Part shown: piece after piece, positions 1-37,614 of the stretch
How the letters are laid out: each line of letters begins with the position of its first letter
Position numbering within the stretch: the stretch's first letter is position 1
Assembly: GCA_938045815.1 (NCBI GenBank)
Contig: CALIBI010000038.1
Coordinates: 1-37,614 of the forward strand
Direction: 5' to 3'
Length of the DNA stretch: 37,614 bases
Source: an uncultured Sulfolobales archaeon
GTDB lineage: Archaea > Thermoproteota > Thermoprotei_A > Sulfolobales > NBVN01
The notes under the pieces: generated by a model
Told to the model about the DNA's origin: nothing
What the model saw: the letters and a program-made list of their open reading frames with translations, nothing else
The model's database searches: none
Translations under genes and position numbers: made by a program

Positions 1-1034
1 ATCTTCCCTCCTGTTGCTCTTTCTAGTTTTTCCATGTCTGATCTTTTTACTCTTCTTACTGCTAGTATTCCTTTCTTTGCTAGGAAGTGTTGTGCTACGT
101 CATCAATACCTTTCTGACAAATAACAACGTTAGCACCAGTAACAGCAATCTTCTCAACCATATCCTTAAGAACCCTAGTCTCCTCATCTAGGAAAGTCTT
201 TATCTGGTCCGGGGAAGTTATGTTTATTTTAGCAGTGATATCCGGCTTCTCGATCTCTAGTGGCGCGTCTATTAAAGCGATCTTAGCTTTCTCAACCCTC
301 CTAGGCATGCCGGGGTGAACAACCTCCTTATCTAGCACAATACCACTAATCAGCTTAGTTTCAGCTAGTGATGCGCCTTTCTTCTTCTCCATCTTGACGT
401 TATCTAGTCTCACATCATAAGTTCCGTCAGGTCTTCTCTCAGCTACCTTCAGAGCCGCCTCAATACTCAGGTCTATCATGTAGTCTATGATGTCAGGAGT
501 CGCTATATACTTAGAAGCTAACACAGAGTATACTACGTTCCTTAACTCGCGTTTAGAAGCTTCCAAGCCTTCAGGAGTTTCCAGATCCTTTATACTGATT
601 TTCACGCCAAGCTCATCAAGTATCTCGAGAGACATGCTGGATGCTTTCTTATAACCCTCAATTATTATCGTAGGGTGTATGTTCTGATCAAGTAGTGCTT
701 CCGCCTTACTCAGTAACTCACCAGCAAGAACAACAGCTGAGGTAGTCCCGTCACCTACTTCAGCGTCAGTAGCTTTAGCTACCTCAACGAGCAACTTAGC
801 AGCAGGATGCTGAATCTCCATCTCCTTAACAATAGCTGCGCCGTCGTTAGTTACTGTTACGTCACCGAAAGAATCAACTAACATCTTATCCATTCCTCTA
901 GGACCTAAGCTAGTCTTAAGTATCTCGGCCAGTGCTCTAGCAGCTATTATGTTGTTCCTCAGAGCCTCACGACCGTACGTCCTCTGCGTGCCCTCCTTAA
1001 GAATAACTACAGGTATGCCGTAAAGAGCCGACAT
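1..1034 (-). CDS. ths: Thermosome (group II chaperonin) subunit, N-terminal part, cut by window edge
   Basis: This gene encodes a subunit of the archaeal cytosolic group II chaperonin, a double-ring ATPase that refolds proteins at high temperature. About 344 codons are visible; the rest, including most of the apical domain and the second half of the equatorial domain, lies beyond position 1. The protein starts [10 protein letters not shown]. It shows the family's equatorial ATP-site motifs [10 protein letters not shown] (about residues 43-52), [10 protein letters not shown] (63-72) and GDGTTSA (94-100). The ATG at 1034 is chosen because the next upstream ATG on this strand runs into a stop after two codons. 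A TATA-like box lies about 36 bp upstream, which implies a very short leader. Family assignment is secure. Which paralogue (alpha or beta) cannot be told. Confidence 0.96.
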
Positions 1035-1066
1035 GTTTGATCCCGTTAACTCATCATTAAACGGTT

Positions 1067-1074
1067 CTATTTAA
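1067..1074 (-). promoter_or_regulatory. TATA-like box of the thermosome gene
   Basis: On the minus strand this reads TTAAATAG, preceded by the purine-rich GAAAAGC that would serve as a BRE. Its centre is about 36 bp from the ATG, placing a start site near 1043-1045. Assignment rests on position and base composition only. Confidence 0.55.
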
Positions 1075-1134
1075 GCTTTTCGGTCTCTGAAAACCATTAA
1101 AGCTTATTAACCCGAACTCACAAACTAAATCATT

Positions 1135-1156
1135 TCTTTAATCACGTGATTAAAGA
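1135..1156. promoter_or_regulatory. 22-bp perfect palindrome between divergent thermosome and UPF0147 genes
   Basis: The core TTTAATCACGTGATTAAA is extended by one C/G and one T/A pair on each side to give 22 bp of perfect two-fold symmetry. It sits about 65 bp upstream of the thermosome TATA box and about 40 bp upstream of the TATA-like ATATTTATT at 1189-1197 before the UPF0147 gene. That is where a dimeric regulator could act on both promoters. A second imperfect inverted repeat, AAAGAATCC and GGATTTCTTT (about 1159-1187), lies beside it. The symmetry is seen directly; a regulatory role is inferred. Confidence 0.55.
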
Positions 1157-1239
1157 TTTAAAGAATCCGTCATGTAGGATTTCTTTCAATATTTATTTAG
1201 TTTTAGGATTCTTGATTATTAGGTTAGGGGGTGATGTGA

Positions 1240-1521
1240 GTGTCAAGCACTGGTGAAAAACAAACACTAAATGAGGCTAGGATAAGACAAGCTATGTTGA
1301 TGCTCGAAAAAATAGTTAATGACTCAAGCATTCCGAGAAACATTAGGAGAGCAGCAATAAACTCGCTAAACATGTTGAGAGATCCTTCACTAACTCCAGG
1401 TGTTAAGGCAGCAAATGCCGTGAGTATTTTAGATGAGGTGACTCAAGACCCTAACATGCCGATGCACGCGAGAACCGCAATATGGAACGTTATAGCAGTA
1501 CTCTCAACGGTGAAAGACTGA
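1240..1521 (+). CDS. UPF0147 family protein
   Basis: This is a 93-residue, predicted all-helical protein of the archaeal UPF0147 family, whose function is not established. The sequence carries the family's two similar helical hairpins ([14 protein letters not shown] around 30-43 and [13 protein letters not shown] around 73-85), so it looks like an internal duplication. The start is GTG at 1240, with the ribosome-binding sequence GGGGGTGATG just upstream. It is divergent from the thermosome gene and 48 bp upstream of the FAU-1 gene in the same direction, so the two probably share a transcript. Confidence 0.88.
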
Positions 1522-1569
1522 GCCGCTATAGTGAGTAGCTGAAAACCTAGTAAGGGGTAGTAAGTCCCT

Positions 1570-3024
1570 ATGTTTTTGAGGGTTCGTGTTAGAGGGATAT
1601 ACTCAACCGCTATCTCCAAAATACTGAGCGAGAGTGGAGTAGAGTTAGTAGACGTCACACCATCCATAGCTTCCAGACTCAAAATAAGCGAGAATAGAGG
1701 ACTGCCTGCTGACGTCACGGTTAAAACAGAAAACGATAACTTATCACAAATAATGCTAATAGGATTTCCTGAAGCAGTAGAGAAAGTTTCCGAGATACTA
1801 GAAACCAACATCCCCGATATGCTCGTGTTTAAGCCGTTAACAGGTCTCTACACCACGTTCAAGACTCGCGTAGTAGGGTATGAAGGCAGGGAATGCGTAG
1901 CTTTGAGTCCGTGGGGTAAGGCAGTACTAGTAGACTATAAAGAATGCACGCGAGACACGGAAATCCCGGCAACAACAATAAAACTAATTACAAACAAAGA
2001 CAGCAAGATTGTTCTTTCAGAAAACATAAGGATAGTTGGTAAGTACGCGATAATAGGGAGAGGCTCACACATTACTTTCAGTCACTTCATAAGAAGCAGG
2101 AATAGAATCACGGAATTAATAGATATCTCAGCAAAATACGTTCGAGAAGGATACAGCATAAGGTGGAGGAGCAACGCGGACGAGGCAAACCTGCTAGAAA
2201 TAATGAGTGAGTTAGAAGAACTCACGAGAAAGTATGACGAGCTAGTAAAGAAAGTTCAGAAAGCACCACTGCTAGAGATAGTTTATGAGGGTGAGACCGC
2301 TAAGTTCTATGAACTCACATACAACTCTAAAATATTCTTAGATAACGTGAGGAAGGAAGTCTGCCCTACAGTATTCCTGCACCATTTCTTCAAGAGCTTT
2401 GATGTGAGAGATAGTAACCTCGTAGGACTTCTGGATGTTCTGTCATCTAAGGTGTCTAGGGAAGAAGAAAGCAAACTAGTCTTTAAGTGGTTTTTAAGTG
2501 AGTTAAGAGAAAGAAAAGAAGCTATAATAGAGCACAAGAAAGCATCAGGTAAAGCAATCTTCATGAAGGGATTAATAAGTGGGGTGCCGGAAGAAATACC
2601 AGCACTAGTACTTAAACGCGTAATAAAAACTCAGGGAATTTATGACGGACTGAACATACCTAAAGAAGTAGGAGACATAGCCTTAACGACCGCGAGGATA
2701 GGTGACTGGCACGTAAAGCACGAGTATTTCAACAAAGAAGGCAGGTTCAAAGGTGCTTACATAAGCTTCAACACCCCAGTCGAAATACTGTATACTGGCA
2801 GGACTCGCTACATAGACCTCGAAGTAGATTTAGTGAGGATAGGAGACCTAGGCTGCAGACTAATAGACACTAAAACCTTCCACGAACTCCTTGCTGAGGG
2901 AATAATAACCCAAGACATACTAGAGAAACTAATCATGGAATTCGATAAAGTCTTCCAAAATGTTTGTAGTAAGACCTACACCCCGCTCGCACATCACGCG
3001 TCATCCTTGCGAAGTTCTGAGTAA
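1570..3024 (+). CDS. FAU-1-like RNase E/G-type RNA-binding protein (DUF402)
   Basis: This 484-residue protein resembles archaeal FAU-1, an AU-rich RNA-binding protein related to bacterial RNase E/G and reported to act in rRNA processing in thermococci. The N-terminal part (to about residue 260) has the RNase E/G-like beta-rich region, including VALSPWGKAVLVDYKE. The C-terminal part contains the DUF402 fold with FNTPVEILYTGRTRYIDLEV (about 400-419). A charged helical stretch around 205-235 may be a coiled coil. The start is ATG at 1570. Length matches the family. RNA-processing function is inferred from the family; substrates in this organism are unknown. Confidence 0.85.
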   Translation: MFLRVRVRGIYSTAISKILSESGVELVDVTPSIASRLKISENRGLPADVTVKTENDNLSQIMLIGFPEAVEKVSEILETNIPDMLVFKPLTGLYTTFKTRVVGYEGRECVALSPWGKAVLVDYKECTRDTEIPATTIKLITNKDSKIVLSENIRIVGKYAIIGRGSHITFSHFIRSRNRITELIDISAKYVREGYSIRWRSNADEANLLEIMSELEELTRKYDELVKKVQKAPLLEIVYEGETAKFYELTYNSKIFLDNVRKEVCPTVFLHHFFKSFDVRDSNLVGLLDVLSSKVSREEESKLVFKWFLSELRERKEAIIEHKKASGKAIFMKGLISGVPEEIPALVLKRVIKTQGIYDGLNIPKEVGDIALTTARIGDWHVKHEYFNKEGRFKGAYISFNTPVEILYTGRTRYIDLEVDLVRIGDLGCRLIDTKTFHELLAEGIITQDILEKLIMEFDKVFQNVCSKTYTPLAHHASSLRSSE

Positions 3025-3118
3025 CCTCAAAACCTGAATACTTAGTTATGGTTAGGGTAGTGAACACCTGAGAAAATCGTACAAGTTTCTAGTAACACAA
3101 GATTAAGGACCCGGAGCT

Positions 3119-3748
3119 CTATACGTGGGTTCCCTGAATTCTTTGAGAACAAAGTAGTTTAAGTTTCTCACAGAGCACCCTAATACATTCCCCAATAACG
3201 TTTTCTAGGTCGCTGGAAGCATTCACTTCTATCATTAGACCTTTAGCTACGAGCTCCTTATAAATCGCTCTAACCTTGTGCAGAAAGTTCTCATCCTCTT
3301 CTAAGTATTTTATCTTGGTTGTTGAGGATTGTTTTCTCCGTAAGCCTACGCTAGGCTCGATATCTAAGTATATAGCTATGTTAGGTTCTGGCGCGAACTT
3401 ATTCAGGGTTCTAATCCATTCAATATCTACGTTCTTAGCTCCTTGATAAGCAAGAGAAGAGTAGTAGTACCTGTCACTAACAACAACTAAACCCTCTCTC
3501 AAAGCAGGAGCGACGACAGAAACTACGTGGTTGTACCTGTCAGCAGCCATGAGGTAAGCCTCCATAACGCCGCCTAACCTCCTACCGTACTCATTTATTA
3601 ACTTGATGAAGTCCTCACTGTATGGTTCATACGTATACAATACTCTGAAACCCTCCCTCCTCAAAGCCTCAACAATCCTTAAAGAAACAGTGGTTTTGCC
3701 GGAACCATCGAGTCCCTCAAAAACTATGAAGTAACTCAAACAACTCAC
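3119..3748 (-). CDS. tmk: Thymidylate kinase (dTMP kinase)
   Basis: This enzyme phosphorylates dTMP to dTDP for DNA synthesis. The P-loop GLDGSGKTT is at residues 12-20, the DRYYYSSLAYQG segment that contacts the base and phosphates at 92-103, and the LID-like arginine stretch LRRKQSS around 155. The length (209 aa) fits. It is the last gene of the operon that begins at 7965, only 5 nt after the phosphomevalonate dehydratase small subunit. The start is taken as GTG at 3748, but a TTG three codons further in, preceded by AGGTGA, is an alternative. The C-terminal tail after about 195 is probably disordered. Confidence 0.93.
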   Translation of the reverse strand: MSCLSYFIVFEGLDGSGKTTVSLRIVEALRREGFRVLYTYEPYSEDFIKLINEYGRRLGGVMEAYLMAADRYNHVVSVVAPALREGLVVVSDRYYYSSLAYQGAKNVDIEWIRTLNKFAPEPNIAIYLDIEPSVGLRRKQSSTTKIKYLEEDENFLHKVRAIYKELVAKGLMIEVNASSDLENVIGECIRVLCEKLKLLCSQRIQGTHV

Positions 3749-3753
3749 CTAAG

Positions 3754-4143
3754 TCATCCTATCTTTAGGATATTTCCCTCAATACACGCGTTAAGTCCTT
3801 CTAAAGTCTTCAACTCGTTGAAATCTGCAGCGCTACTCACAAACTTATATAGTGACACGCCAGCTAACACACAACCAGCCACTAGAGTCGGGTCTACGGA
3901 CTTAGTTACTAACGCCTTAGGCGCTAAGCCCCTCCTGCTTAACGCGTAGAGGACGTAAGGACCTACCGTACTGCCTACGAGCGCCGGCACAACCAACACA
4001 GACCGCGCAATACTCCCAACACCCTTAACCTCCGCGTTCTCAACCACGACGTCCCCCAAGAAAGAGAACGGATGAGTAGATACCTTCAGCTCGCCGCACA
4101 CGTTCTCGAACCCGTAAATTCTGAGTACCTCATACGTCTTCAC
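3754..4143 (-). CDS. Phosphomevalonate dehydratase small subunit (aconitase X swivel domain, DUF126)
   Basis: This is the small subunit of the archaeal enzyme that dehydrates (R)-5-phosphomevalonate to trans-anhydromevalonate 5-phosphate. The 129 residues match a stand-alone swivel domain. The motif GSTVGPYVLYAL (about 57-68) carries the serine expected to sit in the active site. The more usual glycine/arginine-rich stretch before GST is here PALVGST, a local divergence. The start is GTG at 4143, preceded by GGGGGTGA. It lies 5 nt after the large subunit and 5 nt before tmk. Assignment is firm because of the adjacent large subunit and the UbiD-type decarboxylase. Confidence 0.9.
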   Translation of the reverse strand: MKTYEVLRIYGFENVCGELKVSTHPFSFLGDVVVENAEVKGVGSIARSVLVVPALVGSTVGPYVLYALSRRGLAPKALVTKSVDPTLVAGCVLAGVSLYKFVSSAADFNELKTLEGLNACIEGNILKIG

Positions 4144-4148
4144 TTAAT

Positions 4149-5348
4149 TCACCCCCTAAGAAACTCCCTGAGAATTTCTTCCCTATCTTTAATCACTACT
4201 TTAACCCCAGCTAATTTAGGCATGTAGTGAAGAGCTTTCCCGGAGTCAGTGACGACGTACTTAATACCTACTAAACTCAACTTAGTAGTGACGGGGCACA
4301 TACCCTTAACAACCCTAACACCAATCCTACCTAAGTAGTTGGTTATCTCCTCATCCAGACTCACAGTATCGCTAACACCTAACCAGAGTTCCCCCATACT
4401 CGAATCTCTCTTACCAACACTCCTAAGACGCCCCAGCAAGTGCGCAAACTCTCCTGGTGAGAGGTGCGGGCAACCAATAAAGTAGAGGATCCCCCCACTC
4501 TCCCGAGCTTCTTTAAAGTCTAGTAAGACTTCTCTTAAATCACCTAAACTAATAGAAAACCTCTCCTCAATATCTGAGTTCTCTAAGAGTTCTTGACTAT
4601 CAGGAGTTAACTTATTAAAAACCACCATCGGCGCGTTAGAAGTGGAACCGAATGAAGCTAGGAAAGCACGAATACCCTCCTCAGACACCCCCTCAAGACC
4701 CTCTACGAAAGGTATTGAGTCAGGACATAACTCACCTATTTTGAGACCAATCAACGATAAGTGAAAGAAACTAACACTCCCTTCAGTCTTAATAGACGTG
4801 ACGCACTTCGGGCTACGCCCCTCACGTAAGTGAACACCTGCGGCGTAAGTTTTTCCTAAGAGTCCTTCTAGTAAAGCTAAAGGACCTCCCTCCCTATTGC
4901 TCCAAGCACCAATAAGTGAGTTAGCGAAAAGAACCGCATTAGATTCAGCCCAAGCTAGGTGTTCTCCGTATGAGGGTCTCCTAACGTAGTAAGGAGCGCA
5001 AGTGAACGCACGAGCACCCATACCCCTCAAATAATTGATTATCTTTAATTGCTTACTCCTCACATCTTCTGGTAAGCTACCATACGAAGAATCTATTATG
5101 ACTGCGTATGGGTTAGCTGTAGTGAAGACCTGAAATCTAGCGTTGCTAGTTGCTAGAGATTCTATGAATTCTAGTCCCGCATCACCTATGTTAAAGTATG
5201 AGATACCTGAGACATGAGCATGTACTACCGGGATTAACCTCTCAGCACCTAGAGAATCACCAACAGTTGTGATCACTTTCATAGCTAACGCGTAAGGATA
5301 CCCTAACTCACCGTTAAGTATAGCTTCCTCCTCCCTAGTTAAGTACAT
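4149..5348 (-). CDS. Phosphomevalonate dehydratase large subunit (aconitase X catalytic, DUF521)
   Basis: This is the catalytic [Fe-S] subunit of the archaeal phosphomevalonate dehydratase. Three cysteines in the right contexts could hold the cluster: TCAPYY (about C117), IGCPHLSP (about C293) and GMCPVTTK (about C351). Other family segments are SNREGGPLALLEGLLG (150-165) and the C-terminal TDSGKALHYMP. The ATG at 5348 is preferred over the TTG two codons upstream because GAGGGT is well placed before it. The 3' end of the decarboxylase gene abuts it. With its neighbours it replaces the phosphomevalonate kinase and diphosphomevalonate decarboxylase steps of the eukaryotic mevalonate route. Confidence 0.92.
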   Translation of the reverse strand: MYLTREEEAILNGELGYPYALAMKVITTVGDSLGAERLIPVVHAHVSGISYFNIGDAGLEFIESLATSNARFQVFTTANPYAVIIDSSYGSLPEDVRSKQLKIINYLRGMGARAFTCAPYYVRRPSYGEHLAWAESNAVLFANSLIGAWSNREGGPLALLEGLLGKTYAAGVHLREGRSPKCVTSIKTEGSVSFFHLSLIGLKIGELCPDSIPFVEGLEGVSEEGIRAFLASFGSTSNAPMVVFNKLTPDSQELLENSDIEERFSISLGDLREVLLDFKEARESGGILYFIGCPHLSPGEFAHLLGRLRSVGKRDSSMGELWLGVSDTVSLDEEITNYLGRIGVRVVKGMCPVTTKLSLVGIKYVVTDSGKALHYMPKLAGVKVVIKDREEILREFLRG

Positions 5349-5350
5349 CG

Positions 5351-6661
5351 TCAACCCTCAGGCACACTCGGTTTTTCAAAGAAATTCTTTCGTGAGAGCG
5401 GGTAGGTAGCTATTATTGCCACCTTATCTGTTAAGCCGTCATCAGAACTAGGGTCTAGCGTAGAACCTCTACTCTCCTTAATCACTAGGAGTCCTCTAGA
5501 TGCTTGAAACCTAGTAGCTATCGCCCACTCAACATCTTCCGGGTTATCAGGATCTACGTCGGAATCAACTATAACCACGTGCTTCAAGCTCGGGTGTCCG
5601 GCGAAAGCAGCTAAAGCAGCGTTCTTTCCATCTCCCTCATGATTCCTCTCAATAGATATTACCGCATGTAACCACTGACCTCCGCCACTCGTTAACCTAA
5701 CCTTAACTACTTTAGGAACAACTTTCCTAACCGAATCCCATATTAAGGCCTCCCTAGGGAAACCCATAAAGTTCTTATGTTCTAAACCACCAGGAAGTAT
5801 GACGTGAAACAAAGGATTTTCTTTAACTAGGTATATAGACTCAATCTTGATTAATGGTTGCTTCCTAACAACATCATATAGGTTCAGGAGATCTACGAAA
5901 GGACCCTCATCAACGAAGTCTAACGTGATCCTGCCCTCCATAATCACTGAAGTCCCTGCAACAACAGGTAACCCGTACTTAGGGGTCCTAACGATAGGTA
6001 CCTTAACCCCGCTCAAGAAAGGAACTAGCGAGAACTCGAAAACCCCGTAAGGTGGGGAAATCGAAGACGCGAGGAAAACTAACGGGTGAACACCAACAGC
6101 TATCGCAACAGGGGTTTCAATACCTTTTGATCTATTCTGCTCGTAAATCCTGAAGAGATGTCTCGGAACCAACCTGACCGCAAATCCATTATCAACTAAC
6201 ATGAGTCTATGAACCGAAGCATTATATGAGTCCATCTCCGGTGTCTTAGCAATTAAGACTGAAGTATCTATATAGTAACCCCCGTCTCTCTCAAAAAACT
6301 TTATTGATGGTAGTTTGCGGTAATCCTCCTCATACCTAACATAAAACTCCGAGAAAGAATACTCTGTGAACCAATCACTGAACTCCCTCTCCACACTCAT
6401 AGCGTAAATTAATTTTTTGTAGGCCTCAACATCACTATTTACTCCCAGAAACTGGTATAGTCTTTGACGCGACCCAACCAAATTACCTACGCATGAAGGA
6501 CGCTTACCAGCTACCTGAAAAAGAACTGTCTTATTAAGTTTCTCAGCTCTTATCAAGACTTTAGTAGGCTCGTATTCATCTCTTAAAGGTTTCTCAATAA
6601 TCATTAACTCCCCGCGGCTACTTACGTCATTAATGACTTCCTTTAAACCCAGCAAACTCAC
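5351..6661 (-). CDS. UbiD-family anhydromevalonate phosphate decarboxylase
   Basis: This 436-residue UbiD-family decarboxylase most likely converts trans-anhydromevalonate 5-phosphate to isopentenyl phosphate, using a prenylated FMN cofactor. Family segments are TSGGGQWLHAVISIERNHEG (about 320-339), the metal/cofactor region HVVIVDSDVDPDNPEDVEWA (about 361-380) and IATRFQASRGLLV. UbiD enzymes act on many substrates. The specific assignment comes from tight linkage to both phosphomevalonate dehydratase subunits. The start is GTG at 6661 inside the GTGA overlap with the preceding kinase gene, with AGGAGG just upstream. No UbiX-like prenyltransferase is in the window. Confidence 0.88.
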   Translation of the reverse strand: MSLLGLKEVINDVSSRGELMIIEKPLRDEYEPTKVLIRAEKLNKTVLFQVAGKRPSCVGNLVGSRQRLYQFLGVNSDVEAYKKLIYAMSVEREFSDWFTEYSFSEFYVRYEEDYRKLPSIKFFERDGGYYIDTSVLIAKTPEMDSYNASVHRLMLVDNGFAVRLVPRHLFRIYEQNRSKGIETPVAIAVGVHPLVFLASSISPPYGVFEFSLVPFLSGVKVPIVRTPKYGLPVVAGTSVIMEGRITLDFVDEGPFVDLLNLYDVVRKQPLIKIESIYLVKENPLFHVILPGGLEHKNFMGFPREALIWDSVRKVVPKVVKVRLTSGGGQWLHAVISIERNHEGDGKNAALAAFAGHPSLKHVVIVDSDVDPDNPEDVEWAIATRFQASRGLLVIKESRGSTLDPSSDDGLTDKVAIIATYPLSRKNFFEKPSVPEG

Positions 6662-7965
6662 TCACCCCTCCTGACCTCCCTATACTCTTCATCCAGCTTA
6701 ATATTGCTACTGATCAAGCCTTTTATGAGTCCCTCATACGGTGTCCTAAGCTTAATCAGGGTATCGTTTTCCTCAAATCTAACGTCCTCAATTATTCCTA
6801 CAGCAACCTCACTCATACCCTCCCCCACCACGCCTACTAAGCATCTTACTAAGTCTCCCACGTTGAAGATAAACAACTTAGTCGAGTATTTCAAGTACAT
6901 CTCGTTTCTTAACGCGTCCAACAACCCTACGTGTAGTGGACTCTTAACTAGCAAAGTAAGTTCTTTCTCATCTTTACAGGCCCTCACCACGTGAGGCATT
7001 ATCGAGTAGAGTTCAGGAAACATCTCAACTAACTTACTCACAGAAACCTCAACACAGTTTAGGGGCAGCACACCAACTAAGCCAACCTTACTTGCTTGTA
7101 AAGTCCTCACGGAAGAGTTCATGAAGTACTTCTTATAAGCTTCAGTTCTTAATCTCTGCCTCTCCTCCCTACTCCTGATTCTCGGCTGCGTAGGCGGCTT
7201 AGCCTTAATTATCTTCAACATATCATGAAAAACACTATACATCAAATCACTTAAGCCGTCGTCAAGAACTATGAGGTGAGTAGGCTTAATCCACCTAAGT
7301 AGCTCTAGCTTATAAGAGATTCCGTCTCTCCCACTAACCCACCCGTCAGTATTCACTACTACCGCGTCGCAGCCCCTGAACAGAGCTCGATTAATTAAGT
7401 CTACTAAAGAAGCTATTATTCTGGTGCTGCAGTTCCGCGGACTAATACACCCAACAAACCTGAACTCACTAAAGCTTAGTTCTCTCTGCCATATGAAGGG
7501 CTTATCTACTACAGCTAGAGCTACGGTAGCTGGCATCGCCAAGTCTTCCTGCCCTACATCACCCTCAACAATACAGCAATTAATCCCCCTATCTCTAAGG
7601 TAGTTAGCTATGAAAGCTGTCAAGGTTGTTTTGCCCGACTCAGGAGGACCTACCACAACAATCTTAAGCTTCTTACTCGTAGTGAAATCTTCATTAACAG
7701 CTTCAGCAACACGTAACCAATCATCAATAACCTCCGTAGAAGAATCTACGACATCAAAAGACCCTCCGGAACCTAGAAATATCCCGAGTTTTGTTTCAGT
7801 GAGAGCTTTAAGAGAATAACTCCTTAACTCATGAATTACTAGACTACTCCCCCTACCGTACACGCTGCCTACAAGCAGTATCCTGCCGTCAATCACTTCA
7901 ATTCTTGCAGGGCCTGAGACTCTAGCTACCTCACCAGCTTTTAAAGTGCTCGTAATCATACTCAC
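6658..7965 (-). CDS. Grc3/Clp1-type polynucleotide 5'-hydroxyl kinase
   Basis: This protein belongs to the Clp1/Grc3 family, which phosphorylates 5'-OH ends of RNA (or DNA) during RNA processing. A beta-rich N-terminal domain (1-95) precedes the P-loop GPPESGKTTL (106-115), the family motif EGDVGQ (134-139) and NTDGWVSGRDG in the middle. A C-terminal domain follows from about 330. The order matches archaeal homologues of about 360-440 residues. It is the first gene of the 3.1-8.0 kb operon and overlaps the decarboxylase by 4 nt. GTG at 7965 is used; ATG two codons later is possible. Why an RNA kinase leads a lipid-precursor operon is not obvious. Confidence 0.85.
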   Translation of the reverse strand: MSMITSTLKAGEVARVSGPARIEVIDGRILLVGSVYGRGSSLVIHELRSYSLKALTETKLGIFLGSGGSFDVVDSSTEVIDDWLRVAEAVNEDFTTSKKLKIVVVGPPESGKTTLTAFIANYLRDRGINCCIVEGDVGQEDLAMPATVALAVVDKPFIWQRELSFSEFRFVGCISPRNCSTRIIASLVDLINRALFRGCDAVVVNTDGWVSGRDGISYKLELLRWIKPTHLIVLDDGLSDLMYSVFHDMLKIIKAKPPTQPRIRSREERQRLRTEAYKKYFMNSSVRTLQASKVGLVGVLPLNCVEVSVSKLVEMFPELYSIMPHVVRACKDEKELTLLVKSPLHVGLLDALRNEMYLKYSTKLFIFNVGDLVRCLVGVVGEGMSEVAVGIIEDVRFEENDTLIKLRTPYEGLIKGLISSNIKLDEEYREVRRGE

Positions 7966-7991
7966 GAACTACCCTACTCAAACTATACTTC

Positions 7992-8023
7992 CACTATTTT
8001 AGTGTTTAAGAATTCTTCTTAAA
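7992..8023. promoter_or_regulatory. Divergent promoter region with two inverted repeats (Grc3 operon / rsmA)
   Basis: Two perfect inverted repeats lie in the 70-bp divergent spacer: CACTA-TTT-TAGTG (7992-8004) and TTTAAGAA-TTC-TTCTTAAA (8005-8023). Each contains a TATA-like run. CTAAAATAG on the minus strand is spaced for a start near 7974. GTTTAAGAA on the plus strand is spaced for a start near 8034, which would make rsmA nearly leaderless. Symmetry is seen directly; promoter use is inferred. Confidence 0.45.
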
Positions 8024-8035
8024 TGGTTAAGTAGC

Positions 8036-8869
8036 ATGACTTCGTTGAGAGAAGACCCCTGCACGTGGCTTAAGAAGGTGTCGGCAGAAGTAATCAGGGA
8101 AATGCTTCTTATGAAGAGATACAGCCAACACATAATGATAGACTGCAGGCTAGGATATTTATTCAGAGAAAATCTCTTAAAACTCAACGTAGAGTCAGCA
8201 GTGGAGATAGGTGCTGGTCCAGGTCTTCTCACAAAATTCATTAAAGACGCTGTCAAGCACTTAGTAGCTGTAGAGCTAGACATCAGATTCCTGAAATTCG
8301 GTAGGGAGTTAATTAGTGAAGAACCAAACATAGAGTACTTAATGAGTGACGGACTCAAACTACTCAACAATAATGCCGTAAGAACAGATGCGGTGGTATC
8401 AAATACGCCGTACTCACTCACAGGACCCTTACTAGCATCAATAGTTAAGTCAAACATCCCCTACGCACTACTCACACTACAGAAAGAAGTTGGTGAAAGA
8501 CTGATCGCTACACCGGGCAGTAAGTCTTACGGTCGTGCAACAGTCTTTATCCAAAAATTCATGAAACCAGAAATAATAGATTACGTGAGCCCTACTGCTT
8601 TCTACCCACCACCTAAGGTTTGGTCAGTTTTAGTTCTCCTGAAAAGGAGTAGGAGATGGTGTGAGGAGGATAAAATCTTTGAAGAATTCGTTAAGTGTGT
8701 ATTTAATCAGAGAAGAAAGAAAGCTCTCAAAGTAGTCAAGGAATGCGTTGATAAACTCTCACTAAAAGAAGTAGGAGATAACATGTTAAGAGACTTACTA
8801 GGTGAGAAGAGAGTTTATGAAGTAAGTGTTGAGACAATCGATTCTATTATTAGGTTAGCTAGTAAGTAA
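8036..8869 (+). CDS. rsmA: KsgA/Dim1 16S rRNA dimethyladenosine transferase
   Basis: This methyltransferase dimethylates two adjacent adenines in the 3'-terminal hairpin of 16S rRNA late in small-subunit assembly. Family motifs are present: QHIMID near the N-terminus, the SAM-binding EIGAGPGLLT (57-66), the catalytic SNTPYSL (122-128, with T where L or I is usual), LQKEVGERL, FYPPPKVWS and the C-terminal FNQRRKKAL. Length (277 aa) is typical. The ATG at 8036 lies about 25 nt after a TATA-like box. It converges with the next gene, overlapping it by 11 nt at the 3' ends. Confidence 0.95.
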   Translation: MTSLREDPCTWLKKVSAEVIREMLLMKRYSQHIMIDCRLGYLFRENLLKLNVESAVEIGAGPGLLTKFIKDAVKHLVAVELDIRFLKFGRELISEEPNIEYLMSDGLKLLNNNAVRTDAVVSNTPYSLTGPLLASIVKSNIPYALLTLQKEVGERLIATPGSKSYGRATVFIQKFMKPEIIDYVSPTAFYPPPKVWSVLVLLKRSRRWCEEDKIFEEFVKCVFNQRRKKALKVVKECVDKLSLKEVGDNMLRDLLGEKRVYEVSVETIDSIIRLASK

Positions 8870-9506
8870 TCTTCATAAACCCTTCCTTAAGAGCTATATT
8901 AATGCATGCTCTTAAGTCAGGATTCTTGAGATCTTTTCTCCCAACATATGTCATGGGGCACACGTCAGTAGTGCTGCTCTCATCTACTAAAACGAGAGTG
9001 TACCTGTCTTCCTTAACAATTCTCAGGACTTCAGACATGTAAGACTCCCAAAATCCTGCAGGAGACACGCCAACCTTAATAACAACTCTTCCCGGATGTA
9101 ACGAGTTCCTAATCTTGCTTAAGACTTCAGCTAAATCCTGAAACTTCTTGAGGGAGCCGTAGCCCAGCAACACGTTATTGGCGAATATCACGTAATTTAT
9201 TAAGGTGTTACCTGGATCCACACCAATTACTAAGGTCTCTACCTTACTCACCCCAACTAATTCGAGAAGCTTAGCCAGGATATTGTCTTCAGAAATCATA
9301 ACTATCCTAACCTTGCTGACGTCGTGACTTCTCTCAATCAACTCAAAGCACTCCTTATCAACTAGTAAAGTATCAGCTTCGTGTAAGTCTTCCCGCAACT
9401 CAAAGATCTTATACTGGATATCCATCAAGTCGCTGAGACTCTTAAAAGTACTCATTAATTTAGGGTTGCAAATAGCTACTACGTTCTTACTACCCGCGGG
9501 CTTCAC
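8859..9506 (-). CDS. Uncharacterised protein with a RuvC/YqgF-like (RNase H-fold) motif
   Basis: I do not recognise this 215-residue protein as a named family. Its N-terminal half (1-85) looks like a small alpha/beta domain. The second half begins with LVIGVDPGNTLINYVIF (about 92-108), the first strand and DPG motif typical of RuvC/YqgF-type RNase H folds. It continues with a glycine turn (LLGYGS), an alternating beta/alpha pattern, VLVDESSTTDVCP, and the terminal NPDLRACINIALKEG, where the Asp could be the last acidic residue. The DUF460 protein at 21.2 kb has the equivalent VGYDPGVSVG and HERDALAAALKAY. Nuclease activity is therefore possible but unproven. The start is GTG at 9506. Confidence 0.6.
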   Translation of the reverse strand: MKPAGSKNVVAICNPKLMSTFKSLSDLMDIQYKIFELREDLHEADTLLVDKECFELIERSHDVSKVRIVMISEDNILAKLLELVGVSKVETLVIGVDPGNTLINYVIFANNVLLGYGSLKKFQDLAEVLSKIRNSLHPGRVVIKVGVSPAGFWESYMSEVLRIVKEDRYTLVLVDESSTTDVCPMTYVGRKDLKNPDLRACINIALKEGFMKITY

Positions 9507-9651
9507 ACCGACCTACGTTCACCTTAGTAGTAGGGATTTCAACACATATTAATTCTTTACCTAAGGTTTAGTTTTCCTGACCTCTTTAGATGCTGTCTAC
9601 ATTACTAACAGTCTTTTAAGGATAGGCGGGAGGTTATTCTTAAGGGTATGT

Positions 9652-10200
9652 GTGTTGAGCGGGATACCAGAGTATGTGCTGAGAATAGTGATACTATACT
9701 TACCAGCGATGGTAGCTAACGCAATACCCCTAATATGCCGTAGGTATGTCTTCAGAAACCCGCACCCGATAGATTTCAAAAAGAACTTCTATGACGGGAG
9801 AAGATTATTTGGAGATAATAAATCGATCGAGGGTTTTATAGCAGGGATTATAGCAGGAACATTAATCGGGTTGGTTTACGGTTCTTACGTGCGTTCACAA
9901 CTCAGTGAATGGGTTTTTTACGGTTTTTCGTCGGGTGTAGGAGCAATGTGCGGCGACCTCATTAACTCATTCATTAAGAGAAGAATAGGTATGAAGCCTG
10001 GCCAACCCTTCATACCACTAGATCAGATATCATTTGTTATTGGAGCTTCCGTACTCATTAAGGTGACGAGAGCAGACCTAGCAATTAATCAGGAGTTAAG
10101 CCTCGTTGATTTTTTGGTAGGTCTCCTGCTGGCCGGGACGCTTCACCCACTAACAAACTATATAGCTTACCTGGTCGGAATAAAAGAAACGCCGCTCTAG
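9652..10200 (+). CDS. carS: CDP-archaeol synthase
   Basis: This membrane enzyme transfers CMP from CTP to 2,3-di-O-geranylgeranylglyceryl phosphate, making CDP-archaeol for polar lipids. The 182 residues include the N-terminal membrane segment with YLPAMVANAIPLI, then DGRRLFGDNKSIEGFIAG (48-65), GAMCGDLINSFIKRRIGMKPGQPFIPLDQ (about 97-125, with the polar catalytic loop residues) and C-terminal hydrophobic helices. GTG at 9652 or TTG at 9655 is the likely start. A TATA-like CTTTTAAGG at about 9612-9620 implies a short leader. It uses lipids derived from the mevalonate operon upstream but is transcribed separately. Confidence 0.93.
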   Translation: MLSGIPEYVLRIVILYLPAMVANAIPLICRRYVFRNPHPIDFKKNFYDGRRLFGDNKSIEGFIAGIIAGTLIGLVYGSYVRSQLSEWVFYGFSSGVGAMCGDLINSFIKRRIGMKPGQPFIPLDQISFVIGASVLIKVTRADLAINQELSLVDFLVGLLLAGTLHPLTNYIAYLVGIKETPL

Positions 10201-10937
10201 CTAACCTACCTGGTGAGTAAACGACTACACCATCAACGCTGTCTAGATATTCAGGAACTTTCCCAAATCCAGGTTTCTCACTAAAAGACATCCTTAACGA
10301 ATACTCCACCTGAAATGTCCTTTCTGATAAACAACCACTAGTAAAGAACTAATCAACCCCCTATAAACCTTATAGTTCGTGACTACAGCCCCCCAAAGAC
10401 TAGTTTCTTGAAAGTACTGACTACATCAAACAATTAGTTCCTAAAAACTGCTTATCAGGTTCAAAACTCATGCGTGTGCCGATTTTATTTTTCACGCACC
10501 CTAATAGTAAGGACCCAGGACTTCAGAAGAGAAACTCCTAGCTTGTGATCCTCACTAGAGTGACGTTAAACTTCAGGTGTTAGAAGAGGCTTGAAACCGC
10601 AACTAACTCCTGAATCTGGGTTTTCAGGGGTTCTCACAAATTTCTGGATCTAAGTCTCAGGAAACTAGGTTTAAGTTTTTGTCTTGCTCTCTTACGTGTG
10701 TGGGCTCGGTCTTGGGGTCCTGCTCTCGCGGACTATGTTTCCCATAACCATAAATTAGCTGATTCGTAGTTGCGGAGAAGTCCATGAAGGGGTAGAAGAA
10801 AAACCTTAATGAGTAGTAAAGGAAATTCATGAGGAGGTTGAGGAAACATGGTTTCTTACCAGGATTGCGAGAACTCCTGGGAGGGATAGAGAGAACTTAA
10901 ACTTGCGTGTCTCTCAAACCTAGTTCCAGGATAATTC
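10201..10937. other. 737-bp stretch with no convincing gene; several inverted repeats
   Basis: No reading frame here looks like a conserved protein. Visible structure: TATA-like GGTTTATAGG on the minus strand near 10365; a GCGTG/CACGC hairpin around a T-rich loop (10470-10497), which could terminate a plus-strand transcript; a TATA-like GGTTTAAG near 10665 followed by a GC-richer run (10695-10745); and near the right end GAAAC-ATG-GTTTC (10843-10855), CCAGGA/TCCTGG (10859-10880) and GAGAGA/TCTCTC (10889-10915), enclosed by AGGTT/AACCT (10835-10921). I looked for RNase P RNA and SRP RNA signatures and did not find them. Confidence 0.5.
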
Positions 10938-11120
10938 TTAGCTACTTCTTGAAGAACCCTCACTGCTTGAGTATTTAGCGAGAATTCTGTAACTCACGTA
11001 TTTGTCTTTAGGAGAGAATCTGGGAGGGTGCGGGCAAACAGTTCGCGAGCCGCACACAGGACATACTTCCTTCAAGGTGTATCTGCCGCAATTAAGACAT
11101 TTCCTCATTAAGAACTTCAC
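10938..11120 (-). CDS. nop10: H/ACA RNP and ribosome biogenesis protein Nop10
   Basis: Nop10 is a small core protein of the H/ACA ribonucleoprotein that guides pseudouridylation and also assists Cbf5. The 60 residues contain the zinc-binding motif CLNCGRYTLKEVCPVCG (about 8-24) and the PPRFSPKDKY segment that contacts Cbf5. The GTG at 11120 overlaps the aIF2alpha stop by 4 nt. An ATG four codons further in (11108) would give the more usual start MRKCLNCG. It is the last gene of the conserved archaeal L44e-S27e-aIF2alpha-Nop10 cluster. Confidence 0.94.
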   Translation of the reverse strand: MKFLMRKCLNCGRYTLKEVCPVCGSRTVCPHPPRFSPKDKYVSYRILAKYSSSEGSSRSS

Positions 11121-11920
11121 TTTGTTTTTTCCCTCTCGAAAACTAACTCAATACCGTACTTATTAGCTAAGTTTCTGGCGTTATTTAGTGCTTCTGTTAA
11201 GGCTTTCTCAGCTGTTTTGTAGTCTTCAGCTAAAACCTCCACAGCGTACCTGGGAGCGCCGACTGTGTATATCCTTGTTGAGAGACTTCCTGAGCTCTTG
11301 ACGTAGTACGCGATAGATTCTAGGATCTCCTTAATCTTGTCAACACCGTCCGACGCTGTAGTACTCAGAGTTACTATGCCGCGTATCTTAACACTCTTAG
11401 GTTTTATTCTTTTCCTGATCTCCTCAACTATTGCTGGAATCCATTCGTCGGGGATCTCTACCTCAGCTAACAGCTCCTCACCCCTAGTAGCTACCTCCTC
11501 AAAGGCTGTCATGAGATCTCCGAAGTAATCCTCAAGTTTCCACCCTACTTCCTTATATGCTTCCTCAAGAGATTTACCTAGTCTTTGAGCCATTACCTCA
11601 AGCATTTTCTCGGCTTTCTGCATCCTCTTGAACTCTATAAGCTTACTCCTTTGCTCGCTATCAGTAACTCTTTTCAAAGAAACATCTATTTGGTTCTTCT
11701 TGGTATCAACTCTTATTACCTTAACTACTACCTTCTGATTCTCTCTGAGGATCTCACGGACGTCCTTTACGTACTTAGAACTCACCTCAGACCACGGTAA
11801 GTAAGCTTCTATATTGCTATACTCATCTAGCTTTAGGTAAGCACCATACTCAAAAATCTTATTCACAGTACCTATAACTAATTCTCCAGCTGAAGGAATC
11901 GGTCGCCTCTTCCTAACCAA
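11117..11920 (-). CDS. eif2a: Translation initiation factor aIF2 subunit alpha
   Basis: This is the alpha subunit of the heterotrimeric factor that brings initiator Met-tRNA to the ribosome. The N-terminal S1 domain (GELVIGTVNKIFEYGAYLKL, 12-31; DVSLKRV, about 79-85), the central helical domain and the C-terminal alpha/beta domain that binds aIF2gamma are all present in 267 residues. The start is TTG at 11920, four bases after a strong GGGGGTG ribosome-binding sequence. It lies 14 nt after S27e and overlaps nop10 by 4 nt. Confidence 0.95.
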   Translation of the reverse strand: MVRKRRPIPSAGELVIGTVNKIFEYGAYLKLDEYSNIEAYLPWSEVSSKYVKDVREILRENQKVVVKVIRVDTKKNQIDVSLKRVTDSEQRSKLIEFKRMQKAEKMLEVMAQRLGKSLEEAYKEVGWKLEDYFGDLMTAFEEVATRGEELLAEVEIPDEWIPAIVEEIRKRIKPKSVKIRGIVTLSTTASDGVDKIKEILESIAYYVKSSGSLSTRIYTVGAPRYAVEVLAEDYKTAEKALTEALNNARNLANKYGIELVFEREKTK

Positions 11921-11934
11921 TACGCACCCCCATA

Positions 11935-12135
11935 CTAACTAAGTATCTTGATTACCTCACCCAGCAGCTTAGCTTTAGCACCTGTAGGCTGGATTAACTG
12001 AGTACCGCAAATAAGGCACCTCACAGGGAATGAGGCGTGATCAAAAACTATTTGTTCGTTACCGCATGATGGGCACTTAATCTTAAGAAACTTGCTCTTA
12101 GGCATAGGTATTAAGATTTTCCTCTTCTTGCTCAT
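11935..12135 (-). CDS. rps27e: 30S ribosomal protein S27e
   Basis: This is a small zinc-binding protein of the 30S subunit. The 66 residues carry one CPSCG and one CLICG pair (about 20-24 and 36-40), the C4 zinc-ribbon pattern of S27e. The [12 protein letters not shown] and [14 protein letters not shown] segments are typical of the family. The ATG at 12135 overlaps the L44e stop (ATGA). Confidence 0.95.
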
Positions 12136-12425
12136 GCTTTACTCAACACCTCACCCAACTCTGCTTTCTTCAGTCTAATACCTTCCCTATGACTAATATA
12201 ACCGCACACACCACACTTAAGTTTGAGAACAACCTTCTTAGTTGTTTTAGCGAATCTCTTCTGCTCGGGTTTCCTCTTACTCCCGTAACCCTTAGTCTTC
12301 CTATCATATCTTCTCTGACCCTCAGCAAGAGACCTCCTCTTACCTGATTTATAAATCGTTACAGAATGCTGAGTATGTTTCTTACACCTTGGGCAGTACG
12401 TCTTAAGTGTCTTAGGTATCTTCAC
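12132..12425 (-). CDS. rpl44e: 50S ribosomal protein L44e
   Basis: This zinc-binding protein of the 50S subunit lies near the E site. CPRC and CGVC pairs bracket a basic middle section ([21 protein letters not shown]), as in the family. The open frame reaches 12440, but GTG at 12425 is preferred. It gives the usual [12 protein letters not shown] start and has GAGGTG seven bases upstream. A TATA-like AACTTAAATTAT near 12470 suggests its own promoter between S26e and this gene. Confidence 0.94.
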
Positions 12426-12489
12426 GACCCAGCACCTCACCCACTACTAAATCTTGTGATCACCAGATAATTTAAGTTTTGCTTAACAC

Positions 12490-12786
12490 TCAGTACTGCG
12501 TTCTCGTACTTTTTCTCTCCTCCTCAGCCCTAACCTTAATTATGCCTAGAAACACAGCACAACTAACACAGTAACACTTAGTTACTGGATACCTAGCTAT
12601 TATAGCGCCCTTCTTCTCTAGCTCATCAGCTAGTTGTGGGTCGACAGGCGAGTACCACCTAGTAACACAAACAGCTTTATCCTCAGGAACCAACCTACCA
12701 CACTGATCACAGTGAATCAACTCTACAGAACCTTTACTACCCTTACGCCTACCCCTGCTCTCACGCTTCTTCGGCAAACCCAACAC
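12490..12786 (-). CDS. rps26e: 30S ribosomal protein S26e
   Basis: S26e is a eukaryote/crenarchaeote-type 30S protein with a zinc site near the mRNA exit. The 98 residues show the basic N-terminal PKKRESRGRRKGSKG, then HCDQCGRLVPEDKA (about 25-38) and CYCVSCAVF (about 71-79), which supply the cysteines. The start is GTG at 12786 (TTG next to it is possible). A TATA-like AATTTATAAGG near 12811-12821 is well placed. Presence of S26e itself supports a crenarchaeal or close relative. Confidence 0.9.
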   Translation of the reverse strand: MLGLPKKRESRGRRKGSKGSVELIHCDQCGRLVPEDKAVCVTRWYSPVDPQLADELEKKGAIIARYPVTKCYCVSCAVFLGIIKVRAEEERKSTRTQY

Positions 12787-12949
12787 CTATAGCTATTGGC
12801 TCAAGACCTTATAAATTGCTAGTTCATGAAGAGATGCAAGAATATACTGAACCACTTATTGAGGGATAACTAGAGAAGAGTTTGGAGGTATTCGCAGTAT
12901 TAGCTGGGTTTGAAGAGAAACGTAGTTGATAGAAACGAATAATAATGCC

Positions 12950-13036
12950 GTAGGGATTCTCAACTGATTCGATTCTCCGCAACGAAAACACGAATACGGC
13001 TTGTGAGAGCTATAAAACTACTCTGAGAATCCTTAT
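12950..13036. repeat. Long imperfect hairpin in the gap downstream of proS
   Basis: GTAGGGATTCTCA (12950-12962) can pair over 13 positions, with two G-T pairs, with TGAGAATCCTTAT (13024-13036). Inside is a second inverted repeat, ATTCG (12967-12971) with CGAAT (12991-12995). It occupies the 273-bp gap between the proS stop and the S26e promoter. On the minus strand it would lie in the proS 3' untranslated region. It could be a structured 3' end or a small RNA; no C/D or H/ACA boxes fit convincingly. Confidence 0.45.
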
Positions 13037-13059
13037 CTTTAGGGCGAGAAAACAAATAA

Positions 13060-14517
13060 CTAGTACTTCCTAGCGTATCTCATATGAGTTACTGCTCTCC
13101 TACCGCAAACAGGACACTTGAGTTCCCCGATCTTCACTGCCTCTCTTACCTTGAGTGGAGTTCCCAGAGCTTCTAAACCGTACTTGCTTGTTATGAAATC
13201 AGCACACTCCCTAAGACCGCACCAAGGAACTTCAACCATGTACTTCTGTTTTTTCAGTGCTTCCTCCAAAGTGCTTAAGTCGTTTACTTCAGCTATGCGT
13301 GTTTTGAACGAGTCCCAAGCTCTCCTACCAAGATTCGTGTCTATTTCTTCACCTAACTCTCTTAAAATCTCGGGAAGCTTCTCTAGCGGGGCTTTAAACC
13401 TGCTTAAAAGGTCTCTCCTGAAGATCGTGGCTTCACCTTCATTAAGTTCCTTAGGACCTAAGTCTATTCTTAGGGGAACACCCTTAAGCTCCCAATACGC
13501 AAACTTCTCGCTAGGAGCTTTCTCCGTATCTAGATCCGCGAGAACTCTGAAACCTTCTTTTCTAAGATGCTCGGAGAGTTTGCTTGCTTCAAGAAATACT
13601 TTCTTCTTCTCCTCATCGCTACCGGCAGGTATAGGTACTATGACCACCTGGGTAGGAGCTACCTTAAAAGGAAGTACTAAGCCTTTCTCATCACCGTGAG
13701 TACTTAGGAGGGTAGCTACGACCCTCTCGGAAATTCCGTAGGAGGTTTGCCACGCGTAGTCTATGGACTCATCCCTCTTCTGAATCCTGACTTCGAAGAC
13801 CTTAGTGAAGTTCTGCCCTAAATTATGCACAGTACCTATCTGGAGTGCTCTCCCGTCAGGCATTAACGTATCAAAAGCTATCGTGTAGATAGCTCCAGGG
13901 AACTTATCCCAGTCAGGTCTTCTCGATACTACGTAAGGAATACCTAACAAATCAAAAAACTTGCTATAGATCTCTACAGCTTCAGAAACCTGCTTTTCTG
14001 AATCCTTAAAGTCTTCGTGGACTGTGTGTGCTTCCTTGAAAGTAGTGACTTCCCTGACACGCAACATAGCTCTAGTAGCTTTCGTCTCGTACCTGAAGAT
14101 GCTGACTACCTGGTAGTACTTCTTAGGTAATTGCTTATAGCTCTTGATCCAGAAAGACTCCATGTAAGTTAAGGAAGTCTCGCTAGTAGGTCTTAAAGCT
14201 AGCTTAACGTCCAGAGGATCTAGACCGCCGTGAGTAACCCAGAAAACCTGGTCCTCAAACCCTCTCACGTGCTCTGACTCCTTAGCTAGGAGATCCTCAG
14301 GTATTAAGAGAGGCAGTAATATCTCCTCATGACCTGTGGAATCAAGTAGTGAACGCATTAAGTCGATAACGTGTTTTCTGAGCTTGAAGCCGTAAGGCAT
14401 CCAAACACCAAAACCCTTGACGGGGTACCTACCGTAATCATAGAGCTCAGCCTCCCTCAAAACCCAGTCAAACCACTCACTGAAACTCATATTTTTCAGG
14501 TCTTCTTCCCAAACCAT
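13060..14517 (-). CDS. proS: Prolyl-tRNA synthetase (archaeal/eukaryotic type)
   Basis: This class II synthetase charges tRNA-Pro. The 485 residues match the archaeal form. Motif 2 is in [25 protein letters not shown] (about 142-166, shown in part), motif 3 in the [16 protein letters not shown] segment, and the proline pocket in [12 protein letters not shown]. An anticodon-binding domain follows from about 285, then the extra zinc-related C-terminal domain ending in a tyrosine (YARKY), as in archaeal ProRS. The ATG at 14517 is used. It is single-standing, with tRNA-Asp about 75 bp upstream on the same strand. Confidence 0.96.
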
Positions 14518-14590
14518 GCCACACCACTTAATCTAAAAGTAAAACATGAGTTACTTCTTAATAATTTTTTCTTCTAGAATCGTGAGGGGG

Positions 14591-14705
14591 TGGCGCCGCG
14601 GCCGGGATTTGAACCCGGGTCACGGGCTTTCCGCATGCCTAAATTCTCTTATTCCGTAGGAGGTTCGACAGGCCCGCATACTAGGCCGGGCTATACTACC
14701 GCGGC
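14591..14705 (-). tRNA. tRNA-Asp (GTC) with 37-nt intron
   Basis: The acceptor strands GCCGCGG and CCGCGGC pair perfectly, followed by discriminator G and an encoded CCA (14593-14591). The D arm, the anticodon stem CGGGC/GCCCG and the T arm CCGGG-TTCAAAT-CCCGG are complete. The anticodon GTC is at 14669-14667. A 37-nt intron (14665-14629) sits at the canonical 37/38 position. CTGT of the loop pairs with GCGG of the intron (two G-T pairs) to form the 4-bp helix of a bulge-helix-bulge. The flanking bulges are CGA and AAA, and cutting them leaves G37 and A38. The intron should be removed by the archaeal splicing endonuclease, not seen here. Confidence 0.96.
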
Positions 14706-14726
14706 ACCAATCATTTTTAGGTGTGG

Positions 14727-14738
14727 AGCTTATAAGCT
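14727..14738 (-). promoter_or_regulatory. TATA box of tRNA-Asp
   Basis: AGCTTATAAGCT is a perfect 12-bp palindrome centred about 28 bp before the tRNA 5' end, the expected archaeal TATA position. Because it is symmetric it could direct transcription both ways. The aIF5A gene on the other strand has its own TATA-like AAAATATATTAGG at about 14765-14777. Confidence 0.6.
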
Positions 14739-14811
14739 TTTACTGCGTGGGTTACTCCTACCAGCAAAATATATTAGGGTTGTTTAATGGATTAGTTAAG
14801 GTGCTGTAGTA

Positions 14812-15216
14812 ATGAGTACTACATACGCTGAGTTAGGGGAGTTGCGTGAGGGCAGCTTCATAGTGATTGATGGTGAGCCTTGCAGGATAGTTGAGATAAG
14901 TAAAGCTAAGACAGGTAAGCATGGGAGTGCTAAAGCGCATGTGGTTGCTGTAAGTATATTCTCTGGAGTCAAGAAAACCCTGGTAGCGCCGGTAGACCAG
15001 AGAGTGGAGGTTCCGATAATCGATAAGAGGTCTGGCCACGTCATAGCTGTTATGGGGACGAGTGCTCAGATCATGGACCTAGAAACTTACGACACTATAG
15101 AGATAGAGCTCCCTACAGAAGAAGAATTAAGGAGTAAGATAGTTGTTGGTGCTGAGGTAGAGTACTGGAATGTCTTAGGGAAGAGAAAAATCATGAGAGT
15201 CTTAAAGGGAGCTTAA
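14812..15216 (+). CDS. eif5a: Translation factor aIF5A
   Basis: aIF5A helps ribosomes through difficult peptide bonds and carries a hypusine (or deoxyhypusine) residue. The loop [14 protein letters not shown] places the modifiable lysine at about residue 36. An SH3-like N-terminal domain and an OB-fold C-terminal domain fill the 134 residues. The ATG at 14812 has AAGGTG upstream. Its stop overlaps the SRP54 start (TAATG). No deoxyhypusine synthase is in the window. Confidence 0.96.
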
Positions 15217-16565
15217 TGAGCTACTTAGGAAGACTGAAAGAATTAGTATCTGATTTTGTTAGAGGTAAGGGACCCTACGAAGAAAGCGTTAATGAGTTCG
15301 TAAAAGAACTTCAGAAAGAACTAATTAAGGCTGACGTGAACCTTAAGCTAGTAATCGATTTAACCAAGAACATAAGAGAACAAGCTCTGAAGTCTGAGCC
15401 ACCTCCAGGAGTCCTGAGGCGTGAGTGGTTTGTCAAGATAGTTTACGATAACCTAGTGAGATTCTTTGGCGGGGAGGTAGTAGAGGTACTGCCTAGGAAG
15501 ATCCCGTGGGTCTTGATGCTGGTCGGCATACAGGGTAGCGGGAAAACAACTACTGCCGGGAAACTCGCGTACTACTATAAGAAGCTTGGTTATAAATCAT
15601 GCTTAATAACTACAGATACTTACAGACCAGCCGCCTACGACCAGTTAAAGCAGATAGCTGAGAAACTTAACGTTCCGTTCTACGGCGAGAAAAATAACGA
15701 CAACCCTGTCGAGATAGGTGTGCGTGGCTTAAGCAGAATGCTTAAGGAAGGATGTAGTTTAGTGGTCATCGATACTGCAGGGAGACACGGATATGGTGAG
15801 GAAGAACACCTTCTTGAGGAGATGGAGGAGCTAGCTAGAGCTTTAAAACCTGATGAGATCATGCTAGTTATTGATGCCTACATAGGTCAGAAAGCATACG
15901 ACATAGCGAAGAGATTTCATGAGAGAACTCCTGTAGGCTCCATTTTCGTAACGAAGCTTGACGGGACTGCTAAGGGTGGTGGCGCGCTCTCAGCGGTTGC
16001 TGCTACGGGAGCTAAAATAAAGTTTATTGGTGATGGCGAGAAGCTTGAAGATATAGAGCCGTTCAACCCCAAGAAATTCGTTGCTCGACTACTAGGTCTC
16101 GGAGACTTAGAAACTCTGCTAGAGAAGTTTAAGGCTCTAGAAGAGAGTGAGGAAGTTCAGAAGAGGCTTGAGAAAGCTGTTCTTACCGGGAAGCTAACAC
16201 TGAGAGACGTCTACGCTCAAGTCAGGTCCTTAAAGAGATTAGGACCCCTGAGAAAAGTCCTTCAAATGATCCCAGGCTTTAGTATGGCTATACAAGTTGA
16301 TGACGAAAAACTCCAGATTTCCGAGAAGAGTATGGAGAAATGGCTACATATAATGGACTCAATGACTTACGAAGAACTTGATCACCCAGCAATAATAGAC
16401 AAAAGCAGAATAAACAGGATAGCTAGAGGTGCTGGAGTAAGTCCTAACGACGTGAAAGAACTTCTGAGATACTACGAGACTCTAGTAAAAATGATAAAAA
16501 CGTTGAGGAGTAGAAAGGACTTACTGAAGAGGTTTGGTTTGAAAGATGTTTCGCTCGAGCAATGA
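15216..16565 (+). CDS. srp54: Signal recognition particle protein SRP54
   Basis: SRP54 is the GTPase that binds signal sequences and the SRP receptor. The N domain is 1-90. The G domain has the P-loop GIQGSGKTT (104-112), DTYRPAAYDQL, DTAGRHG and TKLDGTAKGGGAL. The methionine-rich M domain runs from about 315, with the RNA-binding helix-turn region GAGVSPNDVKELL. The 449 residues match the family. It overlaps aIF5A by 1 nt and Pus10 by 20 nt. SRP19 lies 2.7 kb downstream. Confidence 0.97.
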   Translation: MSYLGRLKELVSDFVRGKGPYEESVNEFVKELQKELIKADVNLKLVIDLTKNIREQALKSEPPPGVLRREWFVKIVYDNLVRFFGGEVVEVLPRKIPWVLMLVGIQGSGKTTTAGKLAYYYKKLGYKSCLITTDTYRPAAYDQLKQIAEKLNVPFYGEKNNDNPVEIGVRGLSRMLKEGCSLVVIDTAGRHGYGEEEHLLEEMEELARALKPDEIMLVIDAYIGQKAYDIAKRFHERTPVGSIFVTKLDGTAKGGGALSAVAATGAKIKFIGDGEKLEDIEPFNPKKFVARLLGLGDLETLLEKFKALEESEEVQKRLEKAVLTGKLTLRDVYAQVRSLKRLGPLRKVLQMIPGFSMAIQVDDEKLQISEKSMEKWLHIMDSMTYEELDHPAIIDKSRINRIARGAGVSPNDVKELLRYYETLVKMIKTLRSRKDLLKRFGLKDVSLEQ

Positions 16566-17835
16566 ATTACTTGATAAGGTGTTTAAAGCACTACTTAATT
16601 ACCCCCTCTGCGATAGGTGTTTAGGAAGACTTTTCGCTAAGTACGGGCTAGGATTAAGTAATCCTGAGAGAGGTAGGGCCCTCAAAATATTGTTAGCGAT
16701 GATCATACATAAAGAACTGAGTAGTAGTGAGGGTGTGTTAAGTAAGGAAGATCTCGTGAGGATAGCTGAGAATGGGGGTAGCCCTATCTCAGAGCTGGTG
16801 CGGTACTATGTTGGGTCTGTTAACGTCAGGAAATGCCATATTTGCGGTAATAAGTTAGATATGCTGATAAACGAGTTAACTGTTAAGTGTCTTGATCTCC
16901 TCAAAAATAGGGACTTCAAGTCTTTATTGGTTGGTGTAGAGAAGAATTCCACGTATGAGGAAAGAGAAAAAGAAGTTGTGTCTGTGTTGGGTGTGGATTC
17001 CTGGGAATCGATTAGGAGGGAGATCAAGAGGGAAGTAGGTAAGAAACTCCACTTAATTACTAGCACGGAACCTAATTTCAGAGAACCTGATGTCTTGCTG
17101 GTTCTTAATCTAGATACGGAGGAAGTCAAGATTAGGTCTTCTCAGATATTTCTTAGAGGGTATTACCTGAAGTTAGGGAGACACATATCTCAGAGGTGGT
17201 GGTATTCTAAAGACGGTGGTTTAAGATATAGGATGTCTGTAGAGGGTGTGGCGGATAAACTAGTAGGTGTGTTCTTAAGTGACGGTATTCTGATACATGC
17301 GGCAGGTCGTGAAGATTCTGACGCGAGGATGTTAGGTGGTGGGAGACCCCTAATTATTGAGGTCGTGAATCCTCGCAGGAGGGAGTTCAGGTTGGAGGAG
17401 GTAAATAACGCCTTACTTGAGGAGTGGGTTAAGATAAGGGTACTCACTACCTCATCCTCGAAAGAGCTTGAGGAGGTTAAGAAAGCTAGGAAGCCTAAAG
17501 TGTATAGGGTAGTTGTTTACGTGCCTGGAGGGCTTGAGGAAGAGGAACTCAAAAGAATTGAGGAAGGGTTAAGCAACTCTGTAGTGCGTCAGAGAACTCC
17601 TAGGAGGATACTTAAGAGAAAGAAAGATGTTTTAAGGTATAGGAAAATACATGTGTTGGTTGCTAGGATGCTTTCTAAATACTTGTTAGAGTTGATGATT
17701 ATGTGTGAGAGCGGGCTTTACGTGAAGGAAGTCATTACTGGTGACGAAGGCCGCACGAGTCCTTCAGTTAGTGCGTTGCTGGGTAAGGAAGCACTTCCAA
17801 TATTCCTGGATGTTCTGGAGTATGTTAGAGACTGA
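16546..17835 (+). CDS. pus10: tRNA pseudouridine synthase Pus10
   Basis: Archaeal Pus10 makes pseudouridine 55, and often 54, in the T loop of tRNAs. The N-terminal THUMP-containing domain has a zinc site formed by CDRC (22-25) and CHIC (97-100). The catalytic domain contains GREDSDARMLGGGRP (about 254-268), with the active-site aspartate, and the C-terminal GDEGRTSPSVSALLG. Length (429 aa) is normal. The ATG at 16546 lies inside the end of SRP54, a 20-nt overlap that suggests coupled translation. Its 3' end converges on the cis-prenyltransferase gene. Confidence 0.95.
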   Translation: MFRSSNELLDKVFKALLNYPLCDRCLGRLFAKYGLGLSNPERGRALKILLAMIIHKELSSSEGVLSKEDLVRIAENGGSPISELVRYYVGSVNVRKCHICGNKLDMLINELTVKCLDLLKNRDFKSLLVGVEKNSTYEEREKEVVSVLGVDSWESIRREIKREVGKKLHLITSTEPNFREPDVLLVLNLDTEEVKIRSSQIFLRGYYLKLGRHISQRWWYSKDGGLRYRMSVEGVADKLVGVFLSDGILIHAAGREDSDARMLGGGRPLIIEVVNPRRREFRLEEVNNALLEEWVKIRVLTTSSSKELEEVKKARKPKVYRVVVYVPGGLEEEELKRIEEGLSNSVVRQRTPRRILKRKKDVLRYRKIHVLVARMLSKYLLELMIMCESGLYVKEVITGDEGRTSPSVSALLGKEALPIFLDVLEYVRD

Positions 17836-17847
17836 AGTACTTGGGTG

Positions 17848-18711
17848 TTAAGCCCCGAATCTTCTCTGTCTTTTTTGGTATGCTCTAATAGCTCTTAGTA
17901 AGTCGATACGTCTGAATTCAGGCCAGAAAACATCGCAGAAGTAGAGTTCGCTATAAGCTATATGCCATAAGAGGAAGTTACTTATCCGTAACTCACCTGA
18001 AGTTCTTATAACTAAGTCTGGTTCTGATAAGTTTAGTGCGGGGATGTCTGAGGTGGCTGGGAGGTACTTCATGAATAATTCCTCATTGATCTCATCTACG
18101 CTTACTTTACCTTCCTTCAAGTCTCTCGCTAATATTTTCACAGCATCTACTATTTCTTGCCTACCGCCGTAACAAAGAGCCACGTTAAGGATTCTCTCAC
18201 TATACTGACTACTTAATTCCTCGATTTCTCTCATCCTAGATCTTAGGTTTTCAGGAACTATGTCTAGTCTTCCTAAGAATCTTACACGAACTCTATACTT
18301 CTCAAGTATTCGCTCATTTATGAACTTCTCAACTCCTCTCTCCATCAAATTGAATAAGTGTGTTTTCTCTTCTTCAGGTCTTCTAATGCAGTTCTCGTAC
18401 GACATAGCGTAAACAGTTACTGCCTTGATCCCAAGATCCCAGAGCCAGTTAAGAACTTCTTCCAGTCTCTCGTAACCAACCTCGTGACCAACATTCACGT
18501 CAAAACCTTGATTTCTTGCCCACCTCCTATTCCCGTCCGGGATTATAGCTATGTGTTTGGGTATGGGTCCCTCGGAAATCTGAGTGTACAGCCAGTTCTC
18601 GTAGAAGTCGTAGACTAGCTTACCTAAAGGTCTAGAAACAAACTTAAGTCTTCGGCTTAAGTTCCTCGCCAACCTAGCAAGAGACAGCAACAACCCCCGC
18701 AATACCTCCAA
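17848..18711 (-). CDS. uppS: Cis-prenyltransferase (undecaprenyl/dolichyl diphosphate synthase type)
   Basis: This enzyme adds isopentenyl units in cis to an allylic diphosphate, making the long lipid carrier used for protein glycosylation. HIAIIPDGNRRWA (53-65) contains the catalytic aspartate. AMSYENCIRRPEEE, ALCYGGRQEIVDA and the C-terminal DLVIRTSGELRISNFLLW and ELYFCDVFWPEF are family motifs. A 45-residue N-terminal extension is basic and amphipathic. The start is uncertain: TTG at 18711, or TTG at 18693 behind GGAGGT. It draws on the isoprenoid pathway encoded at 3.7-6.7 kb. Confidence 0.93.
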   Translation of the reverse strand: MEVLRGLLLSLARLARNLSRRLKFVSRPLGKLVYDFYENWLYTQISEGPIPKHIAIIPDGNRRWARNQGFDVNVGHEVGYERLEEVLNWLWDLGIKAVTVYAMSYENCIRRPEEEKTHLFNLMERGVEKFINERILEKYRVRVRFLGRLDIVPENLRSRMREIEELSSQYSERILNVALCYGGRQEIVDAVKILARDLKEGKVSVDEINEELFMKYLPATSDIPALNLSEPDLVIRTSGELRISNFLLWHIAYSELYFCDVFWPEFRRIDLLRAIRAYQKRQRRFGA

Positions 18712-18815
18712 ACAAAATATCGTGGTTGACCGTAATAATAGTTTTGCTCACGCATGACAGCACTTATTAACCTTAAGCTTAATGATAGTTTAGTCGTAGC
18801 GAGGTGCGGTGCTGA

Positions 18816-19202
18816 ATGAGTGTGTATCAGGGGAACGATTTCAGGAAAGTGACTGGGGGGAGGAGAAGACCGCATAGAATGAACAGGAAGTATGAGCTAG
18901 GAAGATTTCCTACGATGACCGTAGTTAGTGAGAAAGAAGAGATAGAGACCATACGAGTGAGGGGAGGTAACACCAAAGTACGCTGTAAGAAAGCCTTATA
19001 CGCTAACGTAGCAGACCCAACAACCAACACTACTAAGAAAGCAAAAATAATTAAGGTTGTCGAGACTCCAGCTAATAGAGAACTAGCTAGACTATCAGTA
19101 ATCACTAAAGGAACCATAATAGAGACGGAGCTGGGCTTAGCTAGAGTTACTTCAAGACCTGGTCAAGACGGGGTAGTCAACGCAGTCTTAATTAAGGAGT
19201 AG
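18816..19202 (+). CDS. rps8e: 30S ribosomal protein S8e
   Basis: S8e is an archaeal/eukaryotic 30S protein. The 128 residues match the short archaeal form, starting with GNDFRKVTGGRRRPHR and ending RVTSRPGQDGVVNAVLI. The ATG at 18816 has GAGGTG nine bases upstream, and TATA-like CCTTAAGCTTAATG lies near 18771-18783. It is divergent from the cis-prenyltransferase. Confidence 0.95.
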   Translation: MSVYQGNDFRKVTGGRRRPHRMNRKYELGRFPTMTVVSEKEEIETIRVRGGNTKVRCKKALYANVADPTTNTTKKAKIIKVVETPANRELARLSVITKGTIIETELGLARVTSRPGQDGVVNAVLIKE

Positions 19203-19256
19203 TAGTTCTACGTTTTCCTAGAAAGCGTGAACAAAACATAATCACGGTGTAATTAA

Positions 19257-19550
19257 GTGAAGGAATACGTTATATGGCCAGAATACTTCTCAGCAGAACT
19301 CAGCAGGAAGCGAGGAAGAAGAATTAGTAAGTCACTAGCTATAGCTAAGATAAGACCGGAAATCATCCTTAAAGCATGCACAGAACTAAACTGGAAATGC
19401 AGAATCGAAGAAGGTAAGTACCCACGCACGTGGTTCGAGTCTTACGGTTTTAAAATAATCGTTACACTAGAGAATAAAACCGAGAGCAAGCACAAACTAA
19501 TCAAAACTTTAGTGAGTAAGTTGAAAGAAGTTAGTAGTAAATCAGCTTAA
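19257..19550 (+). CDS. srp19: Signal recognition particle protein SRP19
   Basis: SRP19 binds the tips of helices 6 and 8 of SRP RNA and promotes SRP54 loading. The 97 residues begin YVIWPEYFSAELSRKRGRRI, the typical RNA-binding start, and include the conserved PRTWFE segment (about 56-61). The start is GTG at 19257. It follows S8e by 54 nt. The SRP RNA gene is not in this window. Confidence 0.93.
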   Translation: MKEYVIWPEYFSAELSRKRGRRISKSLAIAKIRPEIILKACTELNWKCRIEEGKYPRTWFESYGFKIIVTLENKTESKHKLIKTLVSKLKEVSSKSA

Positions 19551-19661
19551 TTCAACTAAGGAAATTATGGTGTATTACGTAGGCACCTCGAAATACAGCT
19601 CACAAATAAAATCAAGTATTACATTAATTATTACTTTTAAGTTCGGACACTATATAAAGTC

Positions 19662-19922
19662 TTGGCTCAGGGACCCCTCTTGATTAAGTTAGGGTATTAC
19701 CTACATAAGACTCCGTCAGGGAAACTCATCGTTAAGATTAGCGGTAAGAATCCGCCCAAGCTTGGAAATAAGGTAGTTGATGGTAGAGGGAATTTAGTAG
19801 GTATCGTGACTGACGTGATAGGTCCTGTGAATTCCCCGTACGCCGTAATCAAGCCGCTCACCACAGATTTAAGTCTTAATCAGCTTGAGGAAGTTTACGT
19901 GAAGCCTGTGAGGGGTAGGTAG
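19662..19922 (+). CDS. gar1: H/ACA RNP protein Gar1
   Basis: Gar1 is the third small partner of Cbf5 in H/ACA particles and tunes substrate release. The beta-barrel shows GYYLHKTPSGKLIVKIS (11-27), GNKVVDGRGNLVGIVTDVIGP (about 35-55) and NSPYAVIKP. TTG at 19662 gives 86 residues. However, a strong TATATAAAG box at 19651-19659 sits only a few bases upstream and would place the transcript start near TTG 19680, giving MIKLGYYLH, which is closer to a usual Gar1 N-terminus. TTTTAAG near 19636 would instead fit the longer form. Its stop abuts the TFB start, a common archaeal pairing. Confidence 0.92.
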   Translation: MAQGPLLIKLGYYLHKTPSGKLIVKISGKNPPKLGNKVVDGRGNLVGIVTDVIGPVNSPYAVIKPLTTDLSLNQLEEVYVKPVRGR

Positions 19923-20786
19923 ATGTCTTCGTGTCCTCAATCATCAATAATATATGATGAAGTTAGGGGAGAGTACATATGCACTGAGACAGGCGAGGTA
20001 TTAGAGGAGAGAATGATTGATGTAGGTCCTGAGTGGAGATTCTTTGAAATAGCTAGCGATGCGAGCAGAGTAAGAGGTAGCGAGCCAGTAACTAGCAAAG
20101 TTCATGACTACGGTTTGTCTACAGTGATAGATGAGCGTTCGTATGAAGGTAGAAAACTTAACGAGCTTAACAAGTCTTCCAGAATACATAGCAGAGAGAA
20201 GAGGTTAGTGAAAGCACTCCAGTTAATGAACTCGGTAATAAACAGGTTAAGCCTCCCTAACTCAGACCTGGTAAAAAATGATGCTGGCATGATAGTGAAC
20301 AAGCTCTACCGTAGAGGCATCGTAAAGAAGAAAAACATGCGAGCTATGATAGCCGCTGTAATCATCACCACACTCAAAAATCACAGCATCCCGCTCGATA
20401 CTAGAGAAATTCTTAATTTATGTCAAGTAACACAGAGAGAAGTCTGGAAAGCACTCCTCAAAATCCACAGAGATTCTGGAGAAAAAATACGTCCGGGCAT
20501 AGTAGACCCCTTAAGTTACGTAAGACAATACTCAAGCGTCCTGAAAATCTCCCCAGAAACAGAATCTCTAGCTATGAAATTAGTTATTACGGCTAAGAAT
20601 TCAGGAATAACGTCTGGTAAAGGACCTCAAGGAATTGCTGCGGCAGCACTCTACATCGCCTCAATACTTATGAACGAAAAACTAACGCAGCAAAACATCT
20701 CCGAAAAACTAAACGTAACTGAAGTAACGTTGAGGAACAGGTACAGAGACTTAATCAACGAACTAAATATAGTGGTAGAACTCTGA
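19923..20786 (+). CDS. tfb: Transcription initiation factor B (TFB) with degenerate zinc ribbon
   Basis: TFB bridges the TATA-bound TBP and RNA polymerase. Two cyclin-like repeats (about 95-185 and 190-287) and the B-reader region VGPEWRFF (about 34-41) are clear. The C-terminal helix-turn-helix VTEVTLRNRYRDL would read the BRE. The N-terminal ribbon keeps only two of the four usual cysteines: CPQS at 4-7 and CTET at 20-23. As I recall, Sulfolobus TFB1 has the same kind of loss, so this is probably lineage-typical rather than damage. At 287 residues it is slightly short. It starts at the base after the gar1 stop. Confidence 0.94.
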   Translation: MSSCPQSSIIYDEVRGEYICTETGEVLEERMIDVGPEWRFFEIASDASRVRGSEPVTSKVHDYGLSTVIDERSYEGRKLNELNKSSRIHSREKRLVKALQLMNSVINRLSLPNSDLVKNDAGMIVNKLYRRGIVKKKNMRAMIAAVIITTLKNHSIPLDTREILNLCQVTQREVWKALLKIHRDSGEKIRPGIVDPLSYVRQYSSVLKISPETESLAMKLVITAKNSGITSGKGPQGIAAAALYIASILMNEKLTQQNISEKLNVTEVTLRNRYRDLINELNIVVEL

Positions 20787-20795
20787 TTGAACTAC

Positions 20796-21119
20796 TTAAG
20801 CCAGGTCTAGCAATCTAAACTTAATCAACTTAATCTCCGTATCATCTCTTATTCTCTGCTTACCGTATATCTTCCTCAGCTCATTAAGAAGATCTTCCCT
20901 ATTCTTGAAGCCGTCATCCTTAGCGTCCTCATCTGTTAACTCACTTATCTTTTTCGTAATAACGTCCTCAATAATAGCTCTACCTACGTGAATATCCCCT
21001 ACCCGTACATCCACTACATCACCTTTTCTGACGCTGGAACTGAGTCTTATGGTCGATGTTTTCCTACCTAGTATTATGCTCCTCCCATACTCTTTCTTGA
21101 AAACCAAAGTCTTCCTCAT
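20796..21119 (-). CDS. ASCH-domain (PUA-like) protein
   Basis: This small protein matches the ASCH fold, a PUA-like barrel thought to bind RNA or modified nucleotides. The signature runs LVFKKEYGRSIILGRKTSTIR (about 5-25), followed by GDVVDVRVGDIHVGRAIIEDV and the acidic turn TDEDAKDDGFKNREDLL. About 107 residues is usual. ATG at 21119 is chosen over the GTG three codons upstream because GGTG is better spaced. It converges on TFB with 9 nt between stops and lies downstream of the DUF460 gene. Biochemical role unknown. Confidence 0.82.
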   Translation of the reverse strand: MRKTLVFKKEYGRSIILGRKTSTIRLSSSVRKGDVVDVRVGDIHVGRAIIEDVITKKISELTDEDAKDDGFKNREDLLNELRKIYGKQRIRDDTEIKLIKFRLLDLA

Positions 21120-21161
21120 TGATTTCACCAGACCCTAAATTACTGATTTAGTCCCCTACTT

Positions 21162-23147
21162 TTAAAATTCTCTGCTTTTTCTATACTCCTCAATTAACGC
21201 ATTAATATCCTCATACGTCAATCCGTACTTCTTCTTCCTTCTTTCTTCAGCGAGCTGAGGAACTAAAGCAACGAGCCTGTCGAAAGAATCTTTATCAATC
21301 GCTACGATGCACTCATTAACTTCAAGAACTTCCTCAGCCGAGACTGCGGGTATCAGTTCTTCCTCCACTAGGTGTTTACTCAACCCTAACGCGGTTGGAG
21401 GCAATATAAAACCTAGTCTCGAACTCTCAACGAATTCTCGCGCTTCTTTAAGAGCTTCGTCTATATTGTACGTGAAAGCTGCTGTGATCCTTTCTTTACT
21501 GAGCTTCAAGAACTTGAGGCACTTACTACTATATACTGGGACCAGCACGTGTGTGCCTGTGTAAAGTTTCATGAATAAGTTTTCGTAGTTGATCGCTTTA
21601 GATCTTAAGGTGTTGTTTTCATTCTCTAGTATTCTTAAGTGTGCTTCGAGATTCCTCACTCTCTGCATGAGCTCACTAATCTTCCTATCTCTGAGGATCT
21701 TCTCACTAAGTTCTGAAGACATGCTGTCTAGACGTGATGAGAGATCCCGCACGGTTTTCTCTAGTTCAAGCACTCTCTGCTTGTAGAACTCCCTCTCCTT
21801 CTCAAGAGTATTTATCTTTTCTTTGAGTACCTCCTCCGTCCCGCGTGTCTGCGGGGCGACATCGCTTCTCAGAATAATTGGTGGTTCTTTCTTCTCTTCC
21901 CTCACGTAATCGTTAATCACTTCCTCAATTATGCTTGAGAGATCTTCATTCATTAATACCTTAACCTTGTATTTCTGTAAGTTGATGTCGTGAAAACCTA
22001 TCTCTCTCAGCCTATAAGACAGCTTCTCTAGCTTATCCTGAAATTCCTTATAAGCCTTAAGCGCTGCTGCTAAAGCATCTCTTTCGTGTGAGTTCTTAAT
22101 ATCTATTGATGGGTGCTGCTTAACGAACTCAGCAACAATCATTTCTTTCTCTACAGTACTCAACGGTTTCTGAGGTACGTAGAATAACGCGCCTAGAGAA
22201 GCAGCTAACTTCCTACACATTTCTGGAGGTGGGTTTTTATCAGTAGCTACTAGTACTGGATGCCCGAGCTTAATTAGTAGGTTATGTATATCGCCTCTAT
22301 CGAGTTCTCTCCCCGAAGTAACGTACACTAAGTTCATGTCTAAGTCTAGTACTGCTAAACCCACACTAACTCCCGGATCATACCCTACTATTAAGTAGCG
22401 TTTCTCATCACTCCCTCTAAACTCAGCTATATTGCTGAGGAAACTCTTACTGAGAACAGGTCTAATCCTAACTACTACGTCTTTACTCTTAACTTGCTTG
22501 ATTAAGCCATAAAGCCTCTCACGTGATGTGTAAACAACGAATAAAGCTTTCTCGATACCGCCGTCACTCCTCCTAACTGCGAGGTCGTAATCAATATTGT
22601 TTTTGTCGAGAATCTCCTTCACCCTCTTCACGTGTCTGGTAACTATAGCACGTAGATTCCTGACATACTTCTCTGTTCTAGAACCCCCCGCTATTCCGGA
22701 ACGCCCAGGATACACGTATATCTTGACCTTATCTTCGAAAACCTTTAATCTACTGCCGTAGCCTTCCCTCGCTAGGTAAGCTACGACTAGAGCGGTTTTG
22801 AAGGGGTCCAGCTTGCTTTTATCACTAGTAAGTCCTGCTTCCTCAGCTAAGTACTGAACCTTAACCAGCTTACCTGACTCAACATTGACTTGAATCAGCG
22901 TAAGACTTGGGGGGAGCATCTTAATAACCTTAAGCAAGTCTCTCTTACTACCACCTAGCTCGAGCACGTTATCCGTAGCCAAGATATCAGGTCTTATATC
23001 CCAGAGCTCCCTGATCAATCCTCCGAAACTAACCTCCTTAACTGCTTTAAGAACACCGCCCTCCAAAAACACCATCGCGTACCTAAACTGCGATAAGTCG
23101 CTACCAGATCTAACTATATCAATACCTACTATCTTTTCAGATTTCAT
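21162..23147 (-). CDS. DUF460 protein with two RNase H-like regions and a coiled coil
   Basis: This is a conserved archaeal DUF460 protein of unknown function. An N-terminal RNase H-like region begins IVGIDIVRSGSD and ends near KLDPFKTALVVAYLAREG (to about 130). A basic region (150-245) follows. A second RNase H/RuvC-like domain (about 250-370) has VGYDPGVSVGLAVLD, ATDKNPPPE and HERDALAAALKAY, which supply acidic residues in the usual places. Residues of about 435-530 are heptad-like, charged and probably coiled coil, followed by a small alpha/beta C-terminal domain. It overlaps RIO2 by 11 nt, hinting at a role near ribosome or RNA maturation. Nuclease activity is plausible but not shown. Confidence 0.82.
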   Translation of the reverse strand: MKSEKIVGIDIVRSGSDLSQFRYAMVFLEGGVLKAVKEVSFGGLIRELWDIRPDILATDNVLELGGSKRDLLKVIKMLPPSLTLIQVNVESGKLVKVQYLAEEAGLTSDKSKLDPFKTALVVAYLAREGYGSRLKVFEDKVKIYVYPGRSGIAGGSRTEKYVRNLRAIVTRHVKRVKEILDKNNIDYDLAVRRSDGGIEKALFVVYTSRERLYGLIKQVKSKDVVVRIRPVLSKSFLSNIAEFRGSDEKRYLIVGYDPGVSVGLAVLDLDMNLVYVTSGRELDRGDIHNLLIKLGHPVLVATDKNPPPEMCRKLAASLGALFYVPQKPLSTVEKEMIVAEFVKQHPSIDIKNSHERDALAAALKAYKEFQDKLEKLSYRLREIGFHDINLQKYKVKVLMNEDLSSIIEEVINDYVREEKKEPPIILRSDVAPQTRGTEEVLKEKINTLEKEREFYKQRVLELEKTVRDLSSRLDSMSSELSEKILRDRKISELMQRVRNLEAHLRILENENNTLRSKAINYENLFMKLYTGTHVLVPVYSSKCLKFLKLSKERITAAFTYNIDEALKEAREFVESSRLGFILPPTALGLSKHLVEEELIPAVSAEEVLEVNECIVAIDKDSFDRLVALVPQLAEERRKKKYGLTYEDINALIEEYRKSREF

Positions 23148-24036
23148 CTCTCAAACCCTTCACGAACTCTAGGCAATCACCAACTTTCTTCTCTAACCCA
23201 TAATTTTCTTTGAAGAATTTAACCATGTATGAAACATCCCTGAGTAAGAGTTTCTCGGCTCCTGGCTCATCTCTATACACGTATTGAGGCCAGTCAATAA
23301 TGTATGGTTTCTCACCCTCACTAACACTAACCAGAATATTGTACTCACTTAAATCTCCGTGAACAATTCCTAAATCTACGTAAGCACTTCTTAAAGCAGA
23401 CATTATAGACCTCAAGATCTTCTCCGGCATTAAAGCTTTCTTGTACCTATACAACTCTACCCCGTCCACGTAATCCATAACTACAGAGTGCTCTACGTGA
23501 GCGTAAACATGAGGAACTAACGACGTATAATTGCTCAGCTTACTTAAAACCGTGTACTCCCTGCTTGCGGCATTCCTGGAAAGCGAAAACCACCTACTCT
23601 CGTCTAAAGCGTAGGCCCGAACCCTCTTAATTTTCTGGAAACTAACACGCCCGATCTTATAAAACTTGACAGCAACAATTTTCTCCGTAGGTGTTTTAGC
23701 GACGTAGATCTCGCTTTCTTTCCCGACACCAACCCTGGTTCCTAAGTAAGCCAGCACTCCAGAATCACTTAGTTTTTTAAGAGCTACTAAATCTAAGCCT
23801 AGGTAAGTGAGTCTAAAGCTTTGAGTAGTTTTGTGCTTAACAACTGCTTTCACATCAATCAACTCCTTAAGAGATTTAATAATACGTGAGGGAGTAAGCT
23901 TAGTAATTCTCTCGATCTCTTCCAGAGGTACGTACTCGTACTTGAGACCAAGACTATTAAGCGTTAAGAGAACTCTGAAACTATCATCACTTAATCCTTT
24001 ATAAATCAAGGCTAGTTCTCTCAGTCTCTTAACCAC
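23137..24036 (-). CDS. rio2: RIO2-type atypical protein kinase/ATPase
   Basis: RIO2 acts in final maturation of the small ribosomal subunit. An N-terminal winged helix (1-90) precedes the RIO domain with GVGKESEIYVAK (103-114), the lysine in VAVKFYK, the catalytic loop HGDLSEYNIL (226-235) and the metal-binding IIDWPQ (246-251). The order and length (299 aa) match archaeal RIO2. It is the upstream member of a pair with the DUF460 gene. A C/D box sRNA lies directly upstream. Confidence 0.96.
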   Translation of the reverse strand: MVKRLRELALIYKGLSDDSFRVLLTLNSLGLKYEYVPLEEIERITKLTPSRIIKSLKELIDVKAVVKHKTTQSFRLTYLGLDLVALKKLSDSGVLAYLGTRVGVGKESEIYVAKTPTEKIVAVKFYKIGRVSFQKIKRVRAYALDESRWFSLSRNAASREYTVLSKLSNYTSLVPHVYAHVEHSVVMDYVDGVELYRYKKALMPEKILRSIMSALRSAYVDLGIVHGDLSEYNILVSVSEGEKPYIIDWPQYVYRDEPGAEKLLLRDVSYMVKFFKENYGLEKKVGDCLEFVKGLRDEI

Positions 24037-24077
24037 CCCCTCAAAGAACTGGGAGGGATCTTTAACGAGCAGTTGCT

Positions 24078-24138
24078 AATACTCAGCAACGAACCTAACA
24101 TCACTACTCAGACCCGGGTTCACTCATCATTCTCCTCA
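24078..24138 (-). ncRNA. C/D box sRNA, D' guide complementary to tRNA T arms
   Basis: Read on the minus strand: C box ATGATGA (24130-24124), a 12-nt guide GTGAACCCGGGT, D' box CTGA (24111-24108), a 3-nt linker, C' box GTGATGT (24104-24098), a second guide of about 11-12 nt, and D box CTGA (24086-24083). Box order, identity and spacing are those of archaeal methylation guide RNAs. TATA-like TTTAATTAA (24160-24168) is about 26 bp upstream of the predicted 5' end. The first guide pairs with ACCCGGGTTCA, present in the tRNA-Asp T arm here and nearly so in tRNA-His and tRNA-Arg. The D+5 rule would put ribose methylation at G51. The second target is not identified. The 3' end can also form a GTTGCT/AGCAAC hairpin. 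Confidence 0.85.
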
Positions 24139-24159
24139 ATCTAAGACTGTCAAGAAAGT

Positions 24160-24168
24160 TAATTAAAG
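24160..24168 (-). promoter_or_regulatory. TATA-like box of the C/D box sRNA
   Basis: Minus-strand TTTAATTAA sits about 26 bp upstream of the predicted sRNA 5' end near 24138, and downstream of the SAM synthetase stop. The sRNA may therefore be transcribed independently. Position-based inference. Confidence 0.5.
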
Positions 24169-24181
24169 CTAATTAAAAATC

Positions 24182-25432
24182 TTAGAATAACATGACCTTA
24201 CCGCTCAGCACCTCATACGTGATCTTAGTTATGTTCTCTAGCTCCTCATTAACTATCTCAACAACATCAGACTTAACAGTGTTGAATGCTTCCTTCTCAG
24301 TAGGTATTAGCCTTACTAAAGCCATCTGAGGATCATCTATCGGGTGACCTATCCTGGAAAGAAGCTTCACATAAACTTCCTTAACTTTAGGAACCTCATT
24401 AATTATTCTAGTAGATATCTTGTTAGCGAGAACGTTATATATTTTGCCGACATGCGTCACAGCGTTTTTGCCGGCAGTAGCTTCCAGACTCATCGGTCTC
24501 ATAGGAGTTATTAGTCCGTTGACCCTATTACCACGACCGGTCATCCCGTCATCACCGTGTTCTGCGGAAGTCCCGGTGACAGTAATGTAGACAGAATTCT
24601 TTTCAGGGATATCAGCACTATTAATGAATATTTTGATATCGTACTTCCGCGCGTCATCTCTCTTAGATAACTCCTTAACCACGTAGTCCCTAACCTTATT
24701 TTCTACTTCATCCTTCACAGACAAGTAGTGACTCATGTCAGTTATTAGGTGGGATATCATTGCCGCAGCAACGGTGAGTCTTATTTCATTACCTACTCTA
24801 AGACCCATCACCTTAATATCCTCCCCAACTTCAGGGTACTTCTCCTTAAACTCATGAGCGTTCAAATACCTCTCAACACCTAAAACGATGCTCTCTAAGA
24901 GTGTTAGAGGCGCGTAACTAACCCCTATGCTGGTGTCGTTAGCTAGCGGTCTACGCTTCTCCTTCAATCCAGTCTCGTATGTTTGAACTAAGTCTACACT
25001 ACCTGTTCTTATCATGTAATCAACTATCACGTGCCTTTCAGGATCTAGAAACCTGAAATTCTGGGAAATCCACTTCTTGACAGCATCAACCACTATAGTA
25101 CCTACTGGAATCCTGTCTAAGCTCCCGTTACTTAAGCTCACGAACTCCGTAGCTCTGCCAGCAACCAATATGTATATTGGGTGAAGAACCTCGCCACCAC
25201 CGAAACGAGGTTTTGACTGCCCGCCAACAACTAAAACCTTGTCTACGTTATGATGTAGGATCATGTTATAATTCTCTAGATAGTACTTAGAGAGAGCAAC
25301 ACTAGATACTTCGGAAGCTGCGTCAGCTATGTAGTCAGGGTGACCGAGCCCCTTCCTCTCAACAAGCTCAACTCTCCACTCACTAACTGGTGAGTAATCA
25401 GCTAACTCAACCTCAATATTCCTAGCCATCAT
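24182..25432 (-). CDS. mat: S-adenosylmethionine synthetase (archaeal type)
   Basis: This enzyme makes SAM from methionine and ATP. It is the archaeal class, distinct from bacterial Met[28 protein letters not shown] and the glycine-rich [18 protein letters not shown], followed by [20 protein letters not shown], are conserved. The open frame continues upstream to 25504, but the extra residues overlap the end of the preceding gene and are unlike the family. The adjacent ATGs at 25432/25429 fit. A TATA-like run at 25461-25475 would drive it independently of the gcvP genes. Confidence 0.95.
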
Positions 25433-25478
25433 CACACACCACTTAAGATATAAAACTCGGTAAAATTTTAAATATAAC

Positions 25479-26657
25479 TTAGGTTGTTGAGTCTTCAGAA
25501 ACACGAGTTATTTCTTTTGTGCGTAAGAATTTATCTAAACAACAAGCAGGTAAGACTAACTTAACAGTCTCTTCGCCATAACCTGTTATGATTCTCCAGT
25601 AACCGCTTAACTCGAGTTCTAACTCAGGATCACCAACATCTATTAAGAGATACTTTATTCCGGTAAGCTTAGAAGGAGTTGCTAACACGAATATGTCGTT
25701 CTTCCTAACATTTCTTAAGACCCTAGCACTAAACTGCTGGTTACCTCTACCGAAAACGTATCCCTGCCTACCTATAACAGACACTACTAAGTAGGCGTGA
25801 CCATACTCCCTCATCAAATCAAGTATTTCCGACTCACTCAAATCCCTACCTACTAGTCTCCCATCATAGATCGCGTCAACACCTAACAACGTCTTCTTAA
25901 GCCCTAAGAGATCTGCGATCGCTTTAGTTGTTGTTCCGGGACCTAAGAAGTATAGGGTTTTTGGAAGCATGTAGTCCTCAATGAAGTACTTAGCAATACC
26001 CCACTTCTCCTCCTCCGAACCACTAACTAAGTCTTTAGAAGGCACAACAAACCCCTCTAAAACCGGGGTGACCGCGTACCCGTACAGGCGAATATTCAGT
26101 AAATCCTCTTTAAGCTTAGTCTCATCAACGTCAGCAACCTCAACCTGATCCACAACAACACCACCCTTCTCGAACTCTACTACAACCTCAGCAGCTGTTT
26201 CAGGGGACGTGGCGAAAACACCTGAATACATCTTAACTCCGGAAGGAACCCCCAGGATCGGGATCTTAGCTCCCGCAATACTCAACACGTCTCGCGCCGT
26301 GCCGTCACCGCCAACGAAAACTACTAAGTCAACACTATTCTCTAGGAATGCCTCAACAACTCTTAAAGTGTCTTCACGTGACGTGACACGCTTGCCAGGG
26401 TCAGGTAAGTCTAGGCACTCAAACCTCAATTTACTTAAGCTTAAGTAGTCGCAACCCATGACAGAATTAGCTGCTATTACTACTCCCTGAAAACCTTTCT
26501 CTGAGAGTGCTTGAAGAAACCTAAGAGCTTTTGAGGGAGCTACGGGTTTAGCTCCTCTCCTCAGAGCTTCTTCATAAAGCTCGCCATCAGTTCCTTTAAG
26601 CCCTACAGATCCCCCCATACCAGCGATAGGGTTCACAACAAAACCTAACTTCACCAC
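25479..26657 (-). CDS. ATP-NAD kinase/AcoX-like family protein
   Basis: This belongs to the NAD-kinase-like superfamily, in the branch often annotated AcoX. GFVVNPIAGMGGSVGLKGTD (5-24) and the nucleotide-binding GGDGTARDV (116-124) are clear, followed by VPSGVKMYSGVFATSP (138-153). The C-terminal half (270-390) is the long extension characteristic of this branch. True substrate is not established; NAD phosphorylation is not certain. It begins 26 nt after gcvPB and is probably co-transcribed with the glycine cleavage P-protein genes. Confidence 0.82.
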   Translation of the reverse strand: MVKLGFVVNPIAGMGGSVGLKGTDGELYEEALRRGAKPVAPSKALRFLQALSEKGFQGVVIAANSVMGCDYLSLSKLRFECLDLPDPGKRVTSREDTLRVVEAFLENSVDLVVFVGGDGTARDVLSIAGAKIPILGVPSGVKMYSGVFATSPETAAEVVVEFEKGGVVVDQVEVADVDETKLKEDLLNIRLYGYAVTPVLEGFVVPSKDLVSGSEEEKWGIAKYFIEDYMLPKTLYFLGPGTTTKAIADLLGLKKTLLGVDAIYDGRLVGRDLSESEILDLMREYGHAYLVVSVIGRQGYVFGRGNQQFSARVLRNVRKNDIFVLATPSKLTGIKYLLIDVGDPELELELSGYWRIITGYGEETVKLVLPACCLDKFLRTKEITRVSEDSTT

Positions 26658-26683
26658 AGCAACCCCTATTCATCGCGTAGGTA

Positions 26684-28201
26684 CTACACTCCCTGACTTT
26701 TAAGTTTTTCCAGATAATCGTACGTCGGTGCTAGAGTCTTCGGGTGGTTAGCTACCAAAACATCTAAGCGTTTAACTGAAGTATTGGTGGGTGTTGACTT
26801 AACAGCTTGCGGATTCTTGTAAGCAAGATCTACTATCTCCTCATAAGCCTTAGCTAACCTATCAATATTTTCCTTCGTCTCGGTCTCGGTAACCTCAATC
26901 ATGTGTGCTTCCTTAACTATCAACGGGAAGTATATCGTTGGCGCGTGAAGACCTCTGTCAAGCAAAGCCTTAGCTACGTCCTCAGCACTGACTCCTGTCT
27001 CCTTAAGAAGATTCTCGAAACTCACAACGAATTCGTGCTTACGCCACCTGCCCTCACCGTAAGGTAGTGAAATCCCCTTCAGCCTCATTAACTTACTCAT
27101 CAAGTAATTAGTGTTGAGAACACTAATCTCCGCGACCTCCCTTAAGGCTGGTCCTAGAGAAGCTATGTAGACAAAAGACTTCACTATAGGAACTATGTTG
27201 CCGTAGAACCACGACACCCTACCTATAGTTCTGCTTAGGTCATACCTCAACTTGTATGAACGACCATCAAAACCTACTATAGGTACTGGCAAATACTCCA
27301 CCAATTCTCTCTTGACGCACACGGCTCCAGCGCCCGGACCCCCACCACCGTGCGGTGCCGCGAAAGTCTTGTGCAGATTCAGGTGAACTATGTCGAAACC
27401 CATATCACCAGGTCTCACTATACCTAGTATGCCGTTGAGGTTCGCACCATCATAATACATTAACGCGTCCCTCTCATGTATGAGGTCAGATATCTCTATA
27501 ATGCTCGACTCAAATATCCCTAACGTGTTGGGGTTCGTTAACATTAGTCCTGCAGTGTTGTCACTCAACACAGACTTCAGTGCCTCAATGTCTGTCTCCC
27601 CGTTCGGTGCTGTAGGAATCTTAACTACCTTGAATCCAGCCATGGCTGAGCTGGCAGGGTTCGAGCCGTGAGCTGCTTCAGGAACTATCATCTCGTTTTT
27701 GTTGTCATGACCTCTATCGTGGTGGTATTTTCTTATTATGAGCGCGCCGACGAACTCGCCAGCAGCTCCTGCAGGAGGTTGCAGTGAACACTCATCCATA
27801 CCTGTGATTTCCGAGAGCCACTTCTGCACCAAGTACATGATCTCCAGTATTCCTTGAACTTCCTCCTCGTCTTGGTATGGGTGGAGATCCGTTACTCTAG
27901 GATCTGAAGCTAGCTCCTCACAAATCTTCGGGTTATACTTCATCGTGCAGGACCCTAAAGGCACGGGACCTACGTCAACACCGTAAGACATCTGAGACAA
28001 CCTATTGTAGTGTCTAACAACCTCTACCTCACTTAGGTTAGGTATCTTAAGCTCACTACTCCTGATCAGAGACTTAGGTACTCTTTTTAAAGCCTCGGAA
28101 GCCTCATTAACGAAATCATCATCTATTAAGAATGTCTGCCTACTAAAACTACTTAACTCGAAGACTACAGGTTCTTCCCACTTAGCTTGCCTGAACGTCA
28201 T
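26684..28201 (-). CDS. gcvPB: Glycine dehydrogenase (decarboxylating) subunit 2
   Basis: This is the PLP-binding half of the split P-protein, which decarboxylates glycine and passes the aminomethyl group to the lipoyl arm of H-protein. The PLP lysine is in LNLHKTFAAPHGGGGPG (about K278). GPVPLGSCTMKYNP, LHPYQDEEE and PEAAHGSNPASSAMAGF are typical. The 505 residues are full length. It overlaps gcvPA by one base (TAATG), so translation is probably coupled. Confidence 0.97.
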   Translation of the reverse strand: MTFRQAKWEEPVVFELSSFSRQTFLIDDDFVNEASEALKRVPKSLIRSSELKIPNLSEVEVVRHYNRLSQMSYGVDVGPVPLGSCTMKYNPKICEELASDPRVTDLHPYQDEEEVQGILEIMYLVQKWLSEITGMDECSLQPPAGAAGEFVGALIIRKYHHDRGHDNKNEMIVPEAAHGSNPASSAMAGFKVVKIPTAPNGETDIEALKSVLSDNTAGLMLTNPNTLGIFESSIIEISDLIHERDALMYYDGANLNGILGIVRPGDMGFDIVHLNLHKTFAAPHGGGGPGAGAVCVKRELVEYLPVPIVGFDGRSYKLRYDLSRTIGRVSWFYGNIVPIVKSFVYIASLGPALREVAEISVLNTNYLMSKLMRLKGISLPYGEGRWRKHEFVVSFENLLKETGVSAEDVAKALLDRGLHAPTIYFPLIVKEAHMIEVTETETKENIDRLAKAYEEIVDLAYKNPQAVKSTPTNTSVKRLDVLVANHPKTLAPTYDYLEKLKSQGV

Positions 28202-29589
28202 TACTGAACACCTCTCAATACATCCTCGAGAACAGTCACCAGGACATCTATGTCTCTTCTCGCATGCAACTCAGTAACACAGACTAAGCTACAATCACTC
28301 AACTCCTTATAGAATTTGCTGAGCGCCGGACCTATGCTGATCCCCCTACTAGACAGTAGCTTTACGACTTGGTCAGCACTCCTACCCTGAAACTTAATAC
28401 TCACCTCACGGAAGTAGTGGGAATCACGGAATAACGGTTCTGCTAAACCAGTATCTAGTAAACGTTTTATTAGGTAGTGTGTTCTCCCTAAGATAGCTTC
28501 ACCGAGTTTCCTGAGTCCCTGAGACCCTAGCAGGGTTAGGTAGACAGCCGCCCCCACAGCCTCTAGCGAGGAGTTAGTAGTTATGTTGGAGGTTGCTTTC
28601 TCTCTCTTAATATGCTGTTCTCTGGTTTGGAGTATCATCGTAAAACCTAACTCATCACCGCTTAAGGTACGCGTAGCACCAATTAATCTCCCGGGAAGTT
28701 GCCTCAGTAACTCCTTATCATCGTTTATTCCTAGAATACCTGCTGATGGCCCCCCGTAATTGAGACTTATACCAAGACCCTGCACATCACCCACAACTAT
28801 ATCAGCGCCTAAGTTCCCCGGACCCTCGAAAACACCGAGTGATAAAGGATTTGAGTAGACTATACTTAAAGCATCAAACTTATGTGTTTCCTCGATAATC
28901 TCCTTGAGAGCAGACTCAACAACACCGAAGAAATTAGGTGTCTGTATGAAGACCGCCGCAGTACTTCCGTCTAATTTACTCCTTAAATCACTTAAGTCTG
29001 TCTCACCGGACTTAAGATCCATCCTAACCTTAACGATGTCTAAGCCAGCTCCGAAAGCCCAAGACTTAATCACCTCAACTATCTCCGGGTGAGCGCAATC
29101 ACTAACTAAGATTTTCTTTTTCTTCTTTACTCGAGCAGCCATCAAGACTGCCTCAGCCGAGGCTGTGCTGCCGTTATACATCGACGCGTTAACTATCTTA
29201 ACCCCGTAGAGGTTAGCCATGAGGCTCTGGTACTCAAATATAGCCTGCAGTAACCCCTGAGCTATCTCTGCTTGGTAAGGAGTATATGACGTGTAGAACT
29301 CAGGTCTGGAGAGTACTGCCTTCACTACTGAAGGCACGTAATGCTGGCACACACCACCACCAACAAATGACGGGATACTGCTTAAGCGATTCTTAGAAAC
29401 TAACTCGTTGAATAATCTCCTCACCTCATACTCAGTTAACGGTTTGCCGAAACCAACACTCAATCCTTTATTAAGGATTATCTTGGTTGGGACATCGTTA
29501 AACAATTCCTGTATTTCGTTTATGCCTAGCTCCCTCATTAACTCTTTCTTGATGTCTGGTGAGGAATTAGGTATCCAGTTATGTGGCAT
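28201..29589 (-). CDS. gcvPA: Glycine dehydrogenase (decarboxylating) subunit 1
   Basis: This is the N-terminal-type half of the split P-protein, forming a heterotetramer with GcvPB. It begins HNWIPNSSPDIKKELMRELG and contains FVGGGVCQHYVPS, TPYQAEIAQGLLQAIFEYQS and the NYGGPSAGIL segment, all typical. Length (462 aa) is normal. The ATG at 29589 is preceded by AAGGAGAC. It is divergent from gcvT across a 64-bp promoter region. Confidence 0.97.
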   Translation of the reverse strand: MPHNWIPNSSPDIKKELMRELGINEIQELFNDVPTKIILNKGLSVGFGKPLTEYEVRRLFNELVSKNRLSSIPSFVGGGVCQHYVPSVVKAVLSRPEFYTSYTPYQAEIAQGLLQAIFEYQSLMANLYGVKIVNASMYNGSTASAEAVLMAARVKKKKKILVSDCAHPEIVEVIKSWAFGAGLDIVKVRMDLKSGETDLSDLRSKLDGSTAAVFIQTPNFFGVVESALKEIIEETHKFDALSIVYSNPLSLGVFEGPGNLGADIVVGDVQGLGISLNYGGPSAGILGINDDKELLRQLPGRLIGATRTLSGDELGFTMILQTREQHIKREKATSNITTNSSLEAVGAAVYLTLLGSQGLRKLGEAILGRTHYLIKRLLDTGLAEPLFRDSHYFREVSIKFQGRSADQVVKLLSSRGISIGPALSKFYKELSDCSLVCVTELHARRDIDVLVTVLEDVLRGVQ

Positions 29590-29616
29590 ATTAGTCTCCT
29601 TATAGTTCTCGTCAAC

Positions 29617-29624
29617 TTAATTAA
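29617..29624. promoter_or_regulatory. Shared palindromic TATA element of gcvPA-gcvPB and gcvT-gcvH
   Basis: TTAATTAA is centred at 29620.5, about 32 bp from the gcvPA ATG (29589) and about 33 bp from the gcvT GTG (29654). It extends to GTATTTTAATTAAG on the minus strand and TTAATTAAAATAC on the plus strand. Both directions have the correct spacing for a start site 5-7 nt before the gene, so one symmetric element could set up both units of the pathway. Confidence 0.55.
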
Positions 29625-29653
29625 AATACTTTCGTGTTGATTTATTATGAGGG

Positions 29654-30766
29654 GTGCTTAAAATAGTTAGGGAAGTACCCTTACTGAGTGTTCAGAGGGA
29701 GTTAGGTGGTAGTGTAGGTGAGTTTGCTGGCTGGATTACTTCTATGGATTACGGAAACCCTATGGAGGAACATATGTGTACTAGGACTTCAGTGTCTGTG
29801 TTTGACGTGTCACATATGGGTAGGTACGTAATTAAGGGTGGACGCGTTTTTGAGTTCCTGCAGAAACTGGTCTCTAAAGATCTCAGTGAGGTAGGTACTG
29901 GGAAGATGAGTGGTCCTGTATTATTGATGAACGAGAATGCTGGTATCAGAGACGATATTATGCTCTACAAAGTTAGTGAGGACTTATGGTTCGCGGTAGT
30001 CAACGCTCCTAACGTGGATAAAGACCTGGAATGGATGAATACTTGGAGGGTCAGGTGGGGCTACACAGACATAGAAATAGAGAACGTTACACTCAAATCA
30101 ACACTAATAGCTATTCAGGGACCTAAAGCTGCTGAAGTGATGGAGAACCTAGGTTTTAACGAAGCCAGAAACCTGAAAATTCTTGAGTTTGCTTACGGTG
30201 CTGAAGTAGCTGGGAAGAAAACAGTGTTGGTGAGTCGTTCAGGGTGGACGGGGGAGGAGGTTCGGTCATTCGGTTTTGAGATCTGGACCGACGTAGATCA
30301 CGGAGCAGAAATACTTAGGAAGTCCGTAGCTTTAGGTGCTAGGCCCGCAGGACTCATAGCCAGGGATACTCTAAGACTTGAAGCAGGTTATCTCCTGATA
30401 GGTCAAGACATGGATGAGAACACAAACCCTGTTGAAGCTAGGTACTGGCTACCTATATCTCTGGAGAAGGAGGACTGCATAGGGTGTTCTAAACTCAGAG
30501 AAATATATGAGAAAGGAGTTTCTAGGATTAGAGTAGGTCTCAAACTCAAGAAAGGCTTAAGAGTAATTCCTAGACACAATGCAGGGATCTACGCGGGAAA
30601 CAACCTAGTAGGCAGGGTAACCAGCGGTGCTTTCTCACCATACCTAAACGCTGGGGTAGCTATGGGTTACGTGAACGTCAGCCACGCGTACATAGGCTCA
30701 AAACTAGATCTCGATGTGAGGGGAGGGAAGCAAAAAGCTAAAATTGTTGATTTCCCATTAATTTAA
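29654..30766 (+). CDS. gcvT: Aminomethyltransferase (glycine cleavage T-protein)
   Basis: T-protein moves the one-carbon unit from the H-protein arm to tetrahydrofolate (or the archaeal pterin) and releases ammonia. GEFAGWITSMDYG and VSVFDVSHMGRYVIKG lie near the N-terminus. The conserved acidic site is in NAGIRDDIMLYKV (about 95-107). GWTGEEVRSFGFEIW and RPAGLIARDTLRLEAGYLLIGQD follow. The 370 residues are full length. The start is GTG at 29654, close to the predicted transcript start. gcvH follows after 11 nt. Confidence 0.97.
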   Translation: MLKIVREVPLLSVQRELGGSVGEFAGWITSMDYGNPMEEHMCTRTSVSVFDVSHMGRYVIKGGRVFEFLQKLVSKDLSEVGTGKMSGPVLLMNENAGIRDDIMLYKVSEDLWFAVVNAPNVDKDLEWMNTWRVRWGYTDIEIENVTLKSTLIAIQGPKAAEVMENLGFNEARNLKILEFAYGAEVAGKKTVLVSRSGWTGEEVRSFGFEIWTDVDHGAEILRKSVALGARPAGLIARDTLRLEAGYLLIGQDMDENTNPVEARYWLPISLEKEDCIGCSKLREIYEKGVSRIRVGLKLKKGLRVIPRHNAGIYAGNNLVGRVTSGAFSPYLNAGVAMGYVNVSHAYIGSKLDLDVRGGKQKAKIVDFPLI

Positions 30767-30777
30767 GGTGCTTAAAA

Positions 30778-31203
30778 ATGAGTGATCATGAAATAATAGT
30801 AAAAACGAAGCTCGGTGAGTATTCAGTTCCTAAGAACCTACTCTACACAGCTAAGGATGAGTGGGTAAGGATTGAGGGAGACACAGCAACTTTAGGAATC
30901 ACGGACTACGCTCAGAAGAAACTAAAGTATATCGTCAACGTGGAACTACCGGAGGTAGGTAAGAAAGTTAAGGTTGATGAATCCGTAGCGACTCTTGAGT
31001 CTGTTAAGGCGGTGGCAGAAGTCTACACGCCCGTGGAGGGAGAGATCATCGAGATTAACGAAGAACTTACTGAGAAGCCTGACTTAATAAACACAGACCC
31101 CTACGGGCGTGGATGGATAGTTAAGTTAAGGACTTCTAAAATTGATGAAGGCAAACTATTAAGTCCTGAAAATTACGCAGACAAAATCTCTAAGGAAGAG
31201 TAG
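30778..31203 (+). CDS. gcvH: Glycine cleavage H-protein (lipoyl carrier)
   Basis: H-protein carries the aminomethyl intermediate on a lipoyl-lysine. The site is in ATLESVKAVAEVYTP, lysine about 77. DEWVRIEGDTATLGITDYAQ and the C-terminal DPYGRGWIVKL are conserved. Length (141 aa) is slightly long at the N-terminus. The ATG at 30778 follows GGTGCTT. A T-rich run (TTGTTTTCAGTTTTT, about 31206-31222) follows and may terminate the transcript. No lipoate ligase or L-protein is in the window. Confidence 0.97.
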   Translation: MSDHEIIVKTKLGEYSVPKNLLYTAKDEWVRIEGDTATLGITDYAQKKLKYIVNVELPEVGKKVKVDESVATLESVKAVAEVYTPVEGEIIEINEELTEKPDLINTDPYGRGWIVKLRTSKIDEGKLLSPENYADKISKEE

Positions 31204-31257
31204 GTCATTGTTTTCAGTTTTTAAGATCTCAAATCAACAATACTTGAAGTCGAGAAC

Positions 31258-31713
31258 ATGTATCTTAAGATGCCTCCAAAAATAAAAATCCTTGAAGCTG
31301 CTGGAGCCGTAGCTGACGGCAGAATCGAGAGATTAAGCGATAACTTATTCAGGGTAGTATCTTCCGAGGGAGATAGGATCTACAGCGTATACGTGGATTT
31401 AGAGAAAGGGGAGGCCTGCAGTACTGATAACGGCACGACATACAGAGGTTACGTAGGTTACCCCATAATATCCTCACTATTTATTCTTGGTACGCTACCC
31501 TACGATGCAGTGATAGGTAAGTCACTCGCTAATATAGATTGGAGGCGTCTTAACGAGACTCTCAAAAGTTATTCTCTAGTTGAGGAGAAAGTTAAGGAGA
31601 TTGCTAGGAGTAGGGGAGTGCCTCCAGAGTTGATAGACAGGTATTCAAGCAACGTTTACGAACGATTAAGAAAAATAAAACTAATCAAAGTGAATAAATG
31701 TCTTAATCCGTGA
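31258..31713 (+). CDS. Uncharacterised protein downstream of gcvH
   Basis: I do not recognise this 151-residue protein. It begins KIKILEAAGAVADGRIE, then has an alternating beta pattern with VVSSEGDRIYSVYVDLEKGEA and DNGTTYRGYVGYPIISSLFILGTLPYD (about 57-84). The C-terminal third is helical and basic. ATG at 31258 or at 31270 (MPPKIKI) could be the start. TATA-like TTTTTAAG near 31216-31225 suggests its own promoter. It reads as a real gene, with codon use like its neighbours. No membrane segment or catalytic motif is evident. Confidence 0.65.
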   Translation: MYLKMPPKIKILEAAGAVADGRIERLSDNLFRVVSSEGDRIYSVYVDLEKGEACSTDNGTTYRGYVGYPIISSLFILGTLPYDAVIGKSLANIDWRRLNETLKSYSLVEEKVKEIARSRGVPPELIDRYSSNVYERLRKIKLIKVNKCLNP

Positions 31714-31780
31714 AGCACGAGCTACGTGAATAGAAAGTTTATTTTCCTAGGTATAGAATTTATTTTGGGAGAGTTAGGGG

Positions 31781-32266
31781 ATGAGAGCTAAAGTAGCTAT
31801 AATTGATGGGTACCCAATACTCATGAATCTCTACGAACCCTACAAATACAAACTCAACGAATACAATACGCTAATAAAGGATAGCGGGTACTACTTAAAG
31901 CCTCTTCACTTCGTGTACCTTAAGTCTCCTAGAATGTTTCTCAGTATTAGGTACGTCTATTTTGGTAGGTACTGGTATAGAGTATACAAGATCTCTGGAT
32001 CGCGCAGCAGATCTAAGATAAGGTGGATATACGTCGGCAAGGAGAAACCTGACCCAACACTGCCTGACCCTCCCCTAAATCCTTTCGAGGGTTTGTACGT
32101 TCTTGCCGTAGGTAGTGATGTGTTGCTGAGCGAGAAAAGCTATAAAGCTTTAGTCAAGATCTCTGAGAGTTTCCGCGGTGTTAACGTGTTTGAGGGTAAG
32201 GTAGTAGACCTTACTAAGCAGAAGGAGGAATCAGAACCTCAAGACTTCTGGCCTCTCATTATTTAG
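31781..32266 (+). CDS. Uncharacterised protein convergent with metG
   Basis: This 161-residue protein matches no family I know. It is rich in Tyr, Arg and Lys in the first 90 residues (for example FLSIRYVYFGRYWYRVYKIS, 53-72), with a basic RSRSKIRWIYVGK. A proline-rich turn PDPTLPDPPLNPFEG (about 90-104) follows, then an alpha/beta C-terminal part. It has no signal peptide or zinc motif. The ATG at 31781 follows AGTTAGGGG. Its last 36 nt overlap the end of metG on the opposite strand. Confidence 0.6.
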   Translation: MRAKVAIIDGYPILMNLYEPYKYKLNEYNTLIKDSGYYLKPLHFVYLKSPRMFLSIRYVYFGRYWYRVYKISGSRSRSKIRWIYVGKEKPDPTLPDPPLNPFEGLYVLAVGSDVLLSEKSYKALVKISESFRGVNVFEGKVVDLTKQKEESEPQDFWPLII

Positions 32267-33973
32267 CTCGCTACGCACCCGCTCCAGATATTGCTCTCTC
32301 CTAGAATCATCTAGTAGAATATCAACTAATTCTTTAGGTATCTTAGTGAAGACTTGTTCCGGCTTATTTATCTTGTGAGGCAGCTTAACCAACTCTATAG
32401 GGTGAGTCCTGACAACCACTCTCTCCCTACTTATGTTTAGTGTTTTAAGTAGTTTCTCAGATGATTGAGGCGCTATAGGATAGAGCATAATGCTTAGAGT
32501 TAAGACTGCAGTAAAACCAACGTTTAAGGTGCTCTTAACCTCATTAACGTTCTCCTTGATCTTAGCCCAAGGAGCCTTAACGTTAACGTACTGATTCCCT
32601 CTCTCACTCAACTTAACTATTAATTCGCTGGCTTCTCTGAGCTTAGCTCTATACATTAAGGATTTGTAGGAAGCCCACACCTCATCAACGTACTTCCTGA
32701 ACTCTATGTCTGTGTTATCAGTCAGCACCACATCATCAACAACCCCACCAAAAAACCTGTGAATTAAAGTCAGTACTCTGTGAATGAAGTTTCCTATATG
32801 ATCGTTCAGCTCGTTATTAACGAATCTCACAAACTCAGACCACTTAAAGTTGGTGTCTTTGTCTTCAGGTCTCATCCTCACGAGTGAGTACCTCCAGTAA
32901 TCCACGTTATCAACGATCTTGAGTGCTTCATCAATCCAGACACCAACCCTCCTACTCTTACTGAATTTCCTCCCCTCATACATCAGGTATTCTGTAGCCG
33001 AGATTAGTGTTGGGAGGACGTAGGGTTCTTGCGTAGCCATGAGTAGTGCGGGGAGTATGACAGCGTGGAACGGTATGTTGTCTTTACCTATGAAGTAAGC
33101 AGTCTTAGCTTCGCTGTCGAGCCAGTACTTAACCCACTCACTCTCATTACTGAGCTTGGTAAAGTACTCTTTAGTAGCTGAGAGGTAACCCAGCAACGCG
33201 TCAAACCAGACATATATTGTTTTATCTTCGGAGCCCGGGAAAGGTGACTGTATCCCCCACTTATTATCTCGCGTGAGCGATCTAGGAGCTAAGCCTGTTG
33301 TCTCTATCCAAGACTTAGTGAAGTTTTTCACGTTCTCGTCTAGTAGGTCGTGTTTCGTTATCCACTCAAACACGTTTTTCTCGAGCTTATCTAGCCTGAA
33401 GAACCAGTGCTTCCTGTTTTTGAAGACTGGGGTAGACCCGCACAAAACACACTTAGGGTTGATTAATTGCTCGGGCTCCAGGAGCTTGCCGCAATTATCG
33501 CATTGATCTCCTCTAGCACCCTCAAAACCGCAGTAAGGGCACACACCCTCAACGAATCTGTCAGGCAGGTATATCTCGTCTTTAGAGCAGTAAGGAATTA
33601 CTTGAAGTCTCTCATCAATAAAGCCGTTCCTGAAGACCTTCAGCATGAACTCCTTAACGAACTCCTTATGAGTCTCGCTCTCGGTTCTGGTGTAGTTATC
33701 GAATGATATGCTCCATAACTTCCAGAGCTTAACTATGTAATCATGCGATAAATCAGTTAGTTCTTTAGGTGACACATTCTTCTTGCGAGCCTCAACTTCT
33801 ATGACTGTACCGTGCTCGTCACTACCGCTCACGAAAACCACGTCATCACCCATCATTCGCAGAAACCTAGCGTAAACGTCAGCTGATAAGATGCTACCGA
33901 TCATGTTTCCTAAGTGCGGTACTGAGTTTATGTACGGCCATGCTGAAGTAACTACCCACCTCCCCGTACTCAC
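32231..33973 (-). CDS. metG: Methionyl-tRNA synthetase
   Basis: This class I synthetase charges tRNA-Met. The HIGH-type motif is HLGN near residue 20, the signature lysine loop is KFSKS (about 340), and the connective insert has four CxxC-type knuckles (VCPYCG, QCDNCG and CVLCG among them), i.e. a two-zinc form. The 580-odd residues end after the helical anticodon domain, with no C-terminal EMAP/Arc1-like domain. GTG at 33973 is preferred because GAGGGGGTG lies directly before it; the frame remains open to GTG 33985. Confidence 0.95.
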   Translation of the reverse strand: MSTGRWVVTSAWPYINSVPHLGNMIGSILSADVYARFLRMMGDDVVFVSGSDEHGTVIEVEARKKNVSPKELTDLSHDYIVKLWKLWSISFDNYTRTESETHKEFVKEFMLKVFRNGFIDERLQVIPYCSKDEIYLPDRFVEGVCPYCGFEGARGDQCDNCGKLLEPEQLINPKCVLCGSTPVFKNRKHWFFRLDKLEKNVFEWITKHDLLDENVKNFTKSWIETTGLAPRSLTRDNKWGIQSPFPGSEDKTIYVWFDALLGYLSATKEYFTKLSNESEWVKYWLDSEAKTAYFIGKDNIPFHAVILPALLMATQEPYVLPTLISATEYLMYEGRKFSKSRRVGVWIDEALKIVDNVDYWRYSLVRMRPEDKDTNFKWSEFVRFVNNELNDHIGNFIHRVLTLIHRFFGGVVDDVVLTDNTDIEFRKYVDEVWASYKSLMYRAKLREASELIVKLSERGNQYVNVKAPWAKIKENVNEVKSTLNVGFTAVLTLSIMLYPIAPQSSEKLLKTLNISRERVVVRTHPIELVKLPHKINKPEQVFTKIPKELVDILLDDSRREQYLERVRSELNNERPEVLRF

Positions 33974-34077
33974 CCACCCCCTCACTAATTTATGTTAATC
34001 TTCTTCTTAATATCTAAGATTAGGATACGGGATTATTATATTTCTGAGACGTCTTAGTAGTTTGGTGGGGTTTGGGC

Positions 34078-35193
34078 TTGAGTAAGCACTATACGTATCC
34101 TTTCCTGAAGAAGCTGGACGAGTATTTTAGAGAGAGATTCGGGGGTGAGGTAGACTTAGCAGCACTATTCACTAACAGAACCTTGAGGAGTGAGGCTGTT
34201 GAGAGAGTAAAGAGAGCTCTTTCTATGAAGAGGGGTGAGAGCTTAGGCGTTAGTGCCGCGGAGCTGAATGAGGATGAGTATCTAGCTTTCTATATGGGGT
34301 TGATCGTATCAGGCTTCACGGACGTGTGGGCACTCAGGAAATACATAGATAGTGAAGTAAAAGACTTCATAGAATTGATGAAGCTGGAGAGCAGTAAGTT
34401 TCTGTGGAATGTCTCACGTATGCTGGGTTTATCGAGTGAGTTGCTCGCAAAAGATGATGAGTGTGGTTATAAGGCTGTGTTGGTTTCAGGACCAAAACAA
34501 GAAATATCATGTTTTCAGTTTAGACTAACAATACCTAAGTACCTGACATACGCTGAGAAGCTCCTGGGGGAGGCCGGCTGGTCATTACTAGAGACTTACG
34601 TGAGGGAGGGTTACGTGTACTTACCTAAGAGTAAATACGTGCGTCTACTGGAGGACCCACTTAAGGAATACCTAACTAAGTTGTTTGATGAGTTGAGTGT
34701 TAAGCTGGCTGACGTTAGTGTTTTAGAAGATTTAAGAAGTGATATAGCTGAGGTTATTCGCAGAGAGTATAAGCGCTTACGTGTTGAGAAACCTGGTCAA
34801 GCACTCCCGAGCGAGATTAAAGAAGAATTTTTTCCGCCGTGCATTAAAGAACTCGTTAAGTCTTTGAGAGCTAGCGAGCACTTAACACATATTCAGAGGT
34901 TTGCTTTAGCTACGTTCCTACTTAACGTAGGAGCTTCAGTAGATTACGTTCTCGACTTAATGAGGAACGCGCCAGACTTCAACGAGAAGATAGCTAGGTA
35001 TCAGATAGAACACTTAGCCGGGATAAAAGGTGGTGGGAAGAAATACAAGACCTACAGCTGCGCTAAGATGAGGGAGTTAGGTATGTGCGTAGCTAAGTGT
35101 GAGGTCAAAACACCAGTTCAATACTACGCGAGATCATTAAGAAACCTCAAGAAATCAAGCGAAAAACTATCTTCTCGTAACCAGGAATCCTAA
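34078..35193 (+). CDS. priL: DNA primase large subunit (PriL)
   Basis: PriL is the iron-sulfur regulatory subunit of the archaeal replicative primase. The four cluster cysteines are recognisable: FFPPC (about 255), YSC (about 328) and GMCVAKC (about 337 and 341). The N-terminal helical domain starts KHYTYPFLKKLDEYFRE. TTG at 34078 is chosen because GGTGGGG is seven bases upstream; TTG at 34072 is the alternative. The catalytic subunit PriS is not in the window. The 3' end overlaps the convergent unknown gene by 47 nt. Confidence 0.92.
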   Translation: MSKHYTYPFLKKLDEYFRERFGGEVDLAALFTNRTLRSEAVERVKRALSMKRGESLGVSAAELNEDEYLAFYMGLIVSGFTDVWALRKYIDSEVKDFIELMKLESSKFLWNVSRMLGLSSELLAKDDECGYKAVLVSGPKQEISCFQFRLTIPKYLTYAEKLLGEAGWSLLETYVREGYVYLPKSKYVRLLEDPLKEYLTKLFDELSVKLADVSVLEDLRSDIAEVIRREYKRLRVEKPGQALPSEIKEEFFPPCIKELVKSLRASEHLTHIQRFALATFLLNVGASVDYVLDLMRNAPDFNEKIARYQIEHLAGIKGGGKKYKTYSCAKMRELGMCVAKCEVKTPVQYYARSLRNLKKSSEKLSSRNQES

Positions 35194-35656
35194 ACCCTTT
35201 CTTAACAGAAAATCTTAAAACGTTTCTTGGTTTGACCTCGTACTCAACCCCAACATCCGCCTCAACTACTTCAGAATTCGGTGGGAAAACCCAAACAACG
35301 CTGTAGTCGTATGTAGTGACTTCAGACTCGTATATGTTCTCGTACGTGTTGTATCCTGCAGTTAAGTCTCCTCTAAAATGAATCAGGAACTCTATGAAGG
35401 GTCTCTTAAGAGAGCCTCTGAAGCCAGCATTAACTAATACTACTTTAGGCTTAGTTACTACTCCATTAATCTTAACTACCTCCTCCTCCAGGAACGACTG
35501 CATGTTATTCTTCATAGTCTCTAGCTCTTTCTCAAACCTAGTTTTTAGTGCTTGCGCGAATTCTTCCTCAACGTCTACGTACTCGTAAATCATTATTTGG
35601 TGGAAGTCTCCTGATGGTGAGACGATGAAGTATCCGTAAGCGTATATGGGCTTCAC
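35147..35656 (-). CDS. Uncharacterised protein coupled to an Lrp-type regulator
   Basis: I do not recognise this 169-residue protein. It starts KPIYAYGYFIVSPSGDFHQIMIYEYVDVEEEF and continues with a charged helix (30-65). The second half, rich in beta strands (VVLVNAGFRGSLKRPFIEFL; TYDYSVVWVFPPNSEVVEADVGVEYEV), may be a sandwich fold. It has no membrane segment. GTG at 35656 overlaps the regulator's stop (GTGA), so translation is coupled and the two probably work together. It converges with priL, overlapping it by 47 nt. Confidence 0.65.
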   Translation of the reverse strand: MKPIYAYGYFIVSPSGDFHQIMIYEYVDVEEEFAQALKTRFEKELETMKNNMQSFLEEEVVKINGVVTKPKVVLVNAGFRGSLKRPFIEFLIHFRGDLTAGYNTYENIYESEVTTYDYSVVWVFPPNSEVVEADVGVEYEVKPRNVLRFSVKKGFRIPGYEKIVFRLIS

Positions 35657-36108
35657 GTTACGAGTACCTTCCTATCTTCTTTAATCACTCTTAACACTAC
35701 TGCCGTAGAGGTTTTCTGAACTCCATCTAGTGTTCCTATAATATCTAGTAAGTCAGAGAGTTCTTTGTGGTCCTTAACATATACTTCAGCTACGAGTGTC
35801 CACTCACCAGTTACGTCATATATTGCCTTGATGTTGGGTATGTTAGATAGCTTACTAGTTATGTCTGAGTATTTCTTAACGTCTATTGCGAGGAACACGA
35901 GAGCTCTTAAGTTTAGGCCTACTAGTTCTGGAGCTACCTCAGCTATTATTCTTTTTATTAGTCTTTTCTCTTTCAGTTTCCTTAACCTCATATACACTGT
36001 TGACGGGCTCACACCAAGTATTTTACCGATCTCTGAGTAGGTGAGGTCAGCGTTTTCCTGCAAAATATTTAGTAGTTTCTTATCTAGCTCGTCAATTTCT
36101 TGAACCAT
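35653..36108 (-). CDS. Lrp/AsnC-family transcription regulator
   Basis: This is a feast/famine regulator. An N-terminal winged HTH (DELDKKLLNILQENADLTYS, then EIGKILGVSPSTVYMRLRKLKEKRLI, about 4-55) is joined to an Lrp-type RAM domain that binds amino acids and forms oligomers (about 65-145, with YDVTGEWTLVAEVYVK). The effector cannot be read from sequence. ATG at 36108 is likely; GTG 36117 and TTG 36120 are open. An inverted repeat covers its promoter, which suggests self-regulation. Confidence 0.93.
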   Translation of the reverse strand: MVQEIDELDKKLLNILQENADLTYSEIGKILGVSPSTVYMRLRKLKEKRLIKRIIAEVAPELVGLNLRALVFLAIDVKKYSDITSKLSNIPNIKAIYDVTGEWTLVAEVYVKDHKELSDLLDIIGTLDGVQKTSTAVVLRVIKEDRKVLVT

Positions 36109-36127
36109 GCTGTTCACCAATATAAGA

Positions 36128-36145
36128 TTATATTCGTGAATATAA
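36128..36145. promoter_or_regulatory. Operator-like inverted repeat at the Lrp-gene promoter
   Basis: TTATATTC-GT-GAATATAA is an 8-bp perfect inverted repeat with a 2-bp spacer, about 20-37 bp upstream of the regulator's ATG. It overlaps the A+T-rich region where its TATA box (minus strand TTTTTATATTC, about 36135-36149) and start should be. Archaeal Lrp proteins often repress their own genes from such sites. Autoregulation is inferred. Confidence 0.55.
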
Positions 36146-36156
36146 AAATTTTGTTA

Positions 36157-36906
36157 TTACGCTTTCGGCGCGCTTAAATATTCTATTACCTCACCACTAG
36201 GTAAGTTGAAGGTGAGACGTATTGGTTGATCAGAACTAAACTCGATTTTAACAGCGTCAGTTATTTCGCATAGTGGCAGGACCTTAATTATGTAGCTCTC
36301 GTCGTAAGAGCTTCTAGAACTCTCATCGACTTCCAGCTCTATTAGTGAGCCGCCCATAACAGAGAAACTGACCTCACCCCCTATCTCCGGAGCTGCGAGT
36401 TTCAGGACTTGATTATCGCTTGCTTCAAACACTATAGTCCCGCTACCTCTTAAGTCACTTAATGCTGTTTTGAAAGCTGAAGTGTGTACGGACCCCCTGA
36501 CCTTGAACTCAAGACTTATCTCAGGCACCTCAGATACTGGAACCTCGATAGACTTATACCTATACCTCCCCACAGCCACGGACTCAATAACAAACTCGTA
36601 GAAATCCTCACCAGCTCTAAACACAACCCTATCTGACTTCTTAGGTTTTGGCAGGGTTCTCATCAAATTACTTAGATTCACCCCAACCGAAGTCTCCTCA
36701 ACAACGTCATACGTCAGGAAGCTGGACGAAGGAATACTAACACTAACTAAAGCTACTTGAGCAGGGTCTAGAGCTCTTATCTTGAGACCATCAGAATCGA
36801 AAGTAAATAAAGCCTCATCAACAATACTTGAAATCATCTCAAGAATCCTGCTAAAAACCCTACCACTAGGATACTCAACAACAACCCTAAACTCCTCCTC
36901 ACCCAC
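36157..36906 (-). CDS. pcn: PCNA sliding clamp subunit
   Basis: PCNA encircles DNA and tethers polymerase, ligase and nucleases. Two PCNA-like folds cover the 250 residues. The first has VFSRILEMISSIVDEALFTFDSDGLKIRALDP (shown in part), DPAQVALV and VGVNLSNLMRTLPKPKKSD. The second begins near the linker at 120, and the C-terminal PIRLTFNLPSGEVIEYLSAP is typical. The frame opens at ATG 36921, but GTG at 36906 gives a family-like start (MGEEEFRVVVEY). Crenarchaea usually have two or three PCNAs that form heterotrimers; only one is here. Its promoter is interleaved with that of the divergent sRNA. Confidence 0.93.
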   Translation of the reverse strand: MGEEEFRVVVEYPSGRVFSRILEMISSIVDEALFTFDSDGLKIRALDPAQVALVSVSIPSSSFLTYDVVEETSVGVNLSNLMRTLPKPKKSDRVVFRAGEDFYEFVIESVAVGRYRYKSIEVPVSEVPEISLEFKVRGSVHTSAFKTALSDLRGSGTIVFEASDNQVLKLAAPEIGGEVSFSVMGGSLIELEVDESSRSSYDESYIIKVLPLCEITDAVKIEFSSDQPIRLTFNLPSGEVIEYLSAPKA

Positions 36907-36950
36907 CAAACAACACCACATATATAATCACGGAAAACACATATAAAATT

Positions 36951-37018
36951 AGTAAACAACAAATGATGAAGAACATCCGGGACAGAACAAATGAAGAACC
37001 GTGTGAGGACTGACATAA
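36951..37018 (+). ncRNA. C/D box sRNA candidate upstream of tRNA-His
   Basis: Boxes in order: C box ATGATGA (36963-36969), a 13-nt guide, D' box CAGA (36983-36986, one change from CTGA), a 4-nt linker, C' box ATGAAGA (36991-36997, one change), a 12-nt guide ACCGTGTGAGGA and D box CTGA (37010-37013). Spacing is that of archaeal guide RNAs, and degenerate internal boxes are common. TATA-like TATATAATC at 36921-36929 could drive it. The D guide would methylate the C within a UCCUCACACGGU-like target; I cannot identify the RNA. The 5' and 3' ends are approximate. Confidence 0.7.
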
Positions 37019-37049
37019 CTTAAAAACCAACAAACCCAATACTATCGGT

Positions 37050-37127
37050 GGCTCCGGTAGCTCAGTCCGGAAGAGCGCGGGGCTGTGGACCCCGAGGTCC
37101 CGGGTTCAAATCCCGGCCGGAGCCCCA
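37050..37127 (+). tRNA. tRNA-His (GTG)
   Basis: The acceptor GCTCCGG/CCGGAGC has an encoded G at position -1 (37050) opposite discriminator C73 (37124), the identity pair of tRNA-His. The CCA (37125-37127) is encoded. The anticodon GTG is at 37085-37087, between CGGGG and CCCCG. The T arm is CCGGG-TTCAAAT-CCCGG. There is no intron. TATA-like CTTAAAAA lies near 37019-37026, about 27 bp upstream. Confidence 0.97.
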
Positions 37128-37176
37128 CAACAAACCCCAAACACAATATTTTACTCCACACAACAACAAATTAATA

Positions 37177-37254
37177 GGGCCCGTGGCCTAGCCAGGACAA
37201 GGCGCCGGCCTGCGGAGCCGGAGACCCCGGGTTCAAATCCCGGCGGGCCCGCCA
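37177..37254 (+). tRNA. tRNA-Arg (GCG)
   Basis: The acceptor GGGCCCG/CGGGCCC is followed by discriminator G and an encoded CCA (37252-37254). The anticodon GCG is at 37212-37214, between CCGGC and GCCGG, and reads CGC/CGU arginine codons. The T arm is CCGGG-TTCAAAT-CCCGG. There is no intron. TATA-like AATATTTTA at 37145-37153 is about 28 bp upstream. Confidence 0.97.
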
Positions 37255-37398
37255 CAAACAAAAACCACAAAACACCATTAGGAGTAACCACGCGTGAAGT
37301 ACCCTTCCCGACAAAACTCCTAATGTAAAACTTAAATAACCACGCGTAGGAAGTAATAATTAGAGGAAAAAACACGCACAAAAATCACGCACAAAACA
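37255..37398 (+). promoter_or_regulatory. CRISPR leader between tRNA-Arg and the first repeat
   Basis: This 144-bp A-rich stretch has a clear layout: CATTAGGAGT (37276-37285) and its exact inverse ACTCCTAATG (37316-37325); a direct repeat TAACCACGCGT at 37285-37295 and 37337-37347; TATA-like CTTAAATAA at 37331-37339; and a tandem CACGCACAAAA (37373-37383 and 37386-37396) ending 2 nt before the first repeat. TATA placement predicts transcription into the array from about 37360. The array orientation (ATTGAAAG at repeat 3' ends) agrees with a leader on this side. Binding of a Csa3-like or adaptation factor is inferred. Confidence 0.75.
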
Positions 37399-37614
37399 GT
37401 ATCAAACAAGAATGAATTGAAAGATAACTATCCTATCTGGGTAGACATGAAAGCTGAAGTATCAAACAAGAATGAATTGAAAGGAGTGTGAGGGTACCAC
37501 GATATATGATAAGAGTGGTGTATCAAACAAGAATGAATTGAAAGGTTTTACCTTAGAGCCATAAGGTAAGAAAGTATACTCAGGTATCAAACAAGAATGA
37601 ATTGAAAGGCAATA
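37399..37614 (+). CRISPR. CRISPR array, leader-proximal end (four 25-nt repeats, continues past window)
   Basis: Four identical 25-nt repeats begin GTATCAAACA and end GAATTGAAAG, at 37399-37423, 37459-37483, 37520-37544 and 37584-37608. Spacers are 35, 36 and 39 nt, and a fourth is cut by the window edge. The 3' ATTGAAAG matches the 8-nt tag of crenarchaeal type I-A/III repeats, as in Sulfolobus. No cas genes lie in the window. These should be the newest spacers. None matches another part of this window by eye. Spacer 3 contains TTACCTTA and TAAGGTAA as an inverted repeat. Confidence 0.97.

Follow-up and report, generated by a model that had tools for sequence, protein, structure and literature searches.

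What the 145 bp gap between metK and RIO2 encodes, and which RNA its product would modify, is the question raised by this locus. The locus lies in a 37,614 nt stretch of DNA, referred to here as the window, from a thermophilic archaeon. A sequence-only reading had placed in this gap, at 24078–24138, a C/D box sRNA with all four boxes, good spacing and an upstream TATA-like box, and had proposed that one of its guides addresses the T arm of many tRNAs.

Identification of the sRNA

The element was found within that interval, though its core is shorter, extending from 24083 to 24130. Three of the four boxes are exact and the spacing is as claimed. The features of the locus, all on the minus strand, are:

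24182..25504, minus strand, upstream gene, S-adenosylmethionine synthetase (metK; makes the methyl donor), Pfam PF01941, E 6e-166
24159..24167, minus strand, possible TATA element TTTAATTAA, weak, 28 nt upstream of box C
24083..24130, minus strand, C/D box sRNA core, box C through box D (box scan, shuffles, conserved island in relatives)
24124..24130, minus strand, box C, ATGATGA, exact match to RTGATGA (box scan)
24112..24123, minus strand, D' guide GTGAACCCGGGT, 12 nt, pairs with tRNA positions 47–57 with D+5 at G51 (box scan, pairing)
24108..24111, minus strand, box D', CTGA, exact (box scan)
24098..24104, minus strand, box C', GTGATGT, one mismatch, the last base being T for A (box scan)
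24087..24097, minus strand, D guide TAGGTTCGTTG, 11 nt, no convincing target (rRNA and tRNA scans)
24083..24086, minus strand, box D, CTGA, exact (box scan)
23137..24036, minus strand, downstream gene, RIO2 kinase (Pfam RIO1 and Rio2_N)

Read from 24130 to 24083, the element is ATGATGA-GTGAACCCGGGT-CTGA-GTA-GTGATGT-TAGGTTCGTTG-CTGA. The box order (C, D', C', D), with CTGA D boxes and an RTGATGA C box, is that of archaeal C/D sRNAs, and the 3 nt D'–C' spacer (GTA) and guides of 12 and 11 nt agree with their short-spacer, approximately 10–12 nt guide format. At strict settings, a mechanical scan for C/D elements recovered a single one from the window, and 60 dinucleotide-preserving shuffles yielded none; with the stringency lowered by one step the count was two, against a shuffle mean of 0.03. 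Rfam returned no gathering-level match at the sRNA locus, as often happens with short C/D sRNAs from archaea.

Conservation of the sRNA and its position

A C/D sRNA was found in the metK–RIO2 gap of seven related genomes, three from the genus of the window (G166, G167 and G168) together with G170, G142, G143 and G157. These represent four genera, as G142 and G143 belong to one. G169 has a C/D sRNA after metK, at a locus in which no RIO2 was found. No sRNA was present at this place in further genera of the family, among them g9 and g10. Across the relatives 37–45 of the 48 bases of the sRNA are identical to the window, whereas the flanks share only 17–55 of 97 bases. The alignment columns that are strictly kept belong to the TGATG and CTGA boxes and to the guide core (AA-CCGGG), and the TGATG of box C' is invariant in the eight aligned genomes. 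The TATA-like box is present as claimed but TTTAATTAA showed no conservation in these relatives.

The retention of boxes, guide and gene position in relatives supports a genuine archaeal C/D box sRNA on the minus strand. It would be hard to credit a chance sequence or a relic pseudogene, even though the candidate is known from sequence alone, its box C' has a mismatch and its second guide is an orphan, when none of the 60 shuffles was as good and four genera share unchanged boxes and an unchanged guide core between variable flanks. It is also very improbable that the element acts mainly in cis, with L7Ae bound to a k-turn in the leader of the RIO2 mRNA and so controlling RIO2 translation, following the model of L7Ae, which controls its own mRNA in such a manner (PMC5539422). 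The sRNA is on the RIO2 strand, is syntenic in four genera and in some genomes has box D near the RIO2 start (about 13 nt away in G166), all of which would fit such a role. However, the distance to RIO2 varies and exceeds 150 nt in G143, the element has retained four boxes and two complete guides, which a cis k-turn would not require, and the G169 sRNA follows metK where RIO2 was not found.

Predicted pairing of the D' guide with tRNA T arms

The sequence CCCGGGTTC occurs four times in the window against 0.11 expected, namely in three tRNA T arms and as the antisense of the guide. The three tRNA genes are:

14594..14705, minus strand, tRNA-Asp(GTC) with an intron, 11 nt target of the D' guide (Rfam tRNA 47.3 bits, pairing)
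37051..37124, plus strand, tRNA-His(GTG), 10 nt target of the D' guide (tRNA search, pairing)
37177..37251, plus strand, tRNA-Arg(GCG), 10 nt target of the D' guide (tRNA search, pairing)

These pairings were as the sequence-only reading had given them. The comparison was extended to the T arms of all 45 tRNA genes of the genome, where labels of intron-containing genes are from ARAGORN and some may be inaccurate. The guide forms 11 bp (positions 47–57) with tRNA-Asp and two tRNA-Glu, 10 bp (positions 48–57) with ten further tRNAs, and 9 bp (positions 48–56) plus a G-U pair with four more. Thus 17 of the 45 genes have at least nine contiguous Watson-Crick pairs spanning D+5, nine being the rule used in PMC4644070, and in all 17 the fifth guide base from D' lies opposite G51, as had been predicted. 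tRNAs with CGGGG, GCGGG or GTGGG stems mismatch the guide at 49–50 and should be poor targets. Service of many tRNAs by this guide, with G51 predicted by the D+5 rule, is supported by these pairings. The match to the T arm is intact in G000, G166, G167, G168 and G169. In G170, G142 and G143 the guide reads GAAACC, placing an A opposite G53 as a single mismatch, and the G157 guide mismatches C56.

No rRNA site with nine contiguous pairs was found for the D' guide, the best having seven to eight in the genome's own 23S and in 16S of relatives, which were used because the assembly itself gave no 16S rRNA match. Among the relatives' 16S sequences, the one binned with G169 (L111) looks bacterial and is likely contamination, and the gene in G166 (L110) spans approximately 2.4 kb, probably through an intron or insertion of roughly 900 nt. 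A genuine C/D sRNA might have its working target elsewhere, in rRNA or another RNA, the tRNA match being a by-product of guide composition, and this we consider unlikely. In its favour, 23S ACCCGGGATCCC gives seven contiguous pairs including D+5, and guide base 7 is changed in three relatives so that it mismatches G53. Against this, the tRNA pairing is longer (10–11 bp) and involves many tRNAs in one register, the 23S site is mismatched by the guide of every relative, and independent guides of other families fit other T stems in the same G51 register (see below).

The two k-turns of an archaeal C/D sRNA are the assembly sites for L7Ae, Nop5 and fibrillarin. The target nucleotide opposite the fifth guide base, counted upstream from box D or D', receives a 2'-O-methyl group from fibrillarin. 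The genes for fibrillarin and Nop5 were both found in the host genome, where they adjoin. The most probable reading by a good distance is that the element is an archaeal C/D box guide sRNA whose D' guide should direct Gm51 in about 17 of the 45 tRNAs, those with a CCGGG T stem. The sRNA would be expressed and assembled with fibrillarin, Nop5 and L7Ae, the D' guide would pair with the variable-loop, T-stem and T-loop segment C48–A57 of these tRNAs, and G51 would then be 2'-O-methylated. As G51 lies in a stem whose pairing must open for the guide, the substrate is probably a precursor or unfolded tRNA. A methylated ribose prefers the C3'-endo pucker and its backbone is protected, and on these grounds the modification could plausibly help to stabilise the tRNAs at high temperature. 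Pus10, described as beside the sRNA, is indeed encoded in the window, at 16546–17835; it is 6.2 kb away with several genes between, a loose proximity only.

Comparison with known tRNA guides

Since C/D guides for several tRNAs are already known, the window sRNA is a good further example of an established RNA type and not a new system. Sac-sR10, the most abundant C/D sRNA of Sulfolobus acidocaldarius, has the proposed targets Gly-CCC, Pro-CGG and Pro-GGG (PMC5539422), with a C50 site in Gly-CCC predicted according to the text of PMC7668247, and guides for T-arm position 50 are also cited within PMC7912444. Judged by its published description, Sac-sR10 resembles the window sRNA in addressing several tRNAs at a site reported in the T-arm region, but the reported position is 50 rather than 51. 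Pyrobaculum C/D sRNAs fit conserved tRNA segments (Lui 2018, as summarised in PMC7994747). In that summary they share with the window sRNA a guide that fits a segment common to different tRNA families, and the other guide often has no target. The Cm56 guide of Pyrobaculum aerophilum (PMC7912444) also belongs to the C/D sRNAs and acts in the T arm of tRNA, but at C56 in the T loop rather than G51 in the T stem. The guide in the pre-tRNA-Trp intron (Cm34/Um39; PMC7994747) also directs tRNA ribose methylation but, unlike the window sRNA, is encoded in a tRNA intron and serves one tRNA. Gm51 is not among the modifications in the text of Wolff 2020 (PMC7668247), its table aside, and a term search of a review of thermophile tRNA modification did not find it there.

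The second guide

For the D guide, which the sequence-only reading had left aside, no rRNA or tRNA offered at least nine contiguous pairs as a general target. Its best matches in the genome's own 23S and in 16S of relatives were short or dependent on G-U pairs and were not common to the relatives. The anticodon/intron junction of pre-tRNA-Asp was rejected as a general target because CGAACCT(C) fits in G000 and G168, the intron being different in G166 and G167 and absent in G170, G142 and G143. Pairing with G28 of the Asp and Glu tRNAs consists mostly of G-U pairs and was not convincing. The D guide TGGGTCGGTGA has 9 nt complementarity to CACCGACCC, which covers the 3' end and trailer of tRNA-Asp in G142 and G143 (L183 and L184); this was not seen in G170 or G157.

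Candidate T-arm guides across the class

The pattern TGATGA-N0-5-GAACCC-N2-6-CTGA was sought in 229 genomes of the class, with the reversed pattern as the control. It was found in 48 of them, with 55 matches listed against five for the control; these raw matches include some rRNA guides or chance matches. One such is L087 (GAACCCCTTG), which is a better fit to 16S CAAGGGGTG, and another, L084, resembles coding sequence; both were rejected as T-arm guides. The spacing from GAACCC to CTGA, over which random matches would be expected to spread from 2 to 6, is 4 in 44 of the 55 matches and in 30 of the 40 distinct guides, and a spacing of 4 puts D+5 on G51. The next three bases, which the pattern does not fix, correspond to a common T-stem triplet, of which five were considered, in 12 of those 30 distinct guides where approximately 2.3 would be expected, though formal p values are too small as the guides are related to one another.

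Beyond the class, matches to the pattern cluster in family f33, among them GAACCCGGGC-CTGA in three genomes, and none was present in the f18 genomes, of which many were sampled. In family f7 (L074, L077, L080, L082, L104 and L105) a GAACCC-type guide is found in the D position and AGGTCCGCTT in the D' position, the reverse of the order of the two guides in the window sRNA. This could reflect permutation via a circular form, or chance. The f7 sRNAs were not counted as clear T-arm guides because their GAACCCGAG guide does not pair with C49 in the tRNAs listed for G124. Near position 1001 of L099, two GAACCC-type guides, for GAGGGG and CTCGGG sequences, lie in direct tandem.

Predicted sites 34 and 51 addressed by one sRNA

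Two further groups of sRNAs were compared with the tRNAs of the window genome, which served as stand-ins for their own. In family f9 (L089–L098), CGGGG T stems are matched in the G51 register by the D' guide GTGAACCCCGG. The D guide CCGTGTGAGG matches the tRNA-Val(CAC) anticodon loop with D+5 at C34, and this tRNA itself has a CGGGG stem. In L075, L085 and L102, the guide CTTACAAGG matches the tRNA-Thr(UGU) anticodon loop, with D+5 on U34 given a particular reading of the degenerate D' box. The other guide matches the T stem of this tRNA (GCGGG), apart from one mismatched base in L075. On these fits, a single sRNA may be able to address two positions in the same tRNA. A partner target of the position-34 type was not found for the D guide of the window sRNA, none holding across relatives.

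We tentatively raise the possibility, which we hold to be somewhat less than even, of a lineage-wide Gm51 system in the Thermoproteota. Lineage-specific C/D sRNAs would hold to the G51 register as their guides diverge to match differing T-stem sequences, often addressing 34 and 51 of the same tRNA, and in this system the window sRNA would serve Asp, Glu and the other CCGGG tRNAs. No description of a G51 register with changing guides, or of paired 34 and 51 sites, was found in the published sources covered, in which the Pyrobaculum sRNAs are represented by a summary. If true, this would provide a testable ribose-methylation site, Gm51, and candidate guides for some orphan methylations in crenarchaeal tRNAs, and guide RNAs would be seen to follow a single structural site through changes in the surrounding sequence.

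A second C/D sRNA candidate in the window (36963–37013, plus strand) is located 38 nt before tRNA-His and reads ATGATGA-AGAACATCCGGGA-CAGA-ACAA-ATGAAGA-ACCGTGTGAGGA-CTGA. Its D guide has a 10 nt pairing with the anticodon loop of tRNA-Val(CAC), with D+5 at C34, and the f9 sRNAs join this same Val(CAC) guide to a T-arm guide.
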